NCBI RefSeq assembly: GCF_020037015.1
Contig: NZ_JAIQDE010000012.1
Coordinates: forward strand, 1 to 64,000
Direction: 5' to 3'
DNA length: 64,000 bases
Origin: Corallococcus sp. AS-1-6
GTDB lineage: Bacteria; Myxococcota; Myxococcia; Myxococcales; Myxococcaceae
In this document: positions 1-64,000 of the stretch, in pieces
Layout: every line of letters begins with the position of its first letter
Numbering within the stretch: the first letter of the stretch is position 1
The notes under the pieces: model-generated
What the model saw: the letters and a program-made list of their open reading frames with translations, nothing else
The model's database searches: none
Told to the model about the DNA's origin: nothing
Program-made: the position numbers and the translations under genes

Positions 1-1
1 C

Positions 2-244
2 GGCCTCGTTTCGGTGGTGCTCACCGGGGATCGTTACGTCGCCTTTCTCGTTTCCACACCCTCTGTGACTACCTCGCTGCGCCGTGCGCTGGAGGAAGGG
101 CAGCAGGCGCAGGCCAAGGGAGACAAGGTGGCCATGGAGGCAGCCCGCCTGCGCGCGACCACTGCGGTCCAATCGCTGTCGCCCGAGGAGCAGGCGCTCG
201 TTGGCCAGCTCATCTTGACCTTCATGCCGAACAACGAAGGCTGA
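2..244 (+). CDS. C-terminal fragment of an unrecognised protein
   Basis: The frame is open from the left edge of the window to a TGA at 242-244, so this is probably the end of a longer gene; a GTG at 14 could also be a start. The visible 80 or so residues begin with a hydrophobic stretch (VVLTGDRYVAFLVS) and continue as a predicted helix rich in Ala, Glu and Arg (RRALEEGQQAQAKGD). I recognise no family or motif. The next gene starts 53 bases downstream on the same strand. Confidence 0.45.
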   Translation, partial: GLVSVVLTGDRYVAFLVSTPSVTTSLRRALEEGQQAQAKGDKVAMEAARLRATTAVQSLSPEEQALVGQLILTFMPNNEG

Positions 245-297
245 AACGGTAAGGTCCACTCCAGGCGTCAGCCAACCCAGGCGCCTGGAGACCGGAC

Positions 298-849
298 ATG
301 CACACCCCGCCCATCCTGGGACCCACCCTCGAAACGCCGCGCCTCATCCTGCGCCCGCCCACGCTCCAGGACCTGGAGGGCTTCGTGGCGATGATGGCGA
401 ACGAGGAGACCGCGCGGTACATCGGCGGCGTCCAGCCCCGCTCCAGCGTGTGGCGCGCCCTCTGCTCCATGGCCGGCTCCTGGGCGCTCCAGGGCTTCGC
501 GCTCTTCTCCGTGTTCGAAAAGGCCACGGGCAAGTGGGTGGGCCGCCTGGGGCCCTGGCAGCCCGCGGAGTGGCCGGGCACGGAGGTCGGTTGGAGCCTG
601 GCGCGCGACGCCTGGGGCAAGGGCTACGCGACGGAGGGCGCGACGGCCGCCATCGACTGGGCCTTCGACCACCTCGGGTGGACGGAGGTCATCCACTCCA
701 TCTCCCCGCCGAACGAGCCCTCGAAGCAGGTGGCCCGCCGGCTGGGCTCGCGCTTCCTGCGCATGGGCATGCTGCCGGCGCCCTACAACGACCACCCGGT
801 GGAGATCTGGGGCCAGAGCCGCGAGGAGTGGCGGACACGCAAGCGGTAG
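298..849 (+). CDS. GNAT family N-acetyltransferase (RimJ/RimL type)
   Basis: 183 residues. The N-terminal pattern LETPRLILRPPTLQDLEGF is the usual opening of RimJ/RimL-like GNATs, and the acetyl-CoA binding region appears as EVGWSLARDAWGKGYATEG followed by the helix TAAIDWAFDHLG. Members transfer acetyl from acetyl-CoA to amino groups of proteins, antibiotics or small amines; the substrate cannot be read from sequence. The ATG at 298 is preceded by GGAG at good spacing. A histidine phosphatase follows 14 bases after the stop, so the two may be co-transcribed, although no functional link is evident. Confidence 0.88.
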   Translation: MHTPPILGPTLETPRLILRPPTLQDLEGFVAMMANEETARYIGGVQPRSSVWRALCSMAGSWALQGFALFSVFEKATGKWVGRLGPWQPAEWPGTEVGWSLARDAWGKGYATEGATAAIDWAFDHLGWTEVIHSISPPNEPSKQVARRLGSRFLRMGMLPAPYNDHPVEIWGQSREEWRTRKR

Positions 850-863
850 TACAGATTGGCGCC

Positions 864-1460
864 ATGAACACACGCGCCCCCCAGGTGGTCCTCGTCCGTC
901 ACGGTGAGACGGAGTGGAGCCGCAGCAGCCAGCACACCGGCCGCACGGACCTGCCGCTCTTGGAGGAGGGCCGCCAGATGGCGGAGCGGCTCCGCGCGCC
1001 GCTGGGCAAGTGGCGCTTCGCCGCCGTGTGGACCAGCCCGCTGATGCGCGCGTGGGAGACGTGCGTGCTCTCGGGCTACGGCGACGTGGCCCAGAAGAAG
1101 GACGACCTGATGGAGTTCGACTACGGCGACTACGAGGGCCGCACCGGCGCGGACATCCGCACCACGCGCCCGGACTGGACGCTGTGGAAGGACGGCGTGC
1201 CCAACGGAGAGACGCTGGAGCAGGTGGGCGCCCGCGCCGACCGCATCATCGCGGAGGCGCGCGCCCTCCAGGACGACGTGCTCCTCTTCTCCCACGGGCA
1301 CATGCTGCGCATCCTCGCCTCGCGCTGGCTGGGCCTGCCCCCGGACGGAGGCAGGCTGTTCCACCTGGGCACGGCGTCCATCAGCGTGCTGGGCTCCGAG
1401 GCCGGCGGCAGGCAGCCGGTCCTCGTGAGCTGGAACGACACCACGCACCTGCGGGAGTGA
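864..1460 (+). CDS. Histidine phosphatase family protein (phosphoglycerate mutase-like)
   Basis: 198 residues from ATG 864. The catalytic signature LVRHGETEW lies at residues 10-18 and supplies the nucleophilic His. The second catalytic His is in LLFSHGHMLRILASRWLGL near residue 148, and the Glu loop is around MEFDYGDYEG. The family hydrolyses phosphomonoesters or moves phosphate through a phospho-His intermediate; close relatives include alpha-ribazole phosphatase and broad small-molecule phosphatases, so the substrate is open. The gene converges on trpG with only seven bases between the stop codons and no visible terminator hairpin. Confidence 0.88.
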   Translation: MNTRAPQVVLVRHGETEWSRSSQHTGRTDLPLLEEGRQMAERLRAPLGKWRFAAVWTSPLMRAWETCVLSGYGDVAQKKDDLMEFDYGDYEGRTGADIRTTRPDWTLWKDGVPNGETLEQVGARADRIIAEARALQDDVLLFSHGHMLRILASRWLGLPPDGGRLFHLGTASISVLGSEAGGRQPVLVSWNDTTHLRE

Positions 1461-1467
1461 CGGACCG

Positions 1468-2031
1468 CTACAGCTTCCCCTCCAGGAAGTTGCGCACCAG
1501 CGACGGGCCCTCCGGCGTCAGCACGCTCTCCGGATGGAACTGCAGGCCCACCACCGGCCGCGTGCGGTGGCGCAGCGCCATCACCAGGCCGTCCTGGCTC
1601 CACGCGGTGGCCTCCAGCTCCGCGGGCATGGACTGCGCCGCCACCACCAGCGAGTGGTAGCGCGCCGCCTGGAAGCCCTGCCGCACGCCGGTGAAGACGC
1701 CGGTGCCGTCATGGCGGATGTGCGCCGCCTTGCCGTGCACGGGCTCCGGCGCGCGCACCACCTGTCCGCCGAACGCCGCGCCAATGGACTGGTGCCCCAG
1801 GCACACGCCCAGCACCGGCACGCGAGACTGGGAGATGGCCGCCACGCTCACCCCGGCCTCGTGCGGCGTGCACGGCCCCGGGGACACCACCAGGTGAGAC
1901 GCGCCCGACGCCGCGATGCCCGCGACGTCCAGCGCGTCGTTGCGCACCACCTTCACCTCCGCGCCCAGCGTGTAGAGCAACTGCACCAGGTTGAAGGTGA
2001 ACGAGTCGTAGTTGTCGATGACGAGGATCAC
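1468..2031 (-). CDS. trpG: Anthranilate synthase component II (glutamine amidotransferase)
   Basis: 187 residues starting at GTG 2031; the start overlaps the trpE stop as GTGA. Class I glutamine amidotransferase: it begins ILVIDNYDSFTFNLVQ, has the oxyanion strand SPGPCTP, the nucleophile elbow GVCLGHQSIGAAFGG, and the catalytic His-Glu in LQFHPESVLT. It releases ammonia from glutamine for TrpE to aminate chorismate, the first committed step of tryptophan synthesis. PabA, its folate-pathway twin, is nearly indistinguishable; the adjoining TrpE-like subunit favours trpG, but a shared amphibolic role cannot be excluded. No trpD or trpC follows; the next gene downstream is convergent. Confidence 0.9.
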   Translation of the reverse strand: MILVIDNYDSFTFNLVQLLYTLGAEVKVVRNDALDVAGIAASGASHLVVSPGPCTPHEAGVSVAAISQSRVPVLGVCLGHQSIGAAFGGQVVRAPEPVHGKAAHIRHDGTGVFTGVRQGFQAARYHSLVVAAQSMPAELEATAWSQDGLVMALRHRTRPVVGLQFHPESVLTPEGPSLVRNFLEGKL

Positions 2032-3524
2032 CGCCCACCTCCTTCGCGAGCCAGGCGCAGCGCGGCGGCCATGGCGCCCGCCTTCGCCTCCGTCTCGTCC
2101 GCTTCCTTCATGGGGTCCGAGTCCGCCACCAGCCCCGCCCCGGCGGTCCACATCGTGCGGTCGCCGTCCACGAAGAAGGTGCGCAGCGCGATGGCCACGT
2201 CCAGCGTGCCGCAGAAGGACAGGTAGCCCACCGCGCCGGCATAGGGCCCGCGCCGCATGGGCTCCAGCTCGTCGATGATCTGCATCGCGCGGATCTTGGG
2301 CGCGCCCGACACGGTGCCCGCGGGGAAGGTGCTCGCCAGCGCGTCCAGCGCGTCGAAGCGCGAGGTGTCCAGCTTGCCGCGCACCTGGGACACGATGTGC
2401 ATCACGTGGCTGTAGCGCTCGATGATCATCAGGTCCTCGATGCGCACCGTGCCCGGCGCGGCCACGCGGCCCACGTCGTTGCGCCCCAGGTCCACCAGCA
2501 TGATGTGCTCCGCGCGCTCCTTCTCGTCCGCGAGCAACTCCTTCTCCAGCGCCTGGTCCTCGGCCTCGGAGCCGCCCCGGCGGCGCGTGCCCGCGATGGG
2601 CCGCACCACCACGTCCCCGTCGCGCACCTGCACCAGCAGCTCCGGCGACGCGCCCACCAGCGCGCGCGCCTCGCCCAGGTCCACCAGGAACAGGTACGGC
2701 GACGGGTTCACCCGCCGGAGCGCCCGGTAGAGCGACAGCGGGGGGATGGCGCCCTTCGCCTCGAACCTGCGCGCGAGCACCGCCTGGAAGCAGTCGCCCG
2801 CGCGCACGTACTCCTTCACCTTGTCCACCGCCCGGGCGTAGCCCTCGCGGTCCCAGCACGCGACGGGGGCCGGCGCGTTCTTCTGCGCGGGGACGGCGGC
2901 GTAGGCCTCCGGCGGCAGCGGCCGGCGCAGCTTCTCCGCCAGGCCTTCCGCGCGCGCCTCCGCGTCCTTCAGCGCCGCCGCCACGCTGCCGTGCAGCGCG
3001 GGCCGCGCGATGGAGATGGCCTTGAGCGTCTGGGTGCGCGTGTCGTGGGTGACGAAGTCCTCCGCGATGAGCCACTCGGAGTCCGGGAAGCCCGTGTCGC
3101 GCGGGTGGCGGTCCGGCACGCTCGGCTCGAACCACGACGTGGCGTTGTAGCCCAGGTAGCCCACGAGCCCGCCCAGGAAGGGCGCCTCGCCCGGCAGCGT
3201 CGCCACGGACAGCTCGCGCCACAGCGTGCGCAGCACGTCCAGCGGCCGGCCGTCGCGGCGCTCCTCCTGCGAGCCACGCCACAACGTGAGCCCGTCCCGG
3301 TCCAGCCGCACGCGGCCCGCCGGGTTCACGCCCACGTGGCTGTAGCGCCCGAAGCGCTCGCCGCCGTAGCACGACTCGAGGATGAAGCCGCGGCTCCCAC
3401 CGCCCAGCTTCAGGTATGCCGACAGCGGCGTATCCAGGTCCGCCGGCAGCTCCACCGACACCGGCACCGCCTGTCCCGCCTCCGCGCGCTGCCGGTAGGC
3501 TGCCTTCCGCTCCTGCGCATCCAT
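2028..3524 (-). CDS. trpE: Anthranilate synthase component I
   Basis: 498 residues from ATG 3524; an ATG at 3551 would add nine residues and cannot be ruled out. The N-terminal regulatory region holds the tryptophan-site pattern FILESCYGGERFGRYSHVG, and the C-terminal chorismate-binding domain shows IAGTRRRGGSEAED, VDLGRNDVGRVA, FPAGTVSGAPKIRAMQIIDELE and RGPYAGAVGY. It converts chorismate and ammonia to anthranilate together with the downstream trpG product, whose start codon overlaps its stop. The LES element typical of feedback-inhibited enzymes suggests control by tryptophan. No leader peptide or attenuator was seen upstream. Confidence 0.93.
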   Translation of the reverse strand: MDAQERKAAYRQRAEAGQAVPVSVELPADLDTPLSAYLKLGGGSRGFILESCYGGERFGRYSHVGVNPAGRVRLDRDGLTLWRGSQEERRDGRPLDVLRTLWRELSVATLPGEAPFLGGLVGYLGYNATSWFEPSVPDRHPRDTGFPDSEWLIAEDFVTHDTRTQTLKAISIARPALHGSVAAALKDAEARAEGLAEKLRRPLPPEAYAAVPAQKNAPAPVACWDREGYARAVDKVKEYVRAGDCFQAVLARRFEAKGAIPPLSLYRALRRVNPSPYLFLVDLGEARALVGASPELLVQVRDGDVVVRPIAGTRRRGGSEAEDQALEKELLADEKERAEHIMLVDLGRNDVGRVAAPGTVRIEDLMIIERYSHVMHIVSQVRGKLDTSRFDALDALASTFPAGTVSGAPKIRAMQIIDELEPMRRGPYAGAVGYLSFCGTLDVAIALRTFFVDGDRTMWTAGAGLVADSDPMKEADETEAKAGAMAAALRLAREGGGR

Positions 3525-3572
3525 GGTCGATTGCCCTGACCCCTCTTCCATCACCCGGAGGGGCGCCCGGGT

Positions 3573-3588
3573 GCCCGGCCTTCCGGGC
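3573..3588 (-). terminator. Short GC hairpin downstream of the SH3-domain gene
   Basis: GCCCGG, a four-base loop and CCGGGC form a six-pair stem just after the stop of the minus-strand gene ending at 3596 and before trpE. There is no clear T tract, so termination is only a possibility. Confidence 0.35.
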
Positions 3589-3595
3589 CCTGCAC

Positions 3596-4498
3596 CTACG
3601 GCTTCGCGACGGGCTTCGCCTGGGCGAACACGCCGTCCTTCCACTGATAGACCTCGCGCTCCGTAACCTTCTGGGGCTTGCCTTCTTCCTCCTCCTCGAC
3701 GTTCGTGCGCACCACCAGCGCGCGCTTCTCGGCCGGCCGGAAGGAGACCTCGAAGGTGCTCTCGTTCGGGGGGTCCATCAGCCCGCCCAGCTCCAGCGCC
3801 ACCTTCGCCTTGCCCAGCACGCCCGGCTTCCCGTTGGCCCCGGTGTAGCTCACGTAGGACGTGACGAAGTCGCCGCAACGCTCCGGCGCGGAGTCCAGTT
3901 GGAGCAGCGGCACGCCCGCCTGCTTCGCGGGCACCAGCTTCACCGTCACCGGACCGCCCCGGCCCTCGCCGTACGCCGTGGACGCCACCGCCACGTCCAC
4001 GCTGCTCACCCGGCGCGGCGGCTTCACGCCCGGCTCCAGCACGCGCACGCGCGCCTTGAACTCGTTGCTCATCACCACCGTGGCCACTTCCATCTCGCCG
4101 TCGCCGTCCAGGTCGGCCTCGAAGCGGAACGGCGTGAGCGTGTTGCCGAAGACCCAACCGGTGACGGGGGCCGCGCCCTTCGCGTCCACGACGGACACCT
4201 GGTACCAGGTGTTGACGTACTCGCCGACCTTCGCGCGCTCCCCCGCCTTCACGACCTTCACGGGCGTGCCCAGCATCAACGTCCGGACCACGGACGCGTC
4301 CGCCGCCGCGCTCGCGCGCAGGTTCGCCTCGTCCACGCCCAGGTAGACCGTCTGCCCGGCGGTGAAGGCGGTGAACTCGAAGGACGCCGGATCCGGCGCG
4401 CCCTCCTCCACCACGGAGGCGCTGTATTCGAGCACGGCGTCCGGCGGCGGAGGGGACTGCGCCAGGGTGAGGGCCAGGAGGAGCGCGGACGGCGTCAT
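3596..4498 (-). CDS. Secreted SH3-like (SH3b) domain protein
   Basis: 300 residues from ATG 4498, chosen because MTPSALLLALTLAQS then reads as a cleavable signal peptide. Around residues 55-120 there is a bacterial SH3 pattern: NLRASAAADASVVRTL, GTPVKVV, then TWYQVSV and GWVFGN, as in peptidoglycan-associated SH3b domains. The region that follows includes FEADLDGDGEMEVATVV, an FG-GAP/dockerin-like acidic loop that may bind calcium. The rest is beta-rich with no recognised catalytic motif. It is probably periplasmic or secreted. The gene is divergent from the repair cassette at 4702 and is followed on its own strand by trpE. Confidence 0.75.
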   Translation of the reverse strand: MTPSALLLALTLAQSPPPPDAVLEYSASVVEEGAPDPASFEFTAFTAGQTVYLGVDEANLRASAAADASVVRTLMLGTPVKVVKAGERAKVGEYVNTWYQVSVVDAKGAAPVTGWVFGNTLTPFRFEADLDGDGEMEVATVVMSNEFKARVRVLEPGVKPPRRVSSVDVAVASTAYGEGRGGPVTVKLVPAKQAGVPLLQLDSAPERCGDFVTSYVSYTGANGKPGVLGKAKVALELGGLMDPPNESTFEVSFRPAEKRALVVRTNVEEEEEGKPQKVTEREVYQWKDGVFAQAKPVAKP

Positions 4499-4701
4499 CG
4501 CGAAAGGGTCCGAGGTGGAGGGTTTCCCCGGGTTTATCCCCTGTCCACGCCCACCATCCAAGGGGCCCTCCAGTCCCTGGCTTCGTCGTTTGGAGCGCAA
4601 GCATGGCCAGGACGGACGCCCGCCCCCTTGTCAGCGGAGCACGGAGGAGGGTCCGGCCGTGGGTGGCCCCTGCTCCAAGGCCTCGTTACCTCTAGAGGAC
4701 C

Positions 4702-5724
4702 GTGGCCACCGCGACCCACCAGGAACGAACGCCGCTGGTTTCCGTGACGCCGCAGGGGCTGTACTGCCAGGCGGGGAACTTCCACATCGACCCATGGCGT
4801 CCGGTGGAGCGGGCGCTCGTCACGCACGCGCACGGCGACCACGCCCGGAGCGGGAGCCAGCGCTACCTGGGCGCCTCGCCCGGACGGGGCCTGTTGCAAC
4901 GCCGCCTGGGCGCGGACGCGGTCATCGACACGCTGGAGTACGGCGAGGCGCTGAAGGTGGGCGACACCACCGTGAGCTTCCACCCGGCGGGCCACGTGCT
5001 GGGCAGCGCGCAGATCCGCGTCGAGCACCGGGGCGAGGTGTGGATCATCTCCGGCGACTACAAGCGCACGCCGGACCCCACGTGCGCGCCCTTCGAAGTG
5101 GTGCGCTGCCACACCTTCATCACGGAGGCGACGTTCGGCCTGCCCATCTACCGCTGGGACGACACGGGCCTCGTGGCCCAGGACATCCTGCGCTGGTGGG
5201 ACGCGAACCGCGAGGCGGGCCGCTCCGCGGTGCTCTTCTGCTACGCGCTGGGCAAGGCGCAGCGCCTGCTGGCGGAGCTGGGGAAGCTCACGGACCGGCC
5301 GGCCTACGTGCACGGCGCGGTGAACGGGCTCGTCACCGCGTACCGCGAAGCGGGCGTCGCGATGCTGCCCACGCAACTGGTGTCGGAGACGGAGAAGGGC
5401 GCGTCCTTCGCGGGCGCGCTGGTGCTGGCGCCGCCGAGCGCGGCCGGCTCCACGTGGATGCGCCGCTTCGGTGAAGCGGAGACGGGCTTCGCGTCGGGGT
5501 GGATGCGCGTGCGCGGCAACCGCCGCCGCCGGGGCTACGACCGGGGCTTCGTGCTCTCCGACCACGCGGACTGGCCGGACCTCCTGCGCACGGTGGCGGA
5601 CACGCAGGCGGAGAAGGTGCTCGTCACGCACGGCTACACGGACCCCTTGTCGCACTACCTGCGGGAGCGGGGCGTGGACGCCTCGCCGCTCGCCACGCCC
5701 TTCGAGGGCGAAGCGGAGGACTGA
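4702..5724 (+). CDS. Ligase-associated DNA exonuclease (metallo-beta-lactamase fold)
   Basis: 340 residues from GTG 4702, preceded by GAGG. The MBL metal site is seen in LVTHAHGDHARSGS (HxHxDH), the mid-chain FHPAGHVLGSAQI and SGDYKRTPDPT, with a late His in SDHADWPDL and a beta-CASP-like VLVTHGYTDPL segment, as in SNM1/Artemis-type nucleases. This is the exonuclease member of the four-gene ligase-associated cassette that continues with the ligase, helicase and PdeM at 5728-10491. The next start codon is three bases beyond its stop. The expected role is trimming DNA ends before ligation. Confidence 0.9.
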   Translation: MATATHQERTPLVSVTPQGLYCQAGNFHIDPWRPVERALVTHAHGDHARSGSQRYLGASPGRGLLQRRLGADAVIDTLEYGEALKVGDTTVSFHPAGHVLGSAQIRVEHRGEVWIISGDYKRTPDPTCAPFEVVRCHTFITEATFGLPIYRWDDTGLVAQDILRWWDANREAGRSAVLFCYALGKAQRLLAELGKLTDRPAYVHGAVNGLVTAYREAGVAMLPTQLVSETEKGASFAGALVLAPPSAAGSTWMRRFGEAETGFASGWMRVRGNRRRRGYDRGFVLSDHADWPDLLRTVADTQAEKVLVTHGYTDPLSHYLRERGVDASPLATPFEGEAED

Positions 5725-5727
5725 CGC

Positions 5728-7326
5728 GTGCGAGCCCTGGCCGACCTCTACGACACGCTCGACCAGACCACCTCCACCAACGCCAAGGTGGAGGCGATGG
5801 CGCGCTACTTCCGGACGACGCCGCCGGAGGACGCCGCCTGGGGCCTGTTCTTCCTCACGGGCCAGAAGCTCAAGCGGCTGCTCACGTCGAAGCTGCTGGT
5901 GGGCTGGACGCAGGAGCTCACCGGCATCCCGGACTGGCTCTTCGACGAGGTCTACGCGTCGGTGGGAGACCTGGCGGAGGTGATTGCCCTGCTGCTCGAC
6001 GGAGCGAACCTCCCGCCCGAGCACGCCGAGGAGCTCCCCCTCTCGCGATGGTTGGAGGAGCGTCTGTTGCCCCTGCGCGGCCTGGACGCGGCGGAGCAGC
6101 GCGAGCGCGTGGTGGGCTGGTGGAGGTCCATGCCCCGCCGCGAGCTGTTCCTCCTCAACAAGATGCTCACAGGCGAGCTGCGCGTGGGCGTGTCCAACAC
6201 GCTGGTGGTGCGAGCCATCGCGCAAGTGACAGGCCTGCCCCCGCCCAGCGTGGCGCACCGGCTGATGGGCACGTGGACGCCGACGAAGGCGTTCTTCGAA
6301 CAGCTCGTGGCGCCGGACGTCTCGGACGGGCACGTGTCGCGCCCGTATCCCTATTACCTCGCGTCACCGCTGGAGCAGCCGGCGGAGTCGCTGGGCGAGT
6401 TGGGTGACTGGCTCGTCGAATGGAAGTGGGACGGCATCCGGGGCCAGCTCATCCGCCGCCAGGGCGACGTGTTCCTCTGGAGCCGGGGCGAGGAGCTGAT
6501 CACCGAGCGCTTCCCCGAAATCACCGAGGCCGCCCGGGCCCTGCCCGAAGGCACGGTGCTCGACGGCGAGGTGATGGCCTACGAGGACGGCGTCCCCCTG
6601 CCCTTCGCCCGGCTCCAGCGCCGCATTGGCAGACAGAAGCTCACGCCCAAGGTGCTGGCGGAGGCCCCCGCCGCGTTCGTCGTCTACGACCTGCTGGAGC
6701 AGGACGGGAAGGACATGCGCGAGCTGCCCCTGCGCGAGCGCCGCGCGAGGCTGGAGGCGCTGCTCAAGGACCACCCCCGCTTCCCCCTCTCCCCCACGGT
6801 GACGGCTCCGTCGTGGGAGGCGCTGGCGGAGCTGCGCAAGGAGTCCCGCGCGCGCAACGTCGAGGGCTTGATGATCAAGCGCCTGGACTCGGTGTACCAG
6901 ACGGGGCGCAAGCGCGGCGATTGGTGGAAGTGGAAGATCGACCCGTACACCGTGGACGCGGTGCTGCTCTACGCGCACCCAGGCCACGGCCGGCGCTCGT
7001 CGCTCTACACGGACTACACCTTCGCGGTGTGGAACGGCGAGGACCTGCTCCCGGTGACGAAGGCCTACTCGGGCCTCACCGACGAGGAGATCAGCCGGCT
7101 CGACCGGTGGATCCGCGCCCACACGCGGGAGAAGTTCGGCCCTGTGCGCTCGGTGGATCCAGAGCAGGTGTTCGAGCTGCACTTCGAAGCCATCGCGCCG
7201 TCTCCACGCCACAAGTCGGGCGTCGCCCTGCGCTTCCCACGCATCGCCCGCTGGCGCGCGGACAAGACGGCGAGGGACGCGGACACGCTCGACTCGTTGA
7301 AGGGGCTGCTCCATGCAGCCCACTAG
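5728..7326 (+). CDS. ATP-dependent DNA ligase of the ligase-associated repair cassette
   Basis: 532 residues from GTG 5728. The N-terminal 200 residues match a ligase DNA-binding domain (LNKMLTGELRVGVSNTLVVRAIAQ). The adenylation motif I is EWKWDGIRGQ, with the AMP-accepting Lys near residue 233; LDGEVMAYED and VEGLMIKRLDSVYQTGRKRGDWWKWK are motifs III and IV-V. The C-terminal OB domain ends the chain. It seals nicks using ATP and is distinct from the replicative NAD-dependent LigA. Relatives in this cassette are annotated as cisplatin-damage-response ligases. The helicase start at 7313 overlaps its last 14 bases, which suggests translational coupling. Confidence 0.93.
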   Translation: MRALADLYDTLDQTTSTNAKVEAMARYFRTTPPEDAAWGLFFLTGQKLKRLLTSKLLVGWTQELTGIPDWLFDEVYASVGDLAEVIALLLDGANLPPEHAEELPLSRWLEERLLPLRGLDAAEQRERVVGWWRSMPRRELFLLNKMLTGELRVGVSNTLVVRAIAQVTGLPPPSVAHRLMGTWTPTKAFFEQLVAPDVSDGHVSRPYPYYLASPLEQPAESLGELGDWLVEWKWDGIRGQLIRRQGDVFLWSRGEELITERFPEITEAARALPEGTVLDGEVMAYEDGVPLPFARLQRRIGRQKLTPKVLAEAPAAFVVYDLLEQDGKDMRELPLRERRARLEALLKDHPRFPLSPTVTAPSWEALAELRKESRARNVEGLMIKRLDSVYQTGRKRGDWWKWKIDPYTVDAVLLYAHPGHGRRSSLYTDYTFAVWNGEDLLPVTKAYSGLTDEEISRLDRWIRAHTREKFGPVRSVDPEQVFELHFEAIAPSPRHKSGVALRFPRIARWRADKTARDADTLDSLKGLLHAAH

Positions 7327-9868
7327 GCCCCGCCGCAATCGCATGCGCGGCAAGCACGCGCCGGAGAAGCAGGCGGAGAAGCCCCCACGAACCCGAGCGA
7401 GGAAACCCGCGCCCCGGTCCCCTTCTCCCTACAAGGGCGCGCCGCTGGCTCAGCTCCGACAATGGTTCGCCGCCAGGGGCTGGACGCCGTATGCCTTCCA
7501 GGAGGAAGCCTGGGCGGCCTACGCGCGAGGAGACAGCGGCCTCATCCACGTGCCCACCGGCGCGGGGAAGACGTACGCGGCCTACCTCGGCCCGCTGGCG
7601 GACGTGGCCGAGCGCAACGAGAAGGGGCTTCAGATCCTCTACCTCACGCCCCTGCGAGCCGTATCGCGTGACGTGGAGCAGGCCCTGCGCGAACCGTTGA
7701 TGGCCCTGGACGCGGACCTGGAGGTGGAGAGCCGCACGGGAGACACGTCCTCCTCCGTGCGCCAGCGTCAGCGCGAACGCCTGCCCCAGGTGCTCATCAC
7801 CACGCCGGAGTCCCTGTCGCTCCTCCTGACGCAGGAGCAGGCCGCGGAGAACTTCGCCTCGCTGCGCGCCGTCATCGTGGACGAGTGGCACGAACTGCTC
7901 GCCTCCAAGCGAGGCACCCAGGTGGAGCTGGCCCTGGCCCGCCTGCGTCACTTCGCGCCGGGCCTGCGCATCTGGGCGCTGTCCGCCACGCTCGCCAACC
8001 TGGACGAGGCCGCGCGCACCGTCGTGGGCACGGACCGAAAGCCCACGCTGGTCAGCGCGGACCTTCAGCGCCCGGTGGACGTGGAGACGCTGCTGCCAGC
8101 GGAGCTGGACACGTTCCCGTGGGCCGGGCACCTGGGCTTCTCCATGTTGCCGCGCGTGGCGGACTGGCTGGATCCCACGCAGTCCACGCTCCTCTTCACC
8201 AACACCCGCTCCCAGGCGGAGCGCTGGTTCGAAGGACTGCGCTTCCTGCGCCCCGAATGGGAGCACTTGCTCGCGCTGCACCACGGCTCCATCGACCGCG
8301 AGGAGCGCGAGCGCGTGGAGGGGGGCCTCAAGGACGGAAGCCTGCGCCTCGTCGTGTGCACGTCGTCCCTGGACCTGGGTGTGGACTTCGGCCCGGTGGA
8401 GCGCGTCATCCAGATAGGAAGTCCCAAGGGCATCGGCCGCACGCTCCAGCGCGCGGGCCGCAGCGCGCACCGCCCCGGCGCCACATGCCGCATCCTCTTC
8501 GTCCCCACGCACGCACTGGAGCTGGTGGAGATGGCCGCCGCCCGCGACGCCATCGCGCGCCGCGAGGTGGAGCCGCGCACGCCGCTGTCCAAGCCGCTCG
8601 ACGTGCTGGCCCAGCACCTGGTGACGTGCGCGCTGGGAGGAGGCTTCACCCGCGAGTCCCTGCGCGACGAGGTCCGCACCGCGACAAGCTACGCGTCCCT
8701 CACCGACGAGGAGTTCGACTGGGCGCTCGCCCTGGTCCGCGAGGGAGGCCCCACGCTGCGCGCCTACCCGGAGTTCCGCCGCGTGGTGGAGGTGGACGGC
8801 CGCTTCCGCGTGCCCGACGTGCGCCTCGCCCGGCTGCACCGGCTCAACATCGGCACCATCACGTCGGACGCGTCCGTGCAGCTCCGCTACTGGAGCGGCG
8901 GCACCCTGGGCACGGTGGAGGAGTCCTACGTCAGCCGCCTGAAGCCCGGGGACACCTTCCTCTTCGCGGGCCGCCGGCTGGAGTTCAGCCGCTTCAAGGA
9001 CATGACGGCGTACGTGAAGCCCGCGAAGGCCAAGGCCACCCAGACGCCGCGCTGGGGCGGCAGCCGCCTGCCCCTGTCCACCTCGCTCGCGTCCGCGATG
9101 CGCCGCACGCTGGAGTCCGCGCGCCAGGGCGACGTCACAAGGGACGAGGTCGCCGCCGCATGGCCCATCCTCGACGCACAGGCCCGCCTGTCCCGCATCC
9201 CCGGCGACGGCGGCTGTCTGGCGGAGACCTGCCGCACGCGGGACGGCCACCACCTCTTCCTCTATCCCTTTGAAGGAAGGCTCGTGCACGAAGGGCTGGC
9301 GGCGCTGCTCGCCCTGCGCCTCACGCGTCTACAGAAGGCCACCTTCAGCCTGTCCGTGAACGACTACGGCCTGGAGCTGCTCACCCCCACGCCCTTCCCC
9401 TTCGACGAAGCGCTGCGCCCGGCCCTCTTCACCCGCGAGCGGCTGGTGGAGGACATCCTGGAGAGCGTGAACCTGAGCGAGCTCGCGCGCCGGCAGTTCC
9501 GCGACATCGCCCGCGTGGCCGGACTGGTGATGCCGGGCCTGCCCGGAGCGCGCAAGTCCACCCGCCAGGTCCAGGCCAGCGCCGCGCTCCTCTATGACGT
9601 CTTCGTGAAGTACGACCCGGACAACCTCCTCCTGCGTCAGGCGCGCCGCGAGGTCCTGGAACATCAGTTCGAACAGGGCCGGCTCGCGCGCACCCTGGAG
9701 CGCCTGGAGGCGCACCCCGTGGAGGTCGTCCACGTCCACCGGCCCTCGCCGCTGGGCTTCCCGCTCGTCGTCGAGCGCATCAGCGCCAGCGTGTCCAACG
9801 AATCCCTGCTGGACCGCGTGCAGCGCCTCAAGGAGCGATGGTCCCAGGCCGATGCCAGACCCGCGTAG
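7313..9868 (+). CDS. Ligase-associated DEXH-box helicase (Lhr-like)
   Basis: 851 residues. A basic, Pro-rich N-terminal 45 residues precede a superfamily 2 core. Visible motifs are the Q-like motif YAFQEEAW, Walker A HVPTGAGKTYAAY near residue 80, TTPESLSLLL, DEWHELL near residue 190, ALSATLANLDE, LFTNTRSQAE and RTLQRAGRSAHRPG (motif VI). The C-terminal 350 residues match the winged-helix and DUF4145-like tail of Lhr-type helicases. It likely unwinds damaged DNA with the neighbouring nuclease and ligase. The start overlaps the ligase by 14 bases, and pdeM begins 31 bases before its stop. Confidence 0.92.
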   Translation: MQPTRPRRNRMRGKHAPEKQAEKPPRTRARKPAPRSPSPYKGAPLAQLRQWFAARGWTPYAFQEEAWAAYARGDSGLIHVPTGAGKTYAAYLGPLADVAERNEKGLQILYLTPLRAVSRDVEQALREPLMALDADLEVESRTGDTSSSVRQRQRERLPQVLITTPESLSLLLTQEQAAENFASLRAVIVDEWHELLASKRGTQVELALARLRHFAPGLRIWALSATLANLDEAARTVVGTDRKPTLVSADLQRPVDVETLLPAELDTFPWAGHLGFSMLPRVADWLDPTQSTLLFTNTRSQAERWFEGLRFLRPEWEHLLALHHGSIDREERERVEGGLKDGSLRLVVCTSSLDLGVDFGPVERVIQIGSPKGIGRTLQRAGRSAHRPGATCRILFVPTHALELVEMAAARDAIARREVEPRTPLSKPLDVLAQHLVTCALGGGFTRESLRDEVRTATSYASLTDEEFDWALALVREGGPTLRAYPEFRRVVEVDGRFRVPDVRLARLHRLNIGTITSDASVQLRYWSGGTLGTVEESYVSRLKPGDTFLFAGRRLEFSRFKDMTAYVKPAKAKATQTPRWGGSRLPLSTSLASAMRRTLESARQGDVTRDEVAAAWPILDAQARLSRIPGDGGCLAETCRTRDGHHLFLYPFEGRLVHEGLAALLALRLTRLQKATFSLSVNDYGLELLTPTPFPFDEALRPALFTRERLVEDILESVNLSELARRQFRDIARVAGLVMPGLPGARKSTRQVQASAALLYDVFVKYDPDNLLLRQARREVLEHQFEQGRLARTLERLEAHPVEVVHVHRPSPLGFPLVVERISASVSNESLLDRVQRLKERWSQADARPA

Positions 9869-10491
9869 CGGACGCGGACGTGGAGCTGCTCCCGGAACGG
9901 GCCTTGCATTGGCCTGAAGCCGGCGTGCTCGCGGTGGCGGACCTGCACTGGGGCAAGACGGAGTCCTTCCAGCAGCACGGCATCCCCCTGCCCCGGGGGG
10001 TCCTGGATGACGACCTGGCCCGCCTCTCCTCCGCCCTCACCGCCACCGGCGCCCGGCGCCTCCTTTTGGTGGGGGACCTGGTGCACTCGCGCCAGGGGCT
10101 CACCGCGGACGTCATCAGCCGCGTGAATACCTGGCGTGAAACACATGCTTCACTAGAAGTCGTGCTGATACGCGGCAACCATGACCGGCACGTGCGGACC
10201 CTCCCGCCGTCCTGGAGGCTGGAGGACCGCGCGGAGGCATGGGACGAAGGCCCGTTCCGCTTCGCCCACCACCCGGAGCCGGCCGCCGGGCGCTACGTCT
10301 GGGCCGGGCACCTGCACCCCATGGTGCGGCTGTCGGGCGGTGCGGACCGGCTGCGGCTGCCCTGCTTCCACCTGGGCCCCGGCGTGGGCGTCCTGCCCGC
10401 GTTCAGCGCCTTCACGGGGGGCATGGACGTGCGGCGGGGCAGGAAGGACCGCGTCTACGCCGTCGCCGGCACCGCGGTGGTGGAGCTGTAG
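9838..10491 (+). CDS. pdeM: Ligase-associated DNA damage response endonuclease PdeM
   Basis: 217 residues. Calcineurin-type metallophosphoesterase with ADLHWGKT (DxH variant), LLVGDLVHSR (GDxxH-like), IRGNHDRH (GNHD) and WAGHLHPMVRL (GHxH). PdeM-family enzymes occur with the exonuclease, ligase and helicase just upstream and are proposed to nick or process damaged DNA. The start at 9838 lies inside the last 31 bases of the helicase, so the four genes form one tightly coupled unit. A long dyad begins at its stop codon. Confidence 0.9.
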   Translation: MVPGRCQTRVADADVELLPERALHWPEAGVLAVADLHWGKTESFQQHGIPLPRGVLDDDLARLSSALTATGARRLLLVGDLVHSRQGLTADVISRVNTWRETHASLEVVLIRGNHDRHVRTLPPSWRLEDRAEAWDEGPFRFAHHPEPAAGRYVWAGHLHPMVRLSGGADRLRLPCFHLGPGVGVLPAFSAFTGGMDVRRGRKDRVYAVAGTAVVEL

Positions 10492-10545
10492 CGCCACGCG
10501 CTCCGGCGACCCGGACTCCCAGTCGCCGCGCTCCATGCGTGGCGC
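10491..10545 (+). terminator. Nested dyad after pdeM, possible terminator
   Basis: Outer arms GCGCCACGC (10491-10499) and GCGTGGCGC (10537-10545) enclose inner arms CGGCGAC (10504-10510) and GTCGCCG (10522-10528). It is a strong two-part stem at the end of the repair cassette, but no T run follows, so it may act as an mRNA 3-prime end stabiliser rather than a terminator. Confidence 0.4.
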
Positions 10546-10974
10546 GGACCGTCGCACCCTGTAGCGGTACGCCCTGAAAGGGATTGATCGCACAGGGAAA
10601 CGGGCCCTCGCGCAAAGCTCCCTTCCGATCGCCAGAAGCGGGATTCATCACCGCGCGCGGACAACTTGTCGCAACCACCCCAGAAGGTGCTAAGCGCTCC
10701 TTATTCCCACTCCCCACAGAATGGTTGACACTGCCGTGCTCATGGTTGATGGTCCCGCGCCGCATTGGGTCGGGAAATGCATGAGGGACCCGCGCCCACG
10801 GCACCATCCTAGAGGTTCGTTGGACGTGACTGCCTTGCCGTCTGAGCGCCAGGAGCCACCCCCCGCCCGGTCCACCGGGACCGGGACGGCCCCCCTGACT
10901 TCCGCGCCGAACGGTTTTCCTGCGTCCGCCCCTGCTTTCATGTCGCCTTCAGTCCTCTTGCCCCTGGTCCTGGT
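10546..10974 (+). promoter_or_regulatory. Leader/promoter region of the respiratory operon
   Basis: About 430 bases without a convincing gene precede actA. A good minus-35 box, TTGACA, lies at 10725-10730; the matching minus-10 (GATGGT at 10748-10753, 17-base spacing) is poor, so the promoter is tentative. If used, it leaves a leader of roughly 210 bases before the actA ATG. Short frames here lack coding character. No riboswitch fold was recognised. Confidence 0.3.
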
Positions 10975-11633
10975 ATGAGCGGCCCTCTCTTCCCACGCTG
11001 GACGAATACGGTGTCGCGCCTGTCGGCCGCGATGCTCCTCGCCGTGCCCGCCATCGCCATCGGCGGCCTCTTGGCCTACGTGCGCAGCCCGCTCGTGACC
11101 AATCAGGCCCGCCCGGTGGAACAGCCCATCGAGTTCGACCACCGGCACCACGCCGGTGACGAGCAGATCGACTGTCGCTACTGCCACTGGACGGTGGAGA
11201 AGTCCCCGTCGGCGGGCATCCCCTCCACCACCGTGTGCATGTCCTGCCACGCGCAGGTGTGGAACAAGAGCCCGTACCTCACCGAGGTCCGCAAGGCGTT
11301 CTTCGCCGACCAGCCCATCCCCTGGGTCCGCGTCCACAACCTGCCGGACTTCGTCTACTTCAACCACTCCATCCACGTGGGCAAGGGCGTTGGCTGCGCC
11401 ACCTGCCACGGCCGCGTGGATCAGATGGGCGCCATCGAGCAGTCCGCGCCGCTGACGATGAGCTGGTGCCTGGACTGCCACCGCAACCCCGGCCCCAACC
11501 TCCGGCCCCCGGAGTTCATCACCAGCATGACCTGGGCGCCCCCGGCGGATAAGGCGGAGGCCTCGGCCCTCGCCGAGACGCTCCTCAAGGAATACGACGT
11601 TCACTCGCGCACGAGCTGCTCCACATGCCACCG

Positions 11634-11637
<4 letters not shown>
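10975..11637 (+). CDS. actA: Alternative complex III subunit ActA, pentaheme cytochrome c
   Basis: 220 residues. An N-terminal membrane anchor (MLLAVPAIAIGGLLAYV) is followed by five CxxCH haem sites: CRYCH, CMSCH, CATCH, CLDCH and CSTCH, the last at the extreme C-terminus. Five haems is the number known for ActA of alternative complex III, the quinol:electron-acceptor oxidoreductase that replaces bc1 in Rhodothermus, Chloroflexus and myxobacteria. It sits on the periplasmic face and passes electrons toward the oxidase encoded downstream. The stop overlaps the actB start as ATGA. Confidence 0.92.
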
Positions 11638-14852
<3,215 letters not shown>

Positions 14853-14857
14853 CCGTC

Positions 14858-16297
<1,440 letters not shown>

Positions 16298-16301
16298 CAT
16301 C

Positions 16302-16847
16302 ATGGAAGCCAAGGTCCTTGATTCCTGGGTGTTGGCCGAGTTCGCCACTCCGGAAGCCCTCGTCTCCGCCACGCAGCAGATGCGCGAGAAGGGCTTCCAG
16401 GGGATGGACACCTACTCCCCCTACCCGCTGCACGGCGGGTCGGAGGCGCTGGGTCTGCCGCCCTCTCGCGTGCCCTTCATCGCCCTGGGTGGCGGCCTCA
16501 CCGGCATGGTGACCGCCCTCACGATGCAGACGTGGATGAACACCATCGACTACCCGCTCAACGTCGGCGGCCGTCCGCTCCTGAGCCTCCCGGCGTGGGT
16601 GCCCATCACGTTCGAATTGAGCGTGCTGTTCGCCGCGTTCGGCATCTTTTTCGGCCTGCTCGGCCTGAGCAAGCTGCCGCAGCCCTACCACCCGGCCTTC
16701 GAGTCGGAAGAGTTCCGCAGCGCGTCCACGCACGGCTACTGGCTGAGCATCCCGCACCCCACGGGGACGGACGCCGCGGACGTCAAGAACCAGTTGACGG
16801 CCCTGGGCGCGACCCACGTGACCGTCGTCTCGGGAGAGAACGAATGA
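16302..16847 (+). CDS. actD: Alternative complex III subunit ActD (DUF3341)
   Basis: 181 residues from ATG 16302, four bases after the actC stop. The soluble N-terminus (LAEFATPEALVSATQQMREKGF) and two membrane helices (VPFIALGGGLTGMVTALTMQ and WVPITFELSVLFAAFGIFFG) match the DUF3341 family that forms ActD. The role is structural; no cofactor ligands are known. The stop overlaps the actE start as ATGA. Confidence 0.9.
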   Translation: MEAKVLDSWVLAEFATPEALVSATQQMREKGFQGMDTYSPYPLHGGSEALGLPPSRVPFIALGGGLTGMVTALTMQTWMNTIDYPLNVGGRPLLSLPAWVPITFELSVLFAAFGIFFGLLGLSKLPQPYHPAFESEEFRSASTHGYWLSIPHPTGTDAADVKNQLTALGATHVTVVSGENE

Positions 16848-17404
16848 GGTGGCTCATCCCCGCCGCCGGGCTCGCCGCGCTCACGGGCTGCAACGTCAGC
16901 TCGGAGTTCCTCCAGCGCATGGAGACCCAGGCCAAGTACGAGTACTACGAGACGTCCGAGTTCTGGCCGGACGGCCGCGCCATGCGCGTGCCCCCCGCCG
17001 GCACCGTCCCGCGCGAGCGGCCGGTGGGCAACCCGGGCATCTCCACGGGCCGCGCCAACGGCGTGGCCGTGAACGCCATCCCCCTGCCGGTGGACAAGCA
17101 CCTGCTGGAGCTGGGCCAGAAGAAGTACAACATCGTCTGCTCGCAGTGTCATGGCGTGCTCGGCGACGGCAACAGCGTCGTCGCGGAGAACATGGCCCTG
17201 CGCCTGCCCCCGTCCCTGCTGGAGCTCGCGGACAAGCCGGCCGGCCACTTCTACACCGCCATCAACGAGGGCTACGGCATCATGCCGTCCTTCTCGGGTG
17301 AGCTCGACACGCGTGAGCGCTGGGCCGTCGTCGCCTACGTGCGCGCGCTGCAGGCCGCCCGCAGCACCGCCGGGACGCAGCCCGTCCCGCAGGAGAACCG
17401 ATGA
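16844..17404 (+). CDS. actE: Alternative complex III subunit ActE, monohaem cytochrome c
   Basis: 186 residues. The N-terminus is a short lipoprotein signal ending in a lipobox (AALTGC), so the protein is probably anchored by a lipid on the periplasmic side. One haem site, CSQCH, lies near residue 99, and a distal Met is likely in GYGIMPSFSG. ActE is a monohaem cytochrome c subunit of alternative complex III. It overlaps both neighbours by four bases (ATGA). Confidence 0.92.
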   Translation: MRWLIPAAGLAALTGCNVSSEFLQRMETQAKYEYYETSEFWPDGRAMRVPPAGTVPRERPVGNPGISTGRANGVAVNAIPLPVDKHLLELGQKKYNIVCSQCHGVLGDGNSVVAENMALRLPPSLLELADKPAGHFYTAINEGYGIMPSFSGELDTRERWAVVAYVRALQAARSTAGTQPVPQENR

Positions 17405-18600
17405 CTGCCATGGAGCGCTACACCGGCACGCCCAAGCTGATGGTGCCCGCGTTCGGCCTGGGCGTGGTGGGCCTCGTGCTCACCGCCGTGGGCTTCTTCA
17501 TGAACCCCGAGGCGACCAGCTTCAGCTACCTCTTGGGCTTCACCTACTGGGTCGGCATCAGCGTGGCCGCCCTCATCATGCTGTGCATCTTCCACACGGC
17601 GAAGGCGAAGTGGCCCATCGTCCTGCGCCGCGCCATGGAGACCATCTCCATCGCGGTGCCCGTCTTCGCGGTGCTCATCCTCGCCCTCATCCCGATGATG
17701 AAGTACCTCTACCCCTGGGTGGACGGCTCGCCGCTGGCGGCCCACATCCACGGCATCGAGGTGGAGCACCTGGCCCACAAGAAGGCCCACTACCTGAACC
17801 TGGGCTTCTTCGCCGTCCGTCAGGTCATCTACTTCGCGGTGTGGATCTTCGTCTCGCACCGGCTGTACGGCTGGAGCACCCAGCAGGACGACGTCGGCGG
17901 GCTGGAGCTCACCGTCAAGCAGCGCAAGTTCTCCCCGGGCGCCCTGCCCTTCCTGGCGCTGACCATCACCTTCGCGGCCTTTGACTGGCTGATGAGCCTC
18001 ACCCCGCTGTGGCAGTCCACCATCTTCGGCGCCTACTACTTCGCCGGCAGCTTCCTGGCCGCCTTCTGCGTCCTCACGCTGGCCACGGTGCGCGCCCAGG
18101 GCAAGGACCTGTACGGCAGCCTGGTGAAGACTTCGCACCTGCACAACCTGGGCAAGCTCATCTTCGCCTTCACGGCGTTCTGGGCCTACATCGGCTTCTC
18201 CCAGTTCCTGCTGGTGTGGATCGCCAACATCCCGGAAGAGGCCCCCTGGTACGGCCTGCGCATGTACGGCCCGTGGCGGAGCGTCTCCATCGTCATCTTC
18301 TTCGGTCACTTCGTGCTGCCGTTCTTCACGCTGCTGTCACGCAAGCTGAAGGAGAAGCCCGGGACCCTGGCGGTGGCCGCCACCTACATGCTTCTCATGC
18401 ACGCCGTGGACCTGTATTGGCTCATCTGGCCGGCGTTCTCCGGTGAGGCCGGTCCGACGTTCCACTGGACGATTCTCACGGCCTTCGTGGGCGTGGGCGG
18501 GGTCTCGGTGGGCTACGCCCTGTTCCGGGCGCGCGGTCGGTACACCTTCCCGGTGAAGGACCCCTACATCGCGGAGTCCCTGAGGTACGTGCAGCCATGA
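17401..18600 (+). CDS. actF: Alternative complex III subunit ActF (NrfD-like membrane subunit)
   Basis: 399 residues with about ten hydrophobic segments; a paralogue of ActC within the complex. Characteristic stretches are FAAFDWLMSLTPLWQSTIFG, LIFAFTAFWAYIGFSQFLLVW and MLLMHAVDLYWLIWPAF. It is the second quinone-handling integral subunit of alternative complex III. The start overlaps actE and the stop overlaps the next gene, both by four bases. Confidence 0.92.
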   Translation: MTAMERYTGTPKLMVPAFGLGVVGLVLTAVGFFMNPEATSFSYLLGFTYWVGISVAALIMLCIFHTAKAKWPIVLRRAMETISIAVPVFAVLILALIPMMKYLYPWVDGSPLAAHIHGIEVEHLAHKKAHYLNLGFFAVRQVIYFAVWIFVSHRLYGWSTQQDDVGGLELTVKQRKFSPGALPFLALTITFAAFDWLMSLTPLWQSTIFGAYYFAGSFLAAFCVLTLATVRAQGKDLYGSLVKTSHLHNLGKLIFAFTAFWAYIGFSQFLLVWIANIPEEAPWYGLRMYGPWRSVSIVIFFGHFVLPFFTLLSRKLKEKPGTLAVAATYMLLMHAVDLYWLIWPAFSGEAGPTFHWTILTAFVGVGGVSVGYALFRARGRYTFPVKDPYIAESLRYVQP

Positions 18601-19094
18601 AGAAGACCCAGTCCGAAGTCGAATCGCGGGTCATCGTCGGCGCGCATGGCGTGGCGGCCGAGGAAGACCACCTCGTCATGGGGAAGATCATCGGCGTCGG
18701 TGTGGGCGCCATGGTCCTCTTCCTCGTGGGCGCGGTGTGGGCCTGGCGCATCCAGGTCGTCACCATGCAGGAGGCCCAGCCGGACGGTCCTCCTCCGCGT
18801 CCCGCCGCGGTGGGCCAGTACGAGATCGGCATCGTGAACCAGCGCCTGTTCGAGCAGGACTGGCGCGCGGCGGAGAAGATTGGCGGCCAGCACCAGGCGC
18901 TGAAGAACGGCTGGGGTGACCAGCCGGGCGTCGCCGCCCACAAGCCGCTGGGCCAGGCCATGGACCAGGTCATCACGACCGAGGCCCAGAAGGCCCGCGA
19001 GCCCGCCCCGGCCCCCACGCCGGCCCCGGCTTCCCCCGAGGCTCCGGCGCCCGCGCCGCACACGGCCCCCCCGGCCCCGGCCCCGAAGAAGTAG
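18597..19094 (+). CDS. Small single-pass membrane protein of the respiratory operon
   Basis: 165 residues. The layout is a cytoplasmic N-terminus, one membrane helix (IIGVGVGAMVLFLVGAVWAW, about residues 30-50), a periplasmic segment with FEQDWRAAEKIGGQ and GWGDQPGVAAHKPLGQAMD, then a Pro/Ala linker tail of about 35 residues. It has no haem or metal motif. The tight position between actF and the SCO gene suggests a subunit or assembly factor of the alternative complex III/oxidase supercomplex; that is inference. Confidence 0.75.
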   Translation: MKKTQSEVESRVIVGAHGVAAEEDHLVMGKIIGVGVGAMVLFLVGAVWAWRIQVVTMQEAQPDGPPPRPAAVGQYEIGIVNQRLFEQDWRAAEKIGGQHQALKNGWGDQPGVAAHKPLGQAMDQVITTEAQKAREPAPAPTPAPASPEAPAPAPHTAPPAPAPKK

Positions 19095-19134
19095 GCTCCC
19101 ACCCGCTCCTCCTGCCCCCGAGCCGTCCCCCGCC

Positions 19135-20010
19135 ATGCCGTCCCTTCCTCCGCTCTCCTCCGCCCGCGCCGCCGGGCTCCTCGCGGCGCTCGCGCTGGTG
19201 CTCACCAGCGCCACGCCCGCGTTCGCCCTGCCGGGCGGAGGCAAGACGCCCCGCGCCATCGTGGAGGCGGACTCCGACCTGCCCCCGCCGGTGGCGGGGG
19301 TGGACGTGGTGGAGCACCTGGGCGAGCCGCTCCCCCTGGAGACCCGCTTCCTGGACTCCACCGGGGAAGAGGTGCGGCTGGGCACGCTGCTGTCCAAGAC
19401 GCGCCCCACCCTGCTCACGCTCGTCTATTACGAGTGCCCCATGCTCTGTAACCTCGTCATCAACGAGCAGGTCCGCGTGATGCGCGAGCTGGGCCTGGAG
19501 CTGGGCAAGGACTACGAGGCCGTCACCGTCAGCATCGACCCGAAGGACACCCCGGCGCAGAGCGCGGAGCGGCGGCGCAAGTACCTCCAGTCCATGGGCA
19601 AGCCGGAGACGGCTCCATGGCACTTCCTCACCGGCACCGACGAGAACATCCACAAGCTCGCCGACGCCGTGGGCTTCAAGTACACGTATGAACCGAGCAC
19701 GAAGCAGTACGCCCACCCCGCGGTGGTCACCGTGCTCACCCCGGAGGGGAGCATCTCCCGCTACCTCTACGGCACGTCGTTCGACCGCAAGGACGTGAAG
19801 CTTTCGCTGCTGGAAGCAGCGGGCGGTCGGGTCGGGACGAGCGTCGATCGCATCGTCATGTCCTGTTTCAAGTATGACACCGCCACGCGGCGGTACGGTT
19901 TCTACATCTTCGGGTTCATCCGCCTGGGCTCCCTGGCTGTCTTCGGCGCCCTGGCCACGATGCTGATCTATTTCTGGAGGCGCGAGCTGAAGAAAGGCGC
20001 GACTACATGA
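19135..20010 (+). CDS. SCO1/SenC family copper chaperone
   Basis: 291 residues from ATG 19135. The signal peptide LLAALALVLTSATPAFA is followed by a thioredoxin-fold SCO domain with the copper-binding CPMLC in LVYYECPMLCNLV and a conserved His in YAHPAVVTVL. A C-terminal membrane helix (GSLAVFGALATMLIYFW) ends the chain, unusual for SCO proteins, which normally anchor at the N-terminus. SCO proteins load the CuA site of cytochrome oxidase subunit II, whose gene starts four bases before this stop, which fits the context. Confidence 0.9.
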   Translation: MPSLPPLSSARAAGLLAALALVLTSATPAFALPGGGKTPRAIVEADSDLPPPVAGVDVVEHLGEPLPLETRFLDSTGEEVRLGTLLSKTRPTLLTLVYYECPMLCNLVINEQVRVMRELGLELGKDYEAVTVSIDPKDTPAQSAERRRKYLQSMGKPETAPWHFLTGTDENIHKLADAVGFKYTYEPSTKQYAHPAVVTVLTPEGSISRYLYGTSFDRKDVKLSLLEAAGGRVGTSVDRIVMSCFKYDTATRRYGFYIFGFIRLGSLAVFGALATMLIYFWRRELKKGATT

Positions 20011-21053
20011 GCGACCTGGCCAACCAATTCCTGTTCCTCCCGGAGCGCGCGTCCACGTTCGCGGAACGGGTCGACTTCCTGCACTACTTCGTCGTTGGTA
20101 CGACGATGGTGATGTCCGCGGGCGTCGGCCTCGCGGCGCTCTTCATGTTCTTCCGCTACCGCCGGCGGGAGGCCCACCAGCACACGGAATACGTGGTGCC
20201 GGACCTGAAGACGGAGTTCCTCTTCGTCTCCGTCCCGCTGGTGTTCTTCCTGGCGTGGTTCGCCATCGGGTTCAGGGACTTCACCTGGTACACCACTCCG
20301 CCCAAGGACTCGATGGATGTCTACGTCATGGGCAAGCAGTGGATGTGGAAGTTCTCCTACCCGGAGGGCCCCAACGGCGTGAACGTGCTGCACGTGCCGG
20401 CCAACCGCCCGGTGCGGTTGCTCATCACGTCCCGCGACGTCATCCACTCCTTCTACGTCCCGTCCTTCCGCATCAAGATGGACGCGGTGCCGGGCCGCTA
20501 CACGCAGGCCTGGTTCGAGGCGACGAAGCCCGGCACGTACCAGGTGCTCTGCACCGAGTACTGCGGCCTGTCGCACTCGAAGATGCTGGCCGAGGTCGTC
20601 GTGCTCGCGCCGGAGGACTACGAGAACTGGCTGAAGGAGCAGCAGCGTGGCCGCCTCCAGGACCGGCAGGACGCGCTGGCGGACACGTCGCTCGTTCCGC
20701 CCGTCGCCCGCATGGCCGAGCAGGGCCAGAAGCTGGTGGGCACGCAGGGCTGCCTCAAGTGCCACTCGGTGGACGGCTCGAAGCACATCGGCCCCACCTT
20801 CCTGGGCATGTACGAGCGTGAAGAGAAGCTCGACGATGGCCAGAGCATCCGCGTGGATGAAGCCTACATCACCCAGTCGATGATGGACCCGGGCGCGCAC
20901 ATCGTCGCCGGCTACCAGAACGTGATGCCGACCTACCAGGGCAAGCTGCAGGGCCCCGAGTCGGCCGCCATCGTCGAGTACATCAAGACGCTGCGCACCG
21001 CGAACGTGCGCGAGACCGCTTCCGAGGGCCCCGCCTATGACCCCATCCAGTAG
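20007..21053 (+). CDS. coxB: Cytochrome c oxidase subunit II with fused cytochrome c domain (caa3 type)
   Basis: 348 residues. Two N-terminal membrane helices precede the CuA cupredoxin domain, with ligands in DVIHSFYVPSF and VLCTEYCGLSHSKM. The C-terminal domain holds a haem c site (CLKCH) and a candidate Met ligand in NVMPTYQG, so this is a caa3-type fused subunit that takes electrons directly. It overlaps the SCO gene by four bases and subunit I by 17 bases. Confidence 0.94.
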   Translation: MSDLANQFLFLPERASTFAERVDFLHYFVVGTTMVMSAGVGLAALFMFFRYRRREAHQHTEYVVPDLKTEFLFVSVPLVFFLAWFAIGFRDFTWYTTPPKDSMDVYVMGKQWMWKFSYPEGPNGVNVLHVPANRPVRLLITSRDVIHSFYVPSFRIKMDAVPGRYTQAWFEATKPGTYQVLCTEYCGLSHSKMLAEVVVLAPEDYENWLKEQQRGRLQDRQDALADTSLVPPVARMAEQGQKLVGTQGCLKCHSVDGSKHIGPTFLGMYEREEKLDDGQSIRVDEAYITQSMMDPGAHIVAGYQNVMPTYQGKLQGPESAAIVEYIKTLRTANVRETASEGPAYDPIQ

Positions 21054-22713
21054 CATCGCCGCGCCGGGGGCCGTCCCCGGCCATGAGGCGCACGACGACC
21101 ACGGCCACCACCCGAGCTACCTGACGGACGGCACCACGGTGAAGTCGTGGCTGCTGACGGTGGACCACAAGCGCATCGGCATCATGTACATGGCGTGGAT
21201 CCTGCTCTTCTTCCTGGTGGGCGGCATCTTCGCGCTGCTCATCCGGATCGAGCTGCTCACGCCCGGCCCGACCATCATGGACGCGATGACGTACAACCGC
21301 GTCTTCACGCTGCATGGCGTGGTCATGATCTTCCTGTTCATGATCCCCGCCATCCCGGGCATCTTCGGCAACTTCATGCTGCCCTTGATGCTGGGCGCCA
21401 AGGACGTGGCGTTCCCGCGGCTGAACCTGCTGTCGCTCTACGTGTACCTGGCGGGCGCGGGCTTCGCGCTCTGGGGCATGCTCAACGGCGGCCTGGACAC
21501 CGGCTGGACCTTCTACACGCCGTACAGCGCGCACACGACGACCACGGTCGCGCCGGTGCTCTTCGGCGCGTTCATCATCGGGTTCAGCTCCATCCTCACG
21601 GGCATGAACTTCATCGTCACCACGCACACCATGCGTGCGCCGGGCATCACCTGGTTCAAGATGCCCCTGATGGTGTGGGCGCTCTACGCCACCAGTTGCA
21701 TCCAGGTGCTGGCGACGCCGGTGATTGGCCTGCTGCTCCTGCTGGTGACGGCGGAGAACCTGTTCAGCCTGGGCATGTTCGACGTGGCCCGCGGCGGTGA
21801 CCCGGTGCTCTTCCAGCACCTGTTCTGGTTCTACAGCCACCCGGCCGTGTACATCATGGTGCTGCCGGCGTTCGGCGTGATGAGCGAGGTCGTCTCCGCC
21901 TTCAGCCGCAAGAACATCTTCGGCTACCGCGCGGTGGCGTACTCCAGCGTGGGCATCGCCTTCGTGGGCTTCTTCGCCTGGGGCCACCACATGTTCGTGT
22001 CCGGCCAGTCGACCTTCAACGCCGGCGTGTTCGGCGTGCTGTCGATGCTGGTGGGCGTGTTCACGGCCATCAAGGTCTTCAACTGGGTGGGCACCGTCTA
22101 CAAGGGCGCGGTGGAGTTCACGACCCCGTTCGCCTACTTCTGCGGCTTCCTGTTCTTCACCGTGTTCGGCGGCATGACGGGCATCGCGGTGGCGACGGTG
22201 TCGCTGGACGTGGCGTGGCACGACACCTACTTCGTCGTGGCGCACTTCCACTTCATCATGGTGGGCGCGACGATCATGGCCTTCCTGGCCGCGCTCCACT
22301 ACTGGTTCCCGAAGATGTTCGGGAAGATGTACCACGAGGGGTGGGGCCTGGTTTCCGCGGCGCTCATCATCCTGGGCTTCAACGCGACGTTCATCCCCCA
22401 GTTCCTCGTGGGCAACGCGGGCATGCCGCGCCGCTACTACGAGTACCCGGAGCGCTTCCAGGCGCTGAACGTGGCGTCCACCGCCGGTGCGTCGCTGCTC
22501 GCGTTCGGCTTCATCATCATCGCCATCTACCTGACCTACGCGCTCATCTACGGCGAGCGCGTGGACAACCCGTGGAACAGCAAGGGCTACGAGTGGCTGA
22601 CCATGTCCCCTCCGCCCACGCACAACTTCATCGGGCCCCAGCCGACTTACCCCGAGGAGCCGCACTTCTACGTGGATCCGAAGAAGGCCGAGGGCGAGGT
22701 GTCGGATGTCTAG
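21037..22713 (+). CDS. ctaD: Cytochrome c oxidase subunit I (A2-type haem-copper oxidase)
   Basis: 558 residues with twelve or so membrane helices. Ligands are visible: low-spin haem His in LHGVVMIFLF, CuB ligands in YSHPAVY and WGHHMFVSGQ, and haem ligands in HDTYFVVAHFHF. Helix VI reads YSHPAVY, not the HPEVY of A1 oxidases; the missing Glu and the Tyr-Ser pair place it with the A2 family, as in Rhodothermus caa3. It reduces oxygen and pumps protons. The start lies 17 bases inside coxB, so translation is probably coupled. Confidence 0.95.
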   Translation: MTPSSSIAAPGAVPGHEAHDDHGHHPSYLTDGTTVKSWLLTVDHKRIGIMYMAWILLFFLVGGIFALLIRIELLTPGPTIMDAMTYNRVFTLHGVVMIFLFMIPAIPGIFGNFMLPLMLGAKDVAFPRLNLLSLYVYLAGAGFALWGMLNGGLDTGWTFYTPYSAHTTTTVAPVLFGAFIIGFSSILTGMNFIVTTHTMRAPGITWFKMPLMVWALYATSCIQVLATPVIGLLLLLVTAENLFSLGMFDVARGGDPVLFQHLFWFYSHPAVYIMVLPAFGVMSEVVSAFSRKNIFGYRAVAYSSVGIAFVGFFAWGHHMFVSGQSTFNAGVFGVLSMLVGVFTAIKVFNWVGTVYKGAVEFTTPFAYFCGFLFFTVFGGMTGIAVATVSLDVAWHDTYFVVAHFHFIMVGATIMAFLAALHYWFPKMFGKMYHEGWGLVSAALIILGFNATFIPQFLVGNAGMPRRYYEYPERFQALNVASTAGASLLAFGFIIIAIYLTYALIYGERVDNPWNSKGYEWLTMSPPPTHNFIGPQPTYPEEPHFYVDPKKAEGEVSDV

Positions 22714-23368
22714 CGCTCACGTGACGCCGGGCTCGGTGCCCGGTCCCAAGCTGGCTGCCCACTTCGCGTCGCTGGATGTCCAGAAGCACGCGGCGCGGCT
22801 GGGCATGTGGCTGTTCCTCGCCACGGAAATCCTGCTCTTCGCGGGTCTGTTCGCGTGCTACGCGGCCTACCGCTTCCTGTTCCCGGAAGCGTGGGCGGCC
22901 TCCAGCCGCAGCCTGGACCTGACGATGGGCACCATCAACACGGTGGTGCTCATCACCTCCTCGTTCACCGCCGCCATGGCGGTGCACTACGCCAAGGAGG
23001 GGAAGAACAAGATGGTGGGGCACATGAACGTGCTCACCCTCCTGATGGCGCTGGGCTTCCTCGTCATCAAGTTCTTCGAGTACAAGCACAAGTTCCACAT
23101 CGGGACGCTGCCGGGCCGCTACTACTTCTACGAAGGCATCCAGTTGCCGGGCGCGCCGCTGTACTTCTCCGTGTACTTCGCCTCCACGGCGCTGCACGCG
23201 CTGCACGTCATCATCGGCATGACGGTGCTGGCGTTCGCCACGGTGCGCGCGTACCGCGTCGGGGACTTCAGCGCGAACAACTACACGCAGGTCGAGCTGG
23301 GCTCCATGTACTGGCACCTCGTCGACCTGGTGTGGATCTTCCTCTTCCCGATGCTGTACCTGGTCTGA
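22706..23368 (+). CDS. ctaE: Cytochrome c oxidase subunit III
   Basis: 220 residues with about five membrane helices (MWLFLATEILLFAGLFACY, STALHALHVIIGMTVLAFA, YWHLVDLVWIFLFPMLYL). The HLVDLVWIFLFP ending is the subunit III signature. The five-helix length is typical of bacterial caa3 enzymes. It overlaps ctaD by eight bases and is followed ten bases later by subunit IV. Confidence 0.93.
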   Translation: MSSAHVTPGSVPGPKLAAHFASLDVQKHAARLGMWLFLATEILLFAGLFACYAAYRFLFPEAWAASSRSLDLTMGTINTVVLITSSFTAAMAVHYAKEGKNKMVGHMNVLTLLMALGFLVIKFFEYKHKFHIGTLPGRYYFYEGIQLPGAPLYFSVYFASTALHALHVIIGMTVLAFATVRAYRVGDFSANNYTQVELGSMYWHLVDLVWIFLFPMLYLV

Positions 23369-23378
23369 GGGTTACGAC

Positions 23379-23819
23379 ATGGCCATCGCCAACGAATCGC
23401 GTCAGGAAGAGCACAACATGCAGGAGCACCACGGCGCCGGGCGCTACGTGGTCATCTGGATTGCCCTGCTGGTGCTGACGCTCGTCACCGTTTTCACCGG
23501 CCGCATGCACCTGCCTGACTTCGGTCTGGTGCTCGCGCTCATCATCGCCAGCGTGAAGGGCACGCTGGTGGCGCTGTACTTCATGCACCTGTCGGAGCAC
23601 CAGGGCGCCAACCGCCTGGTGTTCGCCGTGTCCATCCTGTTCGTGGTGCTGCTCATCGGCTTCTCGCTGATGGACCTGGGCACGCGCTTCCGTCTGGCCA
23701 ACCCGCCGGGGTCGCAGTACAGCGACCTGCAGGCGGTGGACATCGGCGCGAACCCGACGGAAGGCCGCACGGGTGGCCACCAGCAGCTCCAGAAGCAGGG
23801 ACACGAGACGCACGAGTAG
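23379..23819 (+). CDS. Cytochrome c oxidase subunit IV family protein
   Basis: 146 residues with three membrane helices (VVIWIALLVLTLVTVFTG, GLVLALIIASVKGTLVALYFMHL, LVFAVSILFVVLLIGFSLMD). The KGTLVALYFMHL segment is typical of the prokaryotic COX4/CyoD family. The soluble tail is Gln/His-rich (HQQLQKQGHETHE). Subunit IV supports assembly or stability of the oxidase. A GAGG lies before the ATG. It is the last gene of the operon, followed by a strong terminator. Confidence 0.9.
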   Translation: MAIANESRQEEHNMQEHHGAGRYVVIWIALLVLTLVTVFTGRMHLPDFGLVLALIIASVKGTLVALYFMHLSEHQGANRLVFAVSILFVVLLIGFSLMDLGTRFRLANPPGSQYSDLQAVDIGANPTEGRTGGHQQLQKQGHETHE

Positions 23820-23851
23820 TCCCCCGCTTCCGTCAGCCCCCTGAAGCACGA

Positions 23852-23892
23852 ACGCGGCGCCCGGGATGCTTCCCTGGCGCCGCGTCGCTTTT
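23852..23892 (+). terminator. Intrinsic terminator of the act-cox operon
   Basis: Arms 23852-23866 and 23871-23885 form a 15-base stem with one mismatch around a TGCT loop, followed by CGCTTTT. It stands 33 bases past the subunit IV stop, exactly where the roughly 13 kb operon should end. Confidence 0.85.
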
Positions 23893-23915
23893 GGGCGGGC
23901 CCGGCGGGCCCGCCC
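23893..23915. repeat. Perfect GC hairpin between convergent genes
   Basis: GGGCGGGCCC, a GGC loop and GGGCCCGCCC form a perfect ten-pair stem immediately after the operon terminator and ten bases from the stop of the minus-strand gene at 23925. It could terminate the leftward gene, though the bases beyond it on that strand are A-rich, not T-rich. Confidence 0.6.
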
Positions 23916-23924
23916 GGTGGAGGC

Positions 23925-24971
23925 CTACAGGGCGACGGTCAGGTTGAAGGAGAGCGCCGTGTCCGTGGACACCTTGCCCGGGGGCGGAGCGCTGTCGGAC
24001 TTCACGAGGAAGCCCACGCCCAGGGCCAGCGCGTCCGTGAGGTTCGCCATCACCTGCGTCTGGCTGCTGAAGAGGACGCGCGAGTCGGAGATGACGCTGA
24101 CCAGGATCTCCGCGTCCTCCTGGAAGGTGATGTCCTTGGAGAGGCCGTAGCGGAACATGGCGCCGAAGCGCGGGCCGCCCAGGTCCACGTCGCCCAGGTC
24201 CAGGCGTGTCGGGTAGTACTGGAAGCGCAGTTCGCGCGCGTAGCGGAACGCGAAGTCGGTGCGCAGGATGGCCTCGTTCGTGCCGGTCTTCGTGTCCTTC
24301 TTGGTGTCGAACCAGAGGATGCCGGCACCGGCTTCACCGTAGGGCCGCGCCTCGATGCTCTTGATGTGGTCCGTGTCCGCGCCGGCCAGCAGGTAGCCGC
24401 TGATCTCCTGCGTGAAGCGGCGGTCCCCCCGCAGCTCGACGCCGGCGTTGAGGGCCACCACCTGGGACAGGGACTCCACCTCCCCTTCCACCTCGGGCGG
24501 GCGGCTGCGGCCGTACGCGCCGTAGGCCTTCACGGAGTAGATCCACTTGTCCGTCTTGCGCAGCGCGCTGGCCAGGCCGCTCACGGTCAGCGTGGACGCG
24601 TTGCCGGTGAGGGAGATGAGGCTCAGGCCCACGCTGACGTCCCAGGCGCTGGGCTTCGCGGGGGCCGCCGCGGCGGCAGCCTCGACGGCGGGCGCGGGCG
24701 GCGGCGCGACGGGCCCGCGCGCGGTCACCTCGGCCAGCTTCTCGATGGCCTCCGCGAGCCGGGCGCTGGCCTCGGCGGCGCGCTCGGCGGCGAGGGCAGC
24801 GCGCTCGGCGGCGGCGGCGGCGCGCTCCGCGGCGGGGGCGTCCTCGGGGAGGGCGGGCGGCGCCGGAGCGCGGACGGCGGCCGGCGGCGGCGGGGCGGCG
24901 GGACGCGGGGCGGGTGCCGGCGGCGTCTGGGATTGCAGTGACGAGGCGAGCAGCAGCGCGACGGGGAGCAT
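23925..24971 (-). CDS. DUF481-like outer-membrane beta-barrel protein
   Basis: 348 residues from ATG 24971, preceded by AAGGAA. A signal peptide (LPVALLLASSLQSQ) is followed by a Pro/Ala linker and a helical Ala-Glu-Arg segment with repeated AAERAA units (about residues 45-85). After AWDVSVGLSLISLTGNAST the rest is alternating beta strands (YSVKAYGAYGRS, FRYARELRFQYYPTRLDLG) ending in LSFNLTVAL, typical of a DUF481 barrel. The helical segment may span the periplasm. Function unknown; the gene is convergent with the oxidase operon. Confidence 0.75.
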   Translation of the reverse strand: MLPVALLLASSLQSQTPPAPAPRPAAPPPPAAVRAPAPPALPEDAPAAERAAAAAERAALAAERAAEASARLAEAIEKLAEVTARGPVAPPPAPAVEAAAAAAPAKPSAWDVSVGLSLISLTGNASTLTVSGLASALRKTDKWIYSVKAYGAYGRSRPPEVEGEVESLSQVVALNAGVELRGDRRFTQEISGYLLAGADTDHIKSIEARPYGEAGAGILWFDTKKDTKTGTNEAILRTDFAFRYARELRFQYYPTRLDLGDVDLGGPRFGAMFRYGLSKDITFQEDAEILVSVISDSRVLFSSQTQVMANLTDALALGVGFLVKSDSAPPPGKVSTDTALSFNLTVAL

Positions 24972-25138
24972 CAAGGTTCCTTGGGTGAGGCAGGTGCGGC
25001 AGCGGACCTGCAAGGGAGCGTGAGAGTGCCGGCTCCCTTTCCGGCGTGAACTTCTTAACGCCATGGGACAGGGAGCGTCTCCACCTTCTAGGCTCGAAAT
25101 GCGGGCCCTTCCTGGCCCCGGTACGTGAGGACCCGCCC

Positions 25139-25810
25139 TTGAGGCCCACCCTGCTCGCGCTGCTGTTCGTGTCGTGGTCCTGGCCCGCGGTCGTCACGGC
25201 GGCGCAGAAGGTCACCGTTCCGGTGGACGTGGGAGTGGGGCCGGCGGTGTTCGTGTTCTCCGGCCCCATCGCGGACGACCAGTTGCTGCACACGGGGCTG
25301 AAGCTGTCGGTGGACGCGGTGCTGGACAAGGAGTGGCTGCGCAAGAACCAGCGCGCGATTCCCGCGCGCTACCGGAAGCAGGCGAAGCAGATGGACGAGA
25401 TCCGCATCTCGCCGTCCATCTTCATCCCGGACTCGTTCATCATCTCGCCGAAGTACCGCGACACGGGGATGTACGGCGTGACGTTCAAGCCGCTGGGCCT
25501 GGGGGTGCCGCTGTCGTCCAGTCCGGTGCGCTTCAAGCTGGGCGTGGGGCTGGTGTTGACGTACGCGTACATCTTCTCCGACACGCTGCCGGACACGCAC
25601 TTCCTGCGGCCCGGAGCGAGCCTGGGCGCGGACCTGGAGTTCCAGTTGGCGAAGAGCTTCCTCGTCAGCGTGGGCTGGGAGTCCACGTTCTACGTGCCGC
25701 AGGAGCTGGGCGGGCTGGGGCTGCCGGACTCCCTGGGGGACGGCATCTTCCACGTGGGGCAGGCGTACCTGCAACTGCACTTCCGGTTCCCGTACACCAC
25801 GACGCTGTAG
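25139..25810 (+). CDS. Outer-membrane beta-barrel-like hypothetical protein
   Basis: 223 residues if translation starts at TTG 25139, which has GAGG upstream and makes LRPTLLALLFVSWSWPAVVTA a signal peptide. An ATG at 25046 in the same frame adds a 31-residue segment that would spoil the signal. The mature part is beta-rich (VRFKLGVGLVLTYAYIFSD, FLVSVGWESTFYVPQ) and ends LQLHFRFPYTTTL, consistent with an outer-membrane barrel. No family was recognised. It is divergent from the DUF481-like gene, so both may share a promoter region. Confidence 0.65.
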   Translation: MRPTLLALLFVSWSWPAVVTAAQKVTVPVDVGVGPAVFVFSGPIADDQLLHTGLKLSVDAVLDKEWLRKNQRAIPARYRKQAKQMDEIRISPSIFIPDSFIISPKYRDTGMYGVTFKPLGLGVPLSSSPVRFKLGVGLVLTYAYIFSDTLPDTHFLRPGASLGADLEFQLAKSFLVSVGWESTFYVPQELGGLGLPDSLGDGIFHVGQAYLQLHFRFPYTTTL

Positions 25811-25853
25811 GGCTCGCGCGCGGGCGGGGCGCGCGTCTAGGGTGCCCGGCACC

Positions 25854-26810
25854 ATGTCCCTCGTCCTCGCCACCGACGCGCAGAAGGCGCAGCGCGACTC
25901 CGTCACCCATGCCGCGTGGGGTTCGCCCCTGAGCGTGCCGCAGTACCAGGAGCGCGAAGCGCGGCTGCGCGCGCACCCGTGGAGCCGCGAGGGCATGAAC
26001 ACGTGGCTGTGGCTGGCGGATGACGGCCGGGTGCTGGCGTCCTGCGAGACCTTCCACACGGACAGCTTCCTGCGGGGCGCGGACGGACACCTGACGCAGG
26101 GGGACAGCTACGCCATCGCCAGCGTGTACACGGAGGAGCACCTGCGCGGGCGGGGGCACGCCACGCGGCTGATGGACGCCGTCGCCGCGGAGCTGGAGCG
26201 GGTGGCGCCGCGTCCGCACTCGGTGGTCCTGTTCTCCGACGTGGGGGCGCCGCTGTACCGCCGGTCCGGCTACGTGGAGGTGCCCGCGTGGGACTGGCAC
26301 CTGGACGCGGTGGACGCGCCGGGGGGACGGCCCGTGGACGCGGGGCTCCAGGAGACGGACGTGGCGGGGGCGCTCGCGCGGATGCGCCGGCCGGACGTGC
26401 CCTTCTTCCTGTGGCCTGGCGCCGCGCAGGTGGACTGGCACCTGGAGCGGGAGCGCATCTACGCGGACCTGCTGGCGCGGCCCCGTCCCCGGACGTGCGG
26501 CGCGGTGGTGGGGGAGTCCACCGCGCTGTGGACGATGAACGCGCGCTACGGCGAGCTGGTGGTGCTGATGCTGGATGCGCGGGACGCCTCGTCGGCGGAG
26601 GCGCTGCTCACGGAGGCGCGCCGCGTGGCGCATCAGGCGGGGCTCAAGCGCGTGGTGTGGTGGGAGGAGCCCGCGACGGCGTCACTGCTGGGCGGGGTCC
26701 CCGGCGCGGTGCGGGTGCAGCGGGACGGGTCGCTGCCCATGCTGCGTCCGCTGCGCCCGGGGCTGCCCGCCGCGCCGGAGGTCCCCTTCCCTCGCGCCCT
26801 CTGGGTGTGA
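25854..26810 (+). CDS. GNAT-fold N-acetyltransferase with C-terminal extension
   Basis: 318 residues from ATG 25854; a GTG at 25842 would add four. The acetyl-CoA loop is SVYTEEHLRGRGHATRLMDAV (the RGRGHA pattern) around residues 90-110, followed by a beta strand and LYRRSGYVEV. A second, less familiar half (about residues 150-318) contains ALWTMNARYGELVVLMLDAR. The layout recalls the fungal LYC1 type, in which a GNAT domain carries a distinct C-terminal domain; this comparison is tentative. Substrate unknown. Confidence 0.75.
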   Translation: MSLVLATDAQKAQRDSVTHAAWGSPLSVPQYQEREARLRAHPWSREGMNTWLWLADDGRVLASCETFHTDSFLRGADGHLTQGDSYAIASVYTEEHLRGRGHATRLMDAVAAELERVAPRPHSVVLFSDVGAPLYRRSGYVEVPAWDWHLDAVDAPGGRPVDAGLQETDVAGALARMRRPDVPFFLWPGAAQVDWHLERERIYADLLARPRPRTCGAVVGESTALWTMNARYGELVVLMLDARDASSAEALLTEARRVAHQAGLKRVVWWEEPATASLLGGVPGAVRVQRDGSLPMLRPLRPGLPAAPEVPFPRALWV

Positions 26811-26905
26811 GCCCGGTGCTTCGGGACCGCCGCCACCGTCCGACGTGACAGGGGAACCCGCGCGCCGCCATCCCTGGAAGGGCGCGCTGGCCGCCTGACC
26901 TCCGG

Positions 26906-26939
26906 CCGGGTGGGAGCAGGGGCGCTGCCCCCAACCCGG
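26906..26939 (+). terminator. Hairpin after the GNAT gene
   Basis: Outer arms CCGGGT and ACCCGG with an inner GGGGC-GCT-GCCCC stem form a composite hairpin. No T tract follows, so termination is uncertain. Confidence 0.35.
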
Positions 26940-26977
26940 ATGTGTCAGGCGGCGACAGGTCCCCTAGGATGCGCCCC

Positions 26978-28117
26978 ATGGCCGAGCGAAGGCGCATCAT
27001 CGAGGGCACCTGGAACTGCACGTCCTGTGGCGCCCGCAGCATCCCTGCCCGTCACAAGAACTGCCCCTCCTGCAACAACCCGCGGGAGCTCACCGGCAAG
27101 GAGTCCGAGTTCGACTTCGGTGACGTGGACGCGGCCTCCGGAAGGTCCACCCGCGAAGGCGTCACCGACGAACAGGCCCTGGACCTGGCCGGCGCCGGCG
27201 AGGACTGGTTCTGCGCCTACTGCGGCGCGGCCAACCGGGGCGACGGCAAGCGCTGCCGGCAGTGCTCCGCCGAGCGGGGCTCGGACGCGAAGGCCGCGCC
27301 GCTGGCGGACCTGTCCCCCCAGGCCCCACCGAAGCCCGCGCCCAAGCCGCGCCGCTTCGGGAAGGTGGCGCTCATCGTGGTGGGCATCCTGGGCTCGTGC
27401 TGCCTGGGCACCTGCGCGGTGGGCATCTGGGGAAACATGAAGCATGAGCTCCAGGGCGAGGTGGTGGCCACGAACTGGCGCCGCGCGCTGGTGCAGGAGC
27501 GCTTCGTCCCGGAGACGCGCACGGGCTGGCGGGACGAGCTGCGCCCCACGTCTCCGCGCATGCCGGTGAACGGCACGGGCGAGGTCGCGGGCGTGACGAA
27601 CATCCGCGACTGCGAGTCCCGCCAGCGCGGCACCCGCCGGGTGGCGGACGGCACCCAGCGCGTGTGCCGGACGAAGACGCGCAAGGTGGCCTGCGGCACC
27701 GAGGAGAAGTGCACCCGTCGCGACAAGGGCAACGGCTTCGCCGAGGAGGTCTGCCACGACGTGACGAAGTACTGCAGCGAGTCCTACGAGGACTGCGACA
27801 CGGAGACGCGCTACCGCAACGAGCCCGTCTACGCGCAGCAGTGCTCCTACGACACGTACGCCTGGAAGCCGGTGGACACGCGCGAGCTCAAGGGCACGGA
27901 GGGGCCGCCGCGCTGGCCGGAGCTCACCGCCGGGACGAACGAGCGGGTGCGGCGGGAAGAGGACTACACCGTGCTGGTGCGCTACGACGACGGCGGCGTG
28001 AAGCAGCACGAGGTGAAGCCCACGCGCGAGGAGGAGTTCGCCGCGTGGAAGAAGGGCCAGGGCGTCACGCTCACCGTGACGAACCTGGGCAAGGTGGAGC
28101 AGGCCGTCCGCCGCTGA
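26978..28117 (+). CDS. Double zinc-ribbon, single-pass membrane protein with Cys-rich outer domain
   Basis: 379 residues from ATG 26978; an ATG at 26969 is also possible. The N-terminus has two zinc ribbons, CTSCGARSIPARHKNCPSC and CAYCGAANRGDGKRCRQC, then a Pro-rich linker, one membrane helix (VALIVVGILGSCCLGTCAVGIW, about residues 129-150) and a 220-residue domain with about ten cysteines between nt 27607 and 27850. The last 80 residues carry an RYDDGGVKQHEV segment. The ribbons should face the cytosol and the Cys-rich domain the periplasm. Function unknown. The YkgJ-type gene follows by nine bases. Confidence 0.7.
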   Translation: MAERRRIIEGTWNCTSCGARSIPARHKNCPSCNNPRELTGKESEFDFGDVDAASGRSTREGVTDEQALDLAGAGEDWFCAYCGAANRGDGKRCRQCSAERGSDAKAAPLADLSPQAPPKPAPKPRRFGKVALIVVGILGSCCLGTCAVGIWGNMKHELQGEVVATNWRRALVQERFVPETRTGWRDELRPTSPRMPVNGTGEVAGVTNIRDCESRQRGTRRVADGTQRVCRTKTRKVACGTEEKCTRRDKGNGFAEEVCHDVTKYCSESYEDCDTETRYRNEPVYAQQCSYDTYAWKPVDTRELKGTEGPPRWPELTAGTNERVRREEDYTVLVRYDDGGVKQHEVKPTREEEFAAWKKGQGVTLTVTNLGKVEQAVRR

Positions 28118-28126
28118 AGGAGTCCC

Positions 28127-28429
28127 ATGGAGTGCACCTGCTGTGGCGCCTGCTGCGTGGCGCCAGACATCGCCGCGCTGGACAAGCCGCTGGGGCTGAG
28201 GTGCCCGCACCTGGGCGCGGACAACCTGTGCACCGTGTACGAGCGGCGGCCCCAGGTGTGCCGGGACTACGCAGCGGATGAAGTCTGCCGCCGCATCGAG
28301 GCCCCCACGCTGGAGGAGCGCGTGCACAACTACCTGGCGCTGTTCCAGCTCACCGCGGAGGCCCAGGCCGTGCGTGAGTCCGGCTGCGCCTCCATGCGGA
28401 TGGCGCGCGCCATCAGGGAGCGGAAGTGA
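28127..28429 (+). CDS. YkgJ family cysteine cluster protein
   Basis: 100 residues, preceded by AAGGAG. The family cysteine pattern is clear: CTCCGACC at the N-terminus, LRCPHLGADNLCTVYERRPQVCRDY, and a further Cys. Family members are thought to bind zinc or an iron-sulfur cluster and their roles are largely unknown. The stop overlaps the next start as GTGA, so it is coupled to the hydrolase downstream. Confidence 0.85.
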   Translation: MECTCCGACCVAPDIAALDKPLGLRCPHLGADNLCTVYERRPQVCRDYAADEVCRRIEAPTLEERVHNYLALFQLTAEAQAVRESGCASMRMARAIRERK

Positions 28430-29400
28430 CCTTCCAGCCCACCGAGCCGTTCATCCCCGCGCCGGGCCTTCGCGGCGCGCACGCGCAGACCATCTACGCG
28501 TCCCTCGTGCGCCCCACGCGCGTGCCTCCCCTGCGCCGGGAGCGGAGGGACCTGCCGGACGGGGACTTCGTCGACCTGGACACCTTCGACGGGCCCACGG
28601 GCGCGCCGCACGTGGTGGTGCTGCACGGCCTGGAGGGGTCCTCCCAGGCGGGCTACGTCACGGAGGTGCTGCGGGGCGCGGCGAAGCGCGGCTGGGGCGC
28701 CACGGCGATCAACTTCCGCTCGTGCAGCGGGGAGCCGAACCGGCTGGCCCGGGCGTACCACTCCGGGGACACGGCGGACACGCTGCTGGTGATGGCGGAC
28801 GTGCGCGCGCGCATCACCGGGCCCATGCTCGCGGTGGGCTTCTCCCTGGGCGCCAACGTGCTGTGCCGGCTGCTGGAGGAGACGGGCGAAGAGGCGCCGG
28901 TCGTGGCCGCCGCGTCCATCAGCGCGCCGTACGACCTGGACGCGTGCTGCCGCAAGCTGGATGGTGGCGGCGGCTACCACTGGCTCTACCGCGAGCGGTT
29001 CCTGCGCACGCTCAAGAGCAAGGCCCGCGCGAAGCTGCGGCGGTTCCCGGGCGCGTTCGACGGCAAGCGCATGGAGGCGGCGCGCACCATCCGGGGCTAT
29101 GACGACGTGGTCACCGGGCCGCTGCATGGCTTCCGGGACGCGGAGCACTACTACCGGGAGGCGTCGTCGGGGCCCCGGCTCGCGGACATCCGCCGGCCCA
29201 CGCTGCTCTTGAGCTCCGCGGATGATCCGATGCTGGAGGCGCCGGTGATTCCGCCTTCCGCGCGGGACAACCCGCTGCTCAGCGTGGTGCTGACCGAGCA
29301 GGGCGGCCACGTGGGCTTCGTCGCGGGCCGCGTGCACCGTCCGTACTTCTGGGCGGAGGCGCAGGCGCTCGCGTTCTTCGAGCGGGTGCTCGCCCGCTGA
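28426..29400 (+). CDS. YheT-type alpha/beta hydrolase
   Basis: 324 residues from GTG 28426. The opening PAPGLRGAHAQTIYASLVRP, the oxyanion HGLEGSS, the nucleophile elbow VGFSLGANVL (Ser near residue 142), an Asp in LLLSSADDPM and the catalytic His in TEQGGHVGFV match the YheT/ABHD1-3 family. These are membrane-associated or soluble esterases and lipases. The gene ends directly against the convergent gene at 29401, with no spacer. Confidence 0.9.
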   Translation: MTFQPTEPFIPAPGLRGAHAQTIYASLVRPTRVPPLRRERRDLPDGDFVDLDTFDGPTGAPHVVVLHGLEGSSQAGYVTEVLRGAAKRGWGATAINFRSCSGEPNRLARAYHSGDTADTLLVMADVRARITGPMLAVGFSLGANVLCRLLEETGEEAPVVAAASISAPYDLDACCRKLDGGGGYHWLYRERFLRTLKSKARAKLRRFPGAFDGKRMEAARTIRGYDDVVTGPLHGFRDAEHYYREASSGPRLADIRRPTLLLSSADDPMLEAPVIPPSARDNPLLSVVLTEQGGHVGFVAGRVHRPYFWAEAQALAFFERVLAR

Positions 29401-30072
29401 TCAGCCGAAGAAGAAGGTGAGGCCAAGCTTTCCGGACGGCTGGAGTTTGCGCATCATCCACGACTGCGTCTCCGCGGGAGACAGCGAGTCGCGGAAGGGC
29501 TCGTCCAGCTTCTTGAGGCTGGGGACGTCCATCTCCATGAAGCTCATGCCGCCGCGCACGAAGAAGCTGAGGCGCCGGGTGGCGTTGAACTCCAGGCCCA
29601 GGTGCGTGCTGATGTACGTGTAACCCACGCGCTCCATGGAGGAGGTGGGCAACTGCGTGCGGTCCGCGAGCCTCCGGTTCAGCGTCTTCGTGCTCGCGGC
29701 CTGCGCGTGTCCGAACTCCCAGGAGAACGAGGGAGAGACCTTGCTCTTCAGCGGGAGGAGCGTGAGTCCCGCGCGCAAGGCGCCTCGCAGGCCGTTGTGC
29801 GCGCCGCCGAGGTGGATTCGCAGGTGCGGCGAGGGCCGGAGGACGCCGGAGAGTCCCGCGCCCTCGGGCATGCCCGCGTCGAGCATGAGGCCGAAGGGCG
29901 CCAGCCGCTCCGGATCATTCATGCGGCGCCGGCCTTCGCCCTGCTGGGCCTGGACCTGCGGCAACTGCGCCTGCGGTGCTGACTGGGCCATGGCCGTGTG
30001 AGTCGCCAGGACCATGACCGCCGCGGTGACGATGGACACCGCTCCCATGAGGCTTCTCCCCGTTCCAGACAT
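29401..30072 (-). CDS. Exported hypothetical protein, likely outer-membrane
   Basis: 223 residues from ATG 30072; an ATG at 30048 would remove eight residues and leave a poorer signal. The N-terminus is a signal peptide ending in TAMAQ. The mature chain has beta-strand patterns (HLRIHLGGAHNGLRGALRAGLTLLPL, YTYISTHLGLEFNATRRLSFFVRGGMSF) and ends LGLTFFFG, as barrel proteins do. No family was recognised. Its upstream region is the long C-rich repeat spacer shared with the divergent gene at 31327. Confidence 0.7.
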   Translation of the reverse strand: MSGTGRSLMGAVSIVTAAVMVLATHTAMAQSAPQAQLPQVQAQQGEGRRRMNDPERLAPFGLMLDAGMPEGAGLSGVLRPSPHLRIHLGGAHNGLRGALRAGLTLLPLKSKVSPSFSWEFGHAQAASTKTLNRRLADRTQLPTSSMERVGYTYISTHLGLEFNATRRLSFFVRGGMSFMEMDVPSLKKLDEPFRDSLSPAETQSWMMRKLQPSGKLGLTFFFG

Positions 30073-30428
30073 CGCGGCCACGCGCGATGAGATTTGCGAG
30101 GTACGCCGGATCCCGGAATCACTCGCGCTCCGAGACCCGGCTGCGTGTTGCTCCCCCCGACCCGCCACTCCACTCCCGCCACTGCCACACGCCCGGTGCT
30201 GACTGTCGCGTCGCCTCGATGCCGCCGCCGGCTGGATCGCGAAGCTCTCGCACCGCCACGTCTTGATTCACGGCCCTTCACGTCTCCCGTCCGGCGACCA
30301 CGGCCGCCTTTGCCGGACTCCCCCAAACTGCGCACTGCTCCGTCCCGCCGCCCAGCCCCGTCCCGCGACCTGCTTGCTGCCCTGCTCGACCGCGCAGCCT
30401 GCTGCCCCCCGGTGCCGCGCGGTGTGAG
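30073..30428. other. Gene-free left part of the divergent spacer
   Basis: About 356 bases between the exported protein and the repeat block. The plus strand becomes steadily C-rich toward the right, with short CCCGCC-like words that foreshadow the repeats. I see no convincing gene, terminator or promoter; short frames lack coding character. Confidence 0.5.
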
Positions 30429-31075
30429 GTGATGCGCACTGCCCTGATCCACCGTGCTGCGTGCTGCCCCGTTCCACCGTGCTGCGTGCTGCGTGCTGCG
30501 TGCTGCGTGCTGCGTCCCCCTCCACCGTCCCGCCCGTGCTGCCCCGTCCCGCCCTACCCCGTCCTGCGTGCTGCCCCGTCCCGCCCGTCCTGCCCCGTCC
30601 TGCGTGCTGCCCCAACCCGCCCGACCCCGTACCGCCTTTGCGCCCCCGTCCTGCGTGCTGCCCCGACCCGCCCGACCCCGTCCTGCCTCTGCTGCCCCGT
30701 CCCGCCCGTCCTGCCTCTGCTGCCCCGTCCCGCCCGTCCTGCCCCGGTCTGCCTTTGCTGCCCCAACCCGCCCTACCCCGTCCTGCGTGCTGCCCCGTCC
30801 TGCCTTTGCTGCCCCAACCCGCCCTGCCCCGTCCCGCCTTTGCTGCCCCGACCCGCCCTGCCCCGTCCTGCCTTTGCTGCCCCGTGCTGCCCCGTCCCGC
30901 CCTGCCTTTGCTGCCCCGTGCTGCCCCGACCCGCCCTGCCCCGTCCTGCCTTTGCTGCCCCGTGCTGCCCCGACCCGCCCTGCCCCGTCCCGCCTTTGCT
31001 GCCCCGACCCGCCCTACCCCGTCCTGCGTGCTGCCCCGTCCCGCCTTTGCTGCCCCGTCCCGCCCTGTTCCCCTT
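30429..31075. repeat. C-rich degenerate tandem repeat block with nine quadruplex-type motifs
   Basis: The block is built from short words (CTGCCCCGTC, CCCGCC, CTGCGTG, CTGCCTTTG) joined into units of about 34 and 44 bases. Copies at 30911-30954 and 30955-30998 differ at one base. Nine sites match CCCC-NN-CCC-G-CCC-NN-CCCC (starting at 30542, 30610, 30661, 30761, 30812, 30846, 30924, 30968 and 31002). On the minus strand each is a four-run G-quadruplex motif with loops of 2, 1 and 2. I count 17 A in 30541-31020. Frames stay open only because A is nearly absent; unit lengths are not multiples of three, so this is non-coding. Confidence 0.9.
30479..30513 (+). repeat. Perfect heptamer array (GTGCTGC)5
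   Basis: Five perfect head-to-tail copies of GTGCTGC stand at the left edge of the repeat block; two more copies lie at 30454-30467. Simple seven-base repeats of this kind are prone to slippage. Confidence 0.9.
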
Positions 31076-31326
31076 GAAGCAGTACGGCTTCCCCCCCACC
31101 GACTCCGTCCCCCCCGCCGTGCTGCCCGTTGCTGATGCCGGGGTGCCTAAGCATTCGCCGTGCCGACGCTTCTTCGCGGGATATTCCCTTTTGATATCGG
31201 GGACTTGAGCCATCCCGGCCCACGGGACGACCCGGACTGTGGGCCCTGAGCCGGAAAAAACTCCTGACCCTCCGGGGCCCCGGCCTAACGTGTGACAGCC
31301 TTGTTGACGGGATGATGGAGGAACCC

Positions 31327-32415
31327 GTGCGCCTTCCGGTCGCCGCCGCACTGCTCAGCCTGGTCGCCTGCTCCGAATCGACCGAAGGCACCACCCCGAA
31401 GCTCGAGGGCCTCATCAATCCGAGGCAGCGGCTCATCACCCCCGCGCGCGTCTGCAACGCCGGTGGCGGCCCGTCGGGATGGCGCCTGGAGCTCATCGGC
31501 GACCGCTTCACCCCCGTGCCTCGCGACGCGCTCACCGACTCGCCGTCCGTGGAGCTTCCCACGGTCTCCCTGAGCGGCCCCGCCGACTACACGCTCCCCG
31601 CGGACCACCTCTTCTTCGCGCGCACCGAGCTCATGCGGATGGACCTGCCCACCCGCGACAGCACGCCGTCGAACACGCTCCCGCCCGGCGCCTATACCGT
31701 CTCCGTGACGAACCCCCTCGGCGGCACCGCCGAGCTCGAGGACGCCCTGCGCGTCGTGCCACCGCCCGTCATCACGACCCTCACCGCGCCCGAGGGCTTC
31801 CGCTACAACGCCGCCAGCCCCCTCGTCATCGAAGGCAGCGGCTTCCGCGCGGACGCGCTGCCGCTCATCGTCCTCCAGCGCCAGGGCGAAGAGGACCAGC
31901 CCCTCTTCACCGTCACCGTCGTCTCCGACACGCGCATCGAAACCGAGGTGCCCCCCGCGACGCCGGAGGGCACCTACGCGCTCACCCTCACCAACCCCGA
32001 GGGCTGCTCCGTCACGCGTCCCCAGGCGCTCACCATCACCTATCCGCGGCTGGGCAACCTCTCCGTGTCGCCCGCGAGCGGCCCCGCAAACAGCGACACA
32101 GTCATCACCGTCACCAACACCGCGTCCGGCACCGCGAACCGCTTCACGCCCGGCACCCACGAGGTGTACCTCGTCGCTCCCGTGAAGACGGACCCCGGCC
32201 AGACGGTGAACATCCCGCTGTACGACGTGACGTACGTCTCCCAGGCGCAGCTCCGCGCCACCGTACCCAACTGCTCCGGCTTCGACTCGCGGCCCGTCAC
32301 GGACCCCGCGTGTCCCGGCGGCATCGTGCCCGGCACCTACGGGCTCATCGTCGCGGACCCCAGCGGCGCCTTCGGAACCCTCCCCGCGTCCTCCGGCTTC
32401 ACCGTCACCCCATGA
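31327..32415 (+). CDS. IPT/TIG-like domain lipoprotein
   Basis: 362 residues from GTG 31327. This start is preferred over ATG 31312 because a perfect GGAGG sits five bases before it and the signal then reads VRLPVAAALLSLVAC, with a lipobox Cys near residue 15. The mature chain holds two or three immunoglobulin-like TIG units: PPGAYTVSVTNPLGGTAELEDALRV, VIEGSGFRADALPLIVLQ with PPATPEGTYALTLTNPEG, and LSVSPASGPANSDTVITVTN. TIG domains are adhesive or structural surface modules. The next gene starts inside its stop (ATGA), so the two are coupled. Confidence 0.8.
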   Translation: MRLPVAAALLSLVACSESTEGTTPKLEGLINPRQRLITPARVCNAGGGPSGWRLELIGDRFTPVPRDALTDSPSVELPTVSLSGPADYTLPADHLFFARTELMRMDLPTRDSTPSNTLPPGAYTVSVTNPLGGTAELEDALRVVPPPVITTLTAPEGFRYNAASPLVIEGSGFRADALPLIVLQRQGEEDQPLFTVTVVSDTRIETEVPPATPEGTYALTLTNPEGCSVTRPQALTITYPRLGNLSVSPASGPANSDTVITVTNTASGTANRFTPGTHEVYLVAPVKTDPGQTVNIPLYDVTYVSQAQLRATVPNCSGFDSRPVTDPACPGGIVPGTYGLIVADPSGAFGTLPASSGFTVTP

Positions 32416-33017
32416 ACGCCCTCGCCCTGCTCGCGGCCGCGGCGCTGGCCGCCGCCCCCTCCTCCAATAAGGACACCGGAGGCCCCGTCTTCATCGCGCC
32501 CAAGGTGGGCTTCATCAAGCCCGTCACCTCGCTCGGCGGCGACCTGTTCCTGGGCGGCGAGGTGGGCTACCTCACGCCCCTCCTCCAGCGGCGCCTCGCG
32601 CTGGTGCTGGAGGTGAACTACCACCGGCCCTCCACGTCGGGGACGCTGCGCGGGCCACAACTGGACAACCTGGGCCAGCCCATCGAGTCGCCGTACACGC
32701 TCGCCGAGCGCGAGGTGGCCATCCAACTGTCCGCCGTGTTCCGATTCCCCCGCGCGTTGGGGCCGCTCACGCCCTACGTGGGCGCGGGCCCCGGCCTGTA
32801 CCTGCACCGCGCGACGGTGGAGTCCTTCGACAGCACCGCGTCGGAGAGCGGCAGCGGGCCAGGCTTCCAGGTGCTCGCGGGCGCGGAGCTGCCGCTGGGT
32901 CCCGGCGGCGCCTTCCTGGAGGCGAAGTACCACTTCGCCCGGGTGGACTTCCTCACCACCGGCGACGTGAACGCGGGCGCGGTGCTCGCGGCCCTGGGCT
33001 ACCGGCTGCGCCTGTAG
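32412..33017 (+). CDS. Outer-membrane beta-barrel protein
   Basis: 201 residues. A signal peptide (ALALLAAAALAAAPS) is followed by an OmpA/porin-like barrel pattern: FIAPKVGFIKPVTSLGGDLFLGGEVGYL, LTPYVGAGPGLYLHR, FLEAKYHFARVDFL, ending AALGYRLRL. No function can be assigned. Overlap with the TIG lipoprotein suggests that they work together, perhaps as a surface display pair. Confidence 0.8.
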   Translation: MNALALLAAAALAAAPSSNKDTGGPVFIAPKVGFIKPVTSLGGDLFLGGEVGYLTPLLQRRLALVLEVNYHRPSTSGTLRGPQLDNLGQPIESPYTLAEREVAIQLSAVFRFPRALGPLTPYVGAGPGLYLHRATVESFDSTASESGSGPGFQVLAGAELPLGPGGAFLEAKYHFARVDFLTTGDVNAGAVLAALGYRLRL

Positions 33018-33029
33018 TCGCGCGGGGCT

Positions 33030-33437
33030 TCAGGCCCGCCCCACCGGCGGGCGCAGCATCCGCAAGAGGTGCTGGGCCAGCAGGTCGCGCGTGGCCTGGA
33101 GCACCGACCCCATCAGGTGGTGCAGCGCCTCCGCGGTGTCGCCGTGGGCTTCGCGCACGCGCTCGGAGCGGCCGTCGAAGATGCGCAGCCGGCCGGGCAC
33201 CAGCGAGATGACCGGCAGCGACGGGTGCCGCTTGCGCAAGAGCCCCAGGAACAGCGGGTGGTCCTCGTCCGGACGGCGCAGGTCCACCACCACCAGCGCG
33301 GGCTTGTTCTCCTTGATGGAGGCGAAGGCGTCATCGGGCTCGCCCGTGGCGGACACCTCCACGTCCGGCTCCGCGTCCAGGAAGCGGCTGAGCAGCGCAC
33401 GCGACGCCGCATGCGGGCTGACGACCAGGACCCGCAT
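33030..33437 (-). CDS. Diverged response-regulator receiver-like protein
   Basis: 135 residues. The receiver fold is suggested by MRVLVVSPHAASRALLSRFL, the phosphoacceptor strand ALVVVDLRRPDEDHPLFLGLLR and SLPVISLVP. The Asp of the VVVD strand is present, but the acidic pair normally found after the first strand is replaced by Ser-Pro. No output domain follows; the last 50 residues form a helical tail. It may be a non-canonical or phosphorylation-independent receiver. Confidence 0.65.
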   Translation of the reverse strand: MRVLVVSPHAASRALLSRFLDAEPDVEVSATGEPDDAFASIKENKPALVVVDLRRPDEDHPLFLGLLRKRHPSLPVISLVPGRLRIFDGRSERVREAHGDTAEALHHLMGSVLQATRDLLAQHLLRMLRPPVGRA

Positions 33438-33612
33438 CAGCGCGACGCCCGGAAGGACACGGGCCTCCAGCCGACGGGCGGAACACGGCGAGCAGCGGCG
33501 GGGCGGGTCCAGGACATGGGATGAGCAGGTAACGCCCGGCCCCCCTTCGAATCAATCCATCCCGCGTCCAGGTGCGCACGCCGTCCATCCAGGCGGCCAA
33601 CCGTCCGCGCCC

Positions 33613-35139
33613 GTGGCTTCTTCCGGCCGCGCGGGCCAGAGTGGCGGAGCGCCCTCCAACCCGCTACTTCCCATCCCGCGCGAGTCTCCCCCCACGTCGG
33701 TTCCCCCCGCGTCCCGAGCGTCCGCCATCGAGCCCCTGCCCTCCCCCCTCACCGAGCTGCACTACGACAGCGGCACGCTGGTGGCCCCGACGCTGCCCGA
33801 CGACGCGCGCCTGCACGCGCTCTTCCAGAAGGACGGGCGCACGGGCGTCTTCCGCGCGCCCGCGCGGCACTACCGCGACGTCGTCCTGCGCCTGCGCGAA
33901 TGCGGGCTGCCCTACGAGGACCGCGCGAAGCGCTTCGAGCCGGCGGAGCTGCCCCTGGCGGTGCCCATCGAGCCGTTTCCGCACCAGCGCGCGGCGCTGG
34001 ACGCCTGGACGCGCGCGGGAGGCCGGGGGCTGGTGGAGCTGCCCACCGGCGCGGGCAAGACGCTGCTGGCGGTGCTCGCCATCGCGTGGGTGAAGCGGCC
34101 CACGCTGGTGGTGGTGCCCACGCTGGACCTGATGGCGCAGTGGCAGGGCGTGCTGGCGAAGCACTTCGCCACGCCGGTGGGCATGGTGGGCGGCGGCGTC
34201 AACGACCGGCAGACGCTCACGGTGACGACGTACGACTCCGCGGCGATGCAGATGGAGTTCACGGGCAACCGCTTCGGCCTGCTCATCTGCGACGAGTGCC
34301 ACCACCTGCCCGCGCCCAGCTACCGCTTCATCGCGGAGGGGACGCTCGCGCCCTACCGGCTGGGGCTCACCGCGACGCTGGAGCGCGCGGACGGCGGCGA
34401 GCGCGTGTGCGAGGAGCTCCTGGGCCCGCTGGTGCACCGCACCGGCATCGACGAGCTCCAGGGCCAGTACCTGGCGCCCTATGAAGTCCGCCGCATCGAG
34501 GTGCCGCTCACACCCGACGAGAAGACCCGCTACGACGAGGCGCGGGGCCGCTACCTCACGTTCGTGCGCAAGCTGGGCGTGCCGCTCGCGTCTCCCGAAG
34601 GCTGGGCGCGCTTCCTGGCGCAGAGCCAGCGCAGCGACGAGGGGCGCGCGGCGTACCGGGGCTATCGGGAGCAGCGCCGCATCGCGCTCACCTCCAGCGG
34701 CAAGCTGGACGCGCTCTGGAAGATATTGCTGGAGCACCGCGAGGACCGCGTCATCGTCTTCACGGACGACAACGAGACGGTCTACACGCTGGCGCGCAGG
34801 CTGCTGCTGCCCGCGCTCACGCACCACACGCCGCTGCCGGAGCGCAAGGCGCTGCTCGCCGCGTTCGCCAGCGCGGAGCTGCCGGTGCTGCTCACCTCGC
34901 GGGTGCTCAACGAAGGCGTGGACGTGCCGGACGCGCGCGTGGGCGTGGTGCTCAGCGGCAGCGGCAGCGTGCGCGAGCACGTCCAGCGCCTGGGCCGCAT
35001 CCTGCGAAAGCGCCCCGGCAAGCGCGCCCTCCTGTACGAGGTGTGCTCCGCGCAGACGGCGGAGAGCGGCATCAGCGAGAGACGCCGGCAGCACCGCGCC
35101 TACCAGGAGCCGGAGGGTCCGCCCGATGCTGGAACATGA
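33613..35139 (+). CDS. XPB-type superfamily 2 helicase
   Basis: 508 residues if GTG 33613 is used. The frame is open well upstream but lacks a convincing start, and homology-like sequence begins only near nt 33736, so the N-terminus is uncertain. An N-terminal damage-recognition-like region leads to LPTGAGKTLLAVLA, CDECHHLPAPSYR (DECH, as in XPB/SSL2), LGLTATLERADGGE, LLTSRVLNEGVDVPD and QRLGRILRKRPGKRALLYE. XPB unwinds DNA in nucleotide excision repair. A DUF790 nuclease gene follows after 66 bases, as in the archaeal XPB-Bax1 pair. Confidence 0.85.
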   Translation: MASSGRAGQSGGAPSNPLLPIPRESPPTSVPPASRASAIEPLPSPLTELHYDSGTLVAPTLPDDARLHALFQKDGRTGVFRAPARHYRDVVLRLRECGLPYEDRAKRFEPAELPLAVPIEPFPHQRAALDAWTRAGGRGLVELPTGAGKTLLAVLAIAWVKRPTLVVVPTLDLMAQWQGVLAKHFATPVGMVGGGVNDRQTLTVTTYDSAAMQMEFTGNRFGLLICDECHHLPAPSYRFIAEGTLAPYRLGLTATLERADGGERVCEELLGPLVHRTGIDELQGQYLAPYEVRRIEVPLTPDEKTRYDEARGRYLTFVRKLGVPLASPEGWARFLAQSQRSDEGRAAYRGYREQRRIALTSSGKLDALWKILLEHREDRVIVFTDDNETVYTLARRLLLPALTHHTPLPERKALLAAFASAELPVLLTSRVLNEGVDVPDARVGVVLSGSGSVREHVQRLGRILRKRPGKRALLYEVCSAQTAESGISERRRQHRAYQEPEGPPDAGT

Positions 35140-35205
35140 CGTCCGCCCGCGCGCGTGCCAGGAGCGCGAGCGCATCACCTCGCGCCGTGCGCGGGGGTCC
35201 TCGGC

Positions 35206-36420
35206 ATGCTGACGCGTGAACTGCTCGCCTCGCGCGTGCGCGAAGGCATCCTGCGGCCGTCGTTCGTGAAGACGCACGACCCGTCCCTCCAGGCGCTCGC
35301 GAAGGAGCTGCTCGCGGACGCGGAGGCCTTCCGGGGCCAGCGCCGCGACGACGTGGAGGAGGCCTTCAGCCTCAAGGCCGGCGCGTTCAGCCGCCCCAAG
35401 GTCGCGCGCGGGCTGGTGAAGCTGCTGCTCGACCGGCTCCTCTTCGACGAGGCCGGTGAAGGCGCCACGGAGGCGCGCTGGCGCACGCTGCTCGTGGGCG
35501 CGAAGGTGCTGCGGACCCTTGCCCCGGACACAACGCTGGAGGCCTACGAAGCGCGCCTCACGGAGGCCCTGGACGCGCCCCTGGCGGACACGCGCGAGGC
35601 GCTCTACTCGGACCTGCCCGGCAACCGGAAGCTGCTCGGGTGGGACGGCGAGGCGCTCACGCCGCAGGGGCTCTTGGACCGCTATAACCTGGCGCTCGCG
35701 CAGGGGCCGCTGCTCAACGCCCGGCGCCTCACCCTGCGCGCGCGGTCGCCGGAGCTCTTGCGCGTGCGCAAGCTCCTGCGCTGGCTGAAGTTCTGCCGGC
35801 TGGTGGCGGAGGTGCGGCGCGACGGCGAGGACTGGTCCCTGGAGGTGGAGGGCCCCGGCGCCATGCTGGCCCTGCAGAAGAAGTACGGCCTGCAACTCGC
35901 GAGCTTCCTCTCCGTGGTCCCCGTCCTGGAGCGCTGGGAGCTGTCCGCGGTGCTGGAGGACGCGCGCAAGGTCTCCACGCTCCAGCTCTCCCACGAGGAT
36001 CCGCTGGTGTCCCCGCTGCCCGCCGCGCTGGGTCACGTGCCGCCGGAGGTGGCCGCGCTGGCGGAGGGCTTCGAGGACGAGGCCTGGGAGCTGGACTTGA
36101 CGCCGCTGCCCCGCCACACCGGCGCCGCCGGCCTGTGCGTGCCGGACCTCACCTTCCGCCACCGGAAGACGGGCCAGCAGGTCGCGCTGGAGCTGTTCCA
36201 CCCGTGGCACGCCGCGCCGCTGTCACGCCGGCTGGCGGAGCTGCGCGCGCGCCCGGACGCGGGGCTGCTGCTGGGCGTGGACCGGGCGCTGGCGAAGGAG
36301 GCGGCGGAGCGGCAGGCGCTGGAGTCCCACCCGCAGGTGGTGCTCTTCAACGGCTTTCCCTCCGTCCGGAAGCTGCGGGAGCGGCTCGCGCGATGGGACG
36401 GCGCGACGCAGGCCGGATGA
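35206..36420 (+). CDS. DUF790 (Bax1-like) nuclease
   Basis: 404 residues from ATG 35206. The N-terminus MLTRELLASRVREGILRPSFV and the core LLNARRLTLRARSPELLRVRKLLRWLKFCRLVAEV match DUF790, the family of archaeal Bax1. The C-terminal part has a PD-(D/E)xK-like arrangement: VPDLTFRHRKTGQQVALELFHPWH, in which the second acidic residue lies in ELF instead of ExK. Bax1 binds XPB and cuts DNA at the bubble edge. Its place directly after an XPB-type helicase supports the same job here. Confidence 0.85.
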   Translation: MLTRELLASRVREGILRPSFVKTHDPSLQALAKELLADAEAFRGQRRDDVEEAFSLKAGAFSRPKVARGLVKLLLDRLLFDEAGEGATEARWRTLLVGAKVLRTLAPDTTLEAYEARLTEALDAPLADTREALYSDLPGNRKLLGWDGEALTPQGLLDRYNLALAQGPLLNARRLTLRARSPELLRVRKLLRWLKFCRLVAEVRRDGEDWSLEVEGPGAMLALQKKYGLQLASFLSVVPVLERWELSAVLEDARKVSTLQLSHEDPLVSPLPAALGHVPPEVAALAEGFEDEAWELDLTPLPRHTGAAGLCVPDLTFRHRKTGQQVALELFHPWHAAPLSRRLAELRARPDAGLLLGVDRALAKEAAERQALESHPQVVLFNGFPSVRKLRERLARWDGATQAG

Positions 36421-36434
36421 GCGCCCGCGCGTCC

Positions 36435-36800
36435 TCAGCCGCGGGGTTTGAACTGCGAGGCCAGCACGCTGAGGATGCGCACGGAGCCCCGGTCCAGTTG
36501 CTTCGCGCGGCGCAGCAGCCGGCGCAGCTCCGCGGACTCGCCGTAGTCGGACGGAGGCTCCGCGGCCCACTTCACGTCCTGCGACGGCTTGAGCCCCAGC
36601 GCCTCGTCCGCGGAGATGGACAGCACCACGCACAACCGGCGGAAGGTCTGGATGCTGGGCAGCATGTGGCCGCGCTCCAGGCGCCCGTAGACCTCACTGG
36701 CGATGCCGATGCGCTCCGCCACGTCCGCCTGGGTCAGGTTCAGGCGGGTGCGGGCGACGCGGGCCGCGCCTCCGAGCCGGGATGCGAGGGTCTTTTCCAT
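36435..36800 (-). CDS. HTH (XRE family) transcriptional regulator
   Basis: 121 residues. The helix-turn-helix occupies about residues 12-65: ARVARTRLNLTQADVAERIGIASEVYGRLERGHMLPSIQTFRRLCVVLSISADEALGL. A C-terminal region of 50 residues includes RRLLRRAKQLDRGSVRIL, possibly for dimer contact. It converges on the nuclease gene and is divergent from the receiver-like gene at 36930. A dyad in the shared spacer could be its operator. Confidence 0.88.
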   Translation of the reverse strand: MEKTLASRLGGAARVARTRLNLTQADVAERIGIASEVYGRLERGHMLPSIQTFRRLCVVLSISADEALGLKPSQDVKWAAEPPSDYGESAELRRLLRRAKQLDRGSVRILSVLASQFKPRG

Positions 36801-36843
36801 GGGGTCGTTAACCTACCGGGTTCGCCCATGTCGATATGACTTG

Positions 36844-36895
36844 AGAGGTTGGCTTCCAAGAACTTCCGGGGTAGGCTTTTCGCGACACAACCTCT
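36844..36895. promoter_or_regulatory. Eight-base dyad in the divergent spacer
   Basis: AGAGGTTG at 36844-36851 and CAACCTCT at 36888-36895 are perfect inverted copies separated by 36 bases, between the XRE gene and the receiver-like gene. The spacing would suit a looped or paired operator for the XRE protein; eight-base arms could also be chance. Confidence 0.35.
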
Positions 36896-36929
36896 TGCGT
36901 CTAGCCTGTCCGCACCACCCATTGCCTTC

Positions 36930-37292
36930 ATGCGAGAGCCCTCCGGCCCCCCTCCCAGCTTCCTCTTCGTGGACGCGGATCCGCGTGCGTTGGCCGCGCT
37001 GCGGCGACTCTCCAGGTACCTGCCCGGAGACAAGCGTTTCGCACTGGGCGTGCGCGAAGCGGAGCGGCTGATGGGGGAAGCGGCGCCGTCCGTGGTGGTG
37101 AGCGGCTACGGCCTGCCGGATGGTGACGGGCTGGGCCTGCTCACGTGCGTGCGCGCCCGGCTTCCGCGCGCCGCGTGCGCGCTGCACACCACGCATCCCC
37201 CGTCCCGCGGGCTGCGGGAGAAGGGCATCACCTGGATGGACCGCGCCGCGCCGCCGCAGCAGGTGCTGGCGCTCCTGGCGTCGTTGAGCTGA
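36930..37292 (+). CDS. Receiver-like protein lacking the phosphoacceptor Asp
   Basis: 120 residues from ATG 36930; an upstream ATG at 36849 is less likely. The first strand FLFVDADPRALAAL keeps the acidic residues of a receiver, but the acceptor strand reads SVVVSGYGLPDGDGLGLL, with Ser where Asp is expected, and the conserved Lys position appears as Arg in WMDRAAPP. This should be a pseudo-receiver that cannot be phosphorylated in the usual way. There is no output domain. Confidence 0.7.
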   Translation: MREPSGPPPSFLFVDADPRALAALRRLSRYLPGDKRFALGVREAERLMGEAAPSVVVSGYGLPDGDGLGLLTCVRARLPRAACALHTTHPPSRGLREKGITWMDRAAPPQQVLALLASLS

Positions 37293-37378
37293 TGGGAGCT
37301 GACGGCGAGCGGACGGCCGGGCGTTCCCATGGCGTGCGCGGCCGTGCGCGTTAAGGTAGGGCCTTCCCCACGCACGCC

Positions 37379-38215
37379 ATGAAGCTCTACGCCATCAGCG
37401 ACCTGCACCTGCGGCACAAGGAGAACCACGAGGCGCTGGCGGCACTCGCGCCGCGTCCGGACGACTGGCTCATCGTCGGCGGCGACGTGGGCGAGACGCT
37501 CGCGGAGATGGAGCTGATGCTGCGCACGCTCACCGCGCGCTTCCGCCAGGTCGTCTGGGTGCCGGGCAACCACGAGCTGTGGACCATGCCCTCCGAACAG
37601 CCCCCGCTGAAGGGCGAGGCGCGCTACCTGCGCATGGTGGACCTGTGCCACCGCTACGGCGCGCTCACGCCGGAGGACCCGTATCCGCGCTGGCCCGGCG
37701 AGGGCCCGCCCCGCGTCATCGTCCCCATGTTCCTGGGCTACGACTACACCTTCCGCCCGGACACCGTGCCCGCGGACAAGGCGCTGGAGTGGGCCTGGGA
37801 GGACGACCTGATGTGCACGGACGAGGTGCTCCTGCATCCGGAGCCCTACCCCACCCGTCAGGCCTGGTGCCACGCGCGCGTGGAGCGCACCCGCGCGCGG
37901 CTGGAGCGGCTGCCGCCGGAGTGCTCCACCATCCTCATCAACCACTACCCGCTGCGCTACGAGCACGTGCGGCTGCCCCGCATCCCGCGCTTCTCCATCT
38001 GGTGCGGCACGCGCCTCACCGAGGACTGGCACACGCGCTACCGCGCGGAGGTGGTGGTGACGGGGCACCTGCACATGCCCGCCACGCTGTGGCGCGACGG
38101 CGTGCGCTTCGAGGAGGTCTCCCTGGGCTACCCCATGCAATGGCGCCACCGGGGCGGCCTGGAGCGCTGCCTGCGCGAGGTGCTCCCCGGTCCCCAGCCC
38201 GTCCCGCCGCCGTGA
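37379..38215 (+). CDS. Metallophosphoesterase (calcineurin-like)
   Basis: 278 residues. Metal ligands appear in order: AISDLHLRHKE (DxH), VGGDVGET (GD), WVPGNHELW (GNHE), LINHYPLR (H) and VVTGHLHMP (GHxH). The family cleaves phosphodiesters or phosphomonoesters with two metals; the substrate is unknown. It is unrelated in context to the PdeM protein of the repair cassette. A run of short unlinked genes surrounds it. Confidence 0.9.
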   Translation: MKLYAISDLHLRHKENHEALAALAPRPDDWLIVGGDVGETLAEMELMLRTLTARFRQVVWVPGNHELWTMPSEQPPLKGEARYLRMVDLCHRYGALTPEDPYPRWPGEGPPRVIVPMFLGYDYTFRPDTVPADKALEWAWEDDLMCTDEVLLHPEPYPTRQAWCHARVERTRARLERLPPECSTILINHYPLRYEHVRLPRIPRFSIWCGTRLTEDWHTRYRAEVVVTGHLHMPATLWRDGVRFEEVSLGYPMQWRHRGGLERCLREVLPGPQPVPPP

Positions 38216-38299
38216 CGTCGCGAGTCACCGTCCGGCGCGCGCCGCGCCATCCCCCACGCGTTTGACGGTGCGCGGCCCGCGGGCGTGTAGTTGCACGCC

Positions 38300-39601
38300 A
38301 TGCCCGAGCCCTCCTCCGCTGGCCCCGTCGAGCTCTCCGAGCGCGTGCACCTGCTGGATGCCCTGCGCGGCTTCGCGCTGCTGGGCGTCTTCGTCTCCAA
38401 CAGCCTGAGCTGGTTCAGCGGCCGGCAGCTCCTGCCGGGCGAACAGTCCCAGGCGCTGGCCGCGCCCCCGCTGGAGATGGTGGTCCGCCAGCTCTACGCC
38501 TTCTTCGTGGACCAGAAGTTCGTCACCCTCTTCTCCCTCCTCTTCGGCCTGGGCTTCGCGCTGCAGATGACGCGCGCGGAGGGGCGGGGCACCTCCATCG
38601 TGCCGGTGTACCGGCGCCGGCTGCTCGTGCTGCTGGGCATCGGGCTGGTGCACATGTTCGCCATCTGGGTGGGGGACATCCTCAGCACCTACGCGCTGGT
38701 GGGCTTCGTGCTGCTCCTGTTCCGGCAGCGCTCGGACAGGACGGTGCTCACCTGGGTGGCGGTGCTCTTCGTCGTCCTGCCGCTCGCGCTGTCCGTCGCG
38801 CAGCGCTTCGGCCCGGAGCTGCTGCACGGCAAGGAGGCCGCGGAGCAGGCCGCCAAGGCCACGCGCGAACTGGAGGTCGCGCACCGCACGGCGTTCCTCA
38901 CCGGCCTGTCCAGCGACTCCGTGCTGACGTCACAGCAGGCCAACGCCGTCTTCGCCTGGCAGAACCTGCCCAACCCGGGCCGCCCCATCTGGCTGTGCAT
39001 CATCCTGGGCCGCTTCCTCCTGGGCCTGTGGGTCGGACGCCGCCGGCTGCTGGAGGACGTGGAGCGCCACCGCGCGCTGCTCGTGCGGGTGATGGCCTGG
39101 GGGCTGGGCGTGGGCAGCGCCGTCGCCACCCTGTCGCTGGTGCTCTACCTGAGGAAACAGGGCGCCCCCGGCGGCCCCGGCGCCCAACTCGAGCAGCCGG
39201 TGTGGATGGTGGGCATGCGCACCCTGCGGGAGGTGGGCTACCTCTTCATGGGCTGCGGGTACGCGGCGGCCTTCGCGCTGCTCTTCCAGAAGGAGCGCTG
39301 GCGCAAGGTGCTGGGCGTGCTCACGCCCGCGGGCCGCATGGCGCTGACGCTCTACCTCATGCAGTCGGCCATCAGCATCTGGCTGTATGACGGCTGGGGG
39401 CTGGGGCTCGTCGGCCGCACGCCGCCGTCTCGCACGGTGCTCATGTGCCTGGGCGTCTTCGCGGCGCAGGTGGCCTTCAGTCACTGGTGGCTGGCGCGCT
39501 TCCGCTTCGGCCCGGTGGAGTGGCTGTGGCGCTCGCTCACCTACGGCCGCATCCAGCCCATGCGGCTGGTCCCCGCCAGCGCGGCGCGCGCGGCGCACTG
39601 A
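38300..39601 (+). CDS. DUF418 family membrane protein, copy 1
   Basis: 433 residues from ATG 38300. The N-terminal signature ERVHLLDALRGFALLGVFVSNSLSWF and many membrane helices (TLFSLLFGLGFALQM, LLVLLGIGLVHMFAIWVGDILSTYALVGFVLLL) identify the YeiB/DUF418 family of unknown function, with the C-terminal DUF418 region QVAFSHWWLARFRFGPVEWLWRSLTYG. The family resembles acyltransferase-3 membrane proteins. A paralogue follows directly; both may have arisen by tandem duplication. Confidence 0.88.
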   Translation: MPEPSSAGPVELSERVHLLDALRGFALLGVFVSNSLSWFSGRQLLPGEQSQALAAPPLEMVVRQLYAFFVDQKFVTLFSLLFGLGFALQMTRAEGRGTSIVPVYRRRLLVLLGIGLVHMFAIWVGDILSTYALVGFVLLLFRQRSDRTVLTWVAVLFVVLPLALSVAQRFGPELLHGKEAAEQAAKATRELEVAHRTAFLTGLSSDSVLTSQQANAVFAWQNLPNPGRPIWLCIILGRFLLGLWVGRRRLLEDVERHRALLVRVMAWGLGVGSAVATLSLVLYLRKQGAPGGPGAQLEQPVWMVGMRTLREVGYLFMGCGYAAAFALLFQKERWRKVLGVLTPAGRMALTLYLMQSAISIWLYDGWGLGLVGRTPPSRTVLMCLGVFAAQVAFSHWWLARFRFGPVEWLWRSLTYGRIQPMRLVPASAARAAH

Positions 39602-39673
39602 GCTGTATCGCCATCTCAAAAGCGGGGGCGCGTGATTTGACGCTGCCGAGGGCACCGGCATGTAGTGCCCGGC

Positions 39674-40951
39674 ATGTCCGAGTCCCCTTCCGCCGGTCCC
39701 ATTGAGAGCGCGCAGCGCGTCCACGCCCTGGACGCCCTGCGCGGCTTCGCGCTCCTGGGCGTCTTCATCTCCAACAGCCTGAACTGGTTCAACGGCCGGC
39801 TGTTCCTGCCGAAAGAGCAGGCCCTGGCGCTGGCCGCGTCGCCGCTGGAGCTCACGGTCAATTCGCTCTTCGCGCTGCTCATCGAGCAGAAGTTCGTCAC
39901 CCTCTTCACCCTGCTCTTCGGCCTGGGCTTCGCGCTGCAGATGACGCGCGCGGAGGGGCGGGGCACCTCCATCGTGCCGGTGTACCGGCGCCGGCTGCTC
40001 GTGCTGCTGGGCATCGGGCTGGTGCACATGTTCGCCATCTGGTTCGGCGACATCCTCACCACCTACGCGCTGGTGGGCTTCCTGCTGCTGTCGTTCCGCG
40101 AGTGCTCCGGGAAGACGGTGCTCGTCTGGGCGGCGCTGTTCCTGTTCGTGGTGCCCATCGTCTTCTCCATCGGGCAGCGGCTGCTCCCGGTGCTGCTGGA
40201 CGGCGCGGCGGCGACGGAGCGCGCCCAGAAGGCCACGCGGGAGGAGGAGGCGGAGCGCCGCGCGGCGTTCCTCGCCGGACTGTCCAGCGACTCGGTGGTG
40301 ACGACCCAGCAGGCCAACGCGGACTACGGCTGGGCCAGCATCCCCAACCCCAACCGCCCGGTGCTGCTGTCCATCATCCTGGGCCGCTTCCTCCTGGGCC
40401 TGTGGGCCGGGCGCCGGGGGCTCCTGCAGGACGTGGAGCGCCACCGCCCGCTCCTGCGGAAGCTGGCCGCCTGGGGGCTGGGGGTGGGCGGCGCCATCGG
40501 GCTCTTCGTCCTGGCGCTCAACCTGGCGTACCGGGGCGTGACGAGCCTGCCGGGGTGGCTGGTGTGGATGCGCATCCCCAAGGACGTCGGCATCCTCTTC
40601 CTGGGCGTGGGCTACGCGGCGGCCTTCGCGCTGCTCTTCCAGAGGGAGCGCTGGCGCAAGGTGCTGGGCGTCTTCACCCCCGCGGGCCGCATGGCGCTGA
40701 CGCTCTACCTCATGCAGTCCGTGCTGAGCCTGTGCGTGTATGACGGCTGGGGCCTGGGACTGGTCGGCAAGACGCCGCCGTCGCTCACGCTGCTCATGTG
40801 CCTGGCCCTGTTCGCGGGACAGGTGGCCTTCAGCCACTGGTGGCTGGCGCGCTTCCGCTTCGGCCCGGTGGAGTGGCTGTGGCGCTCGCTCACCTACGGC
40901 CGCGCCCAGCCCATGCGCCTGGCCCCTGGCGCGGCGCCCGCGGCGAGCTGA
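39674..40951 (+). CDS. DUF418 family membrane protein, copy 2
   Basis: 425 residues from ATG 39674; GTG 39665 is an alternative. It is built like copy 1 (QRVHALDALRGFALLGVFISNSLNWF at the start, HWWLARFRFGPVEWLWRSLTYG at the end) and differs mainly in the middle loops. A 129-base stretch is identical to copy 1 (39914-40042 against 38540-38668). It lies 72 bases after copy 1, so one transcript is likely. Function unknown. Confidence 0.88.
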   Translation: MSESPSAGPIESAQRVHALDALRGFALLGVFISNSLNWFNGRLFLPKEQALALAASPLELTVNSLFALLIEQKFVTLFTLLFGLGFALQMTRAEGRGTSIVPVYRRRLLVLLGIGLVHMFAIWFGDILTTYALVGFLLLSFRECSGKTVLVWAALFLFVVPIVFSIGQRLLPVLLDGAAATERAQKATREEEAERRAAFLAGLSSDSVVTTQQANADYGWASIPNPNRPVLLSIILGRFLLGLWAGRRGLLQDVERHRPLLRKLAAWGLGVGGAIGLFVLALNLAYRGVTSLPGWLVWMRIPKDVGILFLGVGYAAAFALLFQRERWRKVLGVFTPAGRMALTLYLMQSVLSLCVYDGWGLGLVGKTPPSLTLLMCLALFAGQVAFSHWWLARFRFGPVEWLWRSLTYGRAQPMRLAPGAAPAAS

Positions 40952-40960
40952 AGCGGGGAC

Positions 40961-41003
40961 AAAAAAGAACCCCGGGTCCCGCGAGGAGGCGGGAGCCCGG
41001 GGT
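40961..41003 (-). terminator. Intrinsic terminator of the M4 protease gene
   Basis: A 14-pair stem (arms 40969-40982 and 40989-41003, one bulged G) with a GAGGAG loop is followed, on the minus strand, by a run of six T (AAAAAA at 40961-40966 on the plus strand). It sits between the convergent DUF418 and protease genes and may work both ways. Confidence 0.8.
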
Positions 41004-41051
41004 CTCAGGAGCGGAGCGCGGCACCTTCGCCGCGCCCTGCGCCTTCAGGCA

Positions 41052-43307
41052 CTACTTGACCTTGTAGGAGGCCGCGAACACGGTGTTGATGTAGCCGTCC
41101 ACCGTCGTGTCGACCAGGCTCGGCACACCGACAATCGTGATGTAGTACTTGCCCGCCGGGATGTTGCGCAGGATGACGCTCTCCGTCGCGCTCTCCTTCA
41201 CGCCACGGCCCAGGTAGGACGTGAACGTCGGAGCGGCGGCGGCCTGCACGTAGACGTCGGCGTTGCCCTCGCCCTCGCCCAGCGCGATGGACAGGGTGTT
41301 GATGCCGGAGTCCTTCTTGAACTCAGGCATGTCGATGATGAAGGTGCGGCTGGAGCCCGGCACGCCGGAGAGGCCCTCGATGCGGGTCTCGTTGCCGATG
41401 TCCTCGAAGCCACCCTTCCAGGTCACGGACAGGCTGGTGTTCGTGTAGGACGTGAAGCCCTTGATCATCACGTACCAGATGCCCTTGGCGCCGGAGGTGG
41501 CGAAGGTGCAGGTCTCCGCGTTGCCGGACTTGTACGGACGGCAGTCGTACAGGGAGTCCGTCGGGGCGTTGTTCTTGCGGACGTAGAGGTCCGCGTCACC
41601 CGTGCCACCGGACAGCGTGAAGGTCACGTCCGTGGCGCCCTCGGGGATCGTCACGGAGTAGTACACCTTGCTGCCGGAGGTGCCGGAGATGCCCGTCACG
41701 GGCACGCCCTTCTCGATCGGCGTGGTCACCGGAGGAGGCACGGGCACGCCCACGCCCACGGCCTTCCAGGCGTTGCCGACCTCGGTGATCTCCGCCGCGG
41801 TGAAGCCCAACTGCGTCGCGGCCTGCTCCGACGCGGTCTTCGCCGCCTCGAAGTTGGAGGACGCGGTCAGCAGGTCGGCGTTGATCTTGTAGAAGACCTT
41901 GGCGGCCTTCTCGAAGCCGATGCCGTTGACGACCTGGGTCGTCTTGGCGCGCGGGTGCGTGCCACCCTGGGACATCAGGTAGAACGCCAGGTTGGAGATA
42001 CCCGAGCTGTAGTGCACGTCCACGCCCGAGCCGTAGTCCGGGTAGTAGTCGAGCGAGTCCCCGTCCTGCGTGGGGTTCTTCATGTAGCGCAGGCCGTCAC
42101 CCGGGATGTTCGGGGTCCAGACGTCGTCGCCGACGATCCAGGTGCCCTCGTCGATGACCTTGCCCTTGCCGTACCACTCGCAGACCGCGCCGAAGATGTC
42201 GGAGATGGACTCGTTGAGGCCACCGGACTCACCGGAGTAGGTGAGGTTGGACTCGTACTCCGTCACCGCGTGCGTCAGCTCGTGCGCCGTCACGTCCAGC
42301 GAGTTCGCCAGGTTGGAGGCGTTCACGCCGTCGCCATCGCCGTACACCATCTGGGAGCCGTCCCAGTAGGCGTTGACGTAGTTGTTGCTGTAGTGGACGT
42401 AGCTCTTCAGCAGGTGGCCGGCGTTGTCGTACGAGTCACGGCCGAACAGGTTGCTGTAGCAGTCGTAGACGGTGCCGAGGTGGTCGTAGTTGTTGTTGAT
42501 GACCTGGTCGGCGACCGGGGCCTCACCCTCGAAGCGGCCCTTGACGGCCGTGGAGGGCGTGGTGCGGTGCTGCAGATCCCACACCTCGCGCTTCTTCGCG
42601 GAGTGGATGTGCGGAACGCGCTCGAAGACGTCGCCCGTCTTGGCGTTCACGTACACGGAGTCATCCACCGGGGTGGTGTCCTTCAGCTCGCCCTGGACGC
42701 GAACCTCGTAGGCCAGGATGAGCTCGTTGCCCGAGCGGCGGTACACGAGCTGGGGCTCGCCGTTGGCGGCCGCGCGCTCCGGGGAGCCGCGATCACCGAC
42801 GGCCGCCGCGATGGCCGCGTCGGACGCGATGGAGGCCTTCAGCTCGCCCTTCAGGTCGCCGCGGGCGTTCGAGTTCACCGCGAACACGGAGCCGTTGCGC
42901 GCGTGCAGGCGGACCTCGGCGTCCTGCACCAGGATGCCGTTCTGGGTCACGCCGTAACGGAAGTGGGTGTCACCGTCGAAGCCCACGTAGGCGCGCTTCA
43001 GGAACAGGTCGTTCGCGTTCAGGCGGAACAGCGGCGCCACGTTCGCGAGCACCGGCGCCAACTGCTGCTGGGCCGCGATGCCCTGGATGGCCGAGGGCGC
43101 GGGAACGGAACCGAAGGAACCGGTGAGGAAGGTGGGGACCGCGTCGGAGTCCGCCGCGATGACCTTCTGGCCCGCCGACAGGTTGGCGGAAGCCTTCTGG
43201 ATGTTCGCGTCCTCCGTGTTCGCGGCGGGAGCGCCGTCGGTGCAGGCGCCGACCATCAGGGACAGGGCAGCGGCACCCAGGGCGCCGCGTACTCGCTTCT
43301 CGTACAT
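41052..43307 (-). CDS. M4 family (thermolysin-like) metalloprotease with two C-terminal PPC-like domains
   Basis: 751 residues, preceded by a strong AGGAGG. A lipoprotein-type signal (GALGAAALSLMVGAC) leads to an FTP/PepSY propeptide, then the M4 catalytic domain with HELTH (first zinc His near residue 342), the Glu ligand in GGLNESISDIFG, and the late catalytic His in GSGVDVHYSSGISNLAFYLM. Two bacterial pre-peptidase C-terminal type beta domains follow (about residues 540-640 and 650-751). The enzyme is a zinc endopeptidase, probably secreted for prey or protein degradation; the propeptide is expected to be cut off. Confidence 0.95.
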   Translation of the reverse strand: MYEKRVRGALGAAALSLMVGACTDGAPAANTEDANIQKASANLSAGQKVIAADSDAVPTFLTGSFGSVPAPSAIQGIAAQQQLAPVLANVAPLFRLNANDLFLKRAYVGFDGDTHFRYGVTQNGILVQDAEVRLHARNGSVFAVNSNARGDLKGELKASIASDAAIAAAVGDRGSPERAAANGEPQLVYRRSGNELILAYEVRVQGELKDTTPVDDSVYVNAKTGDVFERVPHIHSAKKREVWDLQHRTTPSTAVKGRFEGEAPVADQVINNNYDHLGTVYDCYSNLFGRDSYDNAGHLLKSYVHYSNNYVNAYWDGSQMVYGDGDGVNASNLANSLDVTAHELTHAVTEYESNLTYSGESGGLNESISDIFGAVCEWYGKGKVIDEGTWIVGDDVWTPNIPGDGLRYMKNPTQDGDSLDYYPDYGSGVDVHYSSGISNLAFYLMSQGGTHPRAKTTQVVNGIGFEKAAKVFYKINADLLTASSNFEAAKTASEQAATQLGFTAAEITEVGNAWKAVGVGVPVPPPVTTPIEKGVPVTGISGTSGSKVYYSVTIPEGATDVTFTLSGGTGDADLYVRKNNAPTDSLYDCRPYKSGNAETCTFATSGAKGIWYVMIKGFTSYTNTSLSVTWKGGFEDIGNETRIEGLSGVPGSSRTFIIDMPEFKKDSGINTLSIALGEGEGNADVYVQAAAAPTFTSYLGRGVKESATESVILRNIPAGKYYITIVGVPSLVDTTVDGYINTVFAASYKVK

Positions 43308-43669
43308 GCAATCCTCCTAAGGGGAAAGATTAGGAAAACACTGTGCCACAGGAGACGCGCGTTTTTCAAGTACAGGCGAGATTTCTACTTTTACATCTTT
43401 TCTCAAACTTCGAGATATCTCGCAACTGCTTGAAATGACGGAGGGACTCACGCAGCCCGGCGGGAACGGGGTAGGTGCTTCAATCCGGAAAGGCGGTTAC
43501 TTCATGGCTGAAGCACCTATCGGCGGATGCGTGCAATGAGTGAACGCCGGGGAGAAATTGCCGTCTCATTTATTCCCGACCCGGGTGGGTCCTGTGTCAC
43601 CGCTGACATCCCGAGGGCCTCCGGGGCGGGGCGGACGGGCTAGCGTCCCGGGTCCAGGAGGCGACACAC
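43308..43669. promoter_or_regulatory. Divergent spacer with an AT-rich stretch and an 11-base inverted repeat
   Basis: The spacer separates the protease (minus) from the MDR gene (plus). Bases 43360-43440 are far more AT-rich than the rest of the window and probably hold the protease promoter, although I could not assign clear minus-35 and minus-10 boxes. TAGGTGCTTCA at 43472-43482 and TGAAGCACCTA at 43509-43519 form a perfect 11-base dyad with a 26-base spacer, a good operator candidate. Confidence 0.5.
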
Positions 43670-44644
43670 ATGCGCGCGTTGCAGCTTCAGCGGCTGGCGG
43701 GGCCGGACGGCCTGGCGATGGTGGAGGTCCCGGAGCCGGAGGCCGGGGACGGGGTGCTCATCGACGTGGTGGCGGCCGGGGTGAGCTTCCCGGATCTGCT
43801 GCTCACCCGGGGCCAGTACCAGATGAAGCCGGAGGTGCCCTTCGTGCCGGGGGTGGAGGTGGCGGGCGTGGTGCGCGCCGCGCCGGCGGGGGCGCGGGTG
43901 AAGCCGGGCGACCGGGTGATGGGCTTCTCCTTCACCCTGGGCGGCTTCGCGGAGGCCTGCGTGGTGGCGCCGGAGCTGGCCTTCCCCATTCCGGAGGCGT
44001 GGAGCTTCGAGCAGGCGGCGGGCGTGGTGATGAACTACCACACGGCGCACTTCGCGCTGCACCGGCGCGGGAAGCTGCACCCGGGTGAGACGGTGGTGGT
44101 GCACGGCGCGGCGGGCGGCGTGGGCACCGCGGCCGTGCAGGTGGCGAAGGGCGCCGGGGCGCGCGTGCTGGCGGTGGTGAGCGACGAGCGCAAGCGGGAG
44201 GTGGCGAAGCGCGCGGGCGCGGACGTCGTCCTCCTCTCGAAGGACTTCCAGGCCGGCGTGCGCGAGGCCACGGACGACCGGGGCGCGGACGTGGTGCTGG
44301 ACCCCGTGGGCGGCGACGTCTTCGAGAAGAGCCTCAAGGTGCTGGCGCCGGAGGGGCGGCTGCTGGTGGTGGGCTTCGCCAGCGGCCAGATTCCCTCCGT
44401 CACGGTGAACCGGCTGCTCCTGCGCAACGTCTCCGTGGTGGGCGTGGCGTGGGGCGCCTCCCTGATGCAGGCGCCGGAGCTGGCGGGCACCATCGCCCGG
44501 GAGCTGGAGGCGCTCGCGGCGAAGGGCTTCGTCAACCCGGTGGTGGGCCGCGTCTTCCCCTTCGAGGAGGGCGCCCGGGCGCTGCGCGAGCTGGAGTCGC
44601 GTCAGGCCGTGGGCAAGGTCGTCCTGAAGGTGAAGGCCGGCTGA
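43670..44644 (+). CDS. Zinc-free MDR quinone oxidoreductase-like protein
   Basis: 324 residues. The N-terminal GroES-like fold (VLIDVVAAGVSFPDLLLTRGQY, VPFVPGVEVAGVV) is followed by a Rossmann domain with VHGAAGGVGTAAVQVAKGAG near residue 145, and the segment GADVVLDPVGGDVFEKSL. The absence of the zinc-binding cysteines fits NADPH:quinone oxidoreductases and enoyl reductases. It should reduce a quinone or activated double bond using NADPH. The stop codon lies in a hairpin arm shared with the convergent gene. Confidence 0.9.
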   Translation: MRALQLQRLAGPDGLAMVEVPEPEAGDGVLIDVVAAGVSFPDLLLTRGQYQMKPEVPFVPGVEVAGVVRAAPAGARVKPGDRVMGFSFTLGGFAEACVVAPELAFPIPEAWSFEQAAGVVMNYHTAHFALHRRGKLHPGETVVVHGAAGGVGTAAVQVAKGAGARVLAVVSDERKREVAKRAGADVVLLSKDFQAGVREATDDRGADVVLDPVGGDVFEKSLKVLAPEGRLLVVGFASGQIPSVTVNRLLLRNVSVVGVAWGASLMQAPELAGTIARELEALAAKGFVNPVVGRVFPFEEGARALRELESRQAVGKVVLKVKAG

Positions 44645-44659
44645 CGCCCCCCGGCGTCA
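44642..44659. terminator. Bidirectional hairpin whose arms contain both stop codons
   Basis: TGACGCC (44642-44648), a CCCC loop and GGCGTCA (44653-44659) form a perfect seven-pair stem. The TGA of the MDR gene is the first three bases; the last three are the stop codon of the minus-strand gene. It may terminate both transcripts. Confidence 0.6.
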
Positions 44660-45073
44660 CTCCTCGGGGCGAGGCAGGGGCGTGGGGGTCCCCGCCTCGC
44701 GCTCCAGGACGTCCGCGGCGCGGGCGTCCCGGGGCAGGCCGAAGCGCGCGCGCGAGCACATGAGGAGCTGCCCCGCGTAGACGCTGTCCGCCAGCGCGTC
44801 CGCGTACCGGCCATGGGCCTCGCACAGGCGCGCCCGCTCATCCACCAGCCGGGCGAGGATGCGCGCCTGCTCCGGGTGGGCGAAGAGCCCGACGACGGAG
44901 CGCGCGTCGAAGCGGGAGAGCGTGTCGTACTCCATGCCCAGCGTCGTGACACACGCCTCGCGGATCCGCTCCAGGCACGCGTCCCAGGAGGCGCGCGAGC
45001 GGGCGATGTCCGGCACCGAGCGGCCAAGCTCGCGGACGGCGTTGAGCAGGAAGGCGTGTCGTAGCGAAGGCAT
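44657..45073 (-). CDS. Small protein of unknown function
   Basis: 138 residues from ATG 45073, chosen because an ideal GGAGG lies just upstream; a longer frame upstream exists but lacks support. The chain is mostly helical: VRELGRSVPDIARSRASWDACLERIREAC, LSRFDARSVVGLFAHPEQARILARLVDERARL, ADALADSVYAGQLL. There is no signal peptide, membrane helix or recognised motif. It is divergent from the A-T-R gene, with a ten-base dyad between them, but whether they are functionally linked is not evident. Confidence 0.6.
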   Translation of the reverse strand: MPSLRHAFLLNAVRELGRSVPDIARSRASWDACLERIREACVTTLGMEYDTLSRFDARSVVGLFAHPEQARILARLVDERARLCEAHGRYADALADSVYAGQLLMCSRARFGLPRDARAADVLEREAGTPTPLPRPEE

Positions 45074-45465
45074 CCGGTCCTCCACTACAGCCCAGGCCCC
45101 CTGAATCATCCAGCGCGTCAGGGGGTGCGGCCCCACCCCGACGAATCAGGCCGCACCCACCCGCCCGGGGGCCCGCGCGCGGCGGCGGCACACCCCTACG
45201 GGAAAAAGACAGACATCGTCCACCTGCCGTGGCGATACGCGCCCGCGATGTTTTAAAGATATATCCAGACAGGAATGACACACACCGCGTGCGGGCGTCC
45301 CCTGACGGAGACGGGGGCGTGGATGACCCGAGCGTGTGTGTCGCAATCAAGACTCCGCGTGTATCACCGCGCGGTTCCTACGTATTGCGCGAGCGCTGCC
45401 AGTCTTTAGACTTTTCCGACGCGAAGCCCCCCGCGCGTAAGTCACCACATCCCAAGGAATGCACC
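45074..45465. promoter_or_regulatory. Divergent promoter region of the A-T-R gene
   Basis: About 390 bases without a convincing gene. GGGTGCGGCC (45123-45132) and GGCCGCACCC (45149-45158) form a perfect ten-base dyad. A TTTTAAAGATATAT stretch near 45251 is unusually AT-rich. A weak promoter candidate (TTGCGC at 45385-45390, TAGACT at 45407-45412, 16-base spacing) precedes the start. AAGGA lies just before ATG 45466. Confidence 0.4.
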
Positions 45466-48400
45466 ATGGCCCTTCCGTCCACGCTGCGTCTTCCCCCGAC
45501 CGCGGAGGTCGCCTTCGGCGCCACGGTGCTGAAGCAGCCGGAGCTGTTGCGAAGGGCGGCCCGGGTGGCGCGGCGGCTGCGGGCCGAGTGGAACGTCCAG
45601 CCGGGAGACCGCGTGGGGTTGATGGTGGTGCCCGGGCCGGAGGTCATCCCGGCCATCCTGGGCATCTGGATGGCGGGCGCGGCCTACGTGCCGTTGGACC
45701 CGTTCCTCCCCGACGAGCGGCTGCTGCGCATCCTGCGCGACGCGGGCCTGCGCGGCGTCGTCACGCAGCGCATGCACCGCGTCTCCGTGGGGCTCCTGGA
45801 GACGTGGCTGGGGACGCCCCTGCCCTTCCTGGAGGCGGACGCGGCGGCGGTGGACGCGGCGGAGGACGGCGAGGTCCCGGACGTCATCGACGCGCCGTTG
45901 GAGCGGCCCGCCTACCTCATCTACACCTCCGGCAGCACGGGTGAGCCCAAGGGCGTGGTGTGCACGTTCCGGGGGCTCGTGAACCTGGTGCAGGGCGTGG
46001 CGCCGCTCCTGGGCCTGGGGCCGGACACGCGGCACCTCCAGTTCGCCAGCATCAACTTCGACGCGTCCGTGTGGGAGGTGTTCCCCACGCTGTTCGCGGG
46101 CGGCACCGTGGTGCAGGGCACGCGCGAGGACCTGCTGCCCGGCCGGCGCATGGCGGACTACCTGCGCCGGCAGCGCGTGACGCACCTGTGCCTGCCGCCG
46201 TCCGTGCTGGGGCAGTTGGGGCCGCACGTGGACACGCTGCCGGACGTGGCGTGCGTGGTGATGGCGGGCGAGCGCTGCCCGGCGCCGCTCGCGGAGCGGT
46301 GGCACGCGTCCGGCCGCCGCGTCTTCAACGCCTACGGCCCCACGGAGGGGACGGTCTGCGCGACCGCGTACCGGGTGAAGGGCGGCGAGTCGCCCGTGCC
46401 CATCGGGCAGGCGCTGCCGGGCGTGCGCGTGCGCGTGGTGGGGCCGGACGGCCAGGACGTCGCGGTGGGCGCCACGGGTGAGGTGTGGATTGGCGGCGAG
46501 GGCGTGGCGGAGGGCTACCGCCACCAGCCCGAGCGCACGCGGGAGCGCTTCCCCACGGATGCGCAGGGCGCCCGGTGGTACCGCACCGGGGACGAGGCCG
46601 TGCGCCGCGAGGACGGGGCGCTGATGTTCCTGGGCCGGATGGACCAGCAGGTGAAGCTGCGCGGCTTCCGCATCGAGCTGGAGGCCATCGAGCAGGCGCT
46701 GTACGCGTATCCGGGCGTCGCGCAGGCGGCGGTGACGGTCTTCGAGCACACGGACGCGCAGGGCCAGACGACGGGCCTGCTGGTGGCGTACCACAGCGTG
46801 CAGGAGGGCCACACGGTGTCGCTGGACGCGCTGCGCGCGCACCTGGGCGCCGCGCTGCCGGACTACATGGTGCCGCACCGCTTCGTGGCGCTGCCGCGCC
46901 TGCCGCTCATGCCCCACCTGGGCAAGGTGGACCGGGCGGCGCTGCCGCCGCCGGCGGACTGGGTGGGCGCCACCACGGCAGAGCCCCACGCCGCGCCCGC
47001 GACGCCCGCCACCCCCATCGAACGGCTGTGCCGCGCCTTCGAGCGAGGACTGCGCGCGGCCCCGGGCACCGTCACGGCGAACACGCACTTCTTCCAGGCG
47101 GGCGGTGACTCGCTGGGCGTGGCGCACGTGCTGGCCCAGGTGGAGGAGGACTTCGGCGTGTCGCTGCCGTCGCGCCGCGTGTACTCGCACCCCACGCCCA
47201 CGCTGCTGCTGCCCTTCTGCGAGGCCGGCGCGGCTCCGGCCGAAGCGGGCCCCCAGGGCGTGCGCGCCACGCTGCTGACGGACGCGCGGTCCGCGGCCCT
47301 GCCCCGGCTGACGGCCCCCGTGCCCGTCACGCAGCCGCCGCGCACGCTCCTGCTCACGGGGGCGACGGGGTTCCTGGGCATCCACCTGCTGGCCGCGCTG
47401 GCGCCCCGCGTGGAGCGCATCCACTGCCTGGTGCGGGCGCGCGACGACGCGGAGGCCGGCGCGCGGCTTCGCGCCACGGCGCGCAAGTACGGCGTGCACC
47501 TGCCCTGGCGCGACGGGCGCATCCAGGCGGTGGCGGGCGACATCACCCGGACGCGGCTGGGGCTGGAGGCGTCCGTGCATGACGCCCTGGCGCTCCAGTG
47601 CGACGCGGTGGTGCACTCGGCCGCGAGCATCAGCTACATCCTGCCGTACGCGGATGCGGGGCGGCCCAACGTCGCCGGCACGCAGCAGGTGCTGTCCTTC
47701 TGCGCGCACGGCCGCGCGAAGCCGCTGCACCACGTGTCCTCGCTCAGCGTCCACGGCGCGGTGGGCACGCTGCTGGGCCTGGAGGAGGTGGACGAGGACT
47801 TCGCGCTGGAGCGCTCGCTGGACCTGATGGCCTACGAGAACGGCTACACGCGGGCCAAGTGGGTCGCGGAGCGGCTCGCCGTGGACGCGCGCGACAGCGG
47901 CCTGCCCGTCAGCATCTACCGGCCGGGCTTCATCCAGGGCCACAGCCGCACGGGCATCGGCAACGCGGACGACATGCTGTGCCGGCTGCTGGTGGGCAAC
48001 GCGCAACTGGGCATGTCGCCGGACCTGCCGGACAAGTACTGGCTGCCGGTGCCGGTGGACTACGTGGCCAGCGCCACCGCGCACCTGGTGCTCACCCAGG
48101 CGCCGGGCGACACGTACAACCTGGCGCCGGAGCGCGAGCAGGAGCCCTCCCACAACGCCCTCTTCGACATGCTGGGCGAGCACGGGCACCCGGTGCGCCG
48201 CGTGGCGCCCGCGGTGTGGCTGCGCGAGCTGGGGCGGGTGGGGCCGGACAACGCCCTCTTCCCGCTGGTCGCGTTCCTGCGGGAGAAGGTCTACCACGGC
48301 ACCCGCACGGTGCTGGAGCTGCACCACCGCACGCCGCGCGTGCGCACGGACCACACCCGCGCCGCGCTGGCGGGCACGGACATCCAGTGCCCGGACATCG

Positions 48401-48471
48401 ACTCGGCCCTGCTGCGCCGCTACGTGAAGGACCTCTTCGCGCGCCACCGCGCCGCGGCCCTCGCCGCGTAG
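45466..48471 (+). CDS. Stand-alone A-T-R module: NRPS adenylation, thiolation and thioester reductase
   Basis: 1001 residues from ATG 45466, with AAGGA upstream; a longer frame upstream is judged untranslated. The adenylation domain shows YTSGSTGEPKG near residue 152, FNAYGPTEGT, WYRTGDEAV, GRMDQQVKLRGFRIELEAIE and PHLGKVDR. The carrier domain has FFQAGGDSLG near 546. The reductase domain has TGATGFLG near 631 and YTRAKW. There is no condensation domain. Aligning to GrsA by hand gives the pocket code DAWCVAAVCK, against DAWTIAAICK for phenylalanine. The product may be an amino aldehyde or alcohol, possibly a pyrazine. Confidence 0.93.
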   Translation: MALPSTLRLPPTAEVAFGATVLKQPELLRRAARVARRLRAEWNVQPGDRVGLMVVPGPEVIPAILGIWMAGAAYVPLDPFLPDERLLRILRDAGLRGVVTQRMHRVSVGLLETWLGTPLPFLEADAAAVDAAEDGEVPDVIDAPLERPAYLIYTSGSTGEPKGVVCTFRGLVNLVQGVAPLLGLGPDTRHLQFASINFDASVWEVFPTLFAGGTVVQGTREDLLPGRRMADYLRRQRVTHLCLPPSVLGQLGPHVDTLPDVACVVMAGERCPAPLAERWHASGRRVFNAYGPTEGTVCATAYRVKGGESPVPIGQALPGVRVRVVGPDGQDVAVGATGEVWIGGEGVAEGYRHQPERTRERFPTDAQGARWYRTGDEAVRREDGALMFLGRMDQQVKLRGFRIELEAIEQALYAYPGVAQAAVTVFEHTDAQGQTTGLLVAYHSVQEGHTVSLDALRAHLGAALPDYMVPHRFVALPRLPLMPHLGKVDRAALPPPADWVGATTAEPHAAPATPATPIERLCRAFERGLRAAPGTVTANTHFFQAGGDSLGVAHVLAQVEEDFGVSLPSRRVYSHPTPTLLLPFCEAGAAPAEAGPQGVRATLLTDARSAALPRLTAPVPVTQPPRTLLLTGATGFLGIHLLAALAPRVERIHCLVRARDDAEAGARLRATARKYGVHLPWRDGRIQAVAGDITRTRLGLEASVHDALALQCDAVVHSAASISYILPYADAGRPNVAGTQQVLSFCAHGRAKPLHHVSSLSVHGAVGTLLGLEEVDEDFALERSLDLMAYENGYTRAKWVAERLAVDARDSGLPVSIYRPGFIQGHSRTGIGNADDMLCRLLVGNAQLGMSPDLPDKYWLPVPVDYVASATAHLVLTQAPGDTYNLAPEREQEPSHNALFDMLGEHGHPVRRVAPAVWLRELGRVGPDNALFPLVAFLREKVYHGTRTVLELHHRTPRVRTDHTRAALAGTDIQCPDIDSALLRRYVKDLFARHRAAALAA

Positions 48472-48486
48472 GCGAGGGCGGGGGCG

Positions 48487-49758
48487 TCAGTGGTGCGGCG
48501 GGGACTTCACATGTCCGTCGCCGAAGCGGTAGTGGGCCACCACCGGCTGGTGGTCCGAGGACTCCGTGGAGCGGTCCACCTCGAAGAGGACCGGAATCAG
48601 GGAGCGCGTCGCGTAGAAGTTGTCGAAGCGCTTGCCGGTGGCGTGCACCACGCCGTGGCTGTCCGGGTGCGAGGTGAGCGTGGCGCAGTCCGCGATGTCC
48701 TGCAGCCGCCACCACGCGGGGCTGTGCTTGGGAATCTGGCCGGAGCTCAGCTCCTGGCGGGCGTGCTGGGGCGTCGTCAGCGAGTGGTCCGCCAGCCGCA
48801 CGCGCACCGTCGTCGCGTGGCACACCGTCTCCGGCAGGTCCTGCTCCAGCGTGTGCAGCTCATGGCGCAGGCGCGGGTCCGCGATGTTGCCCACGCCGCG
48901 GTCGCCCACCGTGACGTTGTGCATGTCGTCGCCGTAGCGCTGGCGGAACTCCTCGATGGTGTCCGTGTCGTTGTCCTGCTTCGGGTGCAGCAGGTGCGCC
49001 ACCAGCCAGGAGCCGCCCCGCTTGATGGCGGTGTTGGCGTTGAAGTCGCCCAGCACGACGGCGGGGACGCCCTCGCGGCGGCGCAGGAGCGCGTTGAGCT
49101 GGCGCAGGTTGAGGGCGTTGATGCCCGAGTCCCCCAGCGCGTGGTGCAGGTTGTAGAGGTAGAGCGGGCGGCCCTCCACCTGGACCTTCAGCCACAGCAC
49201 GCCCCGGTCCTCCACCAGCTCCCCCGCGTAGCCCTGGCGCGTGATGGCCTCATCGCGCTCGGCGTCCGTGAGGACGTAGGTGAAGTGCGCGGCGTCCACG
49301 ATGGGGTGGCGGCTCAGCCAGGCCTTGCCGTTCACCAGCCGGGTGCCGTTGTCGCCGTCGCTGCCCTGGTACGCCAGGTGGAAGCCGAAGCGGGACGCGA
49401 GCAGCACCGACATGGGCACGCCCGCCTCCTGCAGGCCGATGACGTCCGGCATGCGGTCCTGGGCCTCCAGTTGGGTGAAGTACTCCAGCAGCGCCTCCTG
49501 GCGCTCGCCGCCCAGGAGGATGTTGTAGCTCATCACCGTGAGGCCCGGTCCCCGGGGCGCGCGCGGCGCGGGGTGGTGCACGATGAAGGTGCGGCCGTCT
49601 CCCAGCCGGCGCTCGCTGGAGGGCAGCGGCACGGCCTGGAAGTCCGGCAGGGTCAGGGTGGGGTCACGCCTCGGCAAGACATCCTCCGGCCCGCTCGGCT
49701 TGCGTCCGAGCAGGTGTCCCACGGCGGGCAGGTGCTCCAGCACTTCGGGCATCTTCAT
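48487..49758 (-). CDS. Endonuclease/exonuclease/phosphatase family protein
   Basis: 423 residues, preceded by GGGAGGG; a second ATG at 49752 would drop two residues. Motifs of the EEP fold are in order: TVMSYNILLGG, VIGLQEAG (catalytic Glu), LYLYNLHHALG, VVLGDFNANTA and SSDHQPVVAHYRF (catalytic His). The enzyme cuts phosphoesters in nucleic acids or phospholipids using a metal; the particular substrate is unknown. No signal peptide is clear. The gene is convergent with the A-T-R gene, 15 bases apart. Confidence 0.9.
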   Translation of the reverse strand: MKMPEVLEHLPAVGHLLGRKPSGPEDVLPRRDPTLTLPDFQAVPLPSSERRLGDGRTFIVHHPAPRAPRGPGLTVMSYNILLGGERQEALLEYFTQLEAQDRMPDVIGLQEAGVPMSVLLASRFGFHLAYQGSDGDNGTRLVNGKAWLSRHPIVDAAHFTYVLTDAERDEAITRQGYAGELVEDRGVLWLKVQVEGRPLYLYNLHHALGDSGINALNLRQLNALLRRREGVPAVVLGDFNANTAIKRGGSWLVAHLLHPKQDNDTDTIEEFRQRYGDDMHNVTVGDRGVGNIADPRLRHELHTLEQDLPETVCHATTVRVRLADHSLTTPQHARQELSSGQIPKHSPAWWRLQDIADCATLTSHPDSHGVVHATGKRFDNFYATRSLIPVLFEVDRSTESSDHQPVVAHYRFGDGHVKSPPHH

Positions 49759-50036
49759 GCCGCCCTCCCCTTGCTGGGGCGCCAGGCCCGCGGGGTGCCA
49801 CGAGCAGAGGGGAAGCGATGTCGGGCGTCATGCCGTCGCGCTGTGAATTCCACCGAGCCTCCATCCAGAAGTCCTCCGCTCAAGTTCGTGGCGGGAGGCC
49901 TCGTCCGCCAGCGTCATGCAGGGGGCGGGCGCTCGGCCGGAGGGTTGCCCTGCGTGCGCCGGGCGTCGGACGGTGCACATCCGCCGGTGGCGGAATCGGC
50001 CCGGGGCTGGGGCGCGGGTGGTTAGATGGACGGGCG

Positions 50037-51149
50037 ATGAAGGAACTCGATGAGCTGCTGCGGGCATGCGGGCGTGCCTCCGGCCCGGTGGTGCTGGCGA
50101 CGGTGGTGGCGGTGTCCGGTTCGTCGTACCGGCGCCCGGGTGCCCGCATGCTGATGGGCGCGGACGGGTGGCTCGCGGGCGGGGTGAGCGGCGGGTGTCT
50201 GGAGGGAGACCTGGTGCGCAAGGCCTTCTTCTGGACGTCGGATGGGCCGCGCGTGCTGCGCTACGACACCACCGGCGACGCCGCGGAGGACGAGGGCGGC
50301 CTGTCGTTCGCGCTCGGGTGCAACGGCGTGGTGGACATCCTGCTGGAGCGCTGGGAGCAAGGCCCGGGTGACGCGCTCGGCTTCGCGGCGGAGGCGCGCA
50401 AGCAGTCGCTGCGCGCGGTGGTGGCCACCGTGTACCGGGGCCCCGAGGACGCGGTGGGTTCGCGGCTGATGCTGCGCGAGGACGGCGTGTCGGCGGGCAA
50501 CCTCCAGGGCGCGCTGCTCGAGCCGGTGCGCGCGGCGGCGACGGAGGCGCTGGTGCGCGGCGAGCCCTGGAGCGGCGCGTGCGGGGGGGCGGAGGTGCTG
50601 GTGGAGGTGGTGGAGCCGGCGCCGCCGGTGGTGGTGTTCGGCAGCGGCTTCGACGTCGCGCCCGTGGTGTCGCGCGCGCAGGGGCTGGGGTGGCACCTCA
50701 CGGTGGTGGCGGACCGGCCCGTGGAGCTGCTGCGCCGCAGGTTCCCGGGGGCCCAGGCGCACGTCGCGTCACGGGCCAGCGAGGTGTTGGAGAAGGTGCC
50801 GCTGTCCGCGCGCAGCGTGGTGCTGGTGATGACGCACAGCCTGCCGCAGGACCGGGAGCTGCTGGAGCGGCTGGTGCCGCTGCCGGTGCGCTACCTGGGA
50901 GTGCTCGGGCCACGCGCGAGGACGGAGCGCATCTTGCGGGAGCTGGCGCGTACGCCCACCGCCGCGCAGTTGGAGAAGCTGCACGCGCCCATGGGGCTGG
51001 ACCTGGGCGCGGAGGGCGCGGACGAGATTGCGCTGTCCATCATCGCGGAGGTGCAGGCGGTGCTGGCCGGACGCGACGGAGGACGGCTGCGCGAGCGGCA
51101 GGCGCCCATCCACGCGGAGGCCACCCCGCCGGAGCGCAGGTCGGCGTGA
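50037..51149 (+). CDS. XdhC/CoxF family Mo-cofactor maturation protein
   Basis: 370 residues from ATG 50037. The N-terminal XdhC/CoxI part shows SGSSYRRPGARMLMGADGWLAGGVSGGCLEGDLVRKA, and the C-terminal Rossmann part shows VVVFGSGFDVAPVVSRAQGLGW, VVLVMTHSLPQDRELLERL and RYLGVLGPRARTERIL. XdhC-type proteins sulfurate and deliver molybdenum cofactor to xanthine-dehydrogenase-like enzymes. The neighbour downstream is a MocA-like nucleotidyltransferase, a typical partner, but no target enzyme gene is in the window. Confidence 0.88.
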   Translation: MKELDELLRACGRASGPVVLATVVAVSGSSYRRPGARMLMGADGWLAGGVSGGCLEGDLVRKAFFWTSDGPRVLRYDTTGDAAEDEGGLSFALGCNGVVDILLERWEQGPGDALGFAAEARKQSLRAVVATVYRGPEDAVGSRLMLREDGVSAGNLQGALLEPVRAAATEALVRGEPWSGACGGAEVLVEVVEPAPPVVVFGSGFDVAPVVSRAQGLGWHLTVVADRPVELLRRRFPGAQAHVASRASEVLEKVPLSARSVVLVMTHSLPQDRELLERLVPLPVRYLGVLGPRARTERILRELARTPTAAQLEKLHAPMGLDLGAEGADEIALSIIAEVQAVLAGRDGGRLRERQAPIHAEATPPERRSA

Positions 51150-51231
51150 GGGACCGCCTCCGCGAGACGCACGTGACCAACGGGCTCGCGACACGCACGG
51201 CGCATGCGCCCATCTTCGCGCGGAGGCGCGC

Positions 51232-51819
51232 ATGAGCGTCGCCATCGTGCTGCTCGCCGCGGGGAGTTCTTCGCGGCTGGGACAGCCCAAGCAGCTCCTG
51301 CGCCATGAAGGCATGTCACTGGTTCGGCGCGCGGCGGAGCGGGCGCTGGCCGCGAGTCCCCTGGTCGCAGTGGTGCTCGGCGCGCGGCGTGAGGACGTCG
51401 CCTCGGAGCTGGACGGGCTCGCCGTGCGGTGCGTGGACAACCCGGACTGGGCGCTGGGTCAGGGCTCCTCGCTTCACGCGGGCCTGCGGGCGCTCCCCCC
51501 GGACGTGGACGGCGCCCTCTTGATGCTCTGCGATCAGCTCCGCGTGGACGCGGCCCACCTGCGCTCGCTCATCTCGACCTTCGAGCGCACGCGCGCGCCC
51601 ATCGTCGCGTCCTCCTACGCGGGCACCCGGGGCGTCCCCGCCCTCTTCTCCCGCGCCCTCTTCCCCGAACTGGACGCCCTTCCCGCCACGGGCGGCGCAC
51701 GCGGACTCATCGCCCGGGACCCTTCTCGCGTCGTGGAGGTCCCGCTGCCCGGCGGCGAGGAGGACGTGGACACCGCCGAGGACGCCCTGCGCCTCACGCG
51801 CCCCGGACGCGGTGGGTGA
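51232..51819 (+). CDS. MocA-like molybdenum cofactor nucleotidyltransferase
   Basis: 195 residues from ATG 51232. The NTP-binding opening [22 protein letters not shown] and [13 protein letters not shown] match the MobA/MocA family, which attaches CMP or GMP to molybdopterin. Other markers are [17 protein letters not shown] and [17 protein letters not shown]. It pairs with the XdhC-type gene 82 bases upstream, consistent with preparing cofactor for an oxidoreductase. Its last 26 bases overlap the end of the convergent rpiA gene. Confidence 0.85.
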
Positions 51820-52501
51820 TGCCCTCCGGCCCGGCCACCACCAGGTCGGTGGTCAGGTTCAGGAACAGGCCGTGCGCCATCACCCCGGCGCGGGACTCCA
51901 CCTTCGCGGCCAGCGCCGCCGGGTCGCTGATGGGACCGAAGTCACAGTCCAACACCACGTTGCCCTGATCCGTGTGGTACGGCGCCCCGTCCAGCGCGAG
52001 CCGCACCACCACGCGCGCGCCCAGCGACTCCAGGAACAGCGCCTGCGAGCGCCAGCCGAAGGGCAGCACCTCCACCGGCACCGGCCACTTCGTGCCCAGC
52101 CGGGGCGACAGCTTGGCCGCGTCCACCACGATGACCTCGCGGCGGCTGGCCTGCGCCACCACCTTCTCGCGCAGCAGCGCCCCACCGCCGCCCTTGATGA
52201 GCGACAGGTCCGGCGCCACCTCGTCCGCGCCGTCGATGGTGAGGTCCACCACCGGGTGCACGTCCAGCGTGGTGAGCGGCACGCCCAGCGACGCGGCCAG
52301 TGCCTCCGTCGCATGAGACGTGGGGATGCCCACCACGTCCTTCAACGCCCCGGCGGAGAGCAGCGCGCCCAGCCGCCGCACCGCGTGCGCGGCCGTGCTG
52401 CCCGTGCCCAACCCCACCACCATGCCCGGCTGGATGAAGTCCACCGCGCGCTCCGCCGCCGCGCGCCTGTAGGAAGCCGAAGCACTCTCGTCGGAAGTCA
52501 T
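51794..52501 (-). CDS. rpiA: Ribose-5-phosphate isomerase A
   Basis: 235 residues. RpiA motifs are clear: [38 protein letters not shown] and [21 protein letters not shown]. The enzyme interconverts ribose-5-phosphate and ribulose-5-phosphate in the pentose phosphate pathway. The 3-prime end overlaps the convergent MocA-like gene by 26 bases (51794-51819), so both transcripts share an antisense zone. Confidence 0.95.
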
Positions 52502-52525
52502 CGCGGGCTCAGGGAAGGAAGCGGC

Positions 52526-53713
52526 TCAGTGCGGCGACCCAGGATGCCCGGAGTCGGCCGGAGGTGCACGCCGCGCTTCACTTCGCGGCGGCGCGAGTGG
52601 ACCCGCCAACAGTGCCTCGTCCGCGTTCCCCAACCCGGAGGGCGCGGCCACCGTCTGACGGCGCTCCCGCCTCCACGTCTTGCGGCGCTCGCGCTGCACC
52701 TCCGTGAGCAGCACCTGCCCCGCCGCCGCCGCCGGCACCGCGAGGATGACGCCCAGCAGCCCCGCGACCGTGCCTCCCACCAGCGCCACCAGGGAGATGA
52801 GCAGCGGGTTCATCTTGATGGCGCGCCGCTGCACCAGGGGGCTGAGCAGGTGGGCCTCGAACTGCTGGTAGACCATGAACAGCGCCAGCGCGAGGAGCGC
52901 CCGCTTCGAGCCCACCGACGCCAACGTGGTGACGGCCACCAGCAGCGCGGTGATGATGCTGCCGATGAACGGGATGAGCCCCAGCACCATCGCCACCAGG
53001 CCGAGCGGCAGGAAGTACGGCACCCCCAGCGCCAGCGACATGCCCGCCGTGAAGGCGCCGCCCACCGAGACGATGAGCAGCGTGCCGAAGAGGTAGTTGC
53101 CCACCGCCTCGCGCATCCGGCCCACCACGCGGCGCACGCGGGCACGGTTGCGCGGACGCACCCAGCCCAGGATGCTCGCGTAGAGGTCGTGCCCGAAGAG
53201 CAGACCGAACACGGCCAGCGCCAGCACCGTGATGCCCGCGCCCAGCAACTCCACCGTGGACGACAGCACCGTGATGAGCGGCCGGGCCAGGATGCCGGGC
53301 TCCACGTTGAACGCGTCCTGCGGATGCGACAACACGCCGAAGTGCTCGTCCAGCTTGCGCACCCACGGGGCCTGGGTCAGCTCGGTGAAGAAGACCGGCG
53401 CCGCCTCCACCAGGTGCTGGAGCTGCTCCACGAGCAGCGGCACCAGCGTGAGGATGAGCAGGCCGATGATTCCCAACAGCGTCAACGCGATGAGCGCCAC
53501 GCCCAGGCCCCGGCGCAGGCCCCACGACTGAAACCGGCGCACGACGGGCTCCGCCGCCAGCCCCAGGAGCAGCGCCGCCGCCAGCAGCGTCAGCACGGGT
53601 CCCAGGCTCCGCATCGCCGTGCCCAGCAACACGAGCAGCACCACCTGGGCACCGACCGACCACACCGTCCGGGGCGGCACGTAGACCGGCAGCCCCTTGC
53701 GCGAAGGCCTCAT
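52526..53713 (-). CDS. AI-2E family transporter (PerM-like permease)
   Basis: 395 residues from ATG 53713. Seven or eight membrane helices appear in the family layout: VVLLVLLGTAMRSLGPVLTLLAAALLLGLAAEPVV, an ALIALTLLGIIGLLILTLVPLLVEQLQ stretch, and the conserved GLVAMVLGLIPFIGSIITALLVA and LLISLVALVGGTVAGLLGVILAVPAAA. The cytoplasmic tail is basic. Members include exporters of AI-2 and other small molecules; the substrate cannot be read. It lies 24 bases upstream of rpiA on the same strand. Confidence 0.88.
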   Translation of the reverse strand: MRPSRKGLPVYVPPRTVWSVGAQVVLLVLLGTAMRSLGPVLTLLAAALLLGLAAEPVVRRFQSWGLRRGLGVALIALTLLGIIGLLILTLVPLLVEQLQHLVEAAPVFFTELTQAPWVRKLDEHFGVLSHPQDAFNVEPGILARPLITVLSSTVELLGAGITVLALAVFGLLFGHDLYASILGWVRPRNRARVRRVVGRMREAVGNYLFGTLLIVSVGGAFTAGMSLALGVPYFLPLGLVAMVLGLIPFIGSIITALLVAVTTLASVGSKRALLALALFMVYQQFEAHLLSPLVQRRAIKMNPLLISLVALVGGTVAGLLGVILAVPAAAAGQVLLTEVQRERRKTWRRERRQTVAAPSGLGNADEALLAGPLAPPRSEARRAPPADSGHPGSPH

Positions 53714-53860
53714 GCACTCAAGGTAGGGAGTGCCCTCCAGGCAGGCGACAGGCTTCCACGGACCGTCCCAAGTGGACGCCACGTGAAGCTGGTGCCCGAC
53801 CGGTGGGCAGGCGGGCAGCCTGTGGCGCCCGTCCATCGCTCCGGGCAGACTGCCGCGCCC

Positions 53861-54232
53861 ATGGACAAGCCCCAGACAATGCGGTCCTTCGTGAAGCTGC
53901 TGGTGACGGATGCGCAGGCCTCCGTCCGCTTCTATGAAGGCCTCGGCTTCGAACGCATCGCGTCGGACCCTCCCATCCTCCGCCTCCAGTGGGGCGGCGA
54001 ATCGGACGTGTACCTCGTGAGCCCTCCTTCGAACCTGAAGCTGGAGGGGCGAAGGGGCATGGGCGTGCTCGTGGGCTTCCGCGCGGGCTCGGACGGCGTG
54101 GACGCGGTGGCCGCGAAGGCGGCGGCGCTGGGCGCGCACGTGGAGGGCCCGACGGTGCAGCCCTGGTACACCCGCGAAGTCGTCGTCACGGACCCGGACG
54201 GCTACCGGCTCAACTTCATCGAACCCGCCTGA
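53861..54232 (+). CDS. VOC family (glyoxalase/dioxygenase-like) protein
   Basis: 123 residues from ATG 53861. Single VOC repeat pair: FVKLLVTDAQASVRFYEGLGF at the start and VVVTDPDGYRLNFIEPA at the end. Such small proteins act as dimers in glyoxalase-like, resistance or binding roles; metal ligands are not certain. The next gene starts 74 bases later. Confidence 0.88.
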   Translation: MDKPQTMRSFVKLLVTDAQASVRFYEGLGFERIASDPPILRLQWGGESDVYLVSPPSNLKLEGRRGMGVLVGFRAGSDGVDAVAAKAAALGAHVEGPTVQPWYTREVVVTDPDGYRLNFIEPA

Positions 54233-54306
54233 CGCGCGGCCCCGGGGACGCCGCCGCCCCGACACTTGATTGCCCCAGCGGCTTGCGCCAGCCTGTCGCG
54301 GCCTCC

Positions 54307-55611
54307 GTGAGCACACCCCGCTACTTCGTTCCCCACGCCGCCAGCCCGGTCGAACCCGTGCCGTGCGATGCCTCGGAGGTCGTCCACGTCCTGGACGCCT
54401 TCCGGCTGGAGCCCGCCTCCCTGGGCGAAGCCGAGTGGTTCGTCTGCACCGACGTCGTGGGCCAGCTCCAGCTCATCCCCGGCAGCGAACGCGCGCGGCT
54501 GCCCGCGTCCGTGCAGGCGCAGCTCGCGCACCATGAAGTCGCCTCCGGCAAGCCCCCGCGCCGCCTGGCCGCGACGGAGCTGTTCTTCTTCTCCACGGAG
54601 GTGGTGGAGCACCCCTCCAACACGGAGGGCTTCAACGACCCCGTCTACCTCTACGGGACGCTCACGGGCCCGTGGCCGGGCAACGCCGTCACGCGCGTGA
54701 ACGGGCAGCTCACCGTCACCCGGGGCGACGTGCTCGCGGGCTTCGCGCACGGCGCGCAGGAGGCCTTCCACTACGTGCAGGACGCGGAGAGCCGCGACGC
54801 GCCTCGCGCCTACCACGCGCTGTTGCCGGGCGACCGCGCGGATCAACTGGCGCAGGGACGCGGGCTCGTCCTCACCTACCCCGCGGTGCCCGCGGAGCTG
54901 CAGGCCCACCACGCCGCCAACGGCGCGCAGGTCGCGAGCGTGCTGCACGCGGTGCTCAGCCAGCTCCAGGAGGACGCGCGCGCGAACCAGGGCCCCCAGG
55001 CCATCGCTTCGCTGGAGCTGCCCGTGCCGAGCCGCGCGATGGCCATCGCGGACCTGGAGCTGCGCGGCTACGAGGTGAAGGGCGACCTCGCCACGCCGCG
55101 CCCCACGAAGGGTGGGCTGGTGGGGAAGCTCGCCGGGTGGCTCCAGGACGAAGCCGTGCGCGTGCCCCGGGAAGCGCCGCCGCCGGAGTTCCTGGAGCTC
55201 GCGCGCCGGGTGCTGCCGCTCCTGCCGGGCTGGCCCACGGAGACGGAGCGCGCGCTGCGCGCCCACGTGCTCGCGGGCACGCCGGTGACGCGCCCCACGG
55301 TGCCTCGCGCGCCCACCCCGCCCGCGTCCATCCCGCCGCGCCTGCCCACGCCGCCCGTGCGCTCCAGCGACTGGATGCGGGACTTCATCGACGCGCATGG
55401 CAAGCCCGGCGGCGAGAAGCCGCGCCTCACGCGCATGCAGCCGAAGCCCGCGCCCCGCCCGCCGCCCGCGAAGCCCGCATCCCCGGCCTCATGGCAGGCG
55501 GACTTCGCGCCGGCTCCGGCCGCGCCCGCCCGCCCGGACACCCGGCGGCAGGAGAAGTCGCCCGCCCCGCCCGCCAAGAAGCCGGACTGGATGAGCGACT
55601 TCGACGACTGA
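54307..55611 (+). CDS. Protein of unknown function with repeated W-x-x-D-F motifs
   Basis: 434 residues from GTG 54307. I recognise no family. The N-terminal 330 residues look like folded mixed alpha/beta (YFVPHAASPVEPVPCDASEVVHVLDAF, VYLYGTLTGPWPGNAVTRVNGQ, HGAQEAFHYVQDA). The last 110 are Pro/Ala-rich and disordered-looking with three similar short motifs: SDWMRDFIDAH, ASWQADFAP and PDWMSDFDD, the last at the C-terminus. These resemble docking peptides. It precedes the paired vWA genes by 67 bases and may be co-transcribed with them. Confidence 0.65.
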   Translation: MSTPRYFVPHAASPVEPVPCDASEVVHVLDAFRLEPASLGEAEWFVCTDVVGQLQLIPGSERARLPASVQAQLAHHEVASGKPPRRLAATELFFFSTEVVEHPSNTEGFNDPVYLYGTLTGPWPGNAVTRVNGQLTVTRGDVLAGFAHGAQEAFHYVQDAESRDAPRAYHALLPGDRADQLAQGRGLVLTYPAVPAELQAHHAANGAQVASVLHAVLSQLQEDARANQGPQAIASLELPVPSRAMAIADLELRGYEVKGDLATPRPTKGGLVGKLAGWLQDEAVRVPREAPPPEFLELARRVLPLLPGWPTETERALRAHVLAGTPVTRPTVPRAPTPPASIPPRLPTPPVRSSDWMRDFIDAHGKPGGEKPRLTRMQPKPAPRPPPAKPASPASWQADFAPAPAAPARPDTRRQEKSPAPPAKKPDWMSDFDD

Positions 55612-55678
55612 CCCCCTCGCGCGTTTGCGCGGCTCGCACACCGGGCGATAGCGTTTTCACCCTCCAGAAAGGCAGACC

Positions 55679-56620
55679 ATGGGACACGAGAAGCCGATCG
55701 AGCCGTTTTCGGACCTGCACCGCGAAGGGGACCACGTGCGCGCGGTGCTGCTGCACGACCCCACGGTGGAAGGCCTGGACATGGCCATCTACATGGACGC
55801 GTCGGGCAGCATGCGCGAGGAGTACGCCTACAAGGCGCAGCAGCGCACCTTCCTGGAGTGGCTGCGCGGCGCGCCGCTGAAGGAGCCCTCCAACGACGTG
55901 GAGCCGCAGGTCCGGTGGATGCTGGAGTACCTGGCCACCAAGGACCGCAACGGCCTCCTGCGCGTGGCCTACTGGGCCTGTGGCACCAACGGCCGCCAGG
56001 TGGAGCCCGTGGGTGAGCTCAAGGGCACCGACGTGAAGCAGTACAAGTTCCCCGGCGCGAAGCAGTTGGGCGGCTACACGTACCTGGAGCCCGCGCTGCG
56101 CGACTACGTGAAGTACCTGGAGGAGCAGGTGAAGGTGGGCGCGAAGCGCGGCTGCGCCATCATCGTCACCGACGGCCGCCTCCATGACGCCGAAGCGGTG
56201 GAGAAGTTCTCCGAGGAGGTCGCGAAGAAGATCGCCTCCGGCCGCCTGCCGCGCATCAACTTCGTGCTGGTGGGCGTGGGCGACGACATCGACGAGGAGC
56301 AGTTGGAGCACATCGCCCACGCGGAGTACCCGGGCGTGGGCCACCTCTGGTGCCACCGCATCGCGAAGGAGATCACCCAGGTGGCGGAGCTGGTCGCGGT
56401 GCTGGTGGACGAGACCATGACGGTCGCCGCCGGCGGCACCATCTACGACGACAAGGGCCAGGTGCTGAAGACGTACGAGGGCCGCCTGCCCGCGGTGCTG
56501 GAGTTCGAGGTGCCGGAAGAGGCGAAGAGCTTCACGCTGGAGGTGAACGGCCAGCGCTACACCCAGCCGCTCCCCGACGAAGAGCACCACGACGAGGACG
56601 AAGACGAGGACCACCACTGA
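55679..56620 (+). CDS. von Willebrand factor A domain protein, copy 1
   Basis: 313 residues. The MIDAS motif reads MDASGSM (D-x-S-x-S) near residue 41, with the conserved threonine in TYLEPALRD and Asp in IIVTDGRL, so metal-dependent ligand binding is likely. After about residue 215, a beta-rich domain (TMTVAAGGTIYDDKGQVLKTYEGRLPAVLEFEV) is shared with copy 2. The tail is acidic and His-rich (EEHHDEDEDEDHH). There is no signal peptide, so it is cytosolic. It overlaps copy 2 by one base. Confidence 0.88.
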   Translation: MGHEKPIEPFSDLHREGDHVRAVLLHDPTVEGLDMAIYMDASGSMREEYAYKAQQRTFLEWLRGAPLKEPSNDVEPQVRWMLEYLATKDRNGLLRVAYWACGTNGRQVEPVGELKGTDVKQYKFPGAKQLGGYTYLEPALRDYVKYLEEQVKVGAKRGCAIIVTDGRLHDAEAVEKFSEEVAKKIASGRLPRINFVLVGVGDDIDEEQLEHIAHAEYPGVGHLWCHRIAKEITQVAELVAVLVDETMTVAAGGTIYDDKGQVLKTYEGRLPAVLEFEVPEEAKSFTLEVNGQRYTQPLPDEEHHDEDEDEDHH

Positions 56621-57600
56621 TGGCCGGCCACGAAGTCATCAACCGCCCCTTCTCCGACGTCCACCGGATGGGCAACAAGGTCGTCGCGACGCTGTTGCAC
56701 GACCCCACCGTGGAGGGCCTGGACGTGGCCCTCTACATGGACGGCTCCGCGAGCATGGAGAACGCGTACGGGCCGCGCGGCATCCTGGCGAAGCTCGCCC
56801 CGGTGAAGAACCAGGTCGAGCCGCAGATGCAGTGGATGCTGGAGTACCTGGCCAACAAGGACCGGGACGGCAAGGTGCGCGTCACCTACTGGGCCTGCGG
56901 CGACGGCACCCAGTTGGAGGTGGTGGGCGACCTCACGGGCCCGCAGGCCAAGGGCTACCGCTTTCCCGGGCCCAAGTCCTACGGCAAGGCCACGGTGATG
57001 CTGCCGGTGCTGCGCGACTTCGTGGCGCACATCAAGCAGCAGGTGGGCGAAGGCGCCAGGCGGGGCCTGGCGGTCATCATCACGGACTCGCAGATCAACG
57101 ACGCCCATGACGTGACGGCCTACGCCACGCAGGTGGCCAAGGAGATCGCCTCCGGCCGCCTGCCGCGCATCAACTTCGTCTTCATGGGCGTGGGCGAGCA
57201 CGTGGACGAGGAGCAGATGGAGGAGATCTCCCATACGACCTATCCGGGCGTGGGACACCTCTGGTGCCACCGCCACGCGGACCGCATGGAGGAGATGGCG
57301 GAGCTCGTGGCCGTGCTGGTGGACGAGACCATGACCGTCGCCGCGGGCGGCACCGTCTACGACGAGCAGGGCAACGTCCTGAAGACGTACGAGGGCCGCC
57401 TGCCCGCGGTGCTGGAGTTCGAGATTCCCCCGACGTGCAAGCGCTTCACGCTGGAGGTCGCCGGCCAGCGCTTCGACCAGCCCGTCCCCGAGGAGCACGA
57501 GGACGGGGACCACGACGAGGATGAGGACGACGACCCCAAGGCGGAAGCTCCGCCTCCGGCCGCCGCGTCCTCGCACTCACGCCGCGGACACCGCCACTAG
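56620..57600 (+). CDS. von Willebrand factor A domain protein, copy 2
   Basis: 326 residues; paralogue of the preceding protein, with the same order: VVATLLHDPTVEGLDVALY, MIDAS MDGSASM (D-x-S-x-S), VIITDSQIND, INFVFMGVGEHVDEEQMEEI and the shared TMTVAAGGT domain. The tail is acidic then basic/His-rich (DGDHDEDEDDDPKAE, ending SRRGHRH). The pair probably forms a heterodimer or related complex. It ends 21 bases before the metal ATPase start. Confidence 0.88.
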   Translation: MAGHEVINRPFSDVHRMGNKVVATLLHDPTVEGLDVALYMDGSASMENAYGPRGILAKLAPVKNQVEPQMQWMLEYLANKDRDGKVRVTYWACGDGTQLEVVGDLTGPQAKGYRFPGPKSYGKATVMLPVLRDFVAHIKQQVGEGARRGLAVIITDSQINDAHDVTAYATQVAKEIASGRLPRINFVFMGVGEHVDEEQMEEISHTTYPGVGHLWCHRHADRMEEMAELVAVLVDETMTVAAGGTVYDEQGNVLKTYEGRLPAVLEFEIPPTCKRFTLEVAGQRFDQPVPEEHEDGDHDEDEDDDPKAEAPPPAAASSHSRRGHRH

Positions 57601-57621
57601 GGCGACAGGAAGAGCCAAGCC

Positions 57622-60315
57622 ATGTCGGAGCAGAAGAAGAGCGGTTCGCGGTTCGGCACGCTGAACATCAAGGGCCTCAAGGAGGCGCCAGCCGGCGGCA
57701 ACGCCGTGCAGCGCCACGTCCACGGCCCGGGGTGCGACCACGACCACGACCATGGCCATGAAGGCCATGATCACGGGCACGCGCATGCGCACGGCGAGCC
57801 CCACGCGCACGGCCCCTCCTGCTCCCATGGCCACGACCACGGGCATGACCACCACGGCCATGCCCACTCCCAGCGCGTCATCCGTCCGCCGGCCCACCGT
57901 CCGGCGGAGGGGGGCGGCGCGGCGCTCCAGTTGGACCTGGAGGGCACGCTGCCGGGAGAGACGGACGACCAGGGCCGCTTCGCGCGGCTGGAGGCGGCCC
58001 TGGAGTCGCAGCACGGCATCACCGACGTGCACCTGCGCCGCGACGCGGGCCACGCGGAGGTGTGCATCCACTACCAGCCGTCGCTGGTGAGCGTGTCTCA
58101 GTTGCTGACGCTCGCTCGGAAGACGGGCGCGCAGGTGGCCGCGCGCTACCTGCATCACACCTGGTTCGTGCGCGGGATGGACTCCGCGGACGCGGCCCAG
58201 GTCATCGAGCACGCGGTCTCCAGGATGAAGGGCGTGCTCACCGCCAGCGTCGCGTACGCCAGCGAGCGCCTGGTCATCGAGTACGACAAGCAGGAGCTGA
58301 AGCTCCCGGACGTGGAGGCCCGGGTGAAGTCGCTCGGGTACGGGCTGGAAGTGCCCATGGCGGGCCACGCCTGTTCGCACCACGCGCACGGTGGCGGCCT
58401 GGCACCGCTGCTGGAGCTGCCGCTGGTGGTCGCGTCCGGCGTGCTGCTGGCGGCGGGCTTCGGGGTGGAGCACTTCGCGCTGGCGCCGCCGCTGGTGGCC
58501 ACGGTGCTCTGGGCGCTGTCCATGGCGAGCGGCGGCTTCTTCGCCATCCGGGGCTCGGTGCAGTCCATCGCGCAACTGCGCATCGACATCGAGACGATGA
58601 TGGTCGTGGCGGCGCTGGGCGCGGCGGTGCTCGGCGCGTGGTTCGAGGGCGCGTTCCTGCTCTTCCTCTTCAGCGCGGGCCACGCGCTGGAGCACCGGGC
58701 CATGGAGAAGGCGCGCCGCTCCATTGAAGCGCTGGGCCAGTTGCGTCCCGAAGTGGCGCGCGTGCGCCGGGGCTCGGAGGTGGTGGAGGTGCCGGTGGCG
58801 GACGTGAAGCGCGGTGAGCGCATCGTCGTGCGCCCGGGCGACCGCGTCCCGCTGGACGGCGTCATCCTGGAAGGAAAGAGTTCCCTGGACCAGGCGGCCA
58901 TCACCGGCGAGTCCATGCCGGTGGCGCGCAAGCCGGGCGACGAGGTGTTCTCCGGCACCATCAACTGCGAGGCGGCGCTGGAGGTGGAGGTGACGCGCCT
59001 GTCGTCGGAGTCCGTGCTGGCGCGCGTGGTGGACATGGTGGCGCAGGCGGAGGCGCAGAAGGGCAAGCGGCAGCGCTTCGCCCAGCGCCTGGAGCGCACC
59101 GTGGCGCCGCTCGTGATGGCGTCCGCGGTGGTGTTCCCGGTGGTGCTGGTGCTGACGGGCACGCCGATGAAGGAAGCGGTGCTGCGCGCGGTGGGGCTGC
59201 TGGTGGCCGCGTCGCCGTGCGCGCTCGCCATCTCCACGCCGTCCGCCGTGCTCTCCGCGGTGGCGTCGGCCGCGCGCGGCGGCGTGCTGATCAAGGGCGG
59301 CATCTACCTGGAGCTGTTGAGCGGCATCCGCGCCATCGCCTTCGACAAGACGGGCACGCTCACCGTGGGCCGCCCCCGGCTGCTGACCACGTGGGCCGCG
59401 CCGGGCGTGACGCGCGAGGAGCTCTTGGGCACCGCTGCGGGCGTGGAGGCGCTGTCCGCGCACCCGCTGGCCAGGGCGGTGGTGGACGGCGCCGCGGAGG
59501 CGCGCATCGCCGTGCCCGCGGGCCGCGACCTGGAGGCCATCCACGGCCAGGGCATCCGCGCGAAGGTGGGCGACGACGCCGTGGAGGTGGGCAGCACGGC
59601 CCTCTTCGCGGGCGAGGCCATTCCCTCGGAGGTCACCGCGGAGGTGACGCGGCTGGAGGAGGCGGGCCAGACGACGATGGTGGTGCGCCGCGCGGGCCGC
59701 TACCTGGGCGTGCTGGGCGTGGCGGACACGCTGCGCGGCGGCGCGCGTCAGGTGGTGCAGGCGCTGAAGGCGGGCGGCATCGAGCGCACGGTGATGCTGT
59801 CCGGAGACAACGCGCTCGTGGCCCGCTCCATCGCGCAGCAGGTGGGCCTGGACGAGGCGAAGGCGCCGCTGATGCCCGTGGACAAGGTGACCGCGGTGAA
59901 GGAGCTGGGCCGCACGCACGCGGTGGCCATGGTGGGCGACGGCGTCAACGACGCGCCCGCGCTCGCCGCCGCGGCGGTGGGCGTGGCCATGGGCGGCGCC
60001 GGCAGTGACGCGGCGCTGGAGACGGCGGACGTGGTGCTGATGAGCGACGACCTGGCGAAGCTGCCCTTCGCGCTGGAGCTGTCCAGGCGCGCCACGGCGG
60101 TGATGAAGCAGAACCTGGTCATCGCGCTGGGCGTGAGCGCCGTCCTCGTCGTCGCCGCCGTGCTGGGCCTCACGCGCATCAGCCAGGCCGTGGTGCTCCA
60201 CGAGGGCAGCACGCTGCTCGTCGTCTTCAACGGCCTGCGCCTGCTCGCCTTCCGGCCGAAGGCGCCCGCCTCGCCGCCCCAGCCCGCCACCGGCCCGCAG
60301 CCCGCCGCCGGTTAG
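57622..60315 (+). CDS. P1B-4-type heavy metal translocating ATPase with His-rich N-terminus
   Basis: 897 residues. About residues 33-85 hold roughly twenty His (GCDHDHDHGHEGHDHGHAHA). Two HMA-like folds follow, but their metal-binding CxxC is gone (the second reads GMDSADA). The transport core has TGES in AITGESMP, SPCALAIS near residue 531, the phosphorylated Asp in DKTGTLTVG near 575, MVGDGVNDAPALA and the HEGST motif near 860. SPC and HEG(S/G)T place it in the P1B-4 group, which exports cobalt, iron or zinc. It is last in the vWA operon, an unusual context. Confidence 0.92.
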   Translation: MSEQKKSGSRFGTLNIKGLKEAPAGGNAVQRHVHGPGCDHDHDHGHEGHDHGHAHAHGEPHAHGPSCSHGHDHGHDHHGHAHSQRVIRPPAHRPAEGGGAALQLDLEGTLPGETDDQGRFARLEAALESQHGITDVHLRRDAGHAEVCIHYQPSLVSVSQLLTLARKTGAQVAARYLHHTWFVRGMDSADAAQVIEHAVSRMKGVLTASVAYASERLVIEYDKQELKLPDVEARVKSLGYGLEVPMAGHACSHHAHGGGLAPLLELPLVVASGVLLAAGFGVEHFALAPPLVATVLWALSMASGGFFAIRGSVQSIAQLRIDIETMMVVAALGAAVLGAWFEGAFLLFLFSAGHALEHRAMEKARRSIEALGQLRPEVARVRRGSEVVEVPVADVKRGERIVVRPGDRVPLDGVILEGKSSLDQAAITGESMPVARKPGDEVFSGTINCEAALEVEVTRLSSESVLARVVDMVAQAEAQKGKRQRFAQRLERTVAPLVMASAVVFPVVLVLTGTPMKEAVLRAVGLLVAASPCALAISTPSAVLSAVASAARGGVLIKGGIYLELLSGIRAIAFDKTGTLTVGRPRLLTTWAAPGVTREELLGTAAGVEALSAHPLARAVVDGAAEARIAVPAGRDLEAIHGQGIRAKVGDDAVEVGSTALFAGEAIPSEVTAEVTRLEEAGQTTMVVRRAGRYLGVLGVADTLRGGARQVVQALKAGGIERTVMLSGDNALVARSIAQQVGLDEAKAPLMPVDKVTAVKELGRTHAVAMVGDGVNDAPALAAAAVGVAMGGAGSDAALETADVVLMSDDLAKLPFALELSRRATAVMKQNLVIALGVSAVLVVAAVLGLTRISQAVVLHEGSTLLVVFNGLRLLAFRPKAPASPPQPATGPQPAAG

Positions 60316-60324
60316 CCCGCCCGC

Positions 60325-60341
60325 GTCATGATTGGCATGAC
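60325..60341. promoter_or_regulatory. Short inverted repeat upstream of the serine dehydratase gene
   Basis: GTCATG (60325-60330) and CATGAC (60336-60341) are perfect inverted copies with a five-base spacer, inside the 168-base spacer between the ATPase and sdaA. It could be a half-site pair for a regulator; six-base arms are weak evidence. Confidence 0.3.
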
Positions 60342-60483
60342 AACTTCCCCCACGCCCGGAGGAGCGGGCGCACGCGGGACGTGTTGTCTTGCGGGCGGCA
60401 TGACTTGAAGTGGATGCACGCAGCGCGTCGTGAGCGGGGTGTCACAGGCGGCGCGGGTTGAACGTGGCATGGTGGGGACCCCC

Positions 60484-61895
<1,412 letters not shown>

Positions 61896-61896
<1 letters not shown>

Positions 61897-61911
61897 GGCC
61901 TCCGGAGGCCT
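61896..61911. terminator. Perfect palindrome between convergent genes
   Basis: AGGCCTCCGGAGGCCT is fully self-complementary and can fold as a six-pair hairpin with a CCGG loop. It lies between the sdaA stop and the kinase stop (61918) and may end both transcripts; no T run is present. Confidence 0.5.
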
Positions 61912-61917
61912 GAAGCC

Positions 61918-64000
61918 CTACCGCCTGCGCTTGCCACCACGCCCGGCGGACACGGGCACTGCCTTCACCACCGGCGAGGGCCGTGCGGAGAGCCAGGCCT
62001 CGACCTCCTTCGACTGCGCGGTGCGCCCCGAGGACCTGAAGCGCGCGAGCGCCTGTGACGCCGCGTCGCGCGCCTCCGCCTCCTCGCCGCCCTTCCACAG
62101 CGCCTGCGCCAGCGCGAAGCCGGACTCACCCAGCGAGTCCTCCTGCACGTCCTTGAAGGACAGCGCCCGCTTCAGCGAGGCAATCGCCTCACGCGTGCGG
62201 CCCAGCCCCAGTTGCGCCTGCCCCACGCCGTCGAGCGAGTAGTAGACCAGCTCGTCCTCGGGCCCCAGCTTCGCCTCCTTCACCTTCAGCGCTTCCTCGT
62301 AGTCCCGCAGCGCGTCCTCGTAGCGATGGAGCGCGAGCAGGCTCATGCCCTCCTCGTCCAGCGCCTCCGCCAGCTTCACGCTATCGTTCCCCAGCAGCGT
62401 GCGGTGCAGCGACACCGACACCCGCGCGTGCTCCAGCGCACCGGTGAAGTCCCGCTGCTCACGCAGCGCCATGGACAGCGCCTGGTGCCGGCGCGCCGTG
62501 TCCAGGTGCACGGGCCCCATCGCCTTCTCCGTCTGCGCCAGCGCGTCCTTCAGCACCGTCACCGCCTGCGCGCTCTTGCCCGTCTCCAGCAGCGTGCGCC
62601 CCAGCGTGAACGCCACCCGCGCCCGCTTCGGGTGCCCTTCCGGGAGCGCCTTCGCCAGCAGCCCCGACGCCTGCTCCAGCAGCTTCAGCGCGTCGTCCGG
62701 GCGCTCCTGCATCAACGCGAGGTTGGCCGCGTTCACCTTCAGGTCGCTCTCCAGCACCGCGTCGCCGCCCACGCGCTGGAGCGTCGCCTCGCCCAGCCGG
62801 CCCCAGCGCTGCGCGAGCGCGAACTGCTCCTGCTCGCCGTCCACGTAGAGCAGCTTGTTCATCACCGCCACCGCGAGCCGGTCCGCGCGGCCAGCCTCCG
62901 CGTCGTAGACGGCCTGCTCCAACACCGCGCCACCCGCGGCCTTGTCGCCCAGCACCGCCTGCGCCCAACCCAGGTGGAAGCGCAGTTCCGCCATCAGCGG
63001 CAGGTAGCCCGTGGCCATCACGCGCGCCTCCGCGGCCTTCGCCAGCTCCAGCGCCTTGGGCATCCGGCTCAGGTCCACGCGGGCCTTCACGTCCGCCAGC
63101 GTCCCCTCCAGCGCCTCCAGCTCCGCGCGCTTCGCGGGATCCGCGGGCCGGGGCTGAAGCTCCGTCAGTGACTCCACGTCCGCGCAGTCGCCCGGCGCAG
63201 GCAGCGCGTACGCCGCGTCCAGCGACTTGTCCACCAGCGCCACGTCCGCCGTCTGGAGCGTGGCCACCAGCGCGCCCAGGTCCTTGCGCCGCCGCTCCAG
63301 GCACACGAAGCGCTGGGACAGCAGCTCCTCCGTCTGCACCTCGCGCACGCGCGTGTCCTCGCACGCCGCCGTGTGCTGCTTCGCCCACTCCGCGCCGTAG
63401 CCGTCCAGCACCTCGCCCACCCGGCGCGCCATGTCCTGCGCCACCGGGCTCTTCGTCGCCAGGAACGACTGCTTCACCTTCTCTCGCGCGTCCGGCCCCC
63501 AGCGCTCCGCCACCAGGTTCGCGGCGCCCTCGCACACCTGGGAGCGCGACCACGCCACCCCGCCCGCCACGCCCAGCACCACCGTGGCCGCCACCGCCGC
63601 TCCCGCGCGGCGCTGGAGCAGGGCCCGCCGCTCCCGCTGGCCCAGCACCGTCAACAGCTCCGCCATGGAGCGGAACCGGTCGCGAGGCTCCAGCGACAGC
63701 CCCTTCATCAGCGCGCGGCGCACCCACGCCGGCACCTTCGAGTCGCGCGGCGGCTCCAGGATGGGCGACGGCGGCAGCACCTGCACCGCCGCGGCCCGTG
63801 TCACGCCGGGCTCGTCCTCCGCGCCCACCTGGGGCCTGAGCTGGGACGCCACCCGCGACAGCTCGTCCGGGTCGAACGGGCGGATGCCGTACAGCGCGCG
63901 GTACAGCGCCGCGCAGAAGCTGAACTGATCCGACCGCGAGTCCAGCAGCTCCCCCCGGAACTGCTCCGGGGACATGTACGCGGGCGTGCCCATCACCAGG
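61918..64000 (-). CDS. Serine/threonine protein kinase, C-terminal part (truncated by window edge)
   Basis: The frame is open through the right edge, so the kinase N-lobe is outside the window. The visible part starts in the activation segment ([15 protein letters not shown], then [19 protein letters not shown]), with the end of the kinase domain near the APSW-like [22 protein letters not shown] membrane helix follows ([17 protein letters not shown]), then about 500 residues of repeated helical pairs resembling TPRs ([39 protein letters not shown]). This layout, with the extracytoplasmic TPR array sensing a signal, is common in myxobacterial Pkn kinases. Confidence 0.9.

Follow-up and report, generated by a model that had tools for sequence, protein, structure and literature searches.

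A G-rich tandem array of Corallococcus as the predicted repeat domain of a long structured RNA with a sigma-54-type promoter element

The window analysed here is a stretch of 64,000 nucleotides from Corallococcus sp. AS-1-6 (contig NZ_JAIQDE010000012.1) in which a degenerate G-rich tandem array separates two divergent genes (Table 1). This arrangement had been proposed in an earlier reading made from the letters alone and is borne out by the gene layout. The neighbours of the array in the window are the left gene, a gene for an alpha/beta hydrolase, and the IPT/TIG gene on the right. The left protein, as judged by inspection only, has a signal-peptide-like start and an outer-membrane-protein-like end, and it has no match in Pfam or NCBIfam. 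Named Corallococcus records have the right gene at 74-86% identity. The right gene is followed by a gene for a beta-barrel outer membrane protein (PF13505, 32418-33017), and this pair recurs in other Corallococcus loci. A perfect CGTGCTG repeat of 5.4 copies occupies the left end of the array (30478-30515).

Table 1. Features of the locus, in positions of the window
Feature	Positions	Strand	Basis or remark
Left gene, 215 aa, start about 55 nt beyond the hairpin	29401-30048	minus	Gene calls
Degenerate, weakly matching copy of the RNA family's 3' domain	30100-30181	minus	Covariance models R1 and R2
Terminal hairpin, GCCGGGUCUCGGAGC...UUCCGGGAUCCGGC	30105-30141	minus	Folding
Degenerate G-rich tandem array (C-rich on the plus strand), holding all nine sites	30429-31065	minus	Leftward transcription predicted
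Nine GGGG-NN-GGG-C-GGG-NN-GGGG sites	30542-31020	minus	Motif search
Sigma-54-type promoter element, GTCGGCACGGCGAATGCTT	31149-31167	minus	GG at 31164-31163 and GC at 31152-31151, ten bases apart
Right divergent gene, encoding 367 aa with an IPT/TIG-type repeat	31312-32415	plus	NCBIfam NF058597 above cut-off, Pfam TIG below

The sequence-only reading had drawn attention to nine 19-nt sites in the array. An exact motif search with CCCCNNCCCGCCCNNCCCC confirmed all nine in one orientation, with their two-base loops as described (plus-strand starts 30542, 30610, 30661, 30761, 30812, 30846, 30924, 30968, and 31002), and the spacings between them are irregular (68, 51, 100, 51, 34, 78, 44, and 34). 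The wider pattern CCCCNNCCCNCCCNNCCCC has 19 matches in the 9.5-Mb genome, 10 of them beyond the nine array sites; the reversed control for this count is uninformative, being the identical palindromic pattern. Dinucleotide shuffles of the array gave a mean of 0.22 sites and a maximum of 6, and none of 1000 shuffles reached nine. An excess of this kind over the dinucleotide null is to be expected of every tandem array built from such units, and the nine sites are not nine independent events because they are members of one array. Among the nine, the C runs are invariant as had been claimed, partly as an artefact, since the motif itself selects units with intact runs. Across the array this invariance does not hold: 9 of the 25 units that start with TGCCCC match the motif, and five run columns vary strongly, with C at columns 9, 13, 16, 18, and 19 in 17, 16, 14, 13, and 14 of the 25 units. 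The one-base loop (G on the plus strand) is identical in all nine sites.

Four G-runs of at least three bases with short loops, the sequence criterion for a G-quadruplex, are found in the array. A quadruplex predictor, which had been suggested as a check, placed the array first at one scale and not at another. Among 647-nt stretches of the minus strand in the 64-kb window, G4Hunter gave 1.35 over 30429-31075 and 1.41 at best, compared to 0.56 for the next separate stretch. At 25 nt, 243 of the 588 minus-strand windows scoring at least 1.5 lie inside the array, but the top window of the 64 kb is outside it (2.6 versus 2.2). On the plus strand, the array is C-rich and A-poor and hence has few stop codons, which accounts for the long open frames across it in all three plus frames. 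A protein-coding array was rejected, as five of the eight unit spacings are not multiples of three and the frame is not kept.

Sigma-54 promoters need RpoN together with an enhancer-binding protein, and their consensus is TGGCAC-N5-TTGC or, more fully, TGGCACG-N4-TTGC, with GG and GC ten bases apart. By this consensus, an element at the right edge of the array, pointing left, is read as of the sigma-54 type: GGCACGGCGAATGC at 31164-31151 of the minus strand shows the GG/GC spacing, and an RNA start is predicted near 31139. Comparison with relatives showed that the element is conserved within Corallococcus and beyond. The pattern GGCA[CT][GA]N5TGC[TAC] matches once in the 64-kb window, at this element. 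The strict form YGGCACGNNNNWTGCW has four matches genome-wide versus three for the reversed control, and site number was therefore rejected as proof; the argument is that two of the four abut the two arrays of the genome. With one mismatch allowed, TGGCAC-N5-TTGC gives eight matches in the window, this element among them, below the 27.5 expected by chance. A relaxed T-initial pattern, with seven matches versus one in the control, was the source of control leaders, and the 400 nt downstream of each of eight other sigma-54-like sites in this genome hold no or one sense-strand quadruplex (G4) match.

The position of this element bears on the function first proposed for the block, that of a DNA quadruplex element in a shared promoter spacer which tunes both divergent promoters. 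The high minus-strand G4Hunter signal agrees with such an element. However, the closest conserved promoter-like element has the array on its downstream side, where it would be part of the transcript, and this counts against the promoter-spacer reading. Furthermore, in genus g30 (L061 and L062) the promoter element, the C-rich array, and the left gene are found together, and the right gene has no match in the stretch examined; arrays in other genera have other surroundings. As far as gene order tells, the array goes with the left gene, and a DNA element serving both promoters is considered very unlikely.

Read leftwards from the sigma-54-type element, the predicted RNA extends from about 31139 to 30100 on the minus strand, a length of about 1.04 kb with 51% G. 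Near its end, the segment 30100-30148 folds at -26.2 kcal/mol (z -3.46). The terminal hairpin lacks a U-tract and does not conform to the consensus of intrinsic terminators, and a scan detected no terminator-like site there.

The domain that lies 3' of the array recurs in other genera. In g26 and g8, which are presumably Archangium- or Cystobacter-like, a G-rich array comes after the same promoter element, and after the array a shared domain composed of CGGCTC, G-runs, GAGCCGG, and then the hairpin, but no left-gene homologue is found downstream. A covariance model of this 3' domain (R1) was made from nine copies from other genera and then rebuilt (R2). R1 found matches at E <= 0.1 in 40 of the 96 genomes of the host's taxonomic family, in 6 of 26 genera; R2 found matches at E <= 0.01 in 40 of the 145 genomes of the order, all within the host's family and in 6 genera. 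In both searches weak members of the family can be missed, as stricter filters were applied and 49 or 33 candidates were scored per genome (33 for R2). Five genomes (G042, G059, G060, G074, and G080) have two or three R1 matches each, at different places. Rfam gave no match at gathering score in the window and none at E <= 1 in six relative loci, and the RNA family was not recognised in the open-licence PubMed Central literature searched.

The R1 search listed 52 matches, and 36 of those places are represented in an alignment of 37 rows. L062 and L178 are one place and were both kept (35 distinct rows), L061 was left out because it is the same place as L183, and two antisense chance rows of the first, 40-row alignment, L186 and L189 (1477-1549, plus strand), were removed by a stricter threshold. 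The 37 copies show 95.6% paired cells, compared to 31-50% with slid partners, and 21 cells changed on both sides, compared to 4.7 in shuffles; the copies are related, and the shuffles do not measure independent events. Two further measures are not decisive, namely the number of pairs altered on both sides (4 versus 2.3, reached by 22 of 500 shuffles) and the pair types (16 versus 15.1, reached by 186 of 500).

The layout of the family comprises a sigma-54 element, a G-rich array of variable length, stem-closed G-tracts, and the hairpin. It was surveyed in 42 rows, made up of the 37 family copies (L062 and L178 being the same place) and five Corallococcus loci. Exactly one upstream sigma-54 match is found in 30 rows, 162-1048 nt from the 3' domain, and the 12 rows that have none retain only 78-373 nt of upstream sequence before contig ends. 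On the opposite strand, the same pattern has no match in 45,199 nt. All 42 rows are richer in G than in C on the sense strand, with 43-61% G and 14-29% C in the stretch from element to domain, and none carries a G4 match on the other strand. In 13 hand-picked arrays from five genera, G4 counts exceed the mean of dinucleotide shuffles and were reached by 0-10 of 300 shuffles; some copies in g38, presumably Myxococcus, have only 1-3 G4 matches. The word CGGGGCAG occurs in 12 of the 13 arrays and in all five genera, and GCGGTACGGG in 11 of 13 and in four genera. A further word, GGGCGGGTCG, which is close to the core that had been described from the window, is common only in g1 (Corallococcus) and g26; neither of the g30 arrays contains it, and it hardly occurs in g38. 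At the 5' end of the RNA, after the promoter element, a stem around GGTCGACAGGGGTCGAC is shared by L144, L145, L146, L165, L168, and L042 and is not seen in L147.

These strand data also bear on the proposal that it is the C-rich strand that matters, for example as a Rho-utilisation site or as an antisense RNA running rightwards to the right gene. The composition of the plus strand, C-rich and A-poor, would suit such a role, but the sense strand, as given by the sigma-54 element or the 3' domain, is the G-rich one in each of the 42 rows. In addition, a scan of 29900-31400 on both strands found no sigma-70-type promoter, a weak argument given that none was expected by chance and that the scan covered this promoter type alone. 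A role of the C-rich strand is considered most improbable.

Downstream of the RNA, the copies differ. A left-gene homologue on the same strand follows in 7 of the 37 rows (6 places), and none is present within 1.2 kb in the other 30; it comes directly after the RNA in three genera, Corallococcus, g30, and g29. In L193 and L190, two closely inspected copies, a convergent open frame ends with its stop codon 9 and 15 bases past the 3' domain, the frame in L193 being a glutaminase gene, and with a convergent frame directly beyond the domain the RNA is likely a gene of its own there. A leader that acts only in cis, with array and hairpin controlling the translation or elongation of the outer-membrane-protein-like gene and with no role in trans, would be consistent with the 7 rows just mentioned and with the hairpin of the window standing about 55 nt ahead of the left start codon. 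The lack of such a gene within 1.2 kb in 30 of the 37 rows and the convergent open frame directly beyond the domain in L190 and L193 speak against it, and a purely cis-acting leader is regarded as unlikely.

The copy of the 3' domain in the window is a weak match, scoring 17.9 bits with R1 (E 0.37) and 15.8 bits with R2 (E 0.31), where chance matches in the window reach 14.0 and 12.7 bits with R1; depending on the search space, its E value is 0.065-0.37. The closing stem CGGCUC/GAGCCG is not kept in the window, and the full stem is absent from the model alignment. With R2, under strict filters and with 33 candidates scored per genome, none of 16 Corallococcus genomes scores E <= 0.01 genome-wide. 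A match at the same position, about 50 nt ahead of the left gene, is found in 8 of 10 Corallococcus loci (14.6-31.9 bits). L018 and L044, the other two, have no match at E <= 5, but at this position carry a sequence that is by eye recognisably related and altered. In the window and in four other Corallococcus loci, the sigma-54 element and a G-rich sense-strand stretch lie upstream of this position. Genus g30 has a strong 3'-domain match with the same left gene adjoining. Covariation inside Corallococcus was not used as evidence, since the alignment contains one chance row (L010:3107-3171). From the 8 matches at the same place, the left gene shared with g30, and the strong hairpin, we infer that the window probably holds a diverged member of the family.

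It had also been suggested that the runs, and not the loops, are what matters in the sites, with repeat expansion as another possible origin of the pattern and a comparison of relatives as the proposed check. When the array was aligned to four other Corallococcus species, gapped positions being set aside, the two-base loops of the nine sites differed at 40 of 120 positions and the runs at 9 of 430; the counts are biased, because an aligner working inside a repeat slides like onto like. In this alignment the loops differ more, and the runs less, than either the C-runs outside the nine sites (24 of 358) or the other array positions (109 of 921); the one-base loop differed at 1 of 30. Few substitutions in runs and many in loops would likewise agree with a DNA quadruplex element. 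The stem-closed segment of the 3' domain provides a better test than the array, because it is not repeated. At least four G-runs of at least three bases occur in 16 of the 29 distinct segments, where shuffling their letters would give 2.56, and at least three such runs in 26 of 29, where it would give 13.86; 13 of the 29 lack four such runs, and the copies are related and not independent. The loops between the runs vary in length and sequence, from TAT to CGTGA to AGTAA. In this single-copy domain, G-runs are kept while loops change, and the idea that runs matter gains support from these comparisons, at the RNA level and outside the array.

In relatives with sequence across the locus, the array lies between the same genes and in the same orientation, and the number and order of units differ. 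The five complete leaders at this locus (locus 1) hold 5-12 strict sites each. The strict motif is missing from the locus-1 leaders of genus g38 that were examined; in the g38 leaders of L058 and L059, another recurring self-complementary word, of the CCGCGCTCCGCCCCCACGAAGCGCGGCGGG type, replaces the array.

A second array lies at an unlinked place (L034:3375-3595, around G000:C65:155393-155588), in the leader of a gene for a conserved 78-residue protein that has no match in Pfam (above cut-off) or NCBIfam. A sigma-54 pattern is found upstream of this gene in 28 of 29 loci, and the exception has only 97 nt of upstream sequence. In all 24 loci outside Corallococcus, 42-90 nt lie between the element and the start codon, and this stretch holds a single quadruplex match in L107 and none in the other 23. 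In Corallococcus, the leader is 271-400 nt long with 5-9 quadruplex matches in four of five loci, the fifth being the cut-off exception just named. By this comparison, the locus-2 array is a Corallococcus-only expansion of the leader, situated between promoter element and start codon, and it would be dispensable in other genera, given how short the leaders are there and how few matches they hold. The fraction of shared 14-mers is 0.47-0.83 among locus-2 arrays across species, 0.07-0.27 between locus 2 and locus 1, and 0.07-0.24 between the two within one genome; some stretches include flanks, which raises the locus-2 figures. As sharing is no higher within than between genomes, ongoing gene conversion between the two arrays of a genome was not supported.

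These observations bring in a further explanation, which accepts the RNA and its promoter as real and takes the array for a neutral minisatellite, lengthened and shortened by slippage and recombination in an untranslated region, its quadruplex potential being a by-product of the G-rich sequence from which it began. First, unit number and order differ between species, and the spacings of the nine sites are irregular. Second, the locus-2 array, as an expansion of a leader that is short in the 24 other loci, is what such a process could produce. On the other side, the array keeps the same strand and place in 42 of 42 rows and shares words across five genera, although common descent alone could give both; the G-runs kept among changing loops in the non-repeated 3' domain also count against neutrality, but they test that domain and not the array. 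A neutral array is considered a serious alternative without being probable.

All five named Corallococcus draft records stop at the array or just to its right, some 190-215 nt short of the right gene, and in 4 of 20 stretches a contig end leaves only 61-176 nt. Draft contigs ending at or beside arrays were also noted in L077-L081 and in L152, L153, L155, and L162. Array places seem to be hard to assemble, and it should be kept in mind as a warning that many draft assemblies of such genomes break at arrays, so that places are missing or broken.

Collectively, the array resembles a promoter element less than it does the central, repeat-bearing part of an RNA akin to a hitherto undescribed family found in several myxobacterial groups. 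The computations establish anatomy, namely the promoter-like element, the order of the parts, the strand, conservation, covariation of the hairpin outside Corallococcus, and the surplus of G-runs; the account that follows is interpretation. The explanation preferred here, and held to be rather probable, is that the array forms the repeats of a long, structured, G-rich RNA, a diverged member of this family, which is read leftwards from the sigma-54 promoter and most likely serves as a scaffold or sponge for protein. An enhancer-binding activator would switch on sigma-54 transcription, and the resulting leftward RNA, from about 31139 to 30100, would carry a chain of quadruplex-type sites and the terminal hairpin. 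The RNA would thereby present many like units, either quadruplexes or shared words such as CGGGGCAG, and could serve an RNA-binding protein as scaffold or sponge. For the many copies with no left-gene homologue downstream, the RNA would be a gene of its own; in Corallococcus, g30, and g29, it would be the 5' leader of the outer-membrane-protein-like gene. In that position it might additionally govern translation, or read-through past its terminal hairpin. A more far-reaching proposal is made only tentatively: the family may constitute a new class of bacterial RNA, in which sigma-54-induced rows of quadruplexes, capped by stem-set G-tracts, form a multivalent scaffold that gathers protein and that in Corallococcus is joined to an outer-membrane-protein-like gene.

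Sponge RNAs of the CsrB/RsmZ type repeat GGA motifs for CsrA/RsmA. The proposed RNA would be like them in having repeated binding units within one regulated RNA and would differ in the units. To our knowledge, each of the bacterial RNA quadruplexes described so far is a single site, where the conserved RNA gene proposed here would hold sites in rows, and quadruplex function in bacteria has been argued mostly from single sites. If the preferred explanation is true, an RNA family with rows of sites and a defined, inducible type of promoter would make quadruplex function directly testable. Bacterial RNA quadruplexes have been mapped by rG4-seq (PMC6974567), and, as in those cases, the G-tract RNA predicted here would be expected to fold as quadruplexes.

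Pxr of Myxococcus is described in PMC5568312 as a small RNA with two or three predicted stem-loops. It is flanked by nla19 and a predicted NADH dehydrogenase gene, and it has paralogues in Cystobacter. The predicted RNA of the window differs from Pxr in its neighbours and in its G-rich array of several hundred nucleotides, and identity with Pxr was rejected because the genes next to the array, those for the left protein, the alpha/beta hydrolase, and the IPT/TIG protein, are not nla19 and NADH dehydrogenase (PMC5568312). According to the same source, no Hfq homologue has been detected in the group, to which the RNA proposed here would add a long structured RNA (PMC5568312).
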